Positions 1 to 64,000 of a stretch of DNA of 64,000 bases are shown in pieces. This DNA is from Planctomycetes bacterium MalM25 (lineage in GTDB: Bacteria > Planctomycetota > Planctomycetia > Pirellulales > Lacipirellulaceae). The translations under genes were made by a program, and so were the position numbers. Numbering within the stretch: position 1 is the first letter of the stretch; each line of letters begins with the position of its first letter. The stretch is taken from positions 2,777,968 through 2,841,967 of the forward strand of contig CP036424.1 in the NCBI GenBank assembly GCA_007745835.1. Reading direction: 5' to 3'. The notes below the pieces were generated by a model. That model was not told the DNA's origin. It did not search any database and saw nothing but the letters and a program-made list of their open reading frames with translations.

Positions 1-1803
1 GCCGGCGTTTGGGAGGAGACTCTGCTCATCTTCACGTCAGACAACGGCCCGTGCTGGTACGACGACGACGTGGCCAAGTTTGGTCACGACTCGGCCGGCG
101 GCCTGCGTGGCATGAAGGGCGACGCCTGGGAGGCGGGCCACCGGATGCCGTTTATCGTCACCTGGCCCGGCGTCGTGCAAGCCGATGCAACCTCGATGCG
201 GACAATCTGCTTCACGGACCTCTTGGCGACCTTCGCCGACCTCCTCGAGCAGCCACTCGAAGACCGCATTGCTCCAGACAGTTATAGCTTCTTGCCCGAG
301 CTGCTCGACGTTCAGCCAGAAGACAAAGCCCTGCGTCCCCCGGTGGTCACCCAAGCGGGCAGTGCTCCCGAGATGTTCGCGATCCGACACGAGCGTTGGA
401 AACTCATCAACGGACTGGGCTCGGGCGGCTTCTCAAAGCCGAAGCGGATCAAGACCTCCGAGAGTGGGCCTGCCGGACAACTCTACGACCTCGACTCGGA
501 CCGCGGCGAGCAAGAAAACCTCTACGAAGAACGCGCCAGCGTGGTGGCGGGCGCACTACGGGTGCTGAAGCGGACCCAAGAAGAGCCCATCCCACGGTCC
601 GCCCTCCGCCCCTCCGACGCGGTGAGCACGGACACGCTCCACGGGAAGGTGATGTGCGGCTACCAGGGCTGGTTTAACGTGCCGGACGACGGCATGCGGC
701 TCGGGTGGAAGCACTGGGTGCGGACATCCAAGAAGCCCTTCGGACCGGGCAACGTGACGATCGACCTGTGGCCCGAAGTCTCCGAGCTCAGTGAGGAAGA
801 ACGCTACGCTACCGATTTCCGCCTCGCCGGAGGGGATGCCGCCGAGGTCTACAGCAGCGTCAACGAGAAGACGATCCGCCGCCACTTCGAGTGGATGCGC
901 GAGTACGGCATCGACGGCGCCTTCTTGCAGCGCTTCGCGAATGGCCTCACCAACGACAGGATCCTGAAGAACAAGGACCGGGTGCTGGCCGGCGTGAGGT
1001 CCGCCGCCGCCGCGACGGGGCGCGCCTACGTCGTGATGTACGACCTGTCCGGCTTGAAGGCGGGTCAGACCGAACGGGTGCTGGATGACTGGCGGGAGCT
1101 GCGCAACCGCCGCCGAGTCACCTCGGACGCGAGCTACCTCTCGCACAACGGCAAGCCGCTGGTCGCGATCTGGGGAGTTGGTTTCTCCGACGGCTCGAAG
1201 CCGCGAGAGTACACGCTTGACGAATGCCGCCGGCTCATCGCGGAGATCAAAGCCTCGGGGTGCTCCGTCATGCTCGGGGTGCCGAGCGGATGGCGGACGC
1301 TGACGCGCGACGCGATGCGTGACAAGCGTCTGCACGAGGTCATCGAGATGGCCGATGTCATCAGCCCCTGGACTCCGGGCCGCTACCGCAACCGAGAGCA
1401 GGTCCTCACGCACGCCAAGGAGCGTTGGACGCCGGATGGCGAATGGTGCTCGGAACGTGGCGTCGACTATTTGCCGGTCGTCTTCCCCGGCTTTAGCTGG
1501 CACAACCTCACGGGCGACCCGCTCGACGACATCCCGCGGGAGGGTGGTCGCTTCCTCTGGTCGCAGTGCGTCGCCGCCAAGCGGGCGGGAGCCAAGATGA
1601 TCTACGTCGCCATGTTCGACGAGGTCGATGAGGGCACGGCGATCTTCAAATGCACCAACGAACCGCCCGTCGGCGAGGGAGTGCGATTCCTCACCTACGA
1701 AGGCCTACCGAGCGATCACTACCTGTGGCTCACCGGCGAAGCGGGGCGGATGCTCCGTGGCGAAAGGCCCGCGACCCGAGTTCTGCCGCGGAGGAACAAG
1801 TGA
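1..1803 (+). CDS. Sulfatase (C-terminal part) fused to a GH71/99-like glycoside hydrolase domain; 5' end outside window
   Basis: The reading frame is open from the first base, so the gene starts upstream. The first ~205 residues are the C-terminal half of an arylsulfatase: a TSDNGP metal-site segment, then an LYDLDSDRGEQENLY stretch typical of the sulfatase tail. From about nt 640 (HGKVMCGYQGWF) to the stop comes a second domain resembling the GH71/99-like family of secreted hydrolases, which includes alpha-mannan-active enzymes. The formylglycine motif lies outside the window. The stop TGA overlaps the GTG start of the next sulfatase, so the genes are probably co-translated. Likely exported; desulfates and cleaves a sulfated glycan. 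The sulfatase part is sure; the exact hydrolase family and its activity are inference. Confidence 0.85.
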   Translation, partial: AGVWEETLLIFTSDNGPCWYDDDVAKFGHDSAGGLRGMKGDAWEAGHRMPFIVTWPGVVQADATSMRTICFTDLLATFADLLEQPLEDRIAPDSYSFLPELLDVQPEDKALRPPVVTQAGSAPEMFAIRHERWKLINGLGSGGFSKPKRIKTSESGPAGQLYDLDSDRGEQENLYEERASVVAGALRVLKRTQEEPIPRSALRPSDAVSTDTLHGKVMCGYQGWFNVPDDGMRLGWKHWVRTSKKPFGPGNVTIDLWPEVSELSEEERYATDFRLAGGDAAEVYSSVNEKTIRRHFEWMREYGIDGAFLQRFANGLTNDRILKNKDRVLAGVRSAAAATGRAYVVMYDLSGLKAGQTERVLDDWRELRNRRRVTSDASYLSHNGKPLVAIWGVGFSDGSKPREYTLDECRRLIAEIKASGCSVMLGVPSGWRTLTRDAMRDKRLHEVIEMADVISPWTPGRYRNREQVLTHAKERWTPDGEWCSERGVDYLPVVFPGFSWHNLTGDPLDDIPREGGRFLWSQCVAAKRAGAKMIYVAMFDEVDEGTAIFKCTNEPPVGEGVRFLTYEGLPSDHYLWLTGEAGRMLRGERPATRVLPRRNK

Positions 1804-3233
1804 CACCGGAGACTTCTCCACCGCGGCGCCACCGCTCCGGATGGGCGCGTTTCGTCTTGCTGACTCTCTTCCTCCTCGGCCCGTCGCTGTGCGCAGCGGG
1901 CGACCGGCTGAACGTGCTGATGATCGTCATCGACGATCTCCGCCCCGAACTGCACACTTACGGCATCGACGCGGTCAGCACGCCGAACATCGACGCCTTC
2001 GCTCGGCGCGGCGTCCGCTTCAACAACGCTTACTGTCAGTACCCGGTCTGCAATCCGAGCCGTTCGTCCTTCCTCACGGGCAAGCGACCGGACGAGCTTG
2101 GCATCTATAACAACGAGACGCCGCTGCGGCAGGCGCACCCGGAACTCGTCACCCTCCCACAGGCTTTCCGCCGGGCGGGCTACCACACGACCGGTCTCGG
2201 CAAGCTCTTTCACAAGGGGCTCGATGAGAAGGGCAAGCCGACGCTCTTCCGAGACGACGCCTCGTTCGACCATGCCTACCGCGCCCTCGGGAAGAGCCCC
2301 GCGATCGGACGCGAAGGCGAGGGCCGCTTCGCCGGCGACGGAAGCATCCCCTGGTGCCGCTGGATCGCCGCCGAAGGGGGCGACGAAGCTCAACCCGACG
2401 GCATGCTGGCCTCCGAAGCTCTGCGGCTTCTCGAGTCGGCGGGCGAGGAACCCTTTTTCCTCGGCGTCGGATTCCACAAGCCGCACGACCCGTTCATCGC
2501 GCCGCGCGAGTACTTCGAGCCCTACAAGATCGGCGAGATCGCGTTGCCTCAGGCGCCGAGCGATCGGACGCCCCTGTCGCGCTACGCCCTGCCGCGGAGC
2601 TACGACTTCTCCATCTTCACCGATCGCGACCGTCGTGAGATCAAGCGTGCGTACCAGGCGTGCGTCACCTTCGTCGACGCCCAGGTGGGCAAGCTTCTGG
2701 ATTGCCTCGACCGACGGCGGCTCTGGGATGACACGATCGTGATCGTGATGGGCGACCACGGCTACCATCTCGGCGAGCACGGGTGGTGGAACAAGGTGAC
2801 CGTCTTCGAGCTCGGAGCCCGCACGCCGATGATCGCTTGGGTCCCGGGCGCCGGGGGAATGGGGAAGGACTCGGATGCGGTCGTCGAACTGCTCGACCTT
2901 TACCCGACCCTGATCGACTACTGCGGCGTCGAGGCCCCGCACCGTCTCTCCGGCAAGAGCCTGCGACCACTGCTCGAAGGCGCCGACACGGGCGCCGGGC
3001 CGCAAGCGGCCTACACGCAGGTCACCCGAGGCGGCATCGGCATGGGGTTCAGCGTACGGACCGAGCGTTACCGCTTCACACAATGGGGCAGGGCAGGAGA
3101 GGGGGGCTTCGAGCTGTACGAGCACCCGGCCGACCCCGACGAGTACCACAACCTCGCGGACGACCCCGCGTACGCCCGCCAGATCGAAGAGCTGACCACG
3201 CTGCTCCGCGCCGGATTCCCCTCCGTGAACTGA
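1800..3233 (+). CDS. Secreted sulfatase, iduronate-2-sulfatase-like
   Basis: A 477-residue sulfatase. I chose the GTG at 1800 because a GGAGGAAC ribosome-binding site lies just upstream, it overlaps the previous stop (GTGA), and it gives a clean signal peptide (hydrophobic run at about residues 17-32, ending CAAG). The VIDDLRPE metal-site aspartates are near 45-46. The CNPSR motif (Cys84) is the site converted to formylglycine by an anaerobic or FGE-type maturase. A second metal site, MGDHGYHLGEHGWW, follows. The layout matches iduronate-2-sulfatase-like enzymes, common in marine planctomycetes for removing sulfate esters from polysaccharides. It sits between a sulfatase-hydrolase fusion and a sugar importer. 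The true substrate cannot be read from sequence. Confidence 0.93.
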   Translation: MTPETSPPRRHRSGWARFVLLTLFLLGPSLCAAGDRLNVLMIVIDDLRPELHTYGIDAVSTPNIDAFARRGVRFNNAYCQYPVCNPSRSSFLTGKRPDELGIYNNETPLRQAHPELVTLPQAFRRAGYHTTGLGKLFHKGLDEKGKPTLFRDDASFDHAYRALGKSPAIGREGEGRFAGDGSIPWCRWIAAEGGDEAQPDGMLASEALRLLESAGEEPFFLGVGFHKPHDPFIAPREYFEPYKIGEIALPQAPSDRTPLSRYALPRSYDFSIFTDRDRREIKRAYQACVTFVDAQVGKLLDCLDRRRLWDDTIVIVMGDHGYHLGEHGWWNKVTVFELGARTPMIAWVPGAGGMGKDSDAVVELLDLYPTLIDYCGVEAPHRLSGKSLRPLLEGADTGAGPQAAYTQVTRGGIGMGFSVRTERYRFTQWGRAGEGGFELYEHPADPDEYHNLADDPAYARQIEELTTLLRAGFPSVN

Positions 3234-3274
3234 ACACGACACAGGCCGTCGAGCCACAACGGACACCCCACCAG

Positions 3275-4741
3275 ATGGCGGAATCCCAAATTACTATCGC
3301 CGATTCGCTGCCGGACGAGAAGCCACAAGCTTCGGCCGCTGGCCCGTTCGCGGTCGTAACCTCGCTGTTCTTCTTCTGGGGCTTCATCACGGTGATGAAC
3401 GACGTGCTTCTCCCGTACCTGAAGGAGAGCTTCGTCCTGTCGTACTTTCAGGCGGGACTGATTCAGTTCGCCTTCTTCAGCGCGTTCTTCGTCGTCTCAC
3501 TGATTTACTACCTGATCTCGCTGCGCGGCGCCGACCCGATCCAGCGGATGGGCTACAAGCGTTTGATCCTGGTCGCCTTGGTGATCTGCGCGGCGGGGTG
3601 CGCCCTCTTCTGGCCCGCGTCGGTCACGACCTCCTACCCGTTCTTCCTCGGTGCGTTGTTCTTGCTGGCCACGGGAGTGACGCTGCTGCAAATCTCCGCG
3701 AACCCCTACGCGGCGGTGCTCGGCAAGCCGGAGAACGCTTCGGCAAGGCTGAACCTAGCCCAAGGATTCAACTCGCTAGGGACCACGCTCGCCCCGATCG
3801 CCGGCGGGCTGCTGCTCTATCGGGTCTTCGCCAGCGACGACGCGAACTCACTCGAATCGGTGCACACGCCGTACCTGATCTACGCCGGCATGTTCCTCGC
3901 CTTGGCGGTGGTCGTCGCGTTCTGCAAGCTGCCCGCGATCAAGAGCGATCAAGTAGCCACCAAGGCGACCTCGGGCGCCCTAGGGTTCCCCCAGCTGCGT
4001 CTCGGCATGGCGGCGATCTTCCTTTACGTCGGTGCCGAGGTCGCGATCGGCAGCTATCTCATCAACTTCATTAGCGACCCGGGCGTGATGGGCTGGGCCG
4101 AATCAATCGCCAGCGTCTACCTCGCCTACTACTGGGGCGGGGCCATGATCGGCCGGCTCTGCGGCGCCGTTGCGCTGCGCAGCGGCCCCAGCCTCGCGCA
4201 CAAGGCGACGATGATGGTCTTGTTGGCGTGCGGGCTCACGATCCTGGTCTACCTGATGACCGGTCTGCGGTTTGAGGAGGGCCAACTTACGATCCAACTC
4301 GCCCCGCTGGCCTCGATAGCCCCCTTCCCGGCTCTGGTCGCCGGGTGCCTGGCCGCCTTCGCGTTCGGGAAAGGCTGTCCCGCGAAGACGCTCGCCTGCT
4401 TCTCCGTCTGCCTCATCGCCTTGCTGGTGGTCGCTGCGACCACCGGCGGCCAGGTGGCGATGTGGGCGGCCCTCGGGGCCGGTCTGTTCAACTCGATCAT
4501 GTGGTCGAACATCTTCACGCTCTCGATCGACGGGCTGGGTGAGCACACCCCGCAAGCCTCTTCTCTCTTGGTGATGATGATCGTTGGTGGCGCGCTGTTC
4601 CCGCTGCTGATGGGACGGTCAGCTGACTTGATCGGCGTCCGATTGTCTTTCCTGGTCCCGGTGATCAGCTACTTCTACATCGGCTTCTTCGGGCTGTGGA
4701 ACGCGAAGCGGTTGGCCTCCAAACGAGGAGCCACCGCGTGA
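3275..4741 (+). CDS. FucP/GluP-type sugar:H+ symporter (MFS)
   Basis: A 488-residue inner-membrane transporter with about 12 hydrophobic segments. The N-terminal FFFWGFITVMNDVLLPYLK segment and the later ISANPYAA and LNLAQGFNSLGT segments are hallmarks of the FucP / glucose-galactose permease family, which imports hexoses such as L-fucose, glucose, galactose or mannose with protons. The ATG at 3275 follows the sulfatase stop by 41 bases and removes an implausible soluble extension. The end overlaps the kinase gene start (GTGA). With GH92 and a ROK kinase next door, imported mannose is a reasonable guess, but specificity is not visible. Confidence 0.9.
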   Translation: MAESQITIADSLPDEKPQASAAGPFAVVTSLFFFWGFITVMNDVLLPYLKESFVLSYFQAGLIQFAFFSAFFVVSLIYYLISLRGADPIQRMGYKRLILVALVICAAGCALFWPASVTTSYPFFLGALFLLATGVTLLQISANPYAAVLGKPENASARLNLAQGFNSLGTTLAPIAGGLLLYRVFASDDANSLESVHTPYLIYAGMFLALAVVVAFCKLPAIKSDQVATKATSGALGFPQLRLGMAAIFLYVGAEVAIGSYLINFISDPGVMGWAESIASVYLAYYWGGAMIGRLCGAVALRSGPSLAHKATMMVLLACGLTILVYLMTGLRFEEGQLTIQLAPLASIAPFPALVAGCLAAFAFGKGCPAKTLACFSVCLIALLVVAATTGGQVAMWAALGAGLFNSIMWSNIFTLSIDGLGEHTPQASSLLVMMIVGGALFPLLMGRSADLIGVRLSFLVPVISYFYIGFFGLWNAKRLASKRGATA

Positions 4742-5883
4742 TCGCCTCCCCGTCCAACCCGAAGAACGCCCCCGAGCCGACGGTCGGCAGCGACCCGCGT
4801 ATCGTCCTGACATTGGACGCAGGCGGGACCAACTTCGCGTTCTCTGCGCTGCGTGGCGGAGAGCCCGTTGGCGAGGCGTGCGTCCTGCCCTCTTGCGGCG
4901 ACGACCTGGAGCAGAGCCTGCAAAACTTGGTGCAGGGTTTCGAGCGGCTGATCGATTCGCTCGGCGACGCTCCCTCAGCGATCAGCTTCGCCTTCCCCGG
5001 GCCGGCCGATTACCCGAACGGGGTCGTCTTCAACGTCGGTAACCTGCCGGCCTACGGCGGGGGCGTCGCGGTCGCCCCGTTCCTCGAAGACCGTTTCGGG
5101 CTGCCGACTTATCTCAACAACGACGGCGACCTTTTCGCCTTGGGCGAAGCGGTCGCCGGCGTGCTGCCACTAGTCAACGAGCGGCTCATCGTGTCGGGCT
5201 CGTCGCGACGCTGCCGCAATCTGTTCGCTGTCACTCTGGGGACGGGGCTGGGCGGTGGCGCGGTTATCAATGGCGAGCTGCTCCGCGGAGACAACTCCGC
5301 CGCCGCCGAGATATGGCGTCTGCCGAGCGGGCTCGACGGCTCACTCTTGGCGGAAGAGGACGCGAGCATCCGCGCCATTAAGCGGGTCTACGCACAGGAG
5401 GCGAGCGTCGATCCGGCCGCGGCCCCCACGCCGGCGCAGATCGGAGAGATCGCCCACGGCCGTGCGCCTGGGGAAGCGGACGCGGCGAAGCGGGCTTTCG
5501 AACGCTTCGGCCGTGCGGTCGGCGCCACCATCGCCACCGCGACTTGCTTCTTCGATGGCGTCGTAGTCCTCGGCGGAGGCCTGACCGGCGCCGCCGACCT
5601 GTTCATGCCAGCGCTCCTCGAGGCGATCGGCGAACCGCTCAACCAACACGACGGCTCGGGCCTGCCACGCCTGGGGCACCAGGTCTTCGATCTACGGAGC
5701 GAAGCCGGGCTCGCCGGATTCGCGCACCCCGGCTCACGCCGGGTCACGGTCCCCGGATCGACACGCACGATCGCCTGTGCGCCCGAACCCCGCCTCGGCG
5801 TGGCGATCAGCTGCGTGGGCGCCAACCGCGCGACCGCGATCGGCGCCCACGCCTTCGCCATCCAACAACTCGATAAGCACTGA
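4738..5883 (+). CDS. ROK-family sugar kinase
   Basis: A 381-residue cytoplasmic kinase predicted to phosphorylate the sugar imported by the upstream permease. The GTG start at 4738 overlaps the permease stop and has GAGGAG 7 bases upstream. LTLDAGGTNFAFSAL is the N-terminal phosphate-binding loop. NNDGDLFALGEA holds the catalytic Asp of ROK kinases, and TLGTGLGGGAVINGELLRG is the ROK signature core. After AAEIW the usual GH and the CGCxxGCxE zinc cluster of classical ROK enzymes are absent, which points to a zinc-free or divergent subgroup. Glucokinase, mannokinase, fructokinase or GlcNAc kinase activity all remain possible. Confidence 0.88.
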   Translation: MIASPSNPKNAPEPTVGSDPRIVLTLDAGGTNFAFSALRGGEPVGEACVLPSCGDDLEQSLQNLVQGFERLIDSLGDAPSAISFAFPGPADYPNGVVFNVGNLPAYGGGVAVAPFLEDRFGLPTYLNNDGDLFALGEAVAGVLPLVNERLIVSGSSRRCRNLFAVTLGTGLGGGAVINGELLRGDNSAAAEIWRLPSGLDGSLLAEEDASIRAIKRVYAQEASVDPAAAPTPAQIGEIAHGRAPGEADAAKRAFERFGRAVGATIATATCFFDGVVVLGGGLTGAADLFMPALLEAIGEPLNQHDGSGLPRLGHQVFDLRSEAGLAGFAHPGSRRVTVPGSTRTIACAPEPRLGVAISCVGANRATAIGAHAFAIQQLDKH

Positions 5884-5907
5884 GACTTTACGCTCGGAAA
5901 GACCACG

Positions 5908-8250
5908 ATGAACCGCAACCTACTGAGCTTCGGCATCCTGCTGAGCTGTGTCGCCCCTTCGCTCGCCGACCCCTGCGTTGATGAGTCCGTTGAGACCGTC
6001 TCTAGGTCGCGGTTGACCCAACATGTCGATCCGCTCATCGGCTCCGACGCCCACGGGCACGTCTTTGTCGGCGCGAGCGTCCCCTTCGGCGCGGTTCAGC
6101 TCGGCCCGACCAACTTCCACCAGGGGTGGGACTGGTGCTCGGGGTACCACTACTCCGACAACGTCGCGGTTGGTTTCTCGCACACGCACCTGAGCGGAAC
6201 CGGCATCGGCGACCTGTGCGACATCGTCGTCGCCCCGTTCATCGGCGAAGCGAGCCCCGTACGGGGCGACCGCGAGAACCCCGAGCCGGGCTACGCCTCG
6301 AAGTACTCGCACGACAACGAGACGGCCAAGGCGGGGTACTACGCCGTCGATCTGCTCGACGACAATATCCACGCCGAACTGACGGCGACCGAGCGAGTCG
6401 GCTGGCACCGCTACACCTTCCCGGAGGGCGTCACGCCGCGCATCGCGATCGACCTGGAGTTCGAGAACGGTTCGGGCCGAGCGACTGTCACTCGGATGCA
6501 AGCGGTCGAAAACAACCGGCTGGAGGGGCGCCGCTTCTCGACCGGTTGGGCCAAGGATCAACGCGTCTTCTTCTCGCTGCAGTCTTCAGTGCCCTTCGAA
6601 TCTTGTGACCTCTTCCTGGAGGGCGAGCCCGTCGACGCGGGGGCGACGGACGGTGAGGCTCCGGACTCAGACGTCGCCATCCTAACGTTCAAGCAGGGCG
6701 TCCGTTCGATCCTTCTCAAGGTCGGCGTCTCACCTGTTAGCACCGAGGGCGCCCAGGGCAACCTCGCCGCCGAAGCGCCGGGGTGGGAGTTCGACAGCGC
6801 CGTGCAAGCGGCCGACGCCGCTTGGGAAGAGGCCCTGAGCGTGCTCCGTTTTCGATCAGCGGACCCGAAGCGCGAGCGGGTCTTCTACACGGCGCTCTAC
6901 CACACGATGATCGCCCCCGTATTGTTCAACGATCACAACGGGGATTACCGCGGAACGGACCTCGTCGTTAGGCGGGGGGTTGAGCACGAGAACTACTCGA
7001 TCTTCTCGCTCTGGGACACCTACCGCGCGGCGCACCCGCTCTTCACGCTCACCCAGCCGGAACGCGTCCCCGACTTCGTGAACTCGATGCTGGCCATCAA
7101 CCGCGAGCAGGGGAAGCTGCCCGTGTGGCACCTGCTCGGCAACGAGACCGACACCATGGTCGGCTACCACGCCGTTCCGGTGGTCGTCGATGCGGTGCTG
7201 AAAGGCCACGCCGGGATCGACGCCGACGAGGCGTTCGAGGCGATCAAAGCGACCGCCCTGCGCAATGAACGCGGCCTCGACTTCATCAAGGATCGTAGCT
7301 ACATCCCCGCCGACGAGATGCACGAGTCGGTCGCGCTCGCGATGGAGTACGCCATCGACGACTGGTGCATCGCCCAGCTCGCGCGGCGTCTCGGTCGAGA
7401 AGAGGACTACGAGCATTTCCTCAAGCGTTCACGCTACTACAGGAACTACTACGACAAAGAGACCGGCTTCATGCGCGGCAAGCGATCCGACGGCTCGTGG
7501 AACACGCCCTTCGATCCGTTCTTCTCTAAGCACCGGGCGGACGACTACTGCGAAGGCAACGCCTGGCAGTACCTGTGGCTCGTCCCACAGGACCCGCACG
7601 GCCTCATCTCGCTTCTGGGTGGGGATCGGGCGTTTACCGAGCGGCTCGACCTGCTCTTCACGCAAGACTCCTCGAAGAACGCCGAGGCCTCCTTGGACAT
7701 GTCGGGCTTCATCGGGCAGTACGTTCACGGCAACGAACCGAGCCACCATATCGCTTACCTCTACGCCTACGCGGGGCAGCAGTGGAAGACGGCGGAGCGG
7801 GTGCGTCAGATCATGGACGAGATGTACACCGACCGCCCCGACGGCCTCTGTGGCAACGAGGACTGTGGGCAGATGTCCGCCTGGTACGTGCTGTCGGCGA
7901 TGGGCTTCTACCCGGTCGACCCGGTCGGGGGGAGGTACGTGCTCGGAAGCCCCGAGTGCGACGAGGTCGAGCTCTCCTTGCCCGGCGGCAAGGTCTTCCG
8001 AGTCCGCGCCAGCAACAACAGCAGCGAGAACCGGTTTATCCAATCGGCAAGCCTCAACGGCAATCCGCTGACCGCTCCGTTCTTGACGCACCATGCCATC
8101 CTTGCCGGGGGCGAACTCCACCTCACGATGGGCCCCGAGCCCGCCAAGGTGTTCCAGCATGAGGAGCGGCTGCCCGAGGCTCGCTTCGAGCCGGTCGGAG
8201 TTCGCGCATCCTACGAAGCGCCTCCTCAGCCGTCTCACGCGGACCGATAG
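5908..8250 (+). CDS. Secreted GH92 alpha-mannosidase
   Basis: A 780-residue exo-alpha-mannosidase of family GH92, a Ca2+-dependent inverting family that trims alpha-1,2/1,3/1,4/1,6-linked mannose. A signal peptide (residues 1-20, ending SLADP) indicates export. The N-terminal beta-sandwich contains HVDPLIGSDAHGHVFVGASV and FSHTHLSGTG. The (alpha/alpha)6 catalytic part contains FSLWDTYRAAHPLFTL, VPVVVDAVLKG, GNEPSHHIAYLYAYAG and GLCGNEDCGQMSAWY, all strong GH92 signatures. Length is normal for the family. It lies 24 bases after the kinase gene. It is the key indicator that this locus handles an alpha-mannose polymer or a mannosylated glycan. Confidence 0.95.
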   Translation: MNRNLLSFGILLSCVAPSLADPCVDESVETVSRSRLTQHVDPLIGSDAHGHVFVGASVPFGAVQLGPTNFHQGWDWCSGYHYSDNVAVGFSHTHLSGTGIGDLCDIVVAPFIGEASPVRGDRENPEPGYASKYSHDNETAKAGYYAVDLLDDNIHAELTATERVGWHRYTFPEGVTPRIAIDLEFENGSGRATVTRMQAVENNRLEGRRFSTGWAKDQRVFFSLQSSVPFESCDLFLEGEPVDAGATDGEAPDSDVAILTFKQGVRSILLKVGVSPVSTEGAQGNLAAEAPGWEFDSAVQAADAAWEEALSVLRFRSADPKRERVFYTALYHTMIAPVLFNDHNGDYRGTDLVVRRGVEHENYSIFSLWDTYRAAHPLFTLTQPERVPDFVNSMLAINREQGKLPVWHLLGNETDTMVGYHAVPVVVDAVLKGHAGIDADEAFEAIKATALRNERGLDFIKDRSYIPADEMHESVALAMEYAIDDWCIAQLARRLGREEDYEHFLKRSRYYRNYYDKETGFMRGKRSDGSWNTPFDPFFSKHRADDYCEGNAWQYLWLVPQDPHGLISLLGGDRAFTERLDLLFTQDSSKNAEASLDMSGFIGQYVHGNEPSHHIAYLYAYAGQQWKTAERVRQIMDEMYTDRPDGLCGNEDCGQMSAWYVLSAMGFYPVDPVGGRYVLGSPECDEVELSLPGGKVFRVRASNNSSENRFIQSASLNGNPLTAPFLTHHAILAGGELHLTMGPEPAKVFQHEERLPEARFEPVGVRASYEAPPQPSHADR

Positions 8251-8303
8251 GCGGCCAGACCCCTCCACTAAATGGGCGCGCCCCGTGCGTGACTGGAATC
8301 GCT

Positions 8304-9818
8304 ATGCCTACATCGAACCGGCCCTTGGTTCTGTTGCTCGTCGCGTCGGGATTGCTCGTCACGTCTGGCAGCGTCTCGGCGGCGTCGCCGCCGAACGTGA
8401 TCCTCTTTGCAACGGACGATCTTTGCGACTGGGTCGGACCGATGGGGCACACCCAGGCGGTGACCCCCAACCTCGACCGGCTGGCCCGTTCGGGCGTCAC
8501 CTTCACCAACGCGCAATCCCCGGGCACGTTCTGCGCTCCTTCGCGCACCGCCATTTTCACCGGCCAGTACGCCTCCACGACTGGCTGCTACACCACCCAG
8601 GTCTACTTCCACGAGAAGCCCGAGCTGCTGCCGCTGCAAGCGAGCTTCCAACAAGCGGGCTACGCGACTTACGGGGCCGGCAAACTATTCCACCATCCGG
8701 CGGGATACATCGACCAGCGTGGGTGGAACGAGTTCTACCTGCGGACCGAGAAGCAACGCCAAGAGGGCTGGCCCCTCGATTCGTGGGGCGACGGCACGCC
8801 GATCCCGCAGCCCTACCCGAACAGCCGGTACAACCAGGGGCGCGTCCCCGCCAACCGCTTCTTCCTCGAGTGGGGTCCCGTCCCTGACGAGCTGGAAGAA
8901 GAGATGGCGGACACCATACGAACCAACTGGGCCTGCGAAGTGCTAGGCCGTGAGCACGAGAAGCCATTCTTCCTGGCCGTCGGCTTGTACGCGCCGCACT
9001 TCCCGAACTACGCCCCGCAGAAGTACTTCGACCTCTACGACACGAGCAAGATCAAAGCGCCCCCGTATAAAGATAACGACCTCGATGACTTGCCGCCGAA
9101 GATACGCAGGCAAAAGATCGCCCGCCGCAAGCAGCACCACGAGCGGCTGGTGGAGATCGGTGCTGTTGAGGACGCGATCCACGGCTACCTGGCCAGCGTC
9201 ACCTACGCGGACGCCATGCTAGGGCGCGTGCTCGACGCCCTCGAGGTCAGCCCCCACGCGGACAACACACTTATCGTCTTCTGGAGCGACCACGGCTACC
9301 ACCACGGCGAGAAGGGTGACTGGGGCAAGCACACGCTCTGGGAACGGACCTCGAATGTCCCGTTCATCTGGGCGGGGCCGGGCGTCGCGAAGAACCAGAG
9401 TGTGGACGCCACCGTTAGCTTGATCGACATCTACCCAACGTTCGCGGAAAGGTGCAACCTCCCAACCAAGAACGACCTGGAGGGCGTCTCGCAGGCCGCA
9501 GTACTGGAGAACCCTTCCACCGCTCAGGACCGGGACGTCTTCCTCCCGTACCTAACCCCCGGCGCCTACGCGATCATCAATCAAGACTGGCGGTACATCC
9601 GCTACGACGATGGGACCGAGGAGCTGTACGACACGCAACACGACCCCAACGAGTGGCGCAACCTCGCAGGGCGCGAAGATCGATCGGAGATCAAAGCGAG
9701 CATGCGCGCCCAGGCCCCCGCGTCCTTCGCTCCCGCCGGCGCCTCCAGGGACCGCCTCCAGCTGGTCCTCGACAAGCAAGACTATCACTGGCGAACCAAG
9801 CTCCCGAGAGACCAATAG
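8304..9818 (+). CDS. Secreted sulfatase
   Basis: A 504-residue sulfatase. The ATG at 8304 gives a compact signal peptide (hydrophobic residues 8-26); a GTG five codons upstream (8289) is an alternative start. Metal-site DD is at about 38-39, CAPSR with formylglycine Cys77, and a second metal site in WSDHGYHHGEKGDWGKHT. The C-terminus has the usual LYDTQHDPNEWRNLA segment. It resembles iduronate-2-sulfatase/choline-sulfatase-like planctomycete enzymes and is the third sulfatase in this locus. It starts 53 bases after GH92, so it is probably in the same transcript. Substrate unknown; a sulfated mannose residue is the contextual guess. Confidence 0.93.
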   Translation: MPTSNRPLVLLLVASGLLVTSGSVSAASPPNVILFATDDLCDWVGPMGHTQAVTPNLDRLARSGVTFTNAQSPGTFCAPSRTAIFTGQYASTTGCYTTQVYFHEKPELLPLQASFQQAGYATYGAGKLFHHPAGYIDQRGWNEFYLRTEKQRQEGWPLDSWGDGTPIPQPYPNSRYNQGRVPANRFFLEWGPVPDELEEEMADTIRTNWACEVLGREHEKPFFLAVGLYAPHFPNYAPQKYFDLYDTSKIKAPPYKDNDLDDLPPKIRRQKIARRKQHHERLVEIGAVEDAIHGYLASVTYADAMLGRVLDALEVSPHADNTLIVFWSDHGYHHGEKGDWGKHTLWERTSNVPFIWAGPGVAKNQSVDATVSLIDIYPTFAERCNLPTKNDLEGVSQAAVLENPSTAQDRDVFLPYLTPGAYAIINQDWRYIRYDDGTEELYDTQHDPNEWRNLAGREDRSEIKASMRAQAPASFAPAGASRDRLQLVLDKQDYHWRTKLPRDQ

Positions 9819-9925
9819 ATCGAGCAACGAGAGATACCGCGGGTCTTCATTGGGGCAGGGGGATTCGGTGGCCAGAGCCTTCCGCAAACACACTCACGCA
9901 AGACGCTAAGCCAGTTTCACGACTC

Positions 9926-12900
9926 ATGCCATCACCGCACTTCATCCGACTGGCGTTCTCCGTCTTGGCTTCGCTGCTGACGATGGCGGCAGCCGGCCGC
10001 TCCGATGAGGTTCGCTATAACCGCGACGTGCGTCCGATTCTCAGCGAGAACTGCTTCTTCTGCCACGGCTTCGACAAGGAGAAGCGGGAGGCCGACCTCC
10101 GCCTCGACACGTTCGAGGGGGCGACCGCCGACCTCGGCGGCTACGCAGCTGTTGTGCCGGGCTCGCCCGTAGAGTCCGAGCTCCTCGCACGTGTCCTGTC
10201 CGACGACCTGGACATGCAAATGCCTCCGTCGGACTCGGTCTACTCGCTGACGGACGAACAGAAAGAAGTCCTGAAGCGTTGGGTCGAGCTGGGCGCCGAG
10301 TACGAACCGCACTGGGCTTACCGCCACCTCGACCGCCCCGAAGCCCCCGAGGCGTCACGCGGCCCGGGGGTGGTCGACGCCTTCTTGCGTCGTGGCTGGG
10401 AGCAGCGCGGTGCTCAGGCTGTTGACGAAGCCTCGCCTCGCGAGCTGCTGCGGCGCTTGAGCTTCGACATGTGTGGCCTGCCCCCCAAGCCCGGAGAGGT
10501 TGCCGCGTTCGAAGCCGACCCGTCCCCCGAGGCTTACCGTGGTTTCGTCGAGCGCAGGATCGATTCGCTCGCGTACGCTGAGCACCAAGCAGTCCGCTGG
10601 TTGGACTTGGTGCGCTGGAGCGACTCCTCCGGCATGGTGAGCGACGAGCCGATTGCCTCTGGCGCGTACCGGGCGTACGTCATCGATTCGTTCCGCCAGA
10701 ACAAACGCTTTGACCGCTTCACCCTCGAGCAATTGGCCGGCGACCTGCTCCCCAACCCGACCGACGAGACATTGATCGCTTCGGGCTACAACCGACTGGT
10801 GAAAACCAACTGCGAAGACGGCGTGATCGACAAGGAGGCGCTCTACGCCCTCAAGGGGGAACACGTCCGGGCGGTCGGCGGGGTGTGGCTCGGCGCGACG
10901 CTCGGGTGCGCCGAGTGCCACGATCACAAGTACGACCCGATCACCGCCCATGACTACTACAGTATGGCGGCGTTCTTCGACGACCTAGTCGAGGTCGGTG
11001 TTTACACGCCCGGCGACCGACGCATGCCGCTGCACTACACTTACCAGCAGACCGGCGACGATCGCCGCGATCGTGAGTTGGCGAAAACCCAGCAGCGTCT
11101 CTACGACGAGATCCACCACGACGACGCGTCGCTCGGCGCAGCGCAAACCGAATGGGAGAAGCAAACGCTCGCCAAGCTCGGTGACAAGGAAGGCGGCCTC
11201 GACTTCGTCTGGCACGCCGGCCGCCGCCACACGGCGCGGGTCCACCGGGGCGACGCCTACCGTCAGACCGACCTCGACGGCCGGTCAGCGCGCCTCGTCG
11301 AGGCGGCCGACGGCGCCCTCCACCGCCACCTGATCGCGGAGCCCTTCACCGGCTTCTTGAAGCGGGGGCATCTGCAAGCCGACGAAGACGGGTACTACGT
11401 CGACGTCCACCTCGACGCCGATGACCGCCCTCAGCTGCTCTTCGTCCAGCACCTCCGCGGCGCTTACGGCCGCCTCGGTTGGAAGAGCCAATTCGACGAG
11501 ACTTACTACTGGGGCAACGACTCCACAGGGCTGCTCGCCGGGGAGACCGGCTGGCACGGTCCGGAAAACACCAAGCGGATGGGCGCCATCCCCCAGGGAC
11601 CTGGGCCCGACGAGGACGGTTGGGTCCGGCTCCGCATCCCCAAGTCAGAGGCGATCAACGTCGACTTCCAAGACCGGATCGGCATGGCCTGGGGTCAGGT
11701 TGGCGGCAAGGTCGGGTGGGGCGACAGTGGGCTGCGGCTGCGTGTCGGCAAGGCAACCGAACTCGCCCTGGCCGAGACCCTCATCCGCAAGTGGGCCGAG
11801 AAGCCGCACTACCGCAATCGGTACGAGGAACGCATGACGCTGGCCGCCCAGGCGCTGCGGAAGAAGCCGGAGGAACGCACCGCCCTCCAGGCCGAAATGC
11901 TCCGCGACGCGTTCCGCGAGCAATCGCAACCCGAGCTGCTGCAGGAGCTGCGACGCGTTGAGGCCGACCTCTACCACCTCCGCTCGCACAGTGCGCCGGT
12001 ACTCGTCAGCCGCGCCGGCGACCCAAAAGAGACCCGCGTGCTGAACCGGGGTGACTTCATGGACGAGTCTGGCCCGGTCGTTCAGCCCGCCGTGCCCGAG
12101 TTCCTCGGAAGCCTCCCGACGGGCGGCCGGCGCGCGACGCGACTCGACCTGGCCCGCTGGCTCGTCTCGGACGAGAACCCGGTCACGCCGCGCGTCTTCG
12201 TGAACCGCCTCTGGAGCCACTTCTACGGACGCGGCCTCAGCGAGACCCTCGAAGACAGCGGCGGGCAGGGCGCCTGGCCCTCGCACCCCGAGCTGCTCGA
12301 CTGGCTCGCCGCCGAGTTCCGCGACAGCGGCTGGGACTACAACTACATGGTGCGGCTGCTGGTCTTGACCGACGCGTACCGCCTCGGTTCGCGTCCAACC
12401 GCCGAGCTCGCCGAGGCTGACCCAAGCAATAAGTGGCACGCCCGCCAGGGGCGTTACCGACACACGGCCGAGGAGGTCCGCGACTCGGCGTTGCAGGCGG
12501 CCGGCCTGCTCCAACGGGCGAGCGACATCCCCCGCGAGAGCTTCTACCCGCGCCAGCCGCGGCGGTACTGGGAGGTTTCCAGCAAGGTGATGTACGGCAG
12601 CCGCCACCTCGACTGGAACACCTCGCACGATGCCGAGCAGCACCAGCGGACCGTCTACACGTTCTGGAAACGTCAGAGCCTGCATCCGACGCTGCTCGCC
12701 TTCGACGCGCCGACGCGGCAGGAGTGCACCGCTCGGCGCGCCTCGACCAACACGCCCGGTCAAGCGCTCTCGCTGCTCAACGACCCGATCTTCGTCGAGG
12801 CGGCGGTCGGACTCTCCCGGCGGATCCTCCGCGAGTCGCCGGGCGACTCGGTCGAAGACCGAGTCCGGCACGCCGTGCGGATCACGCTCCAGCGCGACGC

Positions 12901-13102
12901 CGAGCCGCGCGAAGTTGACCTCTTGGTGAAGCTCGTCGCCACCGAGCTCGACCACTACCGGCAACACCCGGAGGCGGCCGAGTCGCTCCTCGCTCCTTAC
13001 GCAAACAGCAACGGCCCCGAAGAGCAGAGCACGGAGACCGCCGCCTGGGCCTCCGTTGCACGCAGCCTGCTGAACCTGCACGAGTTCCTCACCCGCTCCT
13101 GA
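9926..13102 (+). CDS. PSCyt1-DUF1549-DUF1553 (PSD1) cytochrome c-like exported protein
   Basis: A 1058-residue planctomycete-type protein. The ATG at 9926 starts a signal peptide (about residues 7-23). One haem-binding CFFCH motif (C43, C46, H47) lies in a PSCyt1 domain, followed by a DUF1549 domain (LLRRLSFDMCGLPP through CAECHDHKYDPI) and a C-terminal DUF1553/PSD1 domain (RVFVNRLWSHFYGRGL, TPGQALSLLNDP). The second CAECH motif near residues 328-332 could also bind haem. Such proteins almost always precede a DUF1501 gene, as here, and sit near sulfatases. Their biochemical role is unknown; an electron-transfer or oxidative glycan-processing role has been suggested. About 107 bases separate it from the sulfatase. 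Confidence 0.93.
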   Translation: MPSPHFIRLAFSVLASLLTMAAAGRSDEVRYNRDVRPILSENCFFCHGFDKEKREADLRLDTFEGATADLGGYAAVVPGSPVESELLARVLSDDLDMQMPPSDSVYSLTDEQKEVLKRWVELGAEYEPHWAYRHLDRPEAPEASRGPGVVDAFLRRGWEQRGAQAVDEASPRELLRRLSFDMCGLPPKPGEVAAFEADPSPEAYRGFVERRIDSLAYAEHQAVRWLDLVRWSDSSGMVSDEPIASGAYRAYVIDSFRQNKRFDRFTLEQLAGDLLPNPTDETLIASGYNRLVKTNCEDGVIDKEALYALKGEHVRAVGGVWLGATLGCAECHDHKYDPITAHDYYSMAAFFDDLVEVGVYTPGDRRMPLHYTYQQTGDDRRDRELAKTQQRLYDEIHHDDASLGAAQTEWEKQTLAKLGDKEGGLDFVWHAGRRHTARVHRGDAYRQTDLDGRSARLVEAADGALHRHLIAEPFTGFLKRGHLQADEDGYYVDVHLDADDRPQLLFVQHLRGAYGRLGWKSQFDETYYWGNDSTGLLAGETGWHGPENTKRMGAIPQGPGPDEDGWVRLRIPKSEAINVDFQDRIGMAWGQVGGKVGWGDSGLRLRVGKATELALAETLIRKWAEKPHYRNRYEERMTLAAQALRKKPEERTALQAEMLRDAFREQSQPELLQELRRVEADLYHLRSHSAPVLVSRAGDPKETRVLNRGDFMDESGPVVQPAVPEFLGSLPTGGRRATRLDLARWLVSDENPVTPRVFVNRLWSHFYGRGLSETLEDSGGQGAWPSHPELLDWLAAEFRDSGWDYNYMVRLLVLTDAYRLGSRPTAELAEADPSNKWHARQGRYRHTAEEVRDSALQAAGLLQRASDIPRESFYPRQPRRYWEVSSKVMYGSRHLDWNTSHDAEQHQRTVYTFWKRQSLHPTLLAFDAPTRQECTARRASTNTPGQALSLLNDPIFVEAAVGLSRRILRESPGDSVEDRVRHAVRITLQRDAEPREVDLLVKLVATELDHYRQHPEAAESLLAPYANSNGPEEQSTETAAWASVARSLLNLHEFLTRS

Positions 13103-13119
13103 CGCATCCCCGTCACGCC

Positions 13120-14544
<1,425 letters not shown>

Positions 14545-14616
14545 GCCGATTGCCCCTCTGACCGTTATCTACTATCTACGAGGCAGCCAAGAAGCTAGCC
14601 CAACCGGTAGGGCTGG

Positions 14617-15014
14617 ATGACTCCAATCTGCAGAGGTTGCCTCACCTTCGCGAAGTTGGGGCAACGGGCATGCCTGCACGGCGGTCACTGCGAGCTTGGC
14701 GTGATCCGCCAGGCGGCCCTCTGGTTGCTAGAACAGCTGTGGCAACCGAGAGTGGGGAGCGTCCGCTACATGCACGTGATCGCGGGCCGTCTGACGGATC
14801 GGTCGGTGAGGCAGCGGGGCCTCTTCGATGCGGATAGCGGCGAGATCAAGCCGCCCGAGAAACTGGCGGCGGTAGCGAGCGTTCAGCAGGCGATCAACGA
14901 TCGGGTTGGTCGGTTCGCCCTCCGCAGCGGATCGACCCTGCCGCTCAGGACGTCCATGCCGACCCGGCCAACGATTACGACATCTGCGACATCTACGGCA
15001 AATCGTGCTTCTGA
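14617..15014 (+). pseudogene. Decayed C-terminal fragment of a UmuC-type Y-family DNA polymerase
   Basis: One frame encodes RYMHVIAGRLTDRSVRQRGL followed by LFDADSGEIKPPEKLAAV, resembling the UmuC tail (RYxKAGV.L.D......Q..LF). Near 14948 the frame must shift to continue as ANDYDICDIYGKSCF and a TGA at 15012-15014, a cysteine-ended tail I associate with UmuC homologues. The palm, fingers and thumb domains are missing, so only the last third survives. It is immediately followed by a broken SRAP gene, a frequent neighbour in SOS mutagenesis cassettes. The 5' boundary is approximate. The identification rests on short motif recall and should be tested by a profile search. Confidence 0.5.
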
Positions 15015-15023
15015 GAGACCCCC

Positions 15024-15499
15024 ATATGCAAAGGCATCTCGATCCTCAAGGCGAAGCTCAAGCAAGAACTCTTCGACGAGTACAACCTGGCCAGCCGGGT
15101 GACGGCTCGCGGCGAAGCGTCCGAGCCGGAGCTGCACTTCCTGTTCCCCGACCCGGTGGTGGAGCTGCCTGTCGAGTGGGGCAGACAGACCCAGATTCTG
15201 GAGTGGGGCAATCGGGGCAACAAGGAATCGCGGCTGCCCCCGATCGGGCTGGTGCCGGCAGGAGAGTCTCGACGCGGGCAAGTGGCGTTGGCTGTAGCCG
15301 GAGCCAGTGGTGATCCCCGCCGACTTCGGCCTGGAGAAGGGGGTCTGGTTCGCCATCGACGAAGGGATCCGCGGCATCGTCGTCCACGACGAGCAGCAGC
15401 GTCCACACGTCTACATGCTCACGACCGAAGCCAGCGTCTACTACCGCAACATGACGCGGCACGAGCGGATGCCGGGTGCTCGTGGGGCAGGTGATCTAG
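15024..15499 (+). pseudogene. Decayed SOS response-associated peptidase (SRAP/YedK family) gene
   Basis: Conceptual translation gives a short SRAP-like protein beginning at Cys2 (TGC at 15027). The preceding codon is ATA, one base from ATG, so the start is lost. The frame must change near 15245, crosses an in-frame TAG at 15295-15297, continues VVIPADFGLEKGVWFAID ... YMLTTEAS ... RHERMPG, and shifts again near 15470 to end VLVGQVI with TAG at 15497-15499. Cys2, the IPA segment, TTEA and the HERMP (HDRMP-like) element are the conserved marks of SRAP proteins, which form a Cys2-DNA crosslink at abasic sites. With three disruptions it is not functional. Confidence 0.65.
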
Positions 15500-15630
15500 G
15501 CACGCCAGAGCTGCTGTCGCCTAGCCGCCAGCGCAATGAGCAAGATCGCGATCGAGAGGGTGAGCAGACGCATTATGAGGGGCGTATCGAGGTGCGAGAT
15601 CAGCGTGACGGGAAGGACGCCCGGCCGAGG

Positions 15631-16137
15631 CTAGAGGCCTTCGCCACTGGCTTTGCGCAGCTTTTCGATCCTCGAGACGTACTCCCCCTTCCAGAGTTTT
15701 TCGTAGTCTTGATCGTTATCGACCTCAATGAGCACGTCGGCCGAGACCAGCCGAACGCCATCCACACCGGTCGTCTCGAAGGCGATGGGCAGAGGCTTGT
15801 TGGGGTTGTATCGAATCCCGTAGCGAACCTTGAGTGGCTGCCCGTCGCGCTGACTCGTGAAGATGTCCTCGACCGCCGTTGAATCGATCCCGATCCGTTC
15901 CAGATTGGCGTCAACTTCTCCGCTGGTCAGGAACGCTATCAGCTCTTCCTCGCTCTCGGGGTACTGCCTGCCGTTTCGAGACGCGTACATCTCGAAGCAG
16001 GCTCGCAGCTTCATGACGCTCGTCTTATTGAGATCCTTGACCTCCTTTAGTAGACGCGCTTCCTCGCTTACGCAGCCCGACAGCAGAGAGGCAACGAGAA
16101 CGACTGCTCCGACTTTGGCGCACTTCAAACTAGGCAT
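15631..16137 (-). CDS. Small lipoprotein of unknown function
   Basis: A 168-residue protein. The ATG at 16137 gives a short lipoprotein signal with lipobox LLSGC (Cys about residue 22), so it is probably lipid-anchored in the periplasm. The mature part is charged and predicted alpha-helical at first (EEARLLKEVKDLNKTSVMK), with a YASRNGRQYPESEEEL segment and then beta-like RYGIRYNPNKPLP. I do not recognise a domain. It lies 74 bases downstream of, and in the same direction as, the DUF1559 gene. In planctomycetes such a pair (DUF1559 plus small lipoprotein) is common, and joint expression is likely. Confidence 0.75.
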   Translation of the reverse strand: MPSLKCAKVGAVVLVASLLSGCVSEEARLLKEVKDLNKTSVMKLRACFEMYASRNGRQYPESEEELIAFLTSGEVDANLERIGIDSTAVEDIFTSQRDGQPLKVRYGIRYNPNKPLPIAFETTGVDGVRLVSADVLIEVDNDQDYEKLWKGEYVSRIEKLRKASGEGL

Positions 16138-16211
16138 ACTAGAACTCCAGGGATTGCACCGCGTTTGTCTAGGCAAGCGACGCCTTGGACAATTGGGGTC
16201 AGGCGTCGTGG

Positions 16212-17267
16212 CTAGTCATCGTCCTGAGCGTACCCATCCGCCCGCATGCCGATGGCCCAGAACAAAGTCTTGTCGAGATCCATGCTCAGGGCGTGCACCG
16301 AGCCGTCCGCGTAGACCGTGTTGAACACCCCCGGGTGCGCGCTGCCGAAACCGCGTTCGAAGAGGGGCGACCACCAAGTGCCGTCAAGAATCTTTGACCG
16401 CTTATGTGCCGCCAGGTCGTTATCGGGAACGGGAATCTGGAGCCACCGCATCGAGTTATTCTCTTTCATCTGCCCCAGGGCGCCCCATTGCTCTCCGTGA
16501 AGCCACTGGTCTTCGCCCTCAACAACGCCGCTGTAGCGCGACGCGAACGCCGACTTCTCGCCGAACAGCATCGTCTTGGAGGAACCGTCGGTGATCTTGG
16601 CGAAGGTCATCGGGGGGGCGCTCTTGTGCGTGTTCTGAACGGCCAGAGCGATATTCCCCGGCGCGATGACGCCCTTGAACTGCTCGTGATTGCCCGGTTG
16701 GTGCTCGAACTGCTTGGTCCAGTACCCTTCGTTGTCCCAGGTCTGCTCGATGTCGAAGACCTCGGGGATCGGTCCGAACCCGCCCCACCCCGAGGGGAAA
16801 TTGACGCCAGCGTAGTCGGCGCAATAGACGACGTCCGCGGTCGTGAGGATCCAAGTCCGGACTCCGCGGGTCGGGCAGATAAACATCTCCATCGGGGGCG
16901 TCAGGCCGTTCATCCGCATCGTGTTGCCATGCACCTCGCGCAAGTCGTAGATGTTCTGCTGCTCAACGAACGGCAGGATCTGAAAGGCCCAGGGCCAGTT
17001 CTCCTTGGGGAATCGGCCATCGCGGCCCAACCACCAGCCGGACTGATGCACGGTGCCGCAGGTCGGGAACTGGTTGTAAGTCGACTGGAAGTTAAGCGCC
17101 CCAATGCCAATCTGCTTGAGGTTGTTGACGCACTGCGTGCGACGCGCGGCCTCGCGAGCCGCTTGCACCGCCGGCAGAAGCAGAGCGACCAAGATGCCGA
17201 TGATGGCGATCACGACGAGCAGTTCGACGAGCGTGAAGCCGCGACGGCGTAAAGTCAGCGATTTCAT
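16212..17267 (-). CDS. DUF1559 protein with type IV pilin-like N-terminus
   Basis: A 351-residue protein. [20 protein letters not shown] is a classic prepilin peptidase site (cleavage after RRRG) followed by the hydrophobic pilin helix (about residues 11-33). The rest is the DUF1559 (SBP_bac_10-like) domain, with [19 protein letters not shown] at its start. The C-terminus has [20 protein letters not shown], the H-X-DG signature of the family. Planctomycete genomes carry dozens of these; they probably form pseudopilin-like fibres or surface proteins, but no function is proven. The gene precedes a lipoprotein gene on the same strand. Confidence 0.95.
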
Positions 17268-17858
17268 CCGTTGTTCCTCGCTAAGTACCTTCAGGCAAGG
17301 CTCGCCGTTGAGAGCAACGGCCCGCTGAACCGCGCACCGAGGGGCGCTGCCTGAAGAGGAGAAGAGTGTGGTCCGCTACATCGCTAAACGAGAGTCCGGA
17401 GATGGGAAGTGGCGTATCCCGCTCCCGCGATGGCTGCCCGAACGCATCCTGTGGTGACAACCCAAGACGGTGGATGGCCCTGGGTAACGGCGCCCAAGCA
17501 ACGCGGAAGGACGGTCCTGCCTTGCATCACCTCTACCTGTCTTCGTGCGGCGTCGGGCGAAATTACGAAAAAATCGTTCCGAGAATCTGGCGGGATCTCT
17601 TCCCGATCGCCCGCAGCTGGGCGGCGAATCGCGATTCGCCCCTTTTTGATATTTTCCGCCGTAATACGCCCGGGCGTCTCACGATAGCGTTTGGAAGGCC
17701 CCACACTGGCCCAGCTAACTCATCCCGCATGCGGCTGCTCCCGACCGGGCAGGCAGCACCGCCTAACTTGCGTCTCAGCCTGTATGAGCGCAGCCTCGGC
17801 GCCCGCGTTCTAGTCACAGCCGTTGGAAGACCTGCTACCCACAGAAGGTAAGGCGATC
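17268..17858 (+). other. Divergent intergenic region, no gene recognised
   Basis: About 590 bases separate the DUF1559 gene (minus) from the first PEP-CTERM gene (plus). Open frames in it have no recognisable domain or plausible start signals. The stretch about 17560-17670 is noticeably AT-richer than its surroundings (for example AATTACGAAAAAATCG and TTGATATTTTCCGCCG), which is where promoters for one or both flanking genes would be expected. I could not define -10/-35 boxes with confidence. AAGGTAAGG at about 17845 is the likely ribosome-binding region of the plus-strand gene. Confidence 0.4.
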
Positions 17859-19685
17859 ATGAGATTCTACCGAGCTACTCTCTCCCTCGCCGTGCTGTCG
17901 GCTCTCCTGCCGTACGGCGCCGCCTCGTCAGCACAGTCGACGGTCTTCTCAACGGATTTCACCTCGGCCAGCTACGTGAACGGCCCACTCGGTGGGCAAA
18001 GCGGCTGGGCCGCTAGCGGTGGAACCACGATCACTTCCGGCGTCGGCGCATCGATCGACGGCTTTGAAGACATCGTCAACAGCGCTTGGTCGCCCGCCTC
18101 GAAGGTGGCGGAAGGGGAGACCTACACCTCGACTGTGACCTTCTCCTACGATGACAACTCCCTTGGCACGGGGAGCGGCCCACACCTTGGGGCCTCGCTC
18201 TACTCGGGAACGGCTATCGACTCGGGCCAGCTCAACATGCTGATCCGTCGCACAGCAGACGCCTACCGGCTCACGCTGGCTGACAACTGGGGCAGCGCTT
18301 ACGGAGCTTTCGGATTCAATCAATCTCCTACGTTTACTCCCGAGTCGATCGGCATTGCGCACGGATCCGATTCAACCAGCGATACGCTCTCGCTCTCGCT
18401 GGCCCTGACGGCTGGCGCCGACGTGAACAGTTGGACCGCGCTCGGCACCCTGTACAACGAGACAACCGCCACGGAGGTCGCCACCTGGGACGTGGGCGGG
18501 GCGGCCATCGATTTCGCGGCGCCGATCGGCTCGTCAATCTACGGCGGGTGGGCTGGCGGCCAATCGGATGGCAATCAGACGATCGCCAACCGAACGGCGA
18601 CCTCTTTTGAGTTTGGCTCGTCGGTCAACGCCCCCATCACGAATGTCTACCAAGCGGATTTCTCCGATGCGTCCCGATTCCCCGGCGGGGGTGAAGATCC
18701 GTTCGTCGAGCTCAGGCGGGATGGCTTTGTCTCCGATAAGGTGAGCGTCACCAACAACGGCACGGCGACCGACGCCAGCTGGTGGGACGACAACCCGGAC
18801 ACCGGCTTCGCGACAACGATCAACCGCAAAGCGGCTGCCTACGTGTCGGACGCGGCGGTCTACACCTCGAGCATCGACTTCTCGTTTGAGGTCGATCCGG
18901 AGACGGCTGGGGCGGGGCCCTTGATCCAAACGGGCCTGTTCAACGGTCAGGATCCGTTCGAGGCGGAACGCTTAGCGATCTATCTGAATCGTGATGGCTC
19001 GGGTGTCGATTATCGCCTGCGGCCCACCACGAACTGGGGGAACGCTTACCCCGACCCCCAAGGGTTCCAGCAGAGCGGCGCCTTCGACGAAGCCGCCCTA
19101 GGCCTTGATTCCGACGGAGCCGAACCGGACGTGACCTCCGATCAGATCCGCCTGACGACAACCCTGATCCAGGGGGTGGACGAAACGGGCGCTTGGGTTG
19201 TTAAGGGAGAGCTGACGAACCTCGACGTCGATCCCACAACTCCCTTCTTCAGCTACACGGTCCCAGTGAACTCGGACTTCGACGCTCCGCTCGATTCCGT
19301 CCTGTACGCCGGCTTCGGCACGGGGCAGGGCGGCGCCACTAGCCAGAGCTTCAACCGTGAGGTCTCCGCCTTCAACTTCGACGTGCAAGGCGCAATCGCG
19401 TTGGAGAGCCCAGAGGGAGACTTCAACGACGACGGGGTTGTCGACGCCGCTGATTACTCGGTTTGGCGTGACAACCAGAATGGGTCGGAAGGCCTGCCCA
19501 ACGACGGCGGCCTCGGTACGCCGATCGCTCAGGCGCACTACGACCTCTGGAGCGATAACTACGGCGCGATCATCGGGGTGGATGTGATGGCGGCGGCCAC
19601 CCAGGTTCCGGAGCCCGGGACCTGGGTGCTGACCGCTTGCCTGAGCCTCTTGAGCCTCATTCCACGCTCGCCCCGCAAGGCATGA
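17859..19685 (+). CDS. Secreted PEP-CTERM protein with two related modules and a dockerin-like segment
   Basis: A 608-residue protein. The ATG at 17859 leads into a signal peptide (residues 1-25, ending SSAQS). Two related beta-rich modules follow. Module 1 (about 28-256) has STDFTSASYVNG, NWGSAYGAFGFNQSPTF and GGQSDGNQTIANR. Module 2 (about 262-495) has YQADFSDASRFPGG and TNWGNAYPDPQGFQQS. A calcium-loop dockerin-like segment, [20 protein letters not shown], precedes a C-terminal PEP-CTERM signal: VPEPGTW, a hydrophobic helix, and a basic end. It would be exported, processed by an exosortase-type system (not in the window) and held at the cell surface. The next gene encodes a shorter relative. 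Biological role unknown. Confidence 0.85.
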   Translation: MRFYRATLSLAVLSALLPYGAASSAQSTVFSTDFTSASYVNGPLGGQSGWAASGGTTITSGVGASIDGFEDIVNSAWSPASKVAEGETYTSTVTFSYDDNSLGTGSGPHLGASLYSGTAIDSGQLNMLIRRTADAYRLTLADNWGSAYGAFGFNQSPTFTPESIGIAHGSDSTSDTLSLSLALTAGADVNSWTALGTLYNETTATEVATWDVGGAAIDFAAPIGSSIYGGWAGGQSDGNQTIANRTATSFEFGSSVNAPITNVYQADFSDASRFPGGGEDPFVELRRDGFVSDKVSVTNNGTATDASWWDDNPDTGFATTINRKAAAYVSDAAVYTSSIDFSFEVDPETAGAGPLIQTGLFNGQDPFEAERLAIYLNRDGSGVDYRLRPTTNWGNAYPDPQGFQQSGAFDEAALGLDSDGAEPDVTSDQIRLTTTLIQGVDETGAWVVKGELTNLDVDPTTPFFSYTVPVNSDFDAPLDSVLYAGFGTGQGGATSQSFNREVSAFNFDVQGAIALESPEGDFNDDGVVDAADYSVWRDNQNGSEGLPNDGGLGTPIAQAHYDLWSDNYGAIIGVDVMAAATQVPEPGTWVLTACLSLLSLIPRSPRKA

Positions 19686-19745
19686 ATTGATCTTTGGTTA
19701 GAGAACGAACTTGATTTTCCTCTTCGACATCCCCAAGGCGATCTA

Positions 19746-20573
19746 ATGAGCACCACCCACGGCGTCCTGCTACCGCTAGCGATCCTGGCGGGCTTGCTTT
19801 CCACCGCGCATGCGACCTCGATCTATTCAACGGACTTCACGTCCGGTTCCTACGCCGACGGCTCAATCAATGGTCAGGACGGCTGGGCCGCCGCGGGTGG
19901 TGGAACCGTGATCTCAGGGACGGGCGTCACGTCCGATGGCTACGAGAACATTGTTCAGAGCGCCTCATCGCCCGCTTCGATGGTCGCCGTTGGCGAGACC
20001 TATACCTCGAGCGTTACGTTCACGTACGACGACAACTCGGCGGGCGTGGGCAACGGCCCCCATTACGGCGCCGCGATCTACAGCGGGACCGACCCGTCCG
20101 ACAGCCAACTCAACATGCTCGTCCGCCGCACCGGCGACAGCTACCGCCTAACCTTGTCGTCGGATTGGGGCGGCAGCTACGGCGGCTTTGGTTTCAATCA
20201 ATCTCCGACCTTCGCGGACACGACGCTCGGTTTCGACCACGACATGTCGGACCCCAATTCCGATGTGCTAACGATGTCGCTGTCTCTCACCGCTGGCGCC
20301 GACACCGATAGCTGGACGGCCGTTGGCACGCTGTACAACGAGACGACCATGTCGCAGGTCTATCAGGTCACCCTGAATGACATCCCCTTCGACGCGGCGG
20401 CGGGTTCGACCGTGTACGGCGGATTCGGCGGCGGTCAGTCGGACAACAACCAGACGATCGCCAATCGGACCGCCTCGGCGTACTCGTTTAGCTCAACGGT
20501 TTCGGAGGTGCCCGAACCCTCGACATCGATCATCTTGCTATCGATCGGCCTCGCCTTGGCTCACCGGCGCTAG
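19746..20573 (+). CDS. Secreted single-module PEP-CTERM protein, paralogue of the preceding gene
   Basis: A 275-residue protein 60 bases after its larger paralogue. It has a signal peptide (about residues 1-23), one beta-rich module (IYSTDFTSGSYADGSINGQ, SDWGGSYGGFGFNQSPTF, LTAGADTDSWTAVGTLYNET, GGGQSDNNQTIANRTAS) and a short PEP-CTERM tail (VPEPSTS, hydrophobic stretch, HRR). It lacks the dockerin-like calcium loops. The module aligns closely with module 1 of the gene at 17859, indicating tandem duplication. A strong hairpin follows the stop. Likely a surface or matrix protein; no enzymatic motif is visible. Confidence 0.85.
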   Translation: MSTTHGVLLPLAILAGLLSTAHATSIYSTDFTSGSYADGSINGQDGWAAAGGGTVISGTGVTSDGYENIVQSASSPASMVAVGETYTSSVTFTYDDNSAGVGNGPHYGAAIYSGTDPSDSQLNMLVRRTGDSYRLTLSSDWGGSYGGFGFNQSPTFADTTLGFDHDMSDPNSDVLTMSLSLTAGADTDSWTAVGTLYNETTMSQVYQVTLNDIPFDAAAGSTVYGGFGGGQSDNNQTIANRTASAYSFSSTVSEVPEPSTSIILLSIGLALAHRR

Positions 20574-20594
20574 CTTTCCACGGGTTGGATCCTT

Positions 20595-20628
20595 CCTGGT
20601 GGCTGTGGGCGCACCCGCAGCCACCAGG
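20595..20628 (+). terminator. Strong hairpin after PEP-CTERM gene, possible terminator
   Basis: A 15-base-pair stem, CCTGGTGGCTGTGGG with CCCGCAGCCACCAGG, one pair being a T-G wobble, closes a 4-base CGCA loop 21 bases after the stop codon. There is no T-run after it, so termination without Rho is uncertain; it may protect the 3' end of the messenger. Confidence 0.6.
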
Positions 20629-20709
20629 GGTATCATGGCCCGCATTCCGTGCGGGTGCGCGAACTGCGGACAGAGAACTAAGGCGCAAGCTGAGGGGTTT
20701 TACAGAGTG

Positions 20710-20949
20710 ATGCAGGTAAACGTGATCATACGCTCGCGAGCTAGGCTGAGGCGCCGCGCGTGCGTCTTGGCGGTTCTTGGCGGCTACATCGATATGAGCG
20801 ACTACGACGTCTGGTCCAGCAAGTACGGAAACACACGGACATCGCCCGCCTCGACGGCTGTCGTGCCTGAACCCAGCGTCGCTTCGCTAGCGATCCCCAT
20901 CGCCATGCTGTCGTATGCCGCGCGGGCCACTCGTTGTTCTGACCAGTAG
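20710..20949 (+). pseudogene. Truncated PEP-CTERM/dockerin tail fragment
   Basis: A 79-codon frame (ATG at 20710; an in-frame ATG at 20635-20637 is also possible) encodes half a dockerin-like calcium loop, YIDMSDYDVWSSKYGN, followed by VVPEPSVASLAIPIAMLSYA and a basic end, i.e. the last part of a PEP-CTERM protein. There is no signal peptide and no folded domain in front, and the first calcium loop is missing. It is best read as the stump of a deleted third PEP-CTERM gene, lying just before the sigma factor gene. It might still be transcribed, but a functional short protein is unlikely. Confidence 0.6.
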
Positions 20950-20955
20950 CAGGTC

Positions 20956-21489
20956 ATGCCAGAAGCGATCACCGATCCTCAGTTCATCGAACTCCTGACC
21001 GCAAACCAGATGCGGCTGCGTTCTTTCGCGCTCGCGCTGGCGCCCTTCGGGGCCGACGCCGACGACGCACTGCAGAGCTCCTGCCTGAAGATGTGGGAGA
21101 AGCGAGACAAGTACGACCCCGGCCGTGCCTTCCTCCCCTGGGCCTGCGGCTTTGTGCGGCTCGAGGTGCTCCGCATCCGCCGAGAACGCGTGCAGGAGAA
21201 CTTGCTGTTCGACGAAGAGCTGATCAGCACGCTGGCGATCGACTACGTCGAGGACGTCGCCCGATACGATGCTCGTCGCGAGCAGCTGTGGTACTGCGTC
21301 AAGAAGTTGCCCGAGAAAGACCGGAACCTCCTGTCGGCACGGTACCTGCAGAACGCCAAACCGAAAGAGATCTCCAAGGAGCACGGGGCTCCGCTCACCA
21401 CGATTTACAGCGCCCTGGCGCGTATCCGAAAGTCCCTACACCGCTGCGTCGAAGCGTTCCTCGCCCAGCAAACACACGTTGAGGGATGA
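20956..21489 (+). CDS. ECF-type RNA polymerase sigma factor (Rhodopirellula/Verrucomicrobium family)
   Basis: A 177-residue sigma factor. Region 2 includes ADDALQSSCLKMWEKRDKYD and RAFLPWACGFVRLEVLR (core binding and -10 recognition). Region 4 includes LLSARYLQNAKPKEISKEHG and TIYSALARIRKSLHRCV, a helix-turn-helix for the -35 element. This is the planctomycete/verrucomicrobial sigma-70 subfamily that usually sits beside a FecR-like or membrane regulator. That is the case here: a FecR-like gene follows 74 bases later, then a secreted hydrolase gene. It probably controls this operon and related PEP-CTERM genes in response to an extracytoplasmic signal. Confidence 0.92.
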   Translation: MPEAITDPQFIELLTANQMRLRSFALALAPFGADADDALQSSCLKMWEKRDKYDPGRAFLPWACGFVRLEVLRIRRERVQENLLFDEELISTLAIDYVEDVARYDARREQLWYCVKKLPEKDRNLLSARYLQNAKPKEISKEHGAPLTTIYSALARIRKSLHRCVEAFLAQQTHVEG

Positions 21490-21563
21490 GCTAGCTGTGA
21501 GTCCGATGTCGCCTTCGCGGGCGACTGGTTAGCCGAATAACGCCACGCGCGTTGAGACACACG

Positions 21564-23267
21564 ATGACAGAGTCCGAACTACATAAACTGATCGCCGGCT
21601 GGCTCGATGGCCGCATCACGCCGAAGGATCACGCGCGGCTTCAGCAGGAGCTGAAGGAGAGCCAATCGGCCCGGCGTGTGTACCACGAGTGCCTGACCGT
21701 ACACGCCGAGCTAACGAATCGCTCGGCCGCCGATCGGCACCTCCAATCGATGACGCTGTTCGAGGACGACTCGACCGGAGAGACAACGCCCGCCGTGACA
21801 CGAAACGCGTCTCCGCGTGCTTACGCCGCGGCCCTCGCTGCGGTGTCTTTGGCTATCGCAGCGTCGGTTGCTTGGTTGCTCTTCCCGCCCGGCAAGGCAG
21901 GTGAGCAAGACCCGGACACCGTCGCTCAGAAGGCAGACGAAAAAGACTCAGGAGTTACCGCGCAGACCGGGGCCACTTGGTACGTCGCCCAGATCATCGG
22001 GATGACTTCCGAGGTGCGTTGGGGAGCCGGCGTAGACAGCCAGGAGTTCCTGCTCCGCTTCCGGATCGGAGACAAGTTGGTTCTCGAGGAGGGCCTCGTT
22101 GAGCTTGAGTACTACACCGGCGCCAGAGTCGTGCTGAATGGACCGTGTGAGTACGTCGTAACCGGAGACAGCTCGGGGCGGCTGGCGAGTGGCAGTTTGT
22201 CTGGGAACGTGACCCAGGGCGATTTTATCCTCACCACGCCCTCCGCCGAAGTCATCGACCTTGGCACCGCGTTCGGCGTGACACTCGACCCCTCGGGGAA
22301 CACCGAAGTCTTCGTGGTCGATGGCAAAGTGAGCGTATCGGACTCACTCGCCGGGCCCAGCAAGTCGTCACAGTTGCTCGAAGAGGGGATGGCGGCGCGG
22401 ATCCCCCGGACAGGCGGTGTCGAGGTGCTCGATGGCGCATGGCCTAAGACCCCCCCGCAGAGTCTGCCAACCGACAAGTCAACGGTGGATGTGGCCCAGG
22501 TCGGGGAGGTGAGCTTGGTCGATCTGCTCAGCGGCGTGCGGGATGACCGCTTTCGCTTGGCGGGTGTCATCGCGCCGGACACCGGCGAGTCGGACCGGCA
22601 TCCTTGGCTCCGAGCCGAGGGCCCAGGCCACAGCCTCAGCCACGGCTACCAAGTCACGGAATGGCATCCGTTCGTGGATGGCGTCTTCATCCCCGCGGCC
22701 GTCGGCACCGCGACACAGATCGACTCCGAGCAGCACCGGGTCGATTTACCAGGTTCGCTAGGCACCACCTGGGGTCCGGTCTGGTCTCGCAGGAGGAGCG
22801 ACCACCCCGAGGCAGTCAGCAATTTGCAAGACTACTGGGGCACCGACACCCTGACCTCGGTCGGCGATCGGCTCAAAGACTGCAGGAGCGGGATGATCGG
22901 AATGCACGCAAACGTTGGGGTGACTTTCGACCTACAAGCCATCGAGAAGCAATGGGACCTCCGACCAACAAAGCTGCGCGGAATGACTGGCAACCTCGAC
23001 AACTCCTTAGCGTGGACGGACGTGGAGTGGGCCAAGCAGCACCGCTTCAGCGCCAGCCTGCGGGTGTTTATCGATGGCGAATTGCGATTCAGCCGTCTCG
23101 ATTTCGCGCGCGAGGACGGCGAGATCTCGATCGAAACCGAGCTGAAACCAGGCGATCGCTTCCTGACGATCGTGAGCACCGACGCGATGGACGTCGCGAC
23201 GGCGGCGCCCGATGCGTTTGACCACGTCGTCTTGATCGATCCGGTCCTTGAACTCTCTCCTAGATAA
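21564..23267 (+). CDS. FecR-like transmembrane regulator (putative anti-sigma partner) with extra C-terminal domain
   Basis: A 567-residue protein. The ATG at 21564 is preferred over a TTG four codons earlier. A short cytoplasmic N-terminus (ELHKLIAGWLDGRITPKD..LQQELKES, residues 4-33) looks like an anti-sigma helix bundle. One membrane helix is at about 87-107. The periplasmic part has a FecR domain (about 120-290: LVLEEGLVELEYYTGARVVL, GDFILTTPSAEVIDLGTAFG, TEVFVVDGKVSV). The C-terminal ~250 residues may be a carbohydrate-binding-like beta domain (NPCBM-like is my best guess). It lies between the ECF sigma gene and a hydrolase gene (18-base gap), consistent with sensing a glycan outside and holding the sigma factor. 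Confidence 0.85.
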   Translation: MTESELHKLIAGWLDGRITPKDHARLQQELKESQSARRVYHECLTVHAELTNRSAADRHLQSMTLFEDDSTGETTPAVTRNASPRAYAAALAAVSLAIAASVAWLLFPPGKAGEQDPDTVAQKADEKDSGVTAQTGATWYVAQIIGMTSEVRWGAGVDSQEFLLRFRIGDKLVLEEGLVELEYYTGARVVLNGPCEYVVTGDSSGRLASGSLSGNVTQGDFILTTPSAEVIDLGTAFGVTLDPSGNTEVFVVDGKVSVSDSLAGPSKSSQLLEEGMAARIPRTGGVEVLDGAWPKTPPQSLPTDKSTVDVAQVGEVSLVDLLSGVRDDRFRLAGVIAPDTGESDRHPWLRAEGPGHSLSHGYQVTEWHPFVDGVFIPAAVGTATQIDSEQHRVDLPGSLGTTWGPVWSRRRSDHPEAVSNLQDYWGTDTLTSVGDRLKDCRSGMIGMHANVGVTFDLQAIEKQWDLRPTKLRGMTGNLDNSLAWTDVEWAKQHRFSASLRVFIDGELRFSRLDFAREDGEISIETELKPGDRFLTIVSTDAMDVATAAPDAFDHVVLIDPVLELSPR

Positions 23268-23285
23268 ACCAACTTCGACGACACC

Positions 23286-26200
23286 GTGAAGCCGCTCCAA
23301 ATCTACACCCAGGCCCTGTTGATTTCCGCCGCGCAGTTTGCCATCGCGGTGGAGATCTATCAGGCCGATTTTTCGGACACCTCCGTCTTCATGCCGGGCG
23401 GGGCGGACCCCTACGTCGAACTGGCTGTCGACGGATTCTCGTCGGCGGACATGAGTCTGACCAACTCCGGGACAGTCACCGACGCCCGCTGGTCCAATGA
23501 CACGACCAACAAGGGCTTCGCCGAAGCGGTCAACAGCAACGCGACGGCGCTAGTCGCAGCGGGGGGCGCCTACTCCTCGTCGATCGACTTCTTGTTCGGC
23601 CTCACCGCCAACGGGAACGGTCCCGTGATCCAATCGGGGCTTTTCGACGGCGCCATCGCCAGCTCCGATGGGCTGGCGATGACGCTCGTGCGAGGGGACA
23701 GCGACCCCAACGTCTATCGGCTCCGCCTCCAAACCAATTGGGGCAACACCTACCCGACGATTGACGGCGCCCCATCCTCGTTCAATCAAAGCATCCCCTT
23801 CAACGAGTCTCTGCTAGGCCTCAACTACAACTCGGGCGGGACGCAGGACCTACTCTCGGACCAGCTGCGGCTTACAACAACCCTGACAGCCGGCGCCGAT
23901 ACCAGCTCCTGGGACGCGACCGGGGTGCTGACGAACTTGAGCACGAACACCCAGCTCGCCACCTACACGGTGAACAACGTGAGCTTCAACGCCCCGGCGG
24001 GCTCGAGCCTCTTTGGTGGGTTCGGAACGGGCCAAAGCGGCGCGCATATCGGCGTAACCAACCGAGAGATCTCCGGTTTTACCTTCAACGAGGAATCGCC
24101 CCTGACCCCGGCCACATGGACCGATCTGAAGAACGAGTTGACGCTCGTTAAGAACCAACTGGCCAGCAAGATGACCGAAGCCCAAGGCGTCGGCATCAGC
24201 ACCGGCTACGCCCGCGTCTCGCAGGTCGTGCTCGATCGTTTCACCGTCTACGCGCAGTACGACTACGACAACCCCAACCAGCTAGAGCAAGCCGTCGACG
24301 ACCTCTGGTGGAACGCTATCGTCCCCGACAACTACCACCTGACCCTTCCGTTCAAGGAGATGCGGGACTCGATCGAGATCGGGAACCGAGCGATCCAGGA
24401 CCTGCAAGATCAGCTCGACGGGGTCATCACGCGCAAGGCCCCGGTCGATTTCAACCAAGGCGGGGTCACGCAGGGCGCCAAGCACTGGATGCAAGGCGGA
24501 AAGCCCGTCTTCCCTAGCGGCTTCAACTGGATGCCCGACGATCCGGACACCATCGAAGCGTTCGGCCCTCAAGGGGGCTGGTACTACCCGCTTTCTGAGT
24601 TGCGATCGGACGGAACGCTGCCCTCATGGAGCATCAATGGCGATGTCAGTTCCATCCAGTCCGCGCGGGCGAAGAACCAAGTCCCGCTCGTTTCGTTCTT
24701 CGGCTCCCAGCTCGCTTCTTGGATGAAGGAGCAGCACCCCGAGGTGGAGGACGGCCGGCGGAACTTCATCCGCTGGGACATCGATCACCCTCAACTCCGC
24801 TCCTGGGTACAGCAGTTCTACTCGCAGTCGTTCCCCCAGGTGATCCCCGCGGCGGGCGACACGCCGCGCGTGCACCTCCTAGCGAACGAGCCGCACCTCT
24901 CCATGCGAGAAGGGGGCTGGAAGGTGGAATACGGGGTCTCCGAGTACACCAAAGACAACTACCAGGCCTGGTTGGAAGACAAGTACGGCGGGGACATCGC
25001 CGCCCTGAACGCAACGCACGGAACCTCGCACGCCGACTTCGGCGAGGCCCGCGACGCCTTCCCCTTCCTGACCGACAACCCGGACCCAACCAAGTGGGGC
25101 GTGCCGCTGAGCTTGCAGGGCTCGGCACTCTGGTACGACGTCATGCGGTTCAACATGGACCGGACCAACGACTGGTTCTCCTTTAACAAGCAAGCCGTCA
25201 ACGCGAATGACCCGGGCGCACCGGTGACCATCAAACTGCTGGGGGGATCCCTACGCGACAACTACCGCGATGGCGGGATCGACATCGAGTACCTGGCGAA
25301 TCTCCAGGACGTGCTCGGTTCGGACTTCACCGCGATGCCGGGTAACTTCCAGGAACGGAGCGGCGAGGTTCTGGAATGGAAGGACCGCTACACCATGGAA
25401 TGGCGTATCCAGACCATGGGGCTCGACTTTTTCAAGTCGATCGCTCCCGACAAGCCCTTCTTCGACTCCGAGTGGCACGGGTTCGACAGCAAGGGCAAGT
25501 CGTTCGACATCCCCCCGGAGTACGTCCGTGCGGCCCTCTGGCTTGGCTACACCCATGGTTACAGCATGACGCAGGCCTGGGTTTGGGGGCGCGAAAACGA
25601 CGGAGATTTCAGCGACGTGAATTCCGAGTTCGTTGGCGAGGTGCTGACGCAACCCAAAGCGCTCGACGCCTACGGCCGAACGATGAAGGAACTGAACGCC
25701 CACGCCGAGGACGTCGCGCGGCTGGTCCCCGCGGAGCGGAAGTTCTGGATTTACTACGTCAACGATTCCGCGATCCAGGACACGACCTACATGGCCGACG
25801 TCGAGGCCGTCTACGAGTCGCTCAAGATGCTGAACCTCCCCCTCGGGTTCACGACCCCCACGGAGATCGCCGGTTTAACGGGGGATCACACCATCATTGT
25901 TCCGCGCACGCCTTTCATCTCCGACGAGAAGCTGGCGGCGCTCGAGGCGTTTGCGGGCGAAGTCCTGCTGGTTGATCCATCGCTCTCCTTCGGAAAGGAT
26001 GAGCACGGGTTCGGCCGAGCGTCGACGGACCTCGACCCCCTGGCGTCGATCGACCTGGGTGAAGTCTTCACGATGGCCGACGACTTTGCGGACGCACTCG
26101 CCCCCCTGGTTGAGACGCCCCCTCTCACGATCAGCATCGCCGACCTCGACCAGCAGCCCGCCTACGGCGTGCTCATGAACTACGCGATTGATCCCGACAC

Positions 26201-26669
26201 CGGCGAGATGACCTTCTCACTCGTGAATGTCAGCAAGGACTCGCGTCAGGTAACGATCAACCTGCCTGAGGGGGTCGAGTCGATCCTCGATCTGATCACG
26301 GGGCAGCCCGCCGCAGCCGAGCTCGTCTTGGCGCCCTACGACGTGCATCTGCTGCAGGCGTCGATCGCCGGTTCGCTGGGCGACTTCAACCGCGACGGCG
26401 TTGTCGACGCCGCCGACTACACGGTATGGCGAGATAACCTCAACGGGACCGACGAATCGGCAATCGCTTTCGCGGGCGTTATCGACGGCGTGATCAATCA
26501 GGCCGATCTGGACGTGTGGCGGTCCAACTACGGCTCGGACACATCCAGTGCCTCCCAATCGCAACTCGACTCCACCGCGGTCCCGGAACCCAACGCCATC
26601 GCGGCGGCAGCCACCGCACTCGCCTTACTGAATCTCATCCGCCCTGCGAAAGGCACACGCCGCCGCTGA
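23286..26669 (+). CDS. Large secreted GH42-like glycoside hydrolase with module, dockerin-like loops and PEP-CTERM
   Basis: 1127 residues from a GTG start 18 bases after the FecR gene. Order: signal peptide (1-21); a beta-rich module (about 24-268: YQADFSDTSVFMPGG, TNWGNTYP, GGFGTGQSG) shared with the upstream PEP-CTERM proteins; a helical linker (275-385); and a TIM-barrel hydrolase (about 390-830). In the barrel, NEPH (Glu535) fits the acid/base and FDSEWHG (Glu729) the nucleophile. YQAWLEDKYGGDIAALNATH is a GH42-type signature. A flavodoxin-like trimerisation domain, dockerin-like [20 protein letters not shown] and VPEPNA tail follow. Probably a surface-held beta-galactosidase-type enzyme; sugar specificity is unproven. 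Likely controlled by the upstream sigma/FecR pair. Confidence 0.85.
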   Translation: MKPLQIYTQALLISAAQFAIAVEIYQADFSDTSVFMPGGADPYVELAVDGFSSADMSLTNSGTVTDARWSNDTTNKGFAEAVNSNATALVAAGGAYSSSIDFLFGLTANGNGPVIQSGLFDGAIASSDGLAMTLVRGDSDPNVYRLRLQTNWGNTYPTIDGAPSSFNQSIPFNESLLGLNYNSGGTQDLLSDQLRLTTTLTAGADTSSWDATGVLTNLSTNTQLATYTVNNVSFNAPAGSSLFGGFGTGQSGAHIGVTNREISGFTFNEESPLTPATWTDLKNELTLVKNQLASKMTEAQGVGISTGYARVSQVVLDRFTVYAQYDYDNPNQLEQAVDDLWWNAIVPDNYHLTLPFKEMRDSIEIGNRAIQDLQDQLDGVITRKAPVDFNQGGVTQGAKHWMQGGKPVFPSGFNWMPDDPDTIEAFGPQGGWYYPLSELRSDGTLPSWSINGDVSSIQSARAKNQVPLVSFFGSQLASWMKEQHPEVEDGRRNFIRWDIDHPQLRSWVQQFYSQSFPQVIPAAGDTPRVHLLANEPHLSMREGGWKVEYGVSEYTKDNYQAWLEDKYGGDIAALNATHGTSHADFGEARDAFPFLTDNPDPTKWGVPLSLQGSALWYDVMRFNMDRTNDWFSFNKQAVNANDPGAPVTIKLLGGSLRDNYRDGGIDIEYLANLQDVLGSDFTAMPGNFQERSGEVLEWKDRYTMEWRIQTMGLDFFKSIAPDKPFFDSEWHGFDSKGKSFDIPPEYVRAALWLGYTHGYSMTQAWVWGRENDGDFSDVNSEFVGEVLTQPKALDAYGRTMKELNAHAEDVARLVPAERKFWIYYVNDSAIQDTTYMADVEAVYESLKMLNLPLGFTTPTEIAGLTGDHTIIVPRTPFISDEKLAALEAFAGEVLLVDPSLSFGKDEHGFGRASTDLDPLASIDLGEVFTMADDFADALAPLVETPPLTISIADLDQQPAYGVLMNYAIDPDTGEMTFSLVNVSKDSRQVTINLPEGVESILDLITGQPAAAELVLAPYDVHLLQASIAGSLGDFNRDGVVDAADYTVWRDNLNGTDESAIAFAGVIDGVINQADLDVWRSNYGSDTSSASQSQLDSTAVPEPNAIAAAATALALLNLIRPAKGTRRR

Positions 26670-26793
26670 ACGTCGTACGTGGCTTAGCGACTCACGACCG
26701 GCCATCTCAGCAGGACGGCGTCGTTCGACCCGGACGCTTGTGCCTCCAGCACGGACGCCGCCTCGCCTCCGCTAAGTCCGATCAGAAAGGGCT

Positions 26794-27231
26794 CTAGCCG
26801 TTGCGGCCGATCTGGATCTCGTCCGGGTAGGGGGCGCCGCGGCCGGTCTCCGCCGCCTGCTTGAGGCTGAGCAGGAACGCGACCCACTTGGTGCCGCAGA
26901 AGCGGAAGAAGTCGGTCGCTTCGGCCCAGCCCCGGTGGTCGAAGCGGAGCGTCGTCCAGCCGTCCGCCTCGGAGAGGTCGAAGACCAGCTCGGTGCCGGG
27001 CCACTCGTCCGAGTCGTGCTCGGCGACCCGCCAGCGGACCCGTGACCCGGTCTCCTCGAGCTTCTCAAGCACCACCCGCCAGTCGGCGCCGAAGCGGACC
27101 ACGACCCGCCCCTCGCCGTCGGCCGAAGTCTCCGGCGACCACCACGCCGCGATCCCCTCGGCGGACGCGACCAGGGCGTGGACCGTGGTCAGCGGGGCTT
27201 GGATGTCGACGACTTTGAGGAGGTCGGGCAT
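26794..27231 (-). CDS. SRPBCC (START/AHSA1-like) domain protein
   Basis: A 145-residue cytoplasmic protein of the SRPBCC ligand-binding fold. Visible family features are the N-terminal VDIQAPLTTVHALVASAEGI, AAWWSPE, the central TELVFDLSEADGWTTLRFDH strands and the C-terminal helix GTKWVAFLLSLKQAAETG. Such proteins bind small hydrophobic ligands or act with ArsR-type regulators, but no partner gene is adjacent. It lies between the GH42-like gene (convergent, 124 bases) and hicA. Function otherwise unknown. Confidence 0.85.
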   Translation of the reverse strand: MPDLLKVVDIQAPLTTVHALVASAEGIAAWWSPETSADGEGRVVVRFGADWRVVLEKLEETGSRVRWRVAEHDSDEWPGTELVFDLSEADGWTTLRFDHRGWAEATDFFRFCGTKWVAFLLSLKQAAETGRGAPYPDEIQIGRNG

Positions 27232-27253
27232 GGGAGAAGAGGCCTACGGCGGG

Positions 27254-27493
27254 CTAGCTCTCGTTGTAGGCTTGCAAGAACTCATCCCGTGGGATTCCGG
27301 CTTGGGGGCAGATCGCGCGGAGTGTCGAACTCTTGATCATCCGGTGATTCGGGATCGTCATCGGAGTGACCGAGCCATCGGGGTTCTCTCGACGAAGGGC
27401 GATGTGCTCCGCTTCGCGAACGACCTCAAACCCGAGCAACGCCATCGCTTTGAGCACGCGACGCTTCGGGGCGTCGACCGGGAAGCGGGGCAT
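27254..27493 (-). CDS. hicA: HicA-like toxin (mRNA interferase)
   Basis: A 79-residue small basic protein with the double-stranded-RNA-binding-like fold of HicA: KRRVLKAMALLGFEVVREAEH, with His30 at the catalytic position, followed by IALRREN and PNHRMIKSSTLRAICPQAGI. HicA toxins cleave messenger RNA and are neutralised by HicB. Its ATG overlaps the hicB stop (ATGA), so the two are translationally coupled with the antitoxin first (hicB-hicA order, the less common arrangement). Whether it is an active toxin is not known. Confidence 0.85.
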   Translation of the reverse strand: MPRFPVDAPKRRVLKAMALLGFEVVREAEHIALRRENPDGSVTPMTIPNHRMIKSSTLRAICPQAGIPRDEFLQAYNES

Positions 27494-27714
27494 CAGGCAT
27501 CGACCCCGGCCTCGACGATCTCGGCGCCGAGCGGGGCGTCGTCTCCGAGAACTCCGGCGCCGAAGGTCTCCAGGTGGAACTTGGCGGCCGATTGCGCATC
27601 GGCGAGCGCCGCGTCGCGCGTCTCGCCCTGACCGACGACCACGCCCTTCAGGCCCAGCGGGTAGGCGACGAAGCCGTCGCTGTGCTGCTCGATGATGAAC
27701 TTGAGATTCTGCAT
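27493..27714 (-). CDS. hicB: HicB-like antitoxin
   Basis: A 73-residue protein with the HicB partial RNase-H-like fold: FIIEQHSDGFVAYPLGLKG, VVVGQGETRDAALADAQSAA, KFHLETFG. It lacks an obvious C-terminal DNA-binding domain (ribbon-helix-helix or HTH), so it resembles the short HicB class that only blocks HicA. First gene of the hicBA pair, overlapping hicA by 3 bases. The upstream gap of 41 bases to the DUF4268 gene suggests its own promoter or read-through from that gene. Confidence 0.85.
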   Translation of the reverse strand: MQNLKFIIEQHSDGFVAYPLGLKGVVVGQGETRDAALADAQSAAKFHLETFGAGVLGDDAPLGAEIVEAGVDA

Positions 27715-27755
27715 AGAAAGAGTTCTCGCTACTGCCTAATAGTAGACAAAACTCG

Positions 27756-28694
27756 CTAAGACTCAAAGTTGGAGACGTGGCCTCGGAAAGTCTTGTCAAA
27801 TCGAGTAACACGCTCAGTTAGCCATTCAAATAGCCCTTGCCACTTCGAGCGGTCTGTGATGTCGCACTGGTGTGACGACGTAGCAATCCTAGATGCTGTC
27901 TTCTTCGGCAGTGGTTGCCAGTCCAACGCCGCTCCGAATGCGGTTTCAAGGTCGTCCTTATTCTCTTCTAGATTAGCGTACCTCTCCTTCGCTTGGTCAC
28001 CATCAAGATAGAGTTCTACTCTCACATACCCAGACTGCTGACTTGCAACTGCTGCTATCGCGCACCCGGCCTTTCCAATTGAGACCCGGAGATGGTGCTT
28101 CGCGCGAGCAGGAGAAACCTTAAACGTCGACTGCTCTGCCAATAGGTGCTTCCTGAATTCGCTCCAAAATGACAGGTAGATATCGGTCGTTTCTGTTTGC
28201 CTTCTGGATTGGGCACGCTTCTTTGTCCAATCGTTTGGCTTGCTGACAATATTGAACTTAGGTGCAGGTGACGACTCGTCTATCTGCCACAGTTCGATCT
28301 CTAGGCCAAAGAAGCAAATCGCTTCGTCGGTGACATCATTGAGCCAATCCAGTGCTGCACGGTGTTCATCTGAAAACTTACTAGCTATCCAGATGATTGA
28401 AACTGAATCCAGTCCCGCAGCGTAGGTCAAGAGTTGTCCAAGATGGGAGTGATCTGTTTTCTCTAACTGGTTCTCGATCAGAACCTGTGATTCGGACAAG
28501 ACATCAGTACAAACCAAATCAGCTCGGTAAGGTCCGACTGCAGCCTCCCTGCCAATTAGCTCGAGTTCCATGCCGAGCGTTTCGGCTAGCAAACCGAGAT
28601 TCTCCGTCTCGGATAACCATGGCGTGAAGTCGCTAGCTTCACGAGGCCACGTATTTCGTAGTTCTATAGTCTTCAATGTGCCAAGGGCTGTCAT
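27756..28694 (-). CDS. DUF4268 protein with nuclease-like N-terminus, AT-rich foreign gene
   Basis: 312 residues. The N-terminal half has a PD-(D/E)XK-like pattern: GPYRADLVCTD (Asp59), then VLIENQLEKTDHSHLGQ (Glu74-x-Gln76), as in restriction-endonuclease-fold proteins. The C-terminal half (TDIYLSFWSEFRKHLL, FEWLTERVTRFDKTF) matches DUF4268. Such genes often sit alone in defence or mobile islands; a nuclease role in genome defence is inference. The base composition is clearly more AT-rich than any neighbour and codons such as AAA, ACT and TCA are frequent, pointing to recent transfer. It adjoins hicBA. Confidence 0.8.
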   Translation of the reverse strand: MTALGTLKTIELRNTWPREASDFTPWLSETENLGLLAETLGMELELIGREAAVGPYRADLVCTDVLSESQVLIENQLEKTDHSHLGQLLTYAAGLDSVSIIWIASKFSDEHRAALDWLNDVTDEAICFFGLEIELWQIDESSPAPKFNIVSKPNDWTKKRAQSRRQTETTDIYLSFWSEFRKHLLAEQSTFKVSPARAKHHLRVSIGKAGCAIAAVASQQSGYVRVELYLDGDQAKERYANLEENKDDLETAFGAALDWQPLPKKTASRIATSSHQCDITDRSKWQGLFEWLTERVTRFDKTFRGHVSNFES

Positions 28695-28741
28695 CTTCCC
28701 AGAGTACTCCTAGCGGATAGGGTCATTGCACCGCCACTATC

Positions 28742-31441
28742 CTACCCCTTCAACAGCTTCCGCAGCACGAACGCCAAGATGCCGCCGTGACGGTAGTAGT
28801 CGAGTTCGACGGGGGTGTCGATCCGCACGGTGACCTCGAACTCCTTGTCGCCCGCCTTCACGGTCAGCTTCTGGCGGGGCTCCAGGTCGTCGGAGAGGCC
28901 GGCGAGGTCGAAGGTCTCTTCGCCGGTGAGGCCGAGGGATTCTTTGGTTTGGCCGTCCGTGAACTCCAGCGGCAGCACGCCCATCATCACGAGGTTGCTG
29001 CGGTGGATCCGCTCGAAGCTGGCCGCCATCACCGCCCGCACGCCGAGGAGGTACGTCCCCTTGGCGGCCCAGTCGCGTGACGAGCCGGTGCCGTACTCGG
29101 CGCCGGCGAGCACCACCAGCGGCGTGCCGTCGGCCTGGTACTTCATGCTGGCGTCGTAGATCGGCATCACCTCGCCCGTAGGCAAGTACCTGGTGACGCC
29201 CCCCTCCGTGCCCGGGGCCAGCTGGTTGCGAATACGAATATTCGCGAACGTGCCGCGGGTCATCACCCGGTCGTTGCCCCGGCGGGAGCCGTAGCTGTTG
29301 AAATCGACCGGCTCGACGCCCGCGTCTTGCAGGAACTTGCCGGCGGGCGAGTCCTTGGCGATCGCGCCGGCGGGGCTGATGTGGTCGGTCGTGGTCGAGT
29401 CGCCCAGGACGGCGAGGCACTTGGCGCCGGTGATCGGCTCGATCGGGGCGACGTCGGTCGTGATCGTCGTGAGGAACGGCGGCTCCTGGACGTAGGTGCT
29501 GTCCTCGTTCCAGTCGAACAGGTTGCCCTCGCTCGTGGCGATCGCGTTCCACTTCTCGTTCTTGTCCCAGACGCCGTCGTACTGCTCGACGAACATCTCG
29601 GGCAGCACGCACGCCTTCACGACCTCGGCGACCTCGTCGTGGGTCGGCCAGATGTCCTTGAGGAAGACCTCCTCGCCCGAGTCGCTCTTGCCGATCGGCT
29701 CAGTGGTCAGATCGATGTCGGTCGTGCCGGCGAGGGCGTAGGCGACCACGAGCGGCGGGCTGGCGAGGTAGTTCGCCTTCACGTGCGGGTTGATGCGGCC
29801 CTCGAAGTTCCGGTTGCCACTCAGCACGCCGGAGACGATCAGGTCGCCCTCGACGACGGCGTTCGAGACCGGCTCGGGGAGCGGGCCCGAGTTGCCGATG
29901 CAGGTCGTGCAGCCGTAGCCGACCGTGTAGAAGCCGACCTTCGCGAGCTCCTCGTCGAGGCCCGACTTCGCGTAGTAGTCGGTGACGACCCGCGACCCGG
30001 GGGCGATCGACGTCTTCACGTACGGCTTCGCCTTGAGGCCGTGGGCGGCCGCCTTCTTGGCGACGAGGCCGGCGGCGACCATGACGCTCGGGTTCGACGT
30101 GTTCGTGCAGCTGGTGATCGCCGCGATCGCCACGGCGCCGTGCGTGATGTCGGTCGTGTGGCCGTTGTCGACGACCGTGGCGGTGCTCTTGAGCGCGTCG
30201 CCCGAGAGGCCGAAGCCCTGCGGGCCGACTTCGGTGGTGAGCGACTCGGCGAACGACGCCTTCATCTCAGTGAGCGGCACGCGGTCCTGCGGACGCTTGG
30301 GGCCGGCGAGCGAGGGGACGACGGTCGACAGGTCGAGCTCCACAAGCTTCGTGAAGGTCGGCTCAGGGGCGTCGTCGGTGCGGAACAGGTGGTTCTCGCG
30401 GCTGTACGCCTCGGCGAGGGCGACCTCGTCGTCGGTGCGGCCGGTCTGGCGCAGGTAGTCGAGCGTGACCTCGTCGACGGGGAAGAAGCCCATCGTGGCG
30501 CCGTACTCGGGGCTCATGTTGGCGATCGTCGCGCGGTCGGCGAGCGACATGCTGCTGACGCCGGGGCCGCAGAACTCGACGAACTTGCCGACGACCTTCT
30601 CCTTCCGGAGGATCTCGGTGACGGTGAGCACCATGTCGGTCGCTGTCGCGCCGGCGGGGAGCTTGCCCGTGAGCCGCATGCCGACGACCTCGGGCGTGAG
30701 CATGTAGATCGGCTGGCCGAGCATGACGCCCTCCGCCTCGATGCCGCCGACGCCCCAACCGACGACGCCGAGGCCGTCGATCATCGTGGTGTGGCTGTCG
30801 GTGCCCACGAGCGAGTCCGGGAACGCGACCGCGCCCTCTTGGTCCTTGCCCGTGAAGACGCACTTCGCCAGGTACTCGAGATTCACCTGGTGAACGATGC
30901 CCGTGCCGGGTGGGACGACACGGAAGTTGTCGAACGCCTTCTGGCCCCAGCGGAGGAACTCGTAGCGTTCCTTGTTGCGGGTGAACTCGAGCTCGGTGTT
31001 GAGGTCGAGCGCCCCGTCGCCCAGGAAGTGGTCGATCTGCACCGAGTGGTCGATCACCAGGTCGACCGGCACGAGCGGGTTGATCTTGCCCGGGTCGCCA
31101 CCGAGGCGCTGCATCGCCGAGCGCATCGCCGCCAAGTCAACGACGCACGGCACGCCGGTGAAGTCCTGCAGGACGACGCGTGCCGGCTTGAAGGGGATCT
31201 CGACCGGCTTCGTCCCCTTGTTGTCGGCCCAGGCGGCCATCTGCTTGACGTTCTCTTCGGTCACGACGTAGCCGTCGCAGTTCCGCAGGACCGACTCGAG
31301 CAGCACGCGGATCGAGTAGGGCAGGGCGGCGAGCTTCGTGAGGCCCGCCTCTTCGAGCTTCGCAAGCCGATAGATGCCGAGCTCCCCCTGAGGGGCCTTG
31401 AACGTGTCGCGGGCGGAGAACGGGTCGAAGACGGTGGCCAT
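28742..31441 (-). CDS. acnA: Aconitate hydratase A
   Basis: An 899-residue enzyme that isomerises citrate to isocitrate in the TCA cycle. The start is set at the ATG at 31441 ([14 protein letters not shown]), the usual N-terminus; the upstream extension is not conserved. Fe-S cluster ligands are visible in [13 protein letters not shown] and [13 protein letters not shown]. Other active-site segments are [20 protein letters not shown] and [20 protein letters not shown] in the swivelling C-terminal domain. Length and order are normal for AcnA/IRP-type aconitase. Single gene, divergent from a PhoD-like phosphatase gene, with a 199-base intergenic promoter region between. Confidence 0.98.
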
Positions 31442-31640
31442 GGCGGGTTTCTGATAGCGGTTTGCGGAGATGCCGTAGGGACTGCGATGGTAGCAGATGA
31501 CGCGAATAGCGCGGAGGCGCCGACGTCGAGAGTGGACCTGATCAAGATTCGGCAAATCGGGACGCCACGACGACATAAAACTCGGGCCCGCGGACGTCTA
31601 TACTGGCGTGGCTTATCACCGCTCCTCGGGACCAACCACC

Positions 31641-33257
31641 ATGAGATCGCTCCTGCTGCTCGCCCTCGCCACGGCCCCCACCCTCGCGGACGACCACGGC
31701 AAACCACCCGTGCGGGCGCCGTTTGAGGGCGTCGACACGCTCTGCGTGAACGACTGGTGGAACCGCAAGCCATCGGAGATCGTCGATCTGCGCGTGCCAC
31801 GGGACGAGGTGGTGGCGTTCGCCCTGTACACGGTGGCGGACAACACGCTCAAGCTGACCGCACAGCTCTACCCGCTGTACCCGAAGGAGTCTCGGACCGT
31901 CGTCCTGGAGGTCGAACGGGACGGCGAGTGGGTCAAGGTCGGCGAGCAATCGGTCAACGACCTCGGCTGGTGCACCACTTTTCGCGTTAGCCACTGGGGC
32001 ACAAAGCGGGACGTCGCCTACCGGGTCTCGCACCTGGACGGTTCGGCCTACGAGGGGACCATCCGCCGCGATCCAGCCGACAAGCCGGAGATCGTGGTGG
32101 CGAGCCTCTCGTGCAACTCGAACAAGGACCGCGGGATGCGGCCGAACTACGTCCGCAATATCAACCACCAAGACCCGGACCTCGTCTTTTTCGCGGGCGA
32201 TCAGTCGTACGACCACAAGCAGCACACGGCGGCCTGGCTGAAGTTCGGCCTGCAGTTCCGTGAGGTCTTCCGCCACCGCCCCTGCGTGACGATCCCGGAC
32301 GACCACGATATCGGCCAGGGCAACCTGTGGGGCGAGCGTGGCAAGAAGGCGACAACCCACGCCGGCGACGACGGCGGCTACTTCTACCACCCCGAGTACG
32401 TTCGGATGGTCGAGCGGGCCCAGTGCGGGCACCTGCCTGACCCGTACGACCCGACGCCGATCGAGCAGGGCATCGGCGTCTACTACACGAGCCTGAAGAT
32501 CGGCGGCGTCGACTTCGCGATCCTCGAGGACCGCAAGTTCAAGTCGGGCCCCAACGGCAAGATCCCCAAGATGGGGCCACGCCCGGACCACATCAACGAC
32601 CCCGCCTACGACCGCGCGGCGATCGATCTGCCGGGGCTCAAGCTCCTGGGCGATCGCCAGCTCGCCTTCCTCGAAGAGTGGGGCCAGCAGCCCGGAGCCA
32701 AGATGCGCTGCGTCCTGTCGCAGACCGGCTTCGCCGGCGCATGCCACCTGCACGGCGGCGGCGACGACGTGAAGAACCGGCTCCTGGCCGACCTCGACTC
32801 CAACGGCTGGCCGCAAACGGGTCGCCTGAAGGCGGTGCGGCTCATCAAGGCGGCCGGCGCCGTGCACCTCGCCGGCGACCAGCACATATCGACGCTGCTT
32901 CAGCACGGCATCGACGGCTACCGCGACGGCCCGTGGGCGTTCCTCTCGCCGGCGATTCACAACAGCTACTACAGCCGTTGGTGGCGTCCGCTCGGCGAGG
33001 TCGCCGGCGCCAACCGCTCACCCGATAACCCGCTGCCGTGGACCGGCGACTACGAGGACGGCTTCGGCAATAAGCTGACGATGCACGCCTACGCGAACCC
33101 GGACAGCCCCTCGCACGGTTCGGGCTACGGGCTCGTCCGCTTCCACACCGACCGCAACGAGGTCACCTTCGAGTGCTGGCCGCGCGAGACGGACGCCACG
33201 CAGCCCGGAGCGAAGCAGTTCACCGGCTGGCCGAAGACCGTGAAGATCAGCCGCTGA
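31641..33257 (+). CDS. Secreted PhoD-like metallophosphatase
   Basis: A 538-residue exported enzyme. The ATG at 31641 gives a short signal peptide (residues 1-16). Metal-binding motifs of the alkaline phosphatase D family are in order: ASLSCNSNK (about 154-162), FFAGDQSYDH (184-192), TIPDDHDIGQG (217-227) and HLAGDQHISTLLQ. PhoD enzymes hydrolyse phosphomono- or diesters, often under phosphate limitation; no Pho-box could be identified. The 3' end overlaps the convergent GH3 gene by 11 bases. The N-terminal ~140 residues form a beta-domain as in PhoD. Confidence 0.88.
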   Translation: MRSLLLLALATAPTLADDHGKPPVRAPFEGVDTLCVNDWWNRKPSEIVDLRVPRDEVVAFALYTVADNTLKLTAQLYPLYPKESRTVVLEVERDGEWVKVGEQSVNDLGWCTTFRVSHWGTKRDVAYRVSHLDGSAYEGTIRRDPADKPEIVVASLSCNSNKDRGMRPNYVRNINHQDPDLVFFAGDQSYDHKQHTAAWLKFGLQFREVFRHRPCVTIPDDHDIGQGNLWGERGKKATTHAGDDGGYFYHPEYVRMVERAQCGHLPDPYDPTPIEQGIGVYYTSLKIGGVDFAILEDRKFKSGPNGKIPKMGPRPDHINDPAYDRAAIDLPGLKLLGDRQLAFLEEWGQQPGAKMRCVLSQTGFAGACHLHGGGDDVKNRLLADLDSNGWPQTGRLKAVRLIKAAGAVHLAGDQHISTLLQHGIDGYRDGPWAFLSPAIHNSYYSRWWRPLGEVAGANRSPDNPLPWTGDYEDGFGNKLTMHAYANPDSPSHGSGYGLVRFHTDRNEVTFECWPRETDATQPGAKQFTGWPKTVKISR

Positions 33258-34785
33258 CCGATTCGCCGGCAAGGACCGCGGCGAGCGCCGCTTGGCTGGC
33301 GGGCACGTCGCTGTGCGTGACGAGCCGAGCCGCGGCCTCCGGGTAAGCGTCCAGCGCGTTCTGCACGCCGAGGCAGGCGAGCACAACCGGGCGTGCTTCC
33401 AGCAAGCGCCGGATCAAGCGGTCCTGCGACTCGGTGAGGCCAAACGCATGCCATGCGGCCGGCTTCACGATCATCGCGACGACGATCGGCTCCCCCTCCG
33501 CGGCGCCGGCGAGCAGGTCGTCCACCAAGTTATCGGCGATCTCCGGCCCGGTCTCGAAGTAACGAACCGCCGCGAACCGCTCACGCAACGCGGCGGCGAG
33601 CGGCTGCTCGTCCGGATCGGTCGGCCGGTGGTGCGGCTTCAGCAGCAACGCGGTGAGTGACTTCGACGGATCGAGCCCCGGTGCCGCGTCGAGCGGAGCG
33701 GTGGCGGCCGTGGCGATGCGTGCGGCCAACGCCGCCGCCTCCTCGGCAATTGGCCGAGCCTCCGCTGCCTGGCAAGAGAGCGCCTTCTCCTTCAGGTACC
33801 ACACCCGGCCGAACGCCTCGTCGATCCGCTCCGCGCTGAGGCGGCCGTCGGCCGCTGCGGCGGTGAGCGCTTCGACCACGGTGGCGGGGTCGTCGATGTC
33901 GAGCAGCAGATCGACACCCGCATTGAGCGTCGCCAGGGCCATCTCGCCTTCGGAGTCAAAGCGGTCTCGCACGCCGGCCATCAAGAGGCTGTCGCTGCAG
34001 ACGACCCCCTCGAAGCCGAGCTCGCCCCGCAAGAGGTCGATCAGGATCGCTGGCGAGAGCGTCGCCGGCAGCCCGGTTGGGTCGAACGCGGGGTACTCGA
34101 CGTGCGCCGTCATGATCATCGCGACGCCCGCTTCGATGGCGGCCCGGAACGGGACGAGCTCCCGCTCTCGCAAAGTCTCGGCGGACGCCTCGACGCGGGG
34201 CATCGCGTCGTGCGAGTCCTGATGGGTGTCGCCGTGCCCGGGGAAGTGCTTCGCGCAGGTCGCCAGGCCGGCCGCCTCAGCGGCGCGGACGTAGGCGGCG
34301 GCCAGCTCGGCCGCGCGGGCCGGCTCGTCGCCGAAGGCGCGGGTCGCGATGATCGGGTTGCGTGGGTCGCTGTTCACGTCGGCCACCGGCCCGAAGGTGG
34401 CGTGAACGCCGGCGGCGTGGGCCTCGGCAGCCGTCGTGCGGCAGAAGGCGGCGATCGCTTGCTCGGCGTCGTCGAGCCCGACGAACGCGCGCTGGTGCGG
34501 GAAGACCGTCAGTCCTGCGATTTGCTGGCCGGCGCCCCGCTCGATGTCGCTGGCGACCAGGAGCGGTGTCTTCGAAGCGGCTTGCAGCCGCGCCAGGCTG
34601 TCGCGGGTCTCAGGCCATGTGCCGTTGAACAGCAGCAGCCCGCCGACCGGGCATTCGCGCAGCCGCCGCGCGACCCGCTCCTCGTCCTCGTGGACGCGGA
34701 GGATGGGGGGCAGGTTCGATCCGATGCGGATCATCACGAGCTGCGCGAGCCGCTCGCGGAGCTCGGTGGGCGGCGTGAGCGTCAT
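33247..34785 (-). CDS. nagZ: GH3 beta-N-acetylglucosaminidase, NagZ-like
   Basis: A 512-residue GH3 enzyme. The N-terminal ~340 residues carry NagZ hallmarks: GPVADVNSDPRNPII, KHFPGHGDTHQDSHDAMP (about 179-196, with the Asp/His general acid pair) and VVCSDSLLMAGV (nucleophile Asp265). NagZ removes GlcNAc from muropeptides in peptidoglycan recycling. The last ~170 residues are an extra alpha/beta domain seen in longer GH3/NagZ-like proteins. Its ATG overlaps the stop of the AmpG-like permease gene (ATGA), so the two are coupled. No signal peptide is evident, agreeing with cytoplasmic action on imported fragments. Confidence 0.88.
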   Translation of the reverse strand: MTLTPPTELRERLAQLVMIRIGSNLPPILRVHEDEERVARRLRECPVGGLLLFNGTWPETRDSLARLQAASKTPLLVASDIERGAGQQIAGLTVFPHQRAFVGLDDAEQAIAAFCRTTAAEAHAAGVHATFGPVADVNSDPRNPIIATRAFGDEPARAAELAAAYVRAAEAAGLATCAKHFPGHGDTHQDSHDAMPRVEASAETLRERELVPFRAAIEAGVAMIMTAHVEYPAFDPTGLPATLSPAILIDLLRGELGFEGVVCSDSLLMAGVRDRFDSEGEMALATLNAGVDLLLDIDDPATVVEALTAAAADGRLSAERIDEAFGRVWYLKEKALSCQAAEARPIAEEAAALAARIATAATAPLDAAPGLDPSKSLTALLLKPHHRPTDPDEQPLAAALRERFAAVRYFETGPEIADNLVDDLLAGAAEGEPIVVAMIVKPAAWHAFGLTESQDRLIRRLLEARPVVLACLGVQNALDAYPEAAARLVTHSDVPASQAALAAVLAGESVSG

Positions 34786-36104
34786 GATTCGGTCGTGCTG
34801 TCTGCGGTCGGTGCGTCGGAGGTCGCCTCTTCTCGCAGTGGCGCCAGGAGCGTAATAATCAGGCTCGGGACCACCGCGGCGAGGACCCACCAGAAGAAGT
34901 TCTCGTAGCCAAGCCAAGTGACCAATTTGCCTGCGTAGCGTGCGGGAATCTGGTAACCCAAAGCCATGAACCCGGTGCAAAGCGCGTAGTGCGCGGTCTG
35001 ATGCTTACCTCGTGATAAGAGGAGCATGTAGAGCATGTATCCGGCAAAGCCAAAGCCGTAGCCGAAGGCTTCGATGCCGATCGCCGCCCCGATGAGCCAG
35101 AGAGATTCGGGCTGGTAAGTCGCTAGGTATAAGTAGGCCGCGTTCGGCAGGTTGATCGCCAAGGCCATGGGGAAGAGCCAGCGGCGCAACCCATCTCGCG
35201 AAACGAGGATGCCGCCAAGAATGCCGCCCGCGAGCAGCAGGATGACTCCAATAACCCCGTCCAAGGTGCCGAACAGCTCATTGCTGAGACCGAGACCGCC
35301 TTCTTCCTTGTTGGCGAGCATAAAGAACGGTTTCACGGCGCCGAGCTGCGCCTCGCTGAAGCGATAGAGCAGCAAATAGGCCAGGGAGAGAATGACCCCT
35401 GGCTTCTGAAAGAAGCTAACAAAGGTCTCGGCGAACTCCTTGGCGATCTCCGCTACCGTCCGCGATCGACCCTCTGACGGCTGCCGGGGTCGTGGCAAAG
35501 CGTAGTGGTGATAGAGCCCAGCCAGGGCGAAGAAGATCGCGACGGCGCCGAAGATCCAGCTCCAGGCCTCGCCAATCGGCAAACCCCTGGAGTTGGAGAG
35601 CCATCCCGACAGCCAAACTAGCAACCCCGACCCGACCACCATCGAGACGCGGTAGAGCGAGTTGCGTATCCCAACAAACCAAGCCTGATCGCGTTCCGAG
35701 AGCCCGGCCATATAGAAGCCGTCGGCGGCGATATCGTGAGTCGCCGAAGCGATCGCTACTAGCCAAAAACCGGCGAGCGTAATCACAAGGAAGTTGGGCG
35801 AAGAAGCGCCGAAAGCGATGATGATGGTGGCTAGTGCAATCGCCCCCTGAGTTGCCACAATCCATCGTCGCTGCGTGGAGAGCACATCAACCAGTGGGCT
35901 CCAAAGGGGCTTGATCACCCAAGGGAACATCAGGTCGCTCGTGTACTCGGCAGCGCGATCGACGGCGACGCCGAGGTTCTGGTACATGACCGACGCCATC
36001 TTCGTGACGGCGACATTGGGCAACCCCGACGCGAAATAGAGCGTCGGAATCCACGTCCACGGCGACTTCCTGGTAGACGAAGACTGGGCCTCTTGGTCAG
36101 TCAT
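34782..36104 (-). CDS. AmpG-like MFS permease
   Basis: A 440-residue membrane protein with about 12 hydrophobic helices. WIPTLYFASGLPNVAVTKM and FPWVIKPLWSPLVDVLSTQR near the N-terminus resemble AmpG/PAT-type permeases, which import anhydromuropeptides. SATHDIAADGFYMAGLS is another family segment. The ATG at 36104 overlaps the GHL10 stop by 8 bases, and its own stop overlaps the nagZ-like start. Position between a NagZ-like enzyme and a GHL10 hydrolase supports cell-wall sugar uptake. Another substrate cannot be excluded. Confidence 0.85.
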   Translation of the reverse strand: MTDQEAQSSSTRKSPWTWIPTLYFASGLPNVAVTKMASVMYQNLGVAVDRAAEYTSDLMFPWVIKPLWSPLVDVLSTQRRWIVATQGAIALATIIIAFGASSPNFLVITLAGFWLVAIASATHDIAADGFYMAGLSERDQAWFVGIRNSLYRVSMVVGSGLLVWLSGWLSNSRGLPIGEAWSWIFGAVAIFFALAGLYHHYALPRPRQPSEGRSRTVAEIAKEFAETFVSFFQKPGVILSLAYLLLYRFSEAQLGAVKPFFMLANKEEGGLGLSNELFGTLDGVIGVILLLAGGILGGILVSRDGLRRWLFPMALAINLPNAAYLYLATYQPESLWLIGAAIGIEAFGYGFGFAGYMLYMLLLSRGKHQTAHYALCTGFMALGYQIPARYAGKLVTWLGYENFFWWVLAAVVPSLIITLLAPLREEATSDAPTADSTTES

Positions 36105-37644
36105 CCTGCGCCTCGATCGCCAGGACGGTCGGCTCGCTCGCGCGGCCGAGCCCATCGACCGCGTAGACGGCGATCGCGTTCGCTCGCTCCCCTTGCGCGT
36201 TGGGACGGATACGCAGGCTCTCGATCTGGGCGCCGATCAGGCCGGTGGTCCACTCCTCGCCGCAACGCTTCTGCAGCACCCAGCGCGTCGCTCGGCCGTC
36301 GGGCGAAGCGACCTTGAACTCGGGCGGGGACGTCTCGCCGAGGCGTTCCACTTGCGGCGAGGCGGGCGCCGGCGTGTCGCCCGCCAGCCAGTCGGTCGCC
36401 GGCGGCAGGGCGGCCTGCGTGTAGACCTCGTCGCGGAGGCGGTCCGCCAACCCCGCCCAGTTGTTCGACAGCGCCTTCATGCTGAAGTGGACGTGGCCGG
36501 TCGCGCCGATCTGCTCCCGCGCCGTGACGATCTGATCGATGATCTCCTGCGGCGGGTAGCCCGGCTTCTCGCCCCCCACCTTCGAGGTGTAAAGGCCCGG
36601 CCAGAGGTGCTTGCCCGTCGGGTTCTGGGTCGCCCACCAGCTTAGCAGCGTGGTGAAGCTCTGCGGTTTCTGGTCGATCGCCCAGTAGAGCTGAGGTGTG
36701 AAGTAGTCGACCCAACCCTCGTGCAACCACAGGCGCGCGTCGGCGTAGAGCTTCGCGTACTGGTCGAAACCCTGGATCCCCTCGGGCGTGCCGGGGCGCC
36801 AGATTCCGAACGGGCTGATGCCGAGCCGCACGTGCGGCTTCTCACGGTGGATCGCCTCGCTCAGGTCGCGGACGAAACGGTTCACGTTGTCCCGGCGCCA
36901 GTCGTCGCGGCTGAGGCGATCGGCCTCGGGCGTCGCGTCGCAGTAGACCCGCCAGCTCGCGTCGTCGGGGAAGGGGACCTCGACCTGCTTGGGCCCGTCG
37001 CCGCTGTCGCCGAGGGCGTCGGTCACCGGGTAGGGGTAGAAGTAGTCGTCGAAGTGGACGGCGTCGATGTCGTAGCGCCGCACCACGTCGAGCACCACGG
37101 CGATCGAGTGCTCGGCCGCTTCAGCGGCCCCCGGATCGAGCCAACGGTGCTTGCCGTACTTCGGCGCCAGTTCGGGTCGCCGCACCGCGATGTGCTGGTC
37201 GTCGAGCGGGCTCTTCGCCGAGGGGTGGACGGCGCGGTACGGGTTGAACCAAGCGTGCAGCTCGAGGCCACGCGCGTGGGCTTGTTCACACGCCCAAGTG
37301 AGCGGGTCGAAGCCGTCGGGCGGGGCCTGGCCCTGCTTGCCGGTCAGGTACTCCGACCACGGTTCGAGCTCCGAGGCGTACATCGCGTCGCACGCCGGAC
37401 GGACCTGCAGCACGACGGCGTTCAGCCGCAAACGGACGCATTCGTCCAACAGCGCCGCCAACTCCTCCTGCATCTTCTTTACGGGCAATCCCGGACGGGA
37501 AGGCCAGTCGATGTTCGCCACGGTCGCGATCCAGGCGGCGCGGAACTCGCGGGCGACCGGCGGGGGCGCCAGGTTGTCGTCACCGAGTGCGGCGCCCGAC
37601 AGGGGCAGGGCGGCGAGGAGAGCGAGGAGGAGTCGTGGAAGCAT
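36097..37644 (-). CDS. GHL10 (DUF187/YngK-like) secreted glycoside hydrolase
   Basis: A 515-residue exported protein with a signal peptide (1-22, ending ALGDD). The GHL10 TIM-barrel follows: AAWIATVANIDWPSRPG, LRLNAVVLQVRPACDAMY, LELHAWFNPYRAVHP, AVHFDDYFYPYPV, GISPFGIWRPG and VDYFTPQLYWAID. The C-terminal ~110 residues form a fibronectin-like beta domain. GHL10 proteins such as Bacillus YngK are linked to cell-wall glycan turnover. First gene of a minus-strand operon with an AmpG-like permease and a NagZ-like enzyme, so a peptidoglycan-fragment role is likely but unproven. A second GHL10 gene is transcribed divergently. Confidence 0.9.
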   Translation of the reverse strand: MLPRLLLALLAALPLSGAALGDDNLAPPPVAREFRAAWIATVANIDWPSRPGLPVKKMQEELAALLDECVRLRLNAVVLQVRPACDAMYASELEPWSEYLTGKQGQAPPDGFDPLTWACEQAHARGLELHAWFNPYRAVHPSAKSPLDDQHIAVRRPELAPKYGKHRWLDPGAAEAAEHSIAVVLDVVRRYDIDAVHFDDYFYPYPVTDALGDSGDGPKQVEVPFPDDASWRVYCDATPEADRLSRDDWRRDNVNRFVRDLSEAIHREKPHVRLGISPFGIWRPGTPEGIQGFDQYAKLYADARLWLHEGWVDYFTPQLYWAIDQKPQSFTTLLSWWATQNPTGKHLWPGLYTSKVGGEKPGYPPQEIIDQIVTAREQIGATGHVHFSMKALSNNWAGLADRLRDEVYTQAALPPATDWLAGDTPAPASPQVERLGETSPPEFKVASPDGRATRWVLQKRCGEEWTTGLIGAQIESLRIRPNAQGERANAIAVYAVDGLGRASEPTVLAIEAQDD

Positions 37645-37836
37645 GGCGCCCGAGGGAGCTATCGAGTCGGTTGATCGAACCGCTGAGATTAGCCGATCGC
37701 TCGCCCCGCAGGTAGACGATGGCGCACTTCCATCTCTCCGAAGCGCAACCCTCCCCCATGATCCAAAGCTTTTCTGTATAAGGGATTGGGGCGACCGCCC
37801 TCCGGAACAGACCCTCCTCGAACGACAGAACGCGGC

Positions 37837-39879
37837 ATGCGTGGCCCTCTCTCCCTAGCGACACTCGGCGTCGCCACTCTTTGCGTCTTGCTTGTCACCG
37901 CTTCCGCCGGCGCGGAGACGTTCGACGACTTCCGCGGCTTGTGGGTCAGCCGGTTCGAGTACAACGAGGACTCGACCGTCGATATCCAGAACAAGATCAA
38001 CAACGCCGCCGATTTGGGCATCACCGATGTCTTCTGGCAAGTGCGGGGCAAGGCGGACGCTTACTACTTCAGCAACCACGAGACCCCCGCGCAGGGCTGG
38101 CAACAGAACATCGACCCGCTGCAGGTCGCCATCAACCAGGCGCAGCAACGCGGCGTGAAGCTGCACGCTTGGCTGAACACGATGCCACTCTGGCGCGACA
38201 GCGCGGCGCCAAGCGACCCGAACCACATCTTCTACAACAGCGATCCCAGCTTCCGGGTCACGGACATCAACGGCAACGTGGAGACCCTGGTGAACGGCAG
38301 CAGCTCGTTCAGTGGAAGCTACGCCCGCGTAAACCACGTCCTCCCCGAGGTGCAGACGCACCTTAACAACGTGGCGAGCGACCTGGCCACCAACTACGAC
38401 GTGGACGGCATCCACCTGGACTACATCCGCTGGCTCGGTCCGGGCGGTGGCTCCTCGGAGGGCTTCCGTCCCGACTGGGACTACCTGCCCCACGACCCCT
38501 ACTCGCACCAGCTCTACTTCGATGAGACCGGCCTCGACGCCTCCGATGGGTCAACCTTCGGCAAACGCGAAGCGTACCGCACGTGGGTGCAGGGGCGCGT
38601 GACCGACTTGGTGGCCTCGGTCGGCCAGACGGTCGACGCCGCCGAAGTGACCGAAGGCCGCGAGATCAAGCTCTCGGCCGCCGTGTGGAACAACCCGACC
38701 ACCGCCGAACGCGACTACCTTCAAGACTACCGGACCTGGCTCCAGCAAGACCTGCTCGACATCGCGGTGCCGATGGTCTACCTCAGCCAGTCAAACCGCG
38801 GCCTCATGTCGGGCTTCTTGGACGACATCTTCGACGCGGAGACCAACACGGACATCTCGATTGGCCTCGGTTCCTACTTGCACACGGGCGGTTCAAGCGG
38901 CGGCGTCTCCGAGACGATCAGCCAGATGCAGCAGGTCTATGACGACGGACGAGCCGACAGCCTCACCTTCTTCAGCTACAACTCGTTGCTGAACGGCAGC
39001 TCGCTCAGCAACGACCGCCGCGACGCGGTCGTCGCGTGGTACGACAGCTTGGTGGCGGTCGATCCGCCCGGTCCCGGCGGCAATCTCGCGCCGGAGGCAA
39101 CCCTCATCACGGGCTTCGATGCACCGGGCGATGAGGGCTACTTCGCTAGCTCGATCACCGCCGGCGGGCAAACGACGATCGATGGCAGCTCGTCGGCCGA
39201 CCAGACTGACACCATGCAGCACGAAGGGATCGGGTCGCAGCTGCTCGACATCAACGCCACCGGCGACTGGACCCTACGGCACCTGTCGGGCGGAGCCGCC
39301 CCCGACGGGAACCTGTCGCTCAGCGCCGAAGGGTCGATCGGTTTCTGGCTGAAGACCGACACCCCCGGGCTCACGGTGCAGATCGCTGTCGACGACCCGG
39401 GTTCGGCCGACCGGGGCGAGCTGAAGAACGTCATCGCCGACGGCGAGTGGCGGCTCTACGAATGGGACCTCGACGACGACAGCCAATGGTCGGGCTGGGT
39501 ATCGGGCGATGGGGTCATCACTGGGCCGATGCTCACGATCGATTCGATCTTCCTCTACGGCTCCGGGGACGCCGAGGTCTACCTCGACACGGTCGCCCAC
39601 AACCCCAGCGGCAGTCTCCTCGCCCCGGCCCTGCCCGGTGACTACGACTCCGATGGCGACATCGATGCCGACGACTACGGCGTCTGGCGGGCGAGCTACG
39701 GCGAGGCGGGCGAAGGCCTCGCCGCCGATGGCAACGCGGACGGGGTCGTCGATGCGGCGGACTTCACGGTCTGGCGCGACGCCGCCGCGAACGCCGCCGC
39801 TTCGCGAGCCGTGCCCGAGCCGACCTCGCTCGGCCTCTTCTTCCTCGCGGCGCTCTGCCGCCACGCCGGGCGTCGCTAG
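37837..39879 (+). CDS. GHL10 glycoside hydrolase with dockerin-like loops and PEP-CTERM
   Basis: 680 residues from the ATG at 37837. Signal peptide (about 1-26), then a GHL10 barrel (LWVSRFEYNEDSTVDIQNKI, VKLHAWLNTMPLWRDSA, DVDGIHLDYIRWLGPGGG, DIAVPMVYLSQSNRGLMSGF). A beta-sandwich carbohydrate-binding-like domain (about 420-590), two calcium loops ([36 protein letters not shown]) and a VPEPTSLG PEP-CTERM tail follow. It is divergent from the intracellular-recycling operon with 192 bases between. It looks like the surface-anchored counterpart of the upstream GHL10 enzyme, releasing fragments outside the cell. Substrate unproven. Confidence 0.87.
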   Translation: MRGPLSLATLGVATLCVLLVTASAGAETFDDFRGLWVSRFEYNEDSTVDIQNKINNAADLGITDVFWQVRGKADAYYFSNHETPAQGWQQNIDPLQVAINQAQQRGVKLHAWLNTMPLWRDSAAPSDPNHIFYNSDPSFRVTDINGNVETLVNGSSSFSGSYARVNHVLPEVQTHLNNVASDLATNYDVDGIHLDYIRWLGPGGGSSEGFRPDWDYLPHDPYSHQLYFDETGLDASDGSTFGKREAYRTWVQGRVTDLVASVGQTVDAAEVTEGREIKLSAAVWNNPTTAERDYLQDYRTWLQQDLLDIAVPMVYLSQSNRGLMSGFLDDIFDAETNTDISIGLGSYLHTGGSSGGVSETISQMQQVYDDGRADSLTFFSYNSLLNGSSLSNDRRDAVVAWYDSLVAVDPPGPGGNLAPEATLITGFDAPGDEGYFASSITAGGQTTIDGSSSADQTDTMQHEGIGSQLLDINATGDWTLRHLSGGAAPDGNLSLSAEGSIGFWLKTDTPGLTVQIAVDDPGSADRGELKNVIADGEWRLYEWDLDDDSQWSGWVSGDGVITGPMLTIDSIFLYGSGDAEVYLDTVAHNPSGSLLAPALPGDYDSDGDIDADDYGVWRASYGEAGEGLAADGNADGVVDAADFTVWRDAAANAAASRAVPEPTSLGLFFLAALCRHAGRR

Positions 39880-39888
39880 CCTTCGCGG

Positions 39889-39922
39889 CGACGGCGCCCC
39901 CGCAGCGGGCGCCTGCCCGTCG
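39889..39922 (+). terminator. GC-rich hairpin after GHL10 gene
   Basis: GGCGCCC (39893-39899) pairs with GGGCGCC (39907-39913), with an outer CGAC/GTCG pairing across a five-base bulge, 10 bases after the stop. There is no T-run. A second imperfect inverted repeat, TTTAAGGAAT/ATTTCCTAAA, lies at 39985-40010. Either could end the upstream transcript. Confidence 0.45.
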
Positions 39923-40061
39923 AATGGGCTGAGCATGCATGCGGTCGAGGCATCCCCCGAGCAGGTGGCCCGACCGAGCGGGACTTTAAGGAATCTTCGC
40001 ATTTCCTAAACCCCTTATTTGCATAGGGTTGCATCGCCCTGCAGGGAACGTCTTGGACGTA

Positions 40062-40078
40062 TTGGCACGCCGAGTGCT
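40062..40078 (+). promoter_or_regulatory. Sigma-54 (-24/-12) promoter for amtB
   Basis: TTGGCACG, CCGA, GTGCT matches the RpoN consensus TTGGCACG-N4-TTGCW with one mismatch in the -12 element. The invariant GG (40064-40065) and GC (40076-40077) are exactly 10 bases apart. Transcription would start near 40089, about 110 bases before amtB. Nitrogen-controlled amtB genes are classic sigma-54 targets. I could not define an NtrC-type enhancer upstream with confidence. Confidence 0.75.
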
Positions 40079-40201
40079 GAGAGGGGCGTGCGTGGCCGCA
40101 CGTGCCGGCCAATCGCACTCGCCGACGTAGGTGGAACTCGACAGGCGTCGGGCGATCTGCGCAAGACCGATTTACCTTCTGTGGATTTGATGAGGAAACC
40201 C

Positions 40202-41692
40202 ATGTCGCTCGTTCTCGAACGGCGCAATTGGGCAGTCATGCTGCTCGCTCTGTGCGCCACCCTGGCCGGACCAGCCGGCTACGCGATCGCCCAAGAAGAG
40301 GGCGGCGAAGAAACCGCCGCCGCCGAAACCGAGGCCGCGGAAGAGCCCGCTGCTGAAGAACCGGCCGCTGAAGAGCCCGCCGAGGAAGAAGCTCCCGCTG
40401 AGGAAACAGCCGAGGCTTGGGAAGGCGGAGTCGGCTACGCCTTCGACAACGCGGTGCTGTTCCTCTGTGCTGTCCTCGTGTTCTTCATGCAAGCCGGCTT
40501 CGCGATGGTCGAATCGGGCTTCAACTCGTCGAAGAACGCGGTGAACATCCTGTTCAAGAACTCGATGGACATCTGCGTTGGCGTCCTGCTGTTCTTCCTA
40601 ATCGGATTCGGGTTGATGTACCCGACTCTCTACGAGAAAGAGGGGGGCTGGGACGACGTCAGTGGCTACCTCGCATTCGGCGGAGTTGGTCTCGAGAACT
40701 ACGTGCCCGCCGACGGCCGCACGTTCTCGCCCGAAGTGGATTGGCTCTTCCAAGCCGTCTTCGCCGCGACTGCCGCGACGATTGTCTCGGGAGCCGTTGC
40801 TGGGCGTATGAAGGTCTCGGGCTACTTGATCTACAGTGCTATCTTGACCGGCTTGGTTTACCCCATCAGCGGATACTGGAAGTGGGGTGGCGGTTGGCTC
40901 ATGCAGTTCGGTGAGCTGGTTGATGGTGAGTACGCAATGGGCTTCCAGGACTTCGCCGGCTCGGCGGTGGTTCACGGCCTCGGTGGCTTCGCCGGTCTTG
41001 CCGGCGCCATCGTGCTCGGACCGCGGATCGGCCGCTACGTCGATGGCAAGAGCGTCCCGATGCCCGGGCACAACATCCCGCTCGCCGGCCTCGGTGTGTT
41101 CATCCTTTGGTTCGGTTGGTACGGGTTCAACCCGGGCAGCTACCTCTCCTTCGCCAACACGGCGGATATCGATGGCACCATGCACTGCGCCGTCACCACC
41201 ACGCTAGCGGCCGGCGCCGGCGGCATCGTGGCGACGCTCGTCAGCTGGGTCATGTTCGGCAAGCCGGACCTCTCGATGGGTCTCAACGGCATCCTCGCCG
41301 GCCTAGTCAGCATCACGGCCTGCTGTGACTGCATGAGCAACATGCAGGCGATCCTCGTCGGCGGTGTCGGTGGCGTGCTGGTCATCGCGGGCATCATGCT
41401 GCTCGACAAGCTCAACATCGACGACCCGGTCGGCGCCTGGCCCGTCCACGGCCTCTGCGGCATCTGGGGCTGCCTGGCGATCGGCATCCTGCCCAACGAT
41501 TACCTCAAAGACGGAACGACGACGTTCGCCATCCAGGCCTGCGGCGCCCTCTCCATCTGTGCCTGGGGCTTCGTGACGATGTTCGTCCTGTTCAGTGTGC
41601 TGAAGTCGATGGACCTGCTCCGGGTTTCGCCCGAGGAAGAGCAGCAGGGTCTGGACATCAGCGAGCACGGCATGGCCGCCTACACGCACTGA
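40202..41692 (+). CDS. amtB: Ammonium transporter AmtB
   Basis: A 496-residue Amt/Mep channel conducting ammonium across the inner membrane. I chose the ATG at 40202 (GAGGAAA just upstream) over the ATG at 40190. A signal peptide (about 1-30) is followed by an unusual Glu/Ala/Pro-rich segment (about 31-74) before the first helix. The 11-helix body has the twin pore histidines in SAVVHGLGGFAGL and WPVHGLCGIWGC, plus FGWYGFNPGS. The C-terminus (KSMDLLRVSPEEEQQGLDIS) is the cytoplasmic tail that binds PII. A sigma-54 promoter lies upstream and a PII gene 622 bases downstream. Confidence 0.96.
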   Translation: MSLVLERRNWAVMLLALCATLAGPAGYAIAQEEGGEETAAAETEAAEEPAAEEPAAEEPAEEEAPAEETAEAWEGGVGYAFDNAVLFLCAVLVFFMQAGFAMVESGFNSSKNAVNILFKNSMDICVGVLLFFLIGFGLMYPTLYEKEGGWDDVSGYLAFGGVGLENYVPADGRTFSPEVDWLFQAVFAATAATIVSGAVAGRMKVSGYLIYSAILTGLVYPISGYWKWGGGWLMQFGELVDGEYAMGFQDFAGSAVVHGLGGFAGLAGAIVLGPRIGRYVDGKSVPMPGHNIPLAGLGVFILWFGWYGFNPGSYLSFANTADIDGTMHCAVTTTLAAGAGGIVATLVSWVMFGKPDLSMGLNGILAGLVSITACCDCMSNMQAILVGGVGGVLVIAGIMLLDKLNIDDPVGAWPVHGLCGIWGCLAIGILPNDYLKDGTTTFAIQACGALSICAWGFVTMFVLFSVLKSMDLLRVSPEEEQQGLDISEHGMAAYTH

Positions 41693-41813
41693 TCCCGACG
41701 CGGACTCCGCTCTAGGAAGGAGCGGGCGACGAGGCCGCCACGGAGGGCGGCCGGAACGACTGCGAAAGACACGCCGCGAAGGGACTTCCGGTGTGACGCG
41801 TTCAGGGAGTTGG

Positions 41814-41856
41814 TCTCGGCCCGGGGCGGTTACCGCCTGGTCGCCTCGGGCCGGGG
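41814..41856 (+). repeat. Loop-conserved hairpin 1
   Basis: Left arm GGCCCGGGGCG (41818-41828) pairs with CGCCTCGGGCC (41842-41852), one G-T wobble. TCTC before and GGGG after can extend the stem. The apical loop contains TTACCGCCTGG (41830-41840). Followed by CTTTTCCC. Confidence 0.65.
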
Positions 41857-41891
41857 CTTTTCCCTAGACGCTTACTGAACCAACCGATCGC

Positions 41892-41935
41892 TTCCGACCC
41901 GGCGGAGTTACCGCCTGGCTCCGCCGGGCTCGGGA
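41892..41935 (+). repeat. Loop-conserved hairpin 2
   Basis: A perfect 10-base-pair stem, CCCGGCGGAG (41898-41907) with CTCCGCCGGG (41919-41928), around the loop TTACCGCCTGG (41908-41918). An outer stem TTCCGA/TCGGGA continues after a one-base bulge. The stem sequence differs from hairpin 1 while the loop is identical. Confidence 0.7.
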
Positions 41936-41997
41936 GCGTGTTTGAGACCGCGGTGGGAAGGGGAAAGCCCTTGCCGCCCCCAACGAACCAACCAGCG

Positions 41998-42044
41998 CCC
42001 CTGGGGCGGGAGCGAGTTACCGCCTGGCTCGCTCTCGTCCGGGG
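41998..42044 (+). repeat. Loop-conserved hairpin 3, terminator-like
   Basis: A 13-base-pair stem, GGGCGGGAGCGAG (42004-42016) with CTCGCTCTCGTCC (42028-42040), two wobbles, around loop TTACCGCCTGG (42017-42027). Outer CCCC/GGGG pairing is possible. The downstream GTGTTTTTGTTTTG makes this copy look like an intrinsic terminator. Confidence 0.7.
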
Positions 42045-42100
42045 GTGTTTTTGTTTTGCAGGCCGCGTGGCAAGGACCACGCCCCTAAGCCAGAAGGACG

Positions 42101-42149
42101 CCCCGCATGGCTTGGGCGGGCTCTCCGCCTAGACCCGCTCAAGCCGGGG
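42101..42149 (+). repeat. Loop-conserved hairpin 4 (variant loop)
   Basis: A 12-base-pair stem, GGCTTGGGCGGG (42109-42120) with CCCGCTCAAGCC (42134-42145), one wobble. The loop CTCTCCGCCTAGA shares the CCGCCT core and 8 of 11 positions with the other three. Outer CCCC/GGGG arms flank it across a GCAT bulge. Confidence 0.6.
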
Positions 42150-42314
42150 TGTCCCTGGAAAAGTGTTAGGTGCTAGAGGGCAGAGGATCGAGGGTAGGGG
42201 GGTCTGGGGCGGCGCCGGTTTCAGGGAGGCGGCCCCATCGACTATGATGCTTGGCCCTAGATCGACGGGTGGCTTAGTTCTGCCATCTCTCATCTGCCAA
42301 CTATCATCTGCCCT

Positions 42315-42662
42315 ATGAAGCTGATCATCGCCATCATCCAGCCCAGCAAGCTGGAGGACGTGAAGTCCGCCCTGGCGGAAGTGGAGGTCGTCCGACTGAC
42401 GATCCTCGACGTGCAGGGCTTCGGTCGCCAGAAGGGCCAGACCGAGCAGTACCGGGGCGCCGACATCTCGGTCAGCCTGCTCCGCAAGGTCCAGCTCCAG
42501 ATCGCCGTGAACGAGGAGTTCGTCGAGCCGACGATCAACGCCATCATCCAGGGCGGACGCTCGGGCGACTCGGGCGAGATCGGCGACGGCAAGATCTTCG
42601 TCCTCCCAATGGACGACTGCGTCCGGATCCGTACCGGCGAACGAGGCGACGAGGCGATTTAG
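42315..42662 (+). CDS. PII nitrogen regulatory protein (GlnB/GlnK type) lacking Tyr51
   Basis: A 115-residue PII signal protein that binds ATP/ADP and 2-oxoglutarate and gates AmtB. Family features: GFGRQKGQTEQYRGAD (T-loop base, Gln39 and Tyr46 kept), GDGKIFVLPMDDCVRIRTGE and C-terminal GDEAI. At position 51, where the uridylylated Tyr sits in enteric PII, there is Ile (GADISVS). Compared with E. coli GlnB there is also a short insertion before GDGKIF (GRSGDSGEIGDGK). So GlnD-type uridylylation at the standard site is impossible, and control would rest on effector binding. No clear Shine-Dalgarno sequence. Linked to amtB across the hairpin array. Confidence 0.93.
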   Translation: MKLIIAIIQPSKLEDVKSALAEVEVVRLTILDVQGFGRQKGQTEQYRGADISVSLLRKVQLQIAVNEEFVEPTINAIIQGGRSGDSGEIGDGKIFVLPMDDCVRIRTGERGDEAI

Positions 42663-42744
42663 GTTGAGCCGCCAGCTTTCTGCGGTCAGCGATCAGCCGC
42701 CGGAAAGTTGCTCGTGCTGATCGCTGCAAGCCGGCCGCCCCCTC

Positions 42745-43656
42745 ATGTCTGCTCCCCGCCAGACCAAGTCGTTCTTGATGCACAAGCTGCGGGAGATCGG
42801 CGTGGAGCCGAACTCGCGGCACGGGCAGAACTTCCTGATCGACCTGAACCTGATTCAGATGATCGCCGACTCGGCCGAGCTCGGGCCGCGCGACGTGGCC
42901 CTGGAGATCGGCACGGGGACCGGCTCGCTCACCACGCTGATCGCGCAGCAGGCGAGCAGCGTGGTCACCGTCGAGATCGACGCCAACCTCTTCGAGCTCG
43001 CCAGCGAGCACCTGCTGCACCACGACAACGTGATCCAGCTCCGCTGCGACGCGCTGCGCAACAAGAACACCTTCTCCGACGAGGTCCTACAGACCGTCGG
43101 CTCCGCGCTACGGGGCACGCCCGACTCGCGGCTGAAGCTGGTCGCCAACCTGCCGTACAACGTCGCCACGCCGATCCTGTCGAACCTGCTGATGTGCGAG
43201 CACACGCCGCACACGATGGTCGCGACCATCCAGAAGGAGCTGGCCGACCGGATCGTCGCCAAGCCGTGGAGCAAGGACTACGGGGCGTTGAGCGTCTGGA
43301 TGCAGAGCCAAGCGGACACGGAGGTCGTGCGGGTCATGTCGCCCAAGGTCTTCTGGCCGCCCCCCAAGGTCGAGTCGGCGATTGTGAAGATCGTCGTCAA
43401 TCCGGAGAAGCGGGCCGCTATCCCCGACCTCAAGTACTTCCAGCAACTGATCCGCGCCCTCTTCCTGCACCGCCGCAAGTTCCTGCGGGCGAACGTCGCC
43501 TCGGCGATGAAGCGGCACCTGAGCAAGGAACAGATCGATGCGGTCATCGACCAGATGGGCTTCGCGCCCGATACGCGGACCGAACAGCTCGACATCGAGA
43601 CGCTGCTCGCCTTCACCGAGCGGATCCGCCAACTCGCGCCCGATTGGTCGCTCTGA
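42745..43656 (+). CDS. rsmA: 16S rRNA dimethyladenosine transferase
   Basis: A 303-residue S-adenosylmethionine-dependent enzyme that dimethylates two adjacent adenines in the 3' hairpin of 16S rRNA during small-subunit assembly (RsmA/KsgA). Visible motifs: RHGQNFLIDLNLI, EIGTGTGSLT (SAM loop), VTVEIDANLFE, LVANLPYNVATPIL (NLPY catalytic motif) and PKVFWPPPKVESAIVKI. The C-terminal helical domain (FLHRRKFLRANVASA) is present. Slightly longer than E. coli RsmA, with an insertion after CDALRNKN. It follows the PII gene by 82 bases on the same strand. Confidence 0.96.
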   Translation: MSAPRQTKSFLMHKLREIGVEPNSRHGQNFLIDLNLIQMIADSAELGPRDVALEIGTGTGSLTTLIAQQASSVVTVEIDANLFELASEHLLHHDNVIQLRCDALRNKNTFSDEVLQTVGSALRGTPDSRLKLVANLPYNVATPILSNLLMCEHTPHTMVATIQKELADRIVAKPWSKDYGALSVWMQSQADTEVVRVMSPKVFWPPPKVESAIVKIVVNPEKRAAIPDLKYFQQLIRALFLHRRKFLRANVASAMKRHLSKEQIDAVIDQMGFAPDTRTEQLDIETLLAFTERIRQLAPDWSL

Positions 43657-43762
43657 GCGAGAGATACGGGCGTCCACACTGGGCGGGGCAGGGCGGGGCG
43701 GTTAGCCTGATCACCAGAGCGGGTGAGGTCCCGCGCCCCAACTTCTGCCGGAGAGATTTAAG

Positions 43763-43993
43763 ATGCCGTTCATCGAGATGAGCGGGCGCACGCTCGACAA
43801 GCTGCTGGTCGAAGACGAGTTGCACCACGACGATCTGGTCGCCGCCGGTGTCGGCGAGGGGACCATTGTCCGCGTCAACCGCGAGGGGGACATCGAGGTC
43901 CGCCGGCCGGCGGGCTGGGAAGTCGTTGGCGGCCTGTTGGGCGACTTCGAGGAGCGGATCAAGGCGGAAACCGGACTCGATTGGGCTGACTGA
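43763..43993 (+). CDS. Small conserved-looking hypothetical protein
   Basis: 76 residues, acidic. MPFIEMSGRTLDKLLVED, HHDDLVAAGVGEGTIVRVN, a REGDIEVRR strand and EVVGGLLGDFEERIKAETG. No signal peptide, membrane segment or known domain is seen. The middle (GTIVRVNREGDIEVRRPAGWEVVGGLL) looks like a small beta-barrel or KOW/SH3-like strand set, which is only an impression. Codon use fits a real gene. It lies between rsmA and hisB on the same strand. Confidence 0.6.
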   Translation: MPFIEMSGRTLDKLLVEDELHHDDLVAAGVGEGTIVRVNREGDIEVRRPAGWEVVGGLLGDFEERIKAETGLDWAD

Positions 43994-44133
43994 CCGCCCC
44001 AATCGCCCCAGGCGGCAGGTTGGGGCCCCGCGGAAAGTGAGCCCCGAGCCGGCACGGCCGCGAACCGCCGGCGTCTAGCGGGTATCTTTAGGTGTCCCAC
44101 CGACCCCCGCCCGGCCCCGATTCACGGCCCGCC

Positions 44134-44721
44134 ATGACGCGCACCGCGACCATCCACCGCCAGACCCGCGAGACCGACATCCGGCTGGAGGTCGATCTCG
44201 ACGGCTCCGGGAAGTCCGATCTCGATACCGGGGTCGGCTTCCTCGACCACATGCTCGAGCTGCTGACGAAGCACGCCTGCCTCGACCTGACGGTCAAGGC
44301 CGACGGCGACCTGCAAGTCGATCAGCACCACACGGTCGAAGACATCGGCATCTGCCTGGGCCAGGCGGTCCGCGAGGCGCTGGGCGATAAGGCGGGCATC
44401 CGACGCTACGGCTCGATGACCCTGCCCATGGACGAGACGCTCGTCACCGCGGCGGTCGATCTCGGCGGTCGCTACGCCTTCGAGTGGCGCGTCGAGATCC
44501 CAACCGAGAAGATCGGGCAGTTCGACAGCGAGCTGGTCGAGCACTTCTGGCAATCTTTCGCCGCCAACGCGCTGGCGAACGTCCACGTGCTGGCCCACTA
44601 CGGGCGCAACAGCCACCACCTCGCCGAGGCGGTCTTCAAGGCGTGCGGCCGGGCGATCCGCGCCGCCACCGAGTCCGATCCACGCATGGTGGGGGCGCCC
44701 AGCACCAAGGGTTCGCTGTAG
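44134..44721 (+). CDS. hisB: Imidazoleglycerol-phosphate dehydratase
   Basis: A 195-residue enzyme catalysing dehydration of imidazoleglycerol phosphate in histidine synthesis. Start ATG at 44134 ([16 protein letters not shown]). Metal and substrate motifs: [27 protein letters not shown] (HHTxED), [14 protein letters not shown] (HHxxE) and the C-terminal PSTKGSL. It is a stand-alone, single-domain HisB without the phosphatase domain of the E. coli protein. No other his gene is adjacent. The stop codon lies within a 16-base palindrome. Confidence 0.97.
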
Positions 44722-44758
44722 CGAACGACGCCACACGCCCCGCCGCGGGCGCTATAAT
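44711..44758 (+). promoter_or_regulatory. Palindrome and TATAAT box upstream of DUF6807 gene
   Basis: GTTCGCTGTAGCGAAC (44711-44726) is a perfect palindrome with two central bases and spans the hisB stop. A perfect TATAAT (44753-44758), rare in this GC-rich DNA, lies 42 bases before the next start codon. No good -35 box is visible 17 bases upstream. The palindrome could be an operator or a small hairpin. Confidence 0.45.
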
Positions 44759-44800
44759 GAGCCGTTGCTGCGATTCACCTTCCTCCGAGCGACCACGACG

Positions 44801-45898
44801 ATGGCTTTGAACCGGGCGGTTCTCATTGGCTTGCTCTTGCTCCCCGGCGTCGCGGCGCCGGCGGGAGAGAGTGACGCCGATCCCCTTGCGGAGCTCCCGG
44901 TTGCGGCGGCCCCCGGCCAGCCGAAGTCGTGCTGCACGCTGCCGAGCCGCTTCGGCGCGATCCCGGTGGCGACCCGGCTCTCGGTCGAGCCGAGCGATGT
45001 GGGCGCGCGCGTGCTGGTCGACGGCGAGCTGTTCGCCGAGTACGTGACCAAGGCGGGGCGGCAGCCGATCGTCTGGCCCATCCGCAACGCTTCGGGCCAA
45101 GAGATGACCCGCAGCTGGCCCATGGGCCCAAAGCTCGCCGCGGAAGAAGAGGACCACCCGCACCACCAGTCGCTCTGGTTCTCGCACGGCGGTGTAAACG
45201 GGCACGACTTCTGGCATCAGGCCAAGGGCACGGGCGAGGGGCGTCCGCGGATCGTTCACAAGGAGTTTGTCCGCAGCCAGATCGACGCGGGCGACACGGT
45301 CGTCGTCGAGACCACAAACGATTGGACCGCCGCGGGTGAGAACGTCTTGGCCGACACCCGCACGCTCGTGTTCGGATTGCTCAACGGCGGGGGCGATTCC
45401 CCCTCGGCCCGCTACATCGACTTCACAATCACCCTGAAAGCCGAATACGGCCCGGCGACCTTCGCCGACACGAAGGAGGGCTCGTTCGCGGTCCGCGTGC
45501 CGGGCGCGATGAAGCTCGACGCCGGCTTAGGGGGCCAGATCCTCAACGACCGCGGCCAGGCCGACGCCGAGGCGTGGGGACACGCCGCCTCTTGGGTCGC
45601 CTACAGCGGGCCGCTGGCGGTCGCTCCCGAGGACGGAGAGGCTGCCCGCGGCGGGCTGGTCATGATGAGCCACCCCGAGTCGTTCCGCCCCCGCTGTCGC
45701 TGGCACGTCCGTGGCTACGGCCTCTTTGCCGCCAATCCATTCGGCGAGAGCGATTTCCCGGCGGATAGGCCCCGCCAGGGGACATACATTCTCGAGACGG
45801 GTGAATCGTTGACGCTCCGCTATCGCGTTGTGTTCTTCGAGGGGCCCGCCCTCTCGGCCGACTTTGCCGGGTGGTACGAGCAATTCGCGTTGAACTAG
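44801..45898 (+). CDS. Exported DUF6807 (PmoA-like) family protein
   Basis: A 365-residue protein with a signal peptide (about 1-21, from the ATG at 44801). Segments typical of DUF6807, often labelled methane oxygenase PmoA by annotation pipelines although unrelated in function, include EDHPHHQSLWFSHGGVNGHD, GHAASWVAYSGPL and MMSHPESFRPRCRWHVRGYG. The His-rich HPHHQS motif may bind metal. The fold is likely a beta-sandwich acting on sugars. It lies upstream of a Gfo/Idh/MocA oxidoreductase, a frequent pairing in planctomycete carbohydrate catabolism. Function not established. Confidence 0.85.
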   Translation: MALNRAVLIGLLLLPGVAAPAGESDADPLAELPVAAAPGQPKSCCTLPSRFGAIPVATRLSVEPSDVGARVLVDGELFAEYVTKAGRQPIVWPIRNASGQEMTRSWPMGPKLAAEEEDHPHHQSLWFSHGGVNGHDFWHQAKGTGEGRPRIVHKEFVRSQIDAGDTVVVETTNDWTAAGENVLADTRTLVFGLLNGGGDSPSARYIDFTITLKAEYGPATFADTKEGSFAVRVPGAMKLDAGLGGQILNDRGQADAEAWGHAASWVAYSGPLAVAPEDGEAARGGLVMMSHPESFRPRCRWHVRGYGLFAANPFGESDFPADRPRQGTYILETGESLTLRYRVVFFEGPALSADFAGWYEQFALN

Positions 45899-45997
45899 AA
45901 TCGGATTGACCAGCTCACCGCGGGCTGGGACCTGGGCCGGGTCGCGGCTTGGGGGCGCCTCCTCAATACTTCCTCGTTTCCGAGTTGAGACACCACG

Positions 45998-47446
45998 ATG
46001 TCGATCGATCGCCGTCTGTTTATGTCGGGAGCCGCCGCCGCCGGGGCTTCGTTGCTGAGCTCCCCGAGCTTGGCCGCCTCGAAGAGTGTGGCCGACCTCC
46101 GGATCGCAGTGGTGGGCGTGCGGGGGCGTGGTCGTGAGCACTTGATGGGGCTCGGCAAGAACGTTGTCGCGGTCTGTGACATCGACCGCGAAGTCCTCAA
46201 CAAGCAGGCCCAACTGCACGGCGAGAAGACCGGCCGCACGCTGGCCAAGTACGTCGACTTCCGCGAGATGCTCCAGAAGGAAGACCTGGACGGCGTCTCC
46301 ATCGCCACGCCCAACCACACGCACTGCCTCATCGGCATCGCGGCGCTCGAAGCGGGCAAGCACGTCTACACCGAGAAACCGATCTCGCACAACGTGTGGG
46401 AGGGCCGGCAACTCGTGGCCGCGGCGCGCAAGCACGACCGACTCGTCCAGTGCGGCACGCAATCGCGTTCCAGCCCGAGCCTCATGAAGGCGGTCGATTG
46501 GGTGCGTGGCGGGCAACTCGGCGCAGTGCAGTACGCGATCGGCACCTGCTACAAGCCGCGCAAGGCGATCGGCAAGCTCGATCAGCCACTCCGCATCCCC
46601 GACACCATCGACTACGACCTCTGGTGCGGCCCCGCCGAGATGCGGGACCTCTACCGCCCCCAGCTGCACTATGACTGGCACTGGGACACGAACACGGGCA
46701 ACGGCGACATGGGCAACCAGGGCATCCACCAGATGGACATCGCCCGCTGGTTCCTCGGCGAAGAGGGCATGGCGCCCCGCACGATGAGCCTCGGCGGCCG
46801 CCTCGGCTACGACGACGCCGCCAACACGCCCAACACGCAGGTCGTCTACCACGACTACGCCGCCGCTCCGCTGATCTTCGAGACCCGCGGCCTGCCGCGC
46901 TCGAAGGCGGCCCAGAAACAGTGGGGCAGCCAGATGGATCGCTACCGCGGCTCGGGCATCGGCGTCATCGTCCAGTGCGAGGGGGGCCACGTCCTCATCC
47001 CCAGCTACACCGAAGCGATCGCCTACGATCGCACGGGCAAGCAGGTCGAGCACTGGCGGGGCGGCGGAGACCACTTCCGAAACTGGCTCGAAGCCATCGT
47101 GGCCGGCGATCGCTCGCTCCTCAACGGCGAGATCCAAGAGGGGCACGTCTCTAGTTCGCTCTGCCACATCGGCGGCGTGTCGCACGAGTTGGGCACGAAG
47201 ATGACGGCCGACGAGATCGCCGAGTCGGTCGCCGCCGACCCGCTGCTGAGCGGCGCCTTCGACCGGATGGCGGCCCACTTGCGCGCCAACGACGTCGATA
47301 TCGACAGCGAAACCGAGTCGCTGACTCTTGGGCCTTGGGTCGATGTCGACGCCGAGACCGAACGCTTCTCCGGCCCCGCCGGGGCCGAGAAACTGTTCCG
47401 ACGTGAGGGCCGCGCCGAGTTCCGGGTCAGCGACCTGGGGGCGTAA
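45998..47446 (+). CDS. Gfo/Idh/MocA-family oxidoreductase with Tat signal
   Basis: A 482-residue NAD(P)-dependent oxidoreductase. A twin-arginine leader (DRRLFMSGAAAAGASLL) suggests export, as in many planctomycete members. Rossmann fold: RIAVVGVRGRGREHL, VVAVCDIDREVLNKQ, GVSIATPNHTHCLIG and the family EKPIS motif (HVYTEKPISHN). Substrate domain: WHWDTNTGNGDMGNQGIHQM with catalytic-type His residues. Substrates are usually sugars or inositols; which one is unknown. 99 bases after the DUF6807 gene, probably co-transcribed. Confidence 0.9.
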   Translation: MSIDRRLFMSGAAAAGASLLSSPSLAASKSVADLRIAVVGVRGRGREHLMGLGKNVVAVCDIDREVLNKQAQLHGEKTGRTLAKYVDFREMLQKEDLDGVSIATPNHTHCLIGIAALEAGKHVYTEKPISHNVWEGRQLVAAARKHDRLVQCGTQSRSSPSLMKAVDWVRGGQLGAVQYAIGTCYKPRKAIGKLDQPLRIPDTIDYDLWCGPAEMRDLYRPQLHYDWHWDTNTGNGDMGNQGIHQMDIARWFLGEEGMAPRTMSLGGRLGYDDAANTPNTQVVYHDYAAAPLIFETRGLPRSKAAQKQWGSQMDRYRGSGIGVIVQCEGGHVLIPSYTEAIAYDRTGKQVEHWRGGGDHFRNWLEAIVAGDRSLLNGEIQEGHVSSSLCHIGGVSHELGTKMTADEIAESVAADPLLSGAFDRMAAHLRANDVDIDSETESLTLGPWVDVDAETERFSGPAGAEKLFRREGRAEFRVSDLGA

Positions 47447-47623
47447 ACCCCAGCCGCTCGGCCTGCCGATCGGCTCTCCTATCCCCCGCGACGCGGCGTG
47501 CCGATTTTATTCGGCGCCGCGTTGGACGGGCGGGGTTGCATTAAGTGTCGCGGGTTGGGGCGAACCTCCCCGCGTCCGCCGAGCTTGATTCGGCGGCAGG
47601 AACCCTGGCACGAGGCACCCCCC

Positions 47624-49096
47624 ATGATGAACTGCACTCCCCCTGCGCGCCGATCGCGACGTTCTCAACCGCTTGCTTACGCGTCGCTCCTCGCTTCGGC
47701 ATTGGCGTCCGCCACCCACTCGCACGCCGCGGCGCCGGGGGTTCCTGCACTGGGCGGGAGCGCCGCGGGCTACGTCGAGTACGCAGTCGATTCCCTGCCG
47801 CAGCACTTCACGGGCCCGGGGATCTCCGCCTTCGATAACACGCCCATCGACAACGCAATCACCGACGCGGGCGCCGAGCTGGGCCGCGTCCTCTTTTACG
47901 ATCCGCGGCTGAGTCACAACGACGGAACATCCTGCGCCAGCTGCCACACGCAGGCGACCGGCTTCACCGACTCGGAGCAGTTCAGCGAAGGCTTCGAGGG
48001 GGGCCTGACCGGGCGCCACTCGATGGGCCTCTCGAACGCGAGGTGGTACGAGAGCGGGCGGTTCTTCTGGGACGAGCGTGCCGCCACCCTCGAAGACCAG
48101 GTCCTCGGCCCGATCCAGGACGCGGTCGAGATGGGGTCCGACCTGACGCAGCTCGTCTCGGAGCTGAACGACACGGAGTACTACCCGGTCCTCTTCGAGC
48201 GAGCGTTCGGGGACTCGAACGTGACCTCCGACCGGATGGCCAAGGCGATGGCTCAGTTCGTGCGGTCGATGGCGAGTTACCAGTCCCCCTTCGACCGGGC
48301 GGTCGCCGCCGGCTCGGTCGCCTCGCCCAACTTCGCCGCGGTGGACGACATCGAGAACCCGACCGAGGTGACCGCGGGGCACGCTCTCTTCCAGCAGGAG
48401 TGTGCGGGCTGCCATCGCACGGTCGCCCAGGCCGCCAACGAGACGCACAACATCGGCCTGCCCCGGATCGACGCCGACGGCGACGGCGAACTCGACAGCG
48501 ACGACGGCGCCGGGGATCAGCAGTTCAAGGTCCCCTCGCTGCGCAACATCGCCATGCGGGGACGCTTCATGCACGACGGGCGGTTCCAGACACTCGCCGA
48601 GGTGGTCGAGTTCTACTCCAGCGGCGTGACCAACAACGGCGACCGGCTGGGCGTCGGCCTCCGGGTGGGGGGCTTCGGCTTCAGCGAAACGGAGAAGGCT
48701 GCCCTGGTCGCGTTCCTCGAGAGCCTCACCGACGAGGAGTTCCTCATGTCGGAGCTGTTCAGCAATCCGTTGGTCGCGCTCGACGGTGACTACGACGGCA
48801 GCGGCGTGGTCGACGACGACGACCGGCTCGCCTGGGCGGCCCAATTCGGCCTCGGCGAGGAAGACGTCAGCGGACCCCTGATGGCCGATGGCAACGGCGA
48901 CGGCGTCGTCGATGCGGCCGACTACTCGATCTGGCGAGACAACCTCGGCACCCGTTGGGACGACGCGGTGGCGGCCCTGGCGCAGGCCGTGCCGGAACCA
49001 TCGACCTGGCTACTGGCGATGCTCGCGCTGGCCACGCCCCGTCGTCGTGCCCGGCGCGAACCGCTTGCTCTCTACTCGCCGAACTCTTCGGTGTAG
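47624..49096 (+). CDS. Di-haem cytochrome c peroxidase (MauG family) with dockerin-like loops and PEP-CTERM
   Basis: 490 residues from the ATG at 47624 (ATG at 47627 also possible); signal peptide about 17-36. The peroxidase body has two c-type haem motifs, CASCH (C104-H108) and CAGCH (C260-H264), with [18 protein letters not shown] and [19 protein letters not shown], typical of CcpA/MauG proteins. It then has two calcium-loop segments ([37 protein letters not shown]) and [12 protein letters not shown] plus a basic end. So a periplasmic-type redox enzyme is converted to a surface-sorted protein. The 3' end overlaps the convergent pyrophosphatase gene by 25 bases. Confidence 0.88.
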
Positions 49097-49686
49097 TCGG
49101 CCATCGCCGCCTCGACGACGGTGATGGCGTGGTCGCGGCCGTAGGGGGCGTCGATCTTGACCTCGGCCGCCTCTTCGGGGGTGAGCGACTTGTAGATGCT
49201 GAAGTAGTGCCGCAGGCGATCGACCATCACCTTCGGAAGCTCGGAGATGTCGTTGACGCCGCTCCACATGGCGTCGTTCTCCAGGACGGCGATGATCTTG
49301 TCGTCCGCCTCTCCGTTGTCGAGCATCGGCAGCCCGCCCACAACGCGGGCGTTGACGATCGTCTCGGGGTTGGTGATCGGGCGCTCGCTGATGACGCAGA
49401 TGTCGAGGGGGTCGCCGTCACCCGCTTGCGAGTCGGGCATCAACGACTGGACCCGTTTGCCGCAAAACGTCCGCGGGATGAACCCGTAAAGCGACGGCGC
49501 AAACGCTGACGTGCGGTTCGGGCGGTCGACCCGCAGGTAGCCGGTCTTCTTGTCCAGTTCGTACTTCACCCGGTCGAACGGGGTCAGCTCGATGTACGCG
49601 TGGACGATCTCCGGCGGCTTGGGGCCCAGGTCGAGCCCGTGCCAGGGGTGCGGTCGCCAGCGGAAGAAGGGCTGCGGGAAGCTCAT
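49072..49686 (-). CDS. ppa: Inorganic pyrophosphatase
   Basis: A 204-residue soluble family I pyrophosphatase hydrolysing PPi to two phosphates. Start ATG at 49686. Active-site motif [16 protein letters not shown] (the DxDPxD metal ligands), [16 protein letters not shown] and [12 protein letters not shown] are visible. It lies 97 bases downstream of a PPi-type phosphofructokinase gene on the same strand; the juxtaposition of a PPi-consuming and a PPi-using enzyme is notable. Overlaps the convergent peroxidase gene at the 3' end. Confidence 0.95.
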
Positions 49687-49783
49687 AATGGGCTGATGGC
49701 TCTCGGCTTTCAGCGGATCGGCTTGGGAATGGTATGCGTGCACAAGCCGACGGCCGATGGCCGCGGCCTAGAGCCTGACCGCT

Positions 49784-51109
49784 CTACATCTCTTCTTCGT
49801 TGACGTAGGTCTCGAGGAAGCGGGTGAGCTTCTGGAAGTCGCTGTCTTGCTCGATATAACGGACCACCGTGACCAGGGTCTCGGGGTCGACCAGCTCCTC
49901 GAACGGCACGTAGAGCAGCTGCAGCTGGCCCTCGCAGCTGACCATCACGCCGTTGTGGCCGTTCTCGACCAGCGCGCGGTAGGCGCCGACGCCCAACTGA
50001 CTGCCGAGCATCACGTCGAACGCGTGCGGCACCGTGCAACGCGATTCGTAGCCGAGTTGAACCGGCTTGACCTGCCGCTTCTCCCCACCGTGCTGCCGGG
50101 CGTACTCGGCCTCGATTAGCTCGGCGAACAGCGTGTAGAGGCTGATGTCGGAGATCTTGATGTGGCCGTGGTCGTCGCGTGAGGCGCCCTCCACGTGCTT
50201 GTACGGGAGCAGCTCGGCGAGGCCTTCGGCGATCACGATGATGCCGTACTCCTTCCCTTCACGCTCGCGCGTGGTCATCGTCAGCACGATCCGGCGGATC
50301 ACCTCGTCGAGGTTCATCACCTCGCGGGTGTGCGATTCGCCGGTGGTCGGGTCGGTGTACTCTTCGGTGGTGCGGTACTTGCCGGCGATGTCCTCGACGC
50401 TGATGACGAGGCTCGCCTCGCCCGCGATCGCCACGCCGTAAGCGAGCCAGCCGGCCGACCGGCCCATCGACTCGACGAGGAAGTAGTTCCGATTCGCCTC
50501 GGCGTCGGCGAGCAGGTTGCGGACCTCGGTGGCGAGGAAATCAACCGCGGTGAAGTAACCGAACGTGAAGTCGATGCCGCGGTAATCGTTGTCGATGGTC
50601 TTGGGCAGGTGGACCACCGGCAGTGTCTTGGAGCCCTCCGGCAGACGGTCCTGGAACATCTTGAACTTGTTGGCCGTCTTCAGCGTGTCGTCACCGCCGA
50701 TCGAGATCAGGGCGTCCACGCCGATCGAGGTGAGCGCCTCGTAAACGTTCTTCAGCGGCTGCGAACGCTCCGGGTCTTCCAGGTGCGACGGGTGACTGAT
50801 CATCTTGCCCGGGTTGGCTCGGGCCGTGCCGATCATGATGCCCCGCTTGCTGCGCGTGCGGCTGAGCATCTGGTGATCGATCATCACGTAATCGTCGCCC
50901 TCGACCAGCGGCTTCGCAGCATCGAAGTCGATCAGGTTCGAGTAGCCGTGCTTCACGCCGACCACTTCAACCCCGTTGCGGAGGAACGAGACGGCCGCGG
51001 CCGAAATCACCGCGTTGGCGGCCGGCGCCGGGCCGCCCGCGAACAGGATCGCCACCCGCTTGAACGGGGACTCGTGCTTCGTGGGGCGGGCGAGGCTGTT
51101 ATCGGGCAT
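49784..51109 (-). CDS. pfp: 6-phosphofructokinase, pyrophosphate-dependent type
   Basis: A 441-residue phosphofructokinase. The start is set at the ATG at 51109 (MPDNSLARPTKHESPFKR). ILFAGGPAPAANAVISA is the N-terminal phosphate loop. ISIGGDDTLKTA has Asp where ATP-dependent enzymes have Gly (GGDGS). LPKTIDNDYRGIDFTFGY has Lys where ATP enzymes have Gly (PGTIDND). Both residues mark PPi as phosphoryl donor. ESMGRSAGWLAYG and YESRCTVPHAFDVMLG are substrate-site segments. The reaction is reversible, so it can serve glycolysis and gluconeogenesis. Donor specificity is inferred from residues only. Confidence 0.92.
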   Translation of the reverse strand: MPDNSLARPTKHESPFKRVAILFAGGPAPAANAVISAAAVSFLRNGVEVVGVKHGYSNLIDFDAAKPLVEGDDYVMIDHQMLSRTRSKRGIMIGTARANPGKMISHPSHLEDPERSQPLKNVYEALTSIGVDALISIGGDDTLKTANKFKMFQDRLPEGSKTLPVVHLPKTIDNDYRGIDFTFGYFTAVDFLATEVRNLLADAEANRNYFLVESMGRSAGWLAYGVAIAGEASLVISVEDIAGKYRTTEEYTDPTTGESHTREVMNLDEVIRRIVLTMTTREREGKEYGIIVIAEGLAELLPYKHVEGASRDDHGHIKISDISLYTLFAELIEAEYARQHGGEKRQVKPVQLGYESRCTVPHAFDVMLGSQLGVGAYRALVENGHNGVMVSCEGQLQLLYVPFEELVDPETLVTVVRYIEQDSDFQKLTRFLETYVNEEEM

Positions 51110-51329
51110 GGTCGCGAGCGGGGTCGAGAGGCGGGAGGACGGGGGGAGGGAAACGACTCGTCGAGCCGAGAGTTTACTCCACCACCGCCGGGCCGTTAAT
51201 GGGCCCGCCACCGCCAATCAGCCGCAAAAACGCGGCACGAACCGATGCTCCGCGTGAGGGGCCGGGAGCGCCCCGCCGACACGGCCCATACGTCCGCTCA
51301 CTGGAAACGAACCTGCCGCCAATCGGATC

Positions 51330-52679
51330 CTACTTCCCGCCGGTGAAAGTCCGCTCGACAAAGGTCGTGTCGATGCGAGCCTCGGAGAACGCCGTGTGGC
51401 TGAGAATCTCTTTGTGCAGCGGGATGACGGTCTTGATGCCATCGACCTTCAGCTCGGCGAGCGCCCGCAACATGCTGGCAATCGCCTCCTCGCGGGTCGG
51501 CTGGTGGACCAGCAGCTTGCCGATCATCGAGTCGTAGTACGGCGGGACCGAGTAGCCCGAGTGGGCGTGGGACTCGAACCGCACGCCGAAACCGCCCGGA
51601 ACGATCAGCCGCTCGATCTTGCCGGGCGAGGGCTGAAAGTTCTTGGCCGGGTCTTCGGCGTTGATGCGGCACTCGATCGCGTGGCCGTTGCGGGGGATGT
51701 CCTCCTGCTTGAGCCACAGCTTCTCGCCTGAGCCGACCCGCAACTGCCCCTTGATGAGATCGAAGCCGGTCACCAGTTCGGTCACCGGGTGCTCGACCTG
51801 GATGCGGGCGTTGACTTCGATGAAGTAGTAATTGTTGTCCTTGTCGACAATGAACTCGACTGTCGCCGCGTTGTGGTACTCCGAAGCCAGGATCAACTGC
51901 ACCGCCGACTCGCACATGGCGAGGCGGGTCTCTTCGGTGATGTTCGGGCTGGGCGACTCCTCGATGAGCTTCTGGTGCCGCCGCTGGGTCGAGCAGTCGC
52001 GTTCCCACAGGTGGATCGCGTTGCCGTGCTTGTCGGCGAGGACCTGCACCTCGACGTGGCGGGGGTGCTCGATGTACTTCTCGAGGTAGACGTCGCCGTT
52101 GCCGAAGGCGGCCTCGGCCTCGGCCTTGGCCTGCTGCAGGGCCGACTTGAGCGAGAGCTCGTTCGAGGCGACTCGCATGCCCTTGCCGCCGCCGCCGGCG
52201 GTCGCCTTGATCAGGACGGGGTAGCCGACCTCGTTGGCGAACTTGACCGCTTCGGCCTCGTCCTCGATGCAACCGTCGCTGCCGGGCACGACCGGCACGT
52301 CGGCCGATCGTGCGATCTCGCGGGCGGTGTTCTTATCGCCCAGCTTCGCCATCGCCTCGGGCGAGGGGCCGATGAAATCGATCTGGCAGTTGCGGCAGAT
52401 CTCATTGAAGTGCGCGTTCTCCGACAGGAAGCCGAAGCCGGGGTGGATCGCCTCGACGTCGCCCACCTCGGCGGCGGCGATCACGTTGGCGATTTTCAGG
52501 TAGCTGTCGGCCGCTCGCGCGGGGCCGATGCAGTAAGCCTCGTCCGCCAGCTCAAGGTAATTCGCGCCGCGATCCCCCTCGCTGAAGACAGCAACGGTCT
52601 CGATGCCGAGTTCACGGCAGGCGCGGATCACTCGCAAAGCGATCTCGCCGCGGTTCGCGATCAATATCCTGCGGTACAT
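51330..52679 (-). CDS. accC: Acetyl-CoA carboxylase, biotin carboxylase subunit
   Basis: A 449-residue ATP-grasp enzyme carboxylating biotin on AccB in the first step of fatty-acid synthesis. The ATG at 52679 is chosen over a GTG one codon earlier. Signatures: [48 protein letters not shown] (glycine-rich ATP loop), [18 protein letters not shown] and [17 protein letters not shown]. Length is standard for AccC. It follows accB by 63 bases in a likely operon (peptidase-accB-accC). Confidence 0.97.
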
Positions 52680-52742
52680 CACAACGCCGACGAGCGGCGA
52701 CCTCTCTGGGAAGGCGACAGGCCTAGGGGGGGACGCGGCACG

Positions 52743-53249
52743 CTACTCGAGGCTGAACAGCGGCTGGCCGAATTCGACCGCCGCGCCGTTCTCCACCAGG
52801 ATGGCGCTGATCTTGCCGCTGGTCTCGGCGGGGATCTCGTTGAAGACCTTCATCGCCTCGATGATGCAGATGGTCGTGTCCGCGCCGACCTGGTCGCCCA
52901 CCTTCACGAAGGGCGCCGACTCGGGGCTAGACGACAGGTAAAACGTGCCGACCATCGGGCTGTTGATCGTCTTGCCGGCGGCGGGCGTCGCGGGGGCGGC
53001 CTCCGCGGGCGGGGCGGCGGGGGCCGGAGCTGGCGCGGCCGGCGCCGGAGCGACTTGCGGCAGACTCGGCGCGACGGCCATCACGGGCTGGTCACCGCCG
53101 CGACGGAGCCTAACGCGCTGGGGCCCCTGCCGGAGGTCGATCTCCGACAGATCGTGCTCGTTCATCAATGAAACGAGCTTCTTCACACGCGAGACGTCGA
53201 ACACGTCCGCCTGGTTCTCGGTAGCGTCTTTCTTCGAGTCGTCTGCCAC
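52743..53249 (-). CDS. accB: Acetyl-CoA carboxylase biotin carboxyl carrier protein
   Basis: A 168-residue carrier with GTG start at 53249 (GAGG about 9 bases upstream). An N-terminal domain ([18 protein letters not shown]) is followed by an Ala/Pro-rich flexible linker (about 60-93) and the biotinyl domain with [15 protein letters not shown], where Lys of EAMK carries biotin. The [15 protein letters not shown] segment is the typical thumb region. Sits between the peptidase gene and accC, the usual bacterial accBC arrangement. Confidence 0.97.
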
Positions 53250-53369
53250 GGCCGAAGCCTCGTCTTGAATCTACGGTTACAGAGCCACGGGGGCCGCCTG
53301 CGCGCCCTCCGCGATGGGCCCCGTAGTTTAGTCGGGTGGGGGGGTGGCCACCAGTCCGAGGTCTGAGGA

Positions 53370-54458
53370 TCAGAGCAGGCTCTCCCCGAGCGTCTTGGGG
53401 ACGTCCGAGAGCAGCTCGTAGCCGGTCTTGGTGACCAGCACGTCGTCCTCGATCCGGACGCCTCCCCAGTCGGGGATATAGATCCCGGGTTCGACCGTCA
53501 CCACCATGCCGGGGCGGAGCTCGGTCTCCTGGTTCCGCCCGAGACGGGGTCCCTCGTGGACTTCCAGGCCGAGGCCGTGTCCCAGCCCATGGCCGAACCG
53601 CTTGCCGAATCCCGCCTTCGTGATGACCTTGCGGGCGGCGGCGTCGACCGAATCGCAGGTGACCCCGGGACGGATCGCCTCGATGCCGGCAAGTTGGGCC
53701 TCGAGCACCGTGTTGTAGACCTTCTCGAACCGCTTCGAGGGCTTCTGGGTCACCACCATCCGCGTCAGGTCGCTGGCGTACAGCGGGGCGTAGACCCCCC
53801 AGTCGATCAGCGTGAACGGGTGATCCCCGACGGGCGCGTCGGTCGGCGTGGCGTGCGGCAACGCCGCCCTCGGTCCCGCGGCGACGATCGGCGGGAAGCT
53901 GAGGCACTTGCCGCCGAATCGGCGGGCTTGGTACTCCAGCTCGCGGGCCAAGTCGTTCTCGGTCGCTTCGGGCGTCCACGAAGCCCGCACGACCTCCAGG
54001 GCCCGCTTGGCCAAGTGGGCGGCGTGGCGGATCGCCTCGACCTCGCTCCGGTCCTTGATGAGCCGGAGCGACTCGACCATCGAGGCGAGCCCAACGAGTT
54101 GCGTCCCGACCAGCTCCTCGGCGAGGCCCTGGTGCGTGGCGACGGTCATCGACGCCGACTCGTATCCGAGGCGTTCGACGCCCGCCTCCTTGGTCAACTG
54201 AGCGACGGCGGGCAGCATCCGCTCGCCCGTCTCGCGGACGTGGAGCCGCAAGCCGGGGCACTCTTCCCCGAGCTGAATCGTGTACCGCGGGTCCGTGACC
54301 AGCACTGCGTCGTCGCTGGTGACCAGCAGGTAGCTGTCGTCGCCGGTGAAGCCGGTCAGGTAGGTGACGTTCGTGAAGCTGGTGACCAGCAGGGCGTCGA
54401 TCTTCTCTCGCCGGCAGAGCTGGCGGAGCTTGGCTCGCCGCTTCTCGTGGGTTGGCAT
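53370..54458 (-). CDS. Xaa-Pro aminopeptidase (M24 family)
   Basis: A 362-residue dimetal peptidase that removes an N-terminal residue before proline. The start at 54458 (MPTHEKRRAKLRQLC) gives a creatinase-like N-domain (about 1-130). The pita-bread catalytic domain shows all five metal ligands: LIDWGVYAPLYASDLTR (two Asp), GHGLGHGLGLEVHEGP (His), TVEPGIYIP (Glu) and VRIEDDVLVT (Glu). It precedes accB, as is common in many bacteria. 120 bases separate it from accB. Confidence 0.95.
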   Translation of the reverse strand: MPTHEKRRAKLRQLCRREKIDALLVTSFTNVTYLTGFTGDDSYLLVTSDDAVLVTDPRYTIQLGEECPGLRLHVRETGERMLPAVAQLTKEAGVERLGYESASMTVATHQGLAEELVGTQLVGLASMVESLRLIKDRSEVEAIRHAAHLAKRALEVVRASWTPEATENDLARELEYQARRFGGKCLSFPPIVAAGPRAALPHATPTDAPVGDHPFTLIDWGVYAPLYASDLTRMVVTQKPSKRFEKVYNTVLEAQLAGIEAIRPGVTCDSVDAAARKVITKAGFGKRFGHGLGHGLGLEVHEGPRLGRNQETELRPGMVVTVEPGIYIPDWGGVRIEDDVLVTKTGYELLSDVPKTLGESLL

Positions 54459-54551
54459 CTTGCGTCCCGGGGCTTGTGGCCTGCGGAGGTAAAACCTCAC
54501 ACACGGTCACAAGCGTATCGGGACGCGAGGTCCAACGGCAAGGCGGCGGGC

Positions 54552-55820
54552 TTATCCGCGCCGGCGGAGAACGATCGCTAGCAGGCCTCCGGCCGCCAAC
54601 GCCGCGGCGCCCGGCTCGGGGATCGAGACCGCGGCGAGCAGCTGAGCGAAAGCTTGGCTGCTGATCGATCCGCCCAAGGCGTCTCGCATGAGGGCGTAGT
54701 CGTTCAGGTCGACGATGGAATCTTGGTTCAGATCGCCTTTGACCCAGCTCTTGATGTCGGCCTCGAGCGACTGATCCATCCAGTTGTCGATCAGGATGCC
54801 CAGGTCGCCGGTCGCCACGCCGTTAACGATCGATCCGGTGACGATGCCATCAAGATCCACATCGCCGACCTTGCCGTACCGGTCCTCGGCCCGCAGGGCG
54901 GCGATCTCATCGTAGTAGTCGGTGTACGACAGATCCGAGATCACCGTGTGGCTGCCGAAAGCGCCCCACAAATCGTTGTTGTTGTTAGCCGGATAGACGA
55001 CATGCATGAGCCCCGCCAGCACCCATTCGTCCCCGTCCTTCCAAAAAACGGAGCCCCCCGAGTCCCCCGCGGCGGCCTGGGCTTCGTCGTCGAGCGAGAA
55101 CTCGTCGAACTTGGTCGGGAAACCGATTGTGTCGCGGACCGCGTCCTCAATGAGCACGTTCGAGCCGCTCCGGGTGATGCCGCTGATCGAAGTCGCGGCG
55201 GCGCGACGGTTCGTTCCCCACTGCCAGACCTGGGGGTTGCCCGACGTGATCTGAAACCCCCGGTAGGAGGAAGAGGCCGGGTCCGAGACCACCACGCCGG
55301 CGCTGTTGAAATAGAACTGACCGTTCTCTTCGTTCGAAGTGTTGAGGATGCGGCGGCGACCGCGGCCGAACATGACCAGGTCCTCGTTCGTCGTGGACGC
55401 GAGGCGGTCGGCGATCTCGATCTGCCGGATCGCGGGATCGAGGTCCTCGGGAGACATGCCGTTCTCGTCGAGCCCAACCCGGTAGATCCTGACGTCGGAA
55501 GTGCCGCCGATCGACTTGCCCGCAAACGTCGATGGGTTCCCAAGCAGTCGCGATTGCGAAGAACTGATCAAGGGGAATGAGCTCCCGGCGATATCCAGGC
55601 GGCCGGCGCCCCCCGCGTGCTCTGCTGCCAAGACCCAATGGTCTCCCAGGTAGATGGCGGAGCGGTTGGTCGCCAGATTGGCCCAGCCCGGATCGTCGGC
55701 GGGCGCGCTCGTGTTGATCAAAGCGGGCGTGCCGGGGCCGTCCCAGGTCTTCACGACCAGGGCCTCGGCGCTCAACGCGGTCGCCATCACGACGCCAACC
55801 GCCAGCATTGCAAGTCGCAT
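54552..55820 (-). CDS. Trypsin-like secreted serine protease with calcium loops and PEP-CTERM
   Basis: 422 residues from the ATG at 55820 (a GTG two codons upstream is possible). Signal peptide about 1-20. The chymotrypsin-fold triad is visible: His68 in HWVLAAEHAGG, Asp109 in TSDVRIYRV, Ser254 in AAAGDSGGSVFW. The C-terminal part has calcium-loop segments (GDVDLDGIVTG, GDLNQDSIVDLNDYALM) and an IPEPGAAALAAGGLLAIVLR-type PEP-CTERM tail ending RRRG. It probably degrades proteins at the cell surface. Transcribed divergently from the MotA-like operon. Confidence 0.85.
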   Translation of the reverse strand: MRLAMLAVGVVMATALSAEALVVKTWDGPGTPALINTSAPADDPGWANLATNRSAIYLGDHWVLAAEHAGGAGRLDIAGSSFPLISSSQSRLLGNPSTFAGKSIGGTSDVRIYRVGLDENGMSPEDLDPAIRQIEIADRLASTTNEDLVMFGRGRRRILNTSNEENGQFYFNSAGVVVSDPASSSYRGFQITSGNPQVWQWGTNRRAAATSISGITRSGSNVLIEDAVRDTIGFPTKFDEFSLDDEAQAAAGDSGGSVFWKDGDEWVLAGLMHVVYPANNNNDLWGAFGSHTVISDLSYTDYYDEIAALRAEDRYGKVGDVDLDGIVTGSIVNGVATGDLGILIDNWMDQSLEADIKSWVKGDLNQDSIVDLNDYALMRDALGGSISSQAFAQLLAAVSIPEPGAAALAAGGLLAIVLRRRG

Positions 55821-56285
55821 AGTCACTCGCGCTCTCCGCTCTGTCTCACTGCTATCATTTTGGCAACGGCCGGAAGCAGCTCGCCCCGACGGCGACGCTA
55901 GCAGGCGACGCCGAAACCCGGCTTCTGTTCACTGACACCTATTGTAGACGTGACCGGGAACGATTGAGGAGCATTTTGTCCCCGCAAAGTGTGAGACAGC
56001 ACGCGTTTCCTACGGGATTTTACGGGAATAACCGCGGGGCGGGTTCGCGCTCCCGCCTCTCGGGGACTCCCTTGGCCTCGCGCGGGCCTACGGGAGTCGA
56101 GTGATTCGCCCCGCTCCCGCCGGCCGCAAGCACCCGTCGCGCCGTTAAGTTTTTCCGATTGCGCCAACAATCCGCGTCAGAAAGCCTCAAACGGCTCTAG
56201 CGGATACGCCGAAGACATCGCAAGACGGTCCGCCACGCCAGAGTTCTCGGCGTGAGTCGCCACACGCCCACGGAAGGGAAATCCG
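55821..56285 (+). promoter_or_regulatory. Divergent intergenic region, promoters expected
   Basis: About 465 bases between the protease gene (minus) and the MotA-like operon (plus). No gene is seen. AT-richer spots are CTGCTATCATTTTGGC near 55849-55864 (likely minus-strand promoter) and CGTTAAGTTTTTCCGATTG near 56142-56160 (candidate plus-strand control region). GGAAGGGAAA just before 56286 is the ribosome-binding site. Exact promoters could not be fixed. Confidence 0.4.
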
Positions 56286-57926
56286 ATGCCGCCCATCACG
56301 GTGCTCGCCAACTGGTTGCTCAGGCTGCCGCTCCTCTGGGGCGGCCTCGCGACGCTCGGCTTCTACGCCTGCCTGCAGAGCGGTCCGATCAACTCGCCGT
56401 TGCTGACGCGTTACTTCGCGTCGCACCCGGTTGAGTGGGTGGCCACGTTGCTCTTCTTCATCGGCATGGCCGCGCTCGGCCTGCGGCTCTCGAACCTGCT
56501 CGGTCAGCTCGGGGCCGTGAAGCTGCAGCCGCTCGGACCGATCCAACCGGGCGGACAACCCGCGTCCGACGCCGAGTCGTTGCTAGCCAAGCTGTCGGGC
56601 CTCTCGGCCCCGCTGCGGCGCACGACGCTCGTCCGCCGGCTGCGCGACGCGCTCGAGTACGTCCGCGACACCGGGTCAGCGGACACCCTCGAAGAGCAAC
56701 TCGACCGCTTGGTGGTCATCGATCGTGACCACGTCTCCACCGGCTACGCGCTGCCGCGGCTCGTGCGGGCGACGCTTCCCATCATCGGCATGATCGGCAC
56801 GGTCATCGGCATCACGCTCGCGGTGGGCGAGTTGTCGACCGAGGACATGGAGGCCTCGATCGGGGCGGTCACCGGGGCGCTCTCGGTCGCGTTCGACACC
56901 ACCGCCCAGGCGATGTCGCTGATGCTGGTGCTCTGGTTCGCGATGTTCACCGTCGAGCGTGTGGAGGAACGCCTGCTCGACGAGGTCGATCTCGCCACCG
57001 GCCGCGCCCTGGTGGGACGCTTCCAGGTGTACGGATCGCAGAACGACCCGAACGTGGCCGCCGTCCGCCGCATGAGCGAACAGGTGGTCGAGTCGGTCGA
57101 CAAGCTCTCGGCCAACCAGCAAGAGACGCTCCAGTCGCTCCTGGGCGACATGCAGCGGAAGTGGCAGACCACAACCGAGTCGACGGGCGAGCTGCTCACC
57201 AGCACACTCACCGCCGGCCTGCGTGACGGGCTCCGCGATCATGCCACGGGCCTTAACACCGGAGTCGAGACGCAACTCGCCTCGCTTAACGCGAGCCTCA
57301 ACGATCAGCAAGCTCACGTTGCTTCCGCGGTGCGGGAGCAACTCGCTTCGCTCGAGAAGCTGCAAACCGAATACGCCGAGCGTCTCCAGACGACAACCGA
57401 TCAGCAGACCTCGCGTATCGTGTCGGGCGCCGATGGCGTGCTAGGCAACCTGCGAGACGGCCTCGAACGGATGGCGGAGCTGCTCGTCGAGGCCCTGCAG
57501 AAGCACGGCGAGACGCTCACTACGGCCGAGCATGAGCTCGCTAGCGAGAACCGCCGGCACCTGGGCGAGGTCGAGGCGGCTCTCGGCGAGGCGATGGTGG
57601 TCTCCGCCGACCGGCAAGAGAAGCTGGTCCGCCAGAGCGAGTCGGTCCTCCGCGAGATGCAACAGGCGCTGGTCTCCGCCGCCGGGGCGACGATCGATCA
57701 CCAGAACGAGCTTGTTAAGCAGGGCGAAATCCTCTTGAAGGTCGTCGACTCGACCGGCCAGGTGCAGCGCCTCGAGGACTCGCTCAACCGCAACCTCGAC
57801 ACGCTCGGCCGAACGCACAAGCTCGACGAGACGCTCATGAGCCTGTCCGCGGCGATCCAACTGCTCAGCGCCCGCACGGGCCGCGAGATGGACGCGCCGG
57901 TCGCCCTCTCCAATAAGGCCGCATGA
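56286..57926 (+). CDS. MotA/TolQ/ExbB-like proton-channel protein with long coiled-coil tail
   Basis: A 546-residue membrane protein. Two N-terminal helices (about 8-30 and 49-70) are followed by a cytoplasmic loop. The MotA/TolQ core has TM3 (ATLPIIGMIGTVIGITLAVG, about 161-180) and TM4 (GALSVAFDTTAQAMSLMLVL, about 197-216). The remaining ~320 residues are hydrophilic, Gln/Glu/Ala-rich and heptad-like (VREQLASLEKLQTEYAERL), a long cytoplasmic coiled coil. This architecture recalls ZorA of Zorya defence systems, but no Zorya nuclease or helicase genes are present. Its stop overlaps the next start (ATGA). Function unknown; ion-driven force transfer is inferred. Confidence 0.85.
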   Translation: MPPITVLANWLLRLPLLWGGLATLGFYACLQSGPINSPLLTRYFASHPVEWVATLLFFIGMAALGLRLSNLLGQLGAVKLQPLGPIQPGGQPASDAESLLAKLSGLSAPLRRTTLVRRLRDALEYVRDTGSADTLEEQLDRLVVIDRDHVSTGYALPRLVRATLPIIGMIGTVIGITLAVGELSTEDMEASIGAVTGALSVAFDTTAQAMSLMLVLWFAMFTVERVEERLLDEVDLATGRALVGRFQVYGSQNDPNVAAVRRMSEQVVESVDKLSANQQETLQSLLGDMQRKWQTTTESTGELLTSTLTAGLRDGLRDHATGLNTGVETQLASLNASLNDQQAHVASAVREQLASLEKLQTEYAERLQTTTDQQTSRIVSGADGVLGNLRDGLERMAELLVEALQKHGETLTTAEHELASENRRHLGEVEAALGEAMVVSADRQEKLVRQSESVLREMQQALVSAAGATIDHQNELVKQGEILLKVVDSTGQVQRLEDSLNRNLDTLGRTHKLDETLMSLSAAIQLLSARTGREMDAPVALSNKAA

Positions 57927-59833
57927 GACGCTCCGCCCGAGGCGACAACTCGGCGTTCTCACTCTTCCCGTTCCTGGCTGTGCTGCTCTGCACGATGGGA
58001 TCGCTGGTGGTGCTGCTCGCGGCGATGGCCTACGTCGCCCGCGACAAGGCCCAACGCGAAGCGGAAGCGGTCGCCGCTGCTGCGGAGCAGGCGGCCCAGC
58101 AGGCCGACACGCCCGAACGCCGCGAAGCGGAGGCCGCCCTCGCCCAGGCCGAACGGCTGGCCGCGGAGATGAAGCGTCAAGCGGAACTGAGCGCTGAGCA
58201 ACTCCGCCAGCAGCAAGAACATCTATCGAACCTGGAAGATCACTTGCGTCGCCTCCGCGACGAGGCCGATCGACTCACGGCCGAAACGGCCGAGCTCTTT
58301 GCCGTCGAAGATGGCTACAACACGGATGAGAGAGTCGCCCGCGAAGAGCTCGAACGCCGCAACCGCCTGATCGGCGAACTGCAGGACGAGATCGAGGAGC
58401 TCAAGCACGCCGCAACCGGCCGTGAACGCAAGTACGCGGTGGTGAGCTTGCGTGACGAGCGGACCGGCACGCTGCGCCCGCCGATCTACTTCGAGTGCAC
58501 CAAGTCGGGCGTCACCCTGCAGCCCGAAGGGATCGAGCTGACGCACGAGGACCTGGTCGCCGCCAAGTTCAGCAGCCCCATGGCCGCCGCTGCTCGCGCC
58601 GTGAGCCGCTATTACGAAGAGCACCCCGAGGCCCGGGCGGCCAACGAGGTCGGGGCGCCGTACCCGCTGCTGCTGGTCCGCCCCGGAGGCGTGCCCGCGT
58701 ATTACCGGACGCGCGACGCGCTCGCAACGATCGGAGCCGACTTCGGGTACCAGCCGATCGGAGCCGACTGGCCGCTGGAGTACGACCCGCCCAACCCCGT
58801 GTTGGCCCAGTGGGTCAACGAGGAAGTGCTGCTCGCCCGCGAGGAACGCCGAGGCCTTGCGCAAATCATTCCCCAACTCGCTAGCGAGTTGGCTAACGCC
58901 GATCCGGTGCAACCCACGCAGCGCCGCGTGAGCCTGCGGGGCGACGGAGGCGACGGGAGTCAGCGCGACGGCGTCCTGGTCAGTCGGGCCGATCCCGAAG
59001 CGAACAATCCGTTCGAGGGGCTGACGATCGTCGGCACGGCGCCTCGCGCCACTGGCAATAACGTGTCGAACGGAGAACCGCAACGGAATCCCTTCGCCCC
59101 GGTCTCCGCTGGCGGAGGCGGCGGTTCGAACGGGCCTGAAGCCGGCGGAACCCCGGGCACAGCCACCGCCATCGCCCAGCAAGCCAACGCGTCACAGGAA
59201 CCCTCGGCCACGCCGGACAGCGCGCCGGCGACCGGCACGCTCGCCGCCGGATCGGCTCAGCCCTCGCAACAAAGGGATGCGGGCCCGAACGGCGGTGGGG
59301 GATCCGAGTCCGAAGCGACCACCGCGGCCGCGGGCCAAGCCTCGCAGTCCGCCACCGCCATGGCAGTGGCCGCGCCGCCGGCGTCGCCCCCGTCGGCGAC
59401 ACCTCCCGGCGAGGGGCAACAGGCCGGCTCTTCGAAACCCGGCCCCACCCGCAGCGGCATCCCGATGGTGCGTTCGATCCGGCTGTATGTCACGGCGGAT
59501 CAGGTTGTGGTGCTGCCCGACCGGGCCCAGTCTCCCGAAGAGGGGGCTTTGGCCGCGTCCGCTTCACAACGGATCGACTTCGCGGAGCGTCCGACGTCCG
59601 CTCAGATCAATCAGGTTGTGGCCGCGCTCAAGAGCCATGCCGACTCGTGGGGCATCGCGGGCAAGGGGATGTACTGGGACCCGCGGCTCGTGCTGAACGT
59701 GTCGGCCGATGGCCAACGCCGGGCGAGCGATTTGACGCGGTTGCTCCAGGCAGCCGGCCTGAAGGTGCAAGCCAAGCCGCTGGCGACCGCCGCGAAGCCC
59801 GCCCCGCGAGGAGGCGCCGATGCGACGCGCTAG
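57923..59833 (+). CDS. Single-pass membrane partner of the MotA-like channel (first ExbD/MotB-like protein)
   Basis: 636 residues. One N-terminal membrane helix (SLFPFLAVLLCTMGSLVVLL, about 13-32), placed like that of ExbD/MotB, but without the proton-carrying Asp. A long coiled coil (about 42-160) and a conserved-looking globular domain (about 165-325: KYAVVSLRDERTGTLRPP, PIYFECTKSGVTLQPEG, PLLLVRPGGVPAYYRTRDAL) follow. Next is a low-complexity Ser/Gly/Ala/Pro-rich linker (about 340-510) and a C-terminal domain (IRLYVTADQVVVLPD..WGIAGKGMYWDPRLVLNVS). Start overlaps the channel gene; end overlaps the third gene by 14 bases. No peptidoglycan-binding OmpA domain. Role unknown. Confidence 0.8.
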   Translation: MRRSARGDNSAFSLFPFLAVLLCTMGSLVVLLAAMAYVARDKAQREAEAVAAAAEQAAQQADTPERREAEAALAQAERLAAEMKRQAELSAEQLRQQQEHLSNLEDHLRRLRDEADRLTAETAELFAVEDGYNTDERVAREELERRNRLIGELQDEIEELKHAATGRERKYAVVSLRDERTGTLRPPIYFECTKSGVTLQPEGIELTHEDLVAAKFSSPMAAAARAVSRYYEEHPEARAANEVGAPYPLLLVRPGGVPAYYRTRDALATIGADFGYQPIGADWPLEYDPPNPVLAQWVNEEVLLAREERRGLAQIIPQLASELANADPVQPTQRRVSLRGDGGDGSQRDGVLVSRADPEANNPFEGLTIVGTAPRATGNNVSNGEPQRNPFAPVSAGGGGGSNGPEAGGTPGTATAIAQQANASQEPSATPDSAPATGTLAAGSAQPSQQRDAGPNGGGGSESEATTAAAGQASQSATAMAVAAPPASPPSATPPGEGQQAGSSKPGPTRSGIPMVRSIRLYVTADQVVVLPDRAQSPEEGALAASASQRIDFAERPTSAQINQVVAALKSHADSWGIAGKGMYWDPRLVLNVSADGQRRASDLTRLLQAAGLKVQAKPLATAAKPAPRGGADATR

Positions 59834-60848
59834 AACGCCCGACACCGACGAGACGCCCGGCGGCGATTCGTTCCTCGACATCGTCGCCAACATCGTTGGC
59901 ATCTTGGTGCTGCTGGTCGTGGTGATCGGCGTGCGTGCCAGCCGCGAGGTCTTTGTCGCGACCGAACAACGACCGACCGAAGAGCTCGAATCGGTCGAAG
60001 AGCTTCGCAAGCAAACCCTCACGGCGATCGGCGAAGCGCGGAGCCGCCAACGCGAGCTCCGCGAGAACGCCGAGAACGCCCTCGCCACGTCGCTCGAATC
60101 CCAACGCCGCGAGCGGGAGCGAGCGGAGGGGGTCCATTACGTCACGAAGCTCCGGGCCGAACTCGACGAAGCCCGTGAGGTCCTCACCATGAACGACCGC
60201 GAGACGCACGACACCCACAACGCCCTCGCCCAGGCACAGATCACCCTCGATCGTTTGACGGCCGAGCAGATTGCGCTCGCGTCGGTCGAGCCGGAGCCCG
60301 ACGTCGAGACGGTCGTCGTCGCCCCCACGCCGATCGTCGATGGCAAGGCGGACCGGACGATCTCCTTCCGTTTGAAGGGCGACCGCTTGGTGTACGTGCC
60401 CGTGAACGAAATCGAAGTCGAGCTGGCAAAGAGCGTCCGCCTGCCGACACTCACCGACCCGACCAAGACCGTTATCACGCACGAGACGGTCGGCCCGATC
60501 GAAGGCTTCCGTGGCGAGGCGGACCTGGCATGGCGGGTCCGGTCCCGAGGCGGCCGTGTCGGCGTGACCTCACAGGTGGGCCGGCTCATCCTCCGTGAGG
60601 CCACCCCCCTGCGAGGCGAGTCGCTGGACACGGCGTTTGGCCAGGGGGGCTACGTCGACTCACGCCTGGGCTTGCTCAACCCGGAGAACTTCGTCGTCAG
60701 ACTGATCGTTTACGCCGACAGCTTCGAGTCCTCGAACGAAGCGAGCCAAAAGTTCCGCGAGCGTGGTTTCCGGGTCGCCCAATCGCTGAAGTCGGACGGC
60801 GCCCCGATCGGCTTCAGCTCAAGCGGCTACCAAGCAGTCACGCAGTAG
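59820..60848 (+). CDS. Second single-pass ExbD/MotB-like partner with conserved Asp
   Basis: 342 residues; the ATG at 59820 has GAGGAGG upstream and lies inside the end of the previous gene. GGDSFLDIVANIVGILVLLV (about 14-33) is an ExbD/MotB-like helix with Asp20 at the position expected for proton transfer. A coiled coil (about 55-150) and a globular domain (about 165-335: RTISFRLKGDRLVYVPVNE, GRLILREATPLRGESLDTAF, NFVVRLIVYADSFESS) follow. Together with the two preceding genes it forms a channel plus two unequal partners. The 3' end overlaps the convergent lspA by 11 bases. No characterised homologue is recognised. Confidence 0.82.
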   Translation: MRRARTPDTDETPGGDSFLDIVANIVGILVLLVVVIGVRASREVFVATEQRPTEELESVEELRKQTLTAIGEARSRQRELRENAENALATSLESQRRERERAEGVHYVTKLRAELDEAREVLTMNDRETHDTHNALAQAQITLDRLTAEQIALASVEPEPDVETVVVAPTPIVDGKADRTISFRLKGDRLVYVPVNEIEVELAKSVRLPTLTDPTKTVITHETVGPIEGFRGEADLAWRVRSRGGRVGVTSQVGRLILREATPLRGESLDTAFGQGGYVDSRLGLLNPENFVVRLIVYADSFESSNEASQKFRERGFRVAQSLKSDGAPIGFSSSGYQAVTQ

Positions 60849-61428
60849 GCCCGTCGGCCTCGGGGCTTGCCTCCTCCTTCGGCTCGAGCATCGCCCGCAG
60901 GAAGAGCACCGCGGCGCCGGTCACGAGGAAGGCGTCGGCGAGGTTGAAGTTGGGCCAGGTCCAGTCGGCGCTGGCCCGCCAGAGGATCCAGTCTCGTACG
61001 GCGTAGACCGCCTCGCCCGCGCGTGGGTCCCATTCGGGCCATTTCAAGCCGTGCATCCCGAGGCGGTCGTAGAGGTTGCCGAGCACGCCCGCCATCACGG
61101 CGCCCAGCGCGATCGTGATCCACCAATCACGCGCCGCGCCGCCGACGAAAAGCCACAGCGGGATCGCTACCGCGGCCACGAGGCTGATCACCGCGAAGAG
61201 GCCGACCTGGCCGTAGCCGATGCCGAACAGCGCGCCCTCGTTGAGGCTCGTCTGGATACCGGCGTGATCGGGCCACCACCAGTACACCACCTGGCCGGTC
61301 AGCTTGCCGGGCCAAGAGAAGACGATCTCTTTGCTGATGAGGTCCGCCGCCAAGCCCGCCGCGGCGACCAAGAAGAAGGCCACGTAACGATTGCGGGGCA
61401 GGGGGGTCGCGTCCGGTCCCTCGGACAT
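60838..61428 (-). CDS. lspA: Lipoprotein signal peptidase (signal peptidase II)
   Basis: A 196-residue inner-membrane aspartyl protease cleaving prolipoprotein signal peptides. Four membrane helices. Catalytic motifs are GVLGNLYDRLG (GNxxDR) and PNFNLADAFLVTGA (NxADxxI-type), each giving one catalytic Asp. The loop between them (KWPEWDPRAGEAVYAVRDWI) is longer than in E. coli, as usual in planctomycetes. N-terminus and C-terminal KEEASPEADG are hydrophilic. Convergent with, and overlapping by 11 bases, the third gene of the MotA-like operon. Confidence 0.94.
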   Translation of the reverse strand: MSEGPDATPLPRNRYVAFFLVAAAGLAADLISKEIVFSWPGKLTGQVVYWWWPDHAGIQTSLNEGALFGIGYGQVGLFAVISLVAAVAIPLWLFVGGAARDWWITIALGAVMAGVLGNLYDRLGMHGLKWPEWDPRAGEAVYAVRDWILWRASADWTWPNFNLADAFLVTGAAVLFLRAMLEPKEEASPEADGPTA

Positions 61429-61553
61429 AGCGTTACCTTCGTGCGTATTGAGCCGTTGGCGCTAGCCTCGGGCGAGCCTGTCTAAGTGTTTCCCCCTGCG
61501 GCGCCCGACGCTAACGCGTTCGGCTCAGCCCAAGAGCGATCGACCGAATCAGA

Positions 61554-61907
61554 TCAGTTCGATTCGACCTTCTCAGCGCACTCAACGCACATCGGGGCGA
61601 ACGGGATCGCGTTGAGCCGGAGCTTGGGGATGGTGCTGCCGCACATGGTGCAGATGCCGTAGACGCCCGCTTCGATGCGGGCGAGCGCCTCATCGATGGC
61701 GGCGAGCGTCTCCTCGTCGGACTCCATCAGGCTGAGCGTGAACTCCTGCTCGTAGTTCTCGCTGCCGAGCTCGGCCATGTGGATCGGCATCGCGTTGCCG
61801 TTCCCCTCGTGGAGGGCCACATCGGCCATCGCCTGCACATCGCCGCGCAGGCGGGCTCGCAGGTGCAGCAGCCGCTCCTTGTAAACCGCGTAGTCAGCCT
61901 TCTTCAT
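61554..61907 (-). CDS. DksA/TraR-family zinc-finger protein
   Basis: 117 residues. An N-terminal coiled coil (YKERLLHLRARLRGDVQAM) and a C-terminal four-cysteine zinc finger (YGICTMCGSTIPKLRLNAIP then MCVECAEK) are typical of DksA/TraR proteins that bind RNA polymerase through its secondary channel. The DxxDA-like tip of DksA is not evident, so stringent-response activity is uncertain. LspA is encoded next, 125 bases downstream on the same strand, an arrangement common in planctomycetes. Confidence 0.9.
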   Translation of the reverse strand: MKKADYAVYKERLLHLRARLRGDVQAMADVALHEGNGNAMPIHMAELGSENYEQEFTLSLMESDEETLAAIDEALARIEAGVYGICTMCGSTIPKLRLNAIPFAPMCVECAEKVESN

Positions 61908-62275
61908 CCGTTTGCCTCCGGTTCCTCAGCAGTAGCGATCAAAGGGGCGCCCTCCCCACTGCAGGAGGAGAAGGAGGGCCAAGACCCGCCATTTTAGGCA
62001 ACCGGGCGGCGAGCCGTCTATTGGATCGTGCCGGGCCCGGCTGCCAGGCGGGTGGCTCAGGCGGCTGCGTTGCGGGCACGCCGGAAACGAACTAGTATTC
62101 TGTAAGTCGTTTGCCGACGTAAAGTTAAGTGCTCGCAGCGGGTCCGGCCCCTCCTCAGCCGCGTCCCGTCAGCAGAAAGTGCGTCCCGAGGGCGTGCGAC
62201 CGATTCCCTAGAACATCCCAGGCATCCGCTCGCCGGTCACCGCCGAGCCGACGAACGCCAACCGCCGATCTCGCT

Positions 62276-63691
62276 ATGACCACCGCCGTACAGACTCGAA
62301 CCGACCTGGCATACCAGAAGTGCGTGATGCCCGGCTGCAGTGCGACGTATGACGTGGGCGAGGTCCGCACGAGCTGCGATGCGTGCGGCGCGCTGCTCGA
62401 CATCGCCTACGACTGGGACCGGGTGAAGCCGCCCACTTCGCTCAAAGACTTCGAGAAGAAATGGGCCCGCCGAAACGAGCCGCTCGAGCGCTCCGGCGTG
62501 TGGCGTTTCCGCGAGCTGCTGCCGTTCGCGCCGGACGAGAAGATCGTGTCGATCGGCGAGGGGCAGACGCCTCTGCACCCGTCGGTCGGCGTGGCGGACT
62601 ACGTCGGCATGAAGCCGGGCCGGCTGATGTTGCAGTACGAGGGAATGAACCCCTCGGGCAGCTTCAAAGACAACGGCATGACGGCCGCCTTCACCCACGC
62701 GCACATGATCGGCGCCGAGCGGGCGGCGTGCGCCTCGACCGGCAACACGTCGGCGTCGCTCGCGCTGTACTGCGGCATGAGCCGGCTCATGCAAGCGGTC
62801 ATCTTCATCGGCTCGGGCAAGATCAGCTACGGCAAGCTCTCCCAGGCGCTCGACTACGGCGCGCTGACCGTGCAGATCGCCGGCGACTTCGACGACGCCA
62901 TGCACCGCGTCCGCCAGGTCAGCAAGAAGCTGGGCATCTACCTCGTGAATAGCGTGAACCCGTTCCGCCTCGAGGGGCAGAAGACGATCATGCTGCGGGT
63001 GCTCGAAAGCCTGAACTGGGAAGTGCCCGATTGGATCTGCGTGCCGGGCGGGAACCTGGGCAACAGCAGCTCGTTCGGCAAGGCGTTCCACGAGCTCAAG
63101 GAGCTCGGTCTGATCGATCGCATCCCGCGGATCGCGATCATCAACGCCGCCGGCGCCAACACGCTGCACGAGCTGTACGAGAACCGCGGCCTCCGCTGGA
63201 ACAACGGCCAGCCCGACACCAAGATCATCGACAGTTACTACGCCGAACTCGATGCCGCGAGCCTGCGAGCGGACACGATCGCCAGCGCGATCGAGATCAA
63301 CCGCCCGGTGAACCTGATGAAGTGCCTGCGGGCGCTGGAGTGCTGCGACGGCGTTGTCCGCGAGGTCTCCGACCAACAGATCCTCGACGCGAAGGCCCGC
63401 GTCGCCGCGAACGGCCTCGGCTGCGAACCGGCGTCGGCGGCGAGCGTGGCGGGAGCCAAGGTCCTGCGCGAGCAGGGCGTCATCGAGCCGGGCGAACGCG
63501 TCGTCTGCGTGCTCACCGGCCACCAGCTGAAAGACCCGACGGCCACGGTCGCCTACCACAGCAGCGACCAGGGCGAGTTCAACCGGGTGCTCGGCAGCCG
63601 AGGCGTCAGCACGGCGACCTTCGCCAACCGCGCCGTCAAAGTCGAGAACGACCTCGACAAGATCGTGCGGACGATCCAACTCAACAGCTGA
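62276..63691 (+). CDS. thrC: Threonine synthase
   Basis: A 471-residue PLP enzyme converting O-phosphohomoserine to threonine. The start at 62276 ([16 protein letters not shown]) follows a ~50-residue non-conserved upstream extension. An N-terminal zinc-ribbon-like region has [15 protein letters not shown] and [11 protein letters not shown]. The PLP lysine is in [43 protein letters not shown] and [11 protein letters not shown] are further family motifs. The Zn-ribbon form is typical of the group related to plant and archaeal threonine synthase. The upstream 240 bases hold CTAGTATTCTGTAAG, a possible -10 region. Confidence 0.95.
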
Positions 63692-63778
63692 GACCCGCAG
63701 CTCTTCTCCGTCTCTTCGGCGAACGTTCTCATCGGATTTCTTCTTAGATCACCCCGCTCTGAGCCTTAGGATTCACCT

Positions 63779-64000
63779 ATGCGAAGCCTTGTCGCTTGCG
63801 CCGCTGTCATCCTGTGCCTTGCGGTTTCGGCTCTCGCCAAAGAGCCCTCGCCGCGCCCGAACATCCTGTTCATCTTCTCCGACGACCACGCCTGCGACGC
63901 GATCGGCGCCTACGGCGGCTGGCTCGCCCCGCTGAACCCGACGCCGAATATCGACCGCCTCGCCAGCAGCGGGGCGTTGTTCAAGAACAGCTTCTGCACG
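63779..64000 (+). CDS. Sulfatase, N-terminal part; 3' end outside window
   Basis: The first 74 residues of an exported sulfatase from the ATG at 63779. A signal peptide (1-20, ending SALAKE), then RPNILFIFSDDHACDAIGAYG with the metal-binding Asp pair, and TPNIDRLASSGALFKNSFCT. The window ends just before the expected C/S-x-P-S-R formylglycine motif. The SDDHACDAIGAYGG pattern resembles the choline/arylsulfatase-like type, different from the iduronate-2-sulfatase-like proteins near the left edge. It begins 87 bases after thrC and probably has its own promoter. Confidence 0.92.
   Translation, partial: MRSLVACAAVILCLAVSALAKEPSPRPNILFIFSDDHACDAIGAYGGWLAPLNPTPNIDRLASSGALFKNSFCT

Follow-up and report, generated by a model that had tools for sequence, protein, structure and literature searches.

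To our knowledge, no control of AmtB-PII at the RNA level is known in Planctomycetes. Titration RNAs of the CsrB/RsmZ type display one recognised loop on many hairpins whose stems change, and CsrB/C are described as binding several CsrA dimers. The glnA RNA and Downstream-peptide Rfam families are cyanobacterial and marine. According to PMC2864571, whose abstract bears in part on that range, both motifs go with genes for PII, glutamine synthetase and ammonium transporters, and can occur in tandem. The same paper describes the tandem pan motif, i.e., simple hairpins that occur mostly in tandem and were suggested to be protein-binding sites, and a table there lists the Rhodopirellula-1 motif (Weinberg et al. 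2010), a candidate RNA of Planctomycetes, and also of Proteobacteria, without an Rfam accession. ANTAR target RNAs, as presented in PMC8934654, consist of two adjacent hairpins with six-base loops beside a terminator, each hexaloop having an A at position 1 and a G at position 4. Within the texts available, literature searches found no RNA-level AmtB-PII control in Planctomycetes, and the nitrogen-gene passages of PMC2864571 concern other motifs.

The hairpins described here, found in a 64,000-nucleotide stretch of DNA from Planctomycetes bacterium MalM25 (the window), share traits with each of these systems. Like CsrB/RsmZ, they form an array with a constant loop and varying stems (2 to ~20 copies of a form that we term type A); however, CsrA sites are GGA whereas the loop here is CCGCCU, and the array lies inside the amtB/PII locus and is not known as a separate RNA. 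The ANTAR likeness concerns a two-hairpin unit of related loci, P1-P2, with neighbouring hairpins, six-base loops and a terminator-like end, yet its loops, CCGCCU and UUGCCU, lack both A1 and G4. The ANTAR domain (PF03861) had no match in the window's genome (G000); across the 43 genomes of its family it was found at E <= 0.01 in 13, 12 of them above the cut-off, and the hairpin in 34. An ANTAR target was therefore rejected, as the loops are without A1/G4 and the element's own genome has no ANTAR protein. Tandem pan hairpins are likewise simple and tandem, but have conserved bulged A residues and precede pantothenate genes. The Rhodopirellula-1 motif is a possible match, compared by its table entry alone, which neither shows nor excludes identity. 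Unlike glnA RNA and Downstream-peptide, the element has no Rfam match: in Rfam 15, the window gave none at the gathering cut-off and ten related loci none at E <= 0.1, and the six matches returned for 41500-42500 at E <= 5 each fell below their own gathering score. The initial impression that the loop belongs to no described family thus agrees with Rfam, at this locus and at the ten related ones.

Hairpins between amtB and PII

The ammonium transporter gene amtB (40202..41692, plus strand; PF00909, E = 1.2e-118) has its stop codon at 41690-41692 and an uncertain start codon, its frame being open from 40019, and a PII gene of the glnB/glnK type follows on the same strand (42315..42662; PF00543, E = 1.4e-27). 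Between the amtB end at 41692 and the PII start at 42315 lie 622 nt, within which the original prediction had placed four hairpins, three with an identical loop and a fourth sharing 8 of its 11 positions. This description was accurate: three loops are exact, the fourth matches at 8/11, and the two Pfam domains confirm the flanking genes. When folded, the segment 41690-42314 (625 nt) gave a z-score of -6.75 vs 20 shuffles, with all four appearing as long hairpins.

We built a covariance model (R1) from 49 sequences, among which hairpins 1 and 3 of the window did not figure. Hairpin 1 (type A, 41801..41868, plus strand) carries the loop TTACCGCCTGG at 41830-41840, then TTTTCCC, and scores E = 4.6e-4 against the whole genome; its tail is terminator-like, with a site at 41813-41857. 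Hairpin 2 (type A, 41878..41946, plus strand), found in the fold and included in the training set (R1 E = 7.4e-6), bears the same loop at 41908-41918 on a stem that is perfectly paired for the 10 bp next to the loop. Hairpin 3 (type A, 41988..42055, plus strand) has the loop at 42017-42027, then TTTTTGTTTT and a terminator-like tail (E = 1.3e-4); in the window, such tails follow hairpins 1 and 3 only. Hairpin 4 (type B, 42096..42154, plus strand; E = 6.0e-13, inside the training set) is the conserved copy nearest PII, and comprises an outer stem (GGACGCCCC/GGGGTGTCC), a 5' bulge, an inner stem and the loop TCTCCGCCTAG (8/11), with the core CCGCCT at 42125-42130; equivalents of it are present in the amtB-PII interval of relatives. 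Since hairpins 1 and 3, which lay outside the training set, still score as they do, the hairpins are not a chance finding. In the 4.72-Mb genome, the four hairpins were the only sites reported by R1 at E <= 1, with 150 of 3367 first-look candidates fully scored. The exact 11-mer of the loop occurs six times in this genome, and the sequences around the other three copies do not fold into the hairpin. The fold also contains a small hairpin of 6 bp with the loop CAAGGA (42065..42082, plus strand), at the site taken by P1 in other families; by eye, P1 itself was not recognisable before hairpin 4. Just 5' of the PII start, at 42279-42306, there is a 14-nt tandem repeat (TCTGCCATCTCTCA / TCTGCCAACTATCA).

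At E <= 1e-30, 39 of the 43 family genomes had PII relatives, counting paralogues, and we read the upstream intervals at the 30 best PII loci. The number of type A copies ranged from none to ~20 between genera, arrays having 2 to ~20: 2-3 copies in the window's genus, 4 in L010, 8 in L022 and 11 within 1.5 kb in L026. One further hairpin, type B, stood nearest PII in nearly all 30 loci and could be aligned from 27; the three loci left out had the usual loop (L019), CCGCCUU (L028) or no type B at all (L012, where PII does not adjoin amtB). In several genera that have no array, there is a third form, type C, closer to amtB. Six array hairpins at positions 40-648 of L048 repeat in 108-nt steps with near-equal scores, and mark a recent tandem duplication. 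In L018, L029 and L030, the stretch from the last hairpin to the PII start contains short repeats of the GCGGATTGCGGAATGCGG type and, after them, inverse copies (ATTCCGCATTCCGC-like), and different short repeats, likewise inverted, precede the PII start in L028 and L033 (by eye). A coding sequence or leader peptide (MAWVGFPP-like) was considered at type B and rejected: its ATG (ATGGCTTGGG...CCGCCT) is missing in L018, L022, L030, L033 and L036, and the frame to CCGCCT is broken in L013 and L025 (by eye).

The hairpins have a common architecture, namely an outer stem, a bulge of 3-5 nt on the 5' side, an inner stem of ~10-14 bp and the loop. Read across copies and species, the constant part of the loop is ~6-7 nt (CCGCCU), and the remaining positions can pair and change in step (UU/GG, UU/AA, UC/GA, CC/GG). 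The 11-base loop, first noted as conserved, is thus exact in three copies of the window, but invariant over ~6-7 nt only, the rest being pairable and covarying. Because the family hairpins were collected by the pattern CCGCCT, the invariance of this core in alignments A1-A3 is by construction; independent support for loop constancy comes from the model search in other families.

Covariation and taxonomic range

We examined pairing in A3, an alignment of 49 hairpins made from sequence alone, without consulting structure (931 cells). Paired cells amounted to 86.3%, vs 72.1% when shuffled and 33.7-51.5% when the partner was slid by 1-3 columns. The covariation score was 0.539 vs 0.265 shuffled, and a one-column slide brought it to at most 0.190. 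Two-sided changes were seen in 18 of 19 pairs, with 149 double-change cells vs 47.5 shuffled. Independently, RNAalifold recovered the inner 10-bp helix from A3, with compensation in 9 of 10 pairs. The same hairpins contained 19 A·C cells vs ~82 in shuffled data, and 113 G·U cells vs ~162. As A·C, which is a wobble on the opposite strand, was purged more than G·U, the wobble on the sense strand, it is the sense RNA that is selected. In three species of the window's genus (L007, L008 and L009), hairpins could be matched by position and showed compensating changes (by eye). Selection at the RNA level, and the element's association with amtB and PII, are observed, in agreement with the original prediction that a structured RNA with a constant loop is maintained here.

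Within the window's family, R1 matched 34 of 43 genomes, or 27 of the 28 good ones. Among the matches listed in this 43-genome search, all places were amtB and/or PII loci. Searches over more than 40 genomes were run with strict filters. Order-wide, R1 at E <= 0.001 matched 161 of 296 genomes (among the good ones, 113 of 205), representing 18 of 20 family labels, and gave no match in the other 135 under these filters. A second covariance model (R2), built from other families, matched 67 of 297 genomes in a class-wide sample, all 67 with labels at the level of the order or closer. In a phylum-wide sample it matched 4 of 294, namely the genome of the window and three others from its order. Since all class and phylum matches fall in the same order, the element is confined, in these samples and under strict filters, to one order (Pirellulales). 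R2 at E <= 0.01 also matched 16 of 80 named PII loci, including Rhodopirellula rubra (L248), R. maiorica (L250) and 'Pirellulales bacterium' (L222), names that point to Pirellulales as the order.

The element went undetected in two members of the order in which amtB directly precedes PII (L191 and L204), and in three such pairs of another order in the same class (L202, L203 and L205); it is therefore not required for the amtB-PII pair as such. In the order family f17, the best PII loci of eight genomes (L192, L193, L195-L199 and L201) had no amtB within 1.5 kb and no clear hairpin, the one R2 match being in L197 at E = 0.5.

Three results had been named in advance as telling against the original prediction: a match to a known Rfam family, dispersal over many unrelated sites, and relatives lacking compensating stem changes. 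With the locus and ten related ones searched against Rfam, and the covariance model run on the own genome and the order, none of these occurred, because Rfam had no match, the hairpin is not a dispersed repeat and the interval of relatives does contain compensating changes.

Placement and terminator-like form

We collected 126 loci from the model matches, a non-random set in which some low-scoring second matches were picked deliberately. The element had amtB before and PII after it at 51 loci, PII after only at 37, amtB before only at 26, amtB after at 2 and neither gene at 10; in total, 116 of 126 adjoin amtB and/or PII, and opposite-strand matches to AmtB or PII were seen at none of them. 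A script had counted 51 both, 37 PII only, 25 amtB only and 13 neither, and was then corrected by eye: L071, whose amtB lies behind a 2-kb array, was moved to amtB before, and L167 and L182 to a position before amtB. The PII-only class may hide an amtB beyond the fetched stretch, as in L048 with its long array. The loci with neither gene were L074, L095, L123, L134, L168, L169, L174, L178, L181 and L185, of which L074, L123 and L169 stop at contig ends, L074 with an AmtB C-terminal fragment (by eye). At L174 and L178, related hairpins lie behind an ABC transporter and an aminotransferase, respectively (by eye), which could be further targets. Divergent paralogues of amtB (27-60% identical to the window's) also carry the element at L166, L171, L175-L177 and L184, as do divergent PII paralogues (42-46%) at L166, L176, L177 and L184. 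The location first described, between amtB and PII, holds for the window and its relatives, but the element is not specific to that interval: it also occurs downstream of an amtB that is not followed by PII, ahead of a PII gene for which no amtB was seen on the upstream side, and twice before amtB. At many PII-only loci, a gene for a BBP2-type outer-membrane porin-like protein precedes the hairpin in the same direction (by Pfam in the three scanned, L088, L113 and L131; by eye in L086, L092, L093 and L097).

In many other families, a small hairpin, P1 (loop UUGCCU), is directly followed by a large bulged one, P2 (loop CCGCCU). P1 has the stem GGCUC/GGGCC with the extension CUUC/GAAG. This P1-P2 unit, mostly with a U-tract, was present in 27 loci (alignment A5), chosen for a visible P1 out of a set of 61, in which 94% of P1 cells were paired, with two-sided changes in 2 of 9 pairs; a larger alignment, A4, holds 150 of 181 matches fitted to the model. 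P1 was absent from most loci of family f7 in the set of 61 (by eye), and the P2 loop is altered in some related elements (L167, L171, L174, L175 and L188). Defining a U-tract as at least 5 T in 8, with control stretches 25-37 nt further on, we found one directly after the stem at 36 of 49 loci outside the window's family vs 2 of 48 controls, and after 24 of 101 hairpins within it vs 0 of 101 controls. Because a U-tract follows at most loci outside the family, P2 resembles an intrinsic terminator. Hairpin 4 of the window, the most conserved one, has no U-tract.

Several nearby sequences could form other pairings: a purine run, AGAAGG, with P1's CUUC or with the U-tract; a GCCTGGG box lying upstream with the 3' strand of P2; and the GAAG of P1 with the U-tract. 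In L225 and L233 (Rhodopirellula sp. and Rubripirellula sp.), an inverted copy further downstream (CACCAGGCAAGGCCAGAGGACTTC in L225) is able to base-pair with the P1 region, so that P2 would be enclosed and another fold may result.

A putative loop-reading factor and its alternatives

Judged from sequence, the element, which belongs to one order, is very probably a hitherto undescribed RNA switch or binding site that would serve ammonium uptake. Because the loop is constant on drifting stems, the 5' bulge is kept, the form is terminator-like and the element is placed with amtB and PII whether these are together or apart, we propose that it acts in cis and that one shared factor reads it. More specifically, it may act in cis within amtB/PII transcripts as a terminator-like RNA element, with a loop read by a putative factor and with tandem amplification in the window's family, a proposal that could equally well hold or fail; the factor, its signal and the direction of control are what we infer. 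A trans-acting factor, most simply a nitrogen-responsive RNA-binding protein, would recognise the constant loop and decide whether RNA polymerase reads through, or whether the message survives or is broken down, and the levels of the transporter and its PII partner would thereby be coupled. Tandem arrays have arisen in the window's family by copying of the hairpin, with loop and pairing kept while the stems drift. Counting against this explanation, termination by itself calls for neither a constant loop nor as many as ~20 copies. The missing tail of hairpin 4, the loci without P1, with a changed P2 loop or with neither gene, the weaker U-tracts on the PII side in f7, and the order members in which the element went undetected also speak against it.

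A plain structural role, in which the hairpins serve as terminators, as 3'-end or intercistronic stabilisers, or as an exonuclease block that sets the amtB:PII ratio, with the loop unread, is rather unlikely in our estimate. It would suit GC-rich hairpins with U-tracts that sometimes come right after the amtB stop codon, as well as the arrangement in genome G003, where amtB and PII are 21 kb apart, an array of ~20 stays behind amtB with none at PII, and the next long open frame is convergent. Stability alone, however, fails to explain a loop kept on drifting stems and a kept 5' bulge, and it fails to explain a copy before PII that faces a divergent gene. Such copies occur in f7 (G223, G271, G155 and G158), in which amtB and PII lie on different contigs, have no partner within ~2.4 kb and each carry a copy, the PII-side copies having weaker U-tracts than the amtB-side ones (by eye). 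Upstream of the PII copy stands a photolyase gene read divergently (2 of 2 loci scanned), so the copy is not the photolyase's terminator; to go by the gene order, it is in PII's own leader, unless the PII promoter lies after it.

The element could also be an sRNA gene, with P1-P2 and its U-tail acting in trans through C-rich loops on G-rich sites (e.g., ribosome-binding sites) and arrays raising the dose. Its sRNA-like end (hairpin plus U-tract), its C-rich loops and its occurrence with either gene would fit, and 12 of 27 relatives have, downstream of the last hairpin and ahead of PII, a sequence complementary to the core if wobble pairs are allowed ([AG]GG[CT]GG). Only 4 of 27 have the exact complement, AGGCGG, in that place, though, the reverse strand of the genome has no match to the 11-nt loop, and the ~16 nt aligned before P1 share no sequence, and we regard such a gene as unlikely. 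The same two counts, taken as raw numbers, do not support a kept pairing between the loop and a site downstream.

Alternatively, the array may be a titration device borne on the mRNA, in which type A copies soak up a factor acting at the single type B, as CsrB does for CsrA. The variation in type A number between genera, the one type B kept at the array's end and the loop core common to both types speak for this, but the factor is only putative and most of the order genomes listed have one to three matches and no array, which makes titration improbable. A dispersed REP-like or mobile repeat, which the original prediction had allowed for, or a functionless lineage curiosity, is very improbable despite the recent tandem duplications in one genome (the 108-nt units of L048), given that the four sites reported in the window's genome all lie in the amtB-PII interval, that the element is widely retained with compensating changes, and that one 20-nt consensus of it has no exact match in viral contigs. 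That last search, a weak test with one pattern, is also the basis on which a viral origin was rejected.

A broader form of the proposed cis element, unlikely as it stands, would be an undescribed RNA regulon dedicated to ammonium uptake, in which a loop-reading protein controls amtB and PII through the single P2 or type B hairpin, and the amtB message, in one family, bears an evolving decoy array (up to ~20 copies) that titrates it. If this were true, transcribing the transporter gene would tune its own regulator. For the cis element itself, one RNA signal would tie the partner genes amtB and PII even when they are apart, and the loop and copy number would offer a ready genetic handle on the control of ammonium uptake in these bacteria. 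The arrays are, moreover, a natural experiment in how stems can drift under a recognised loop that stays the same.
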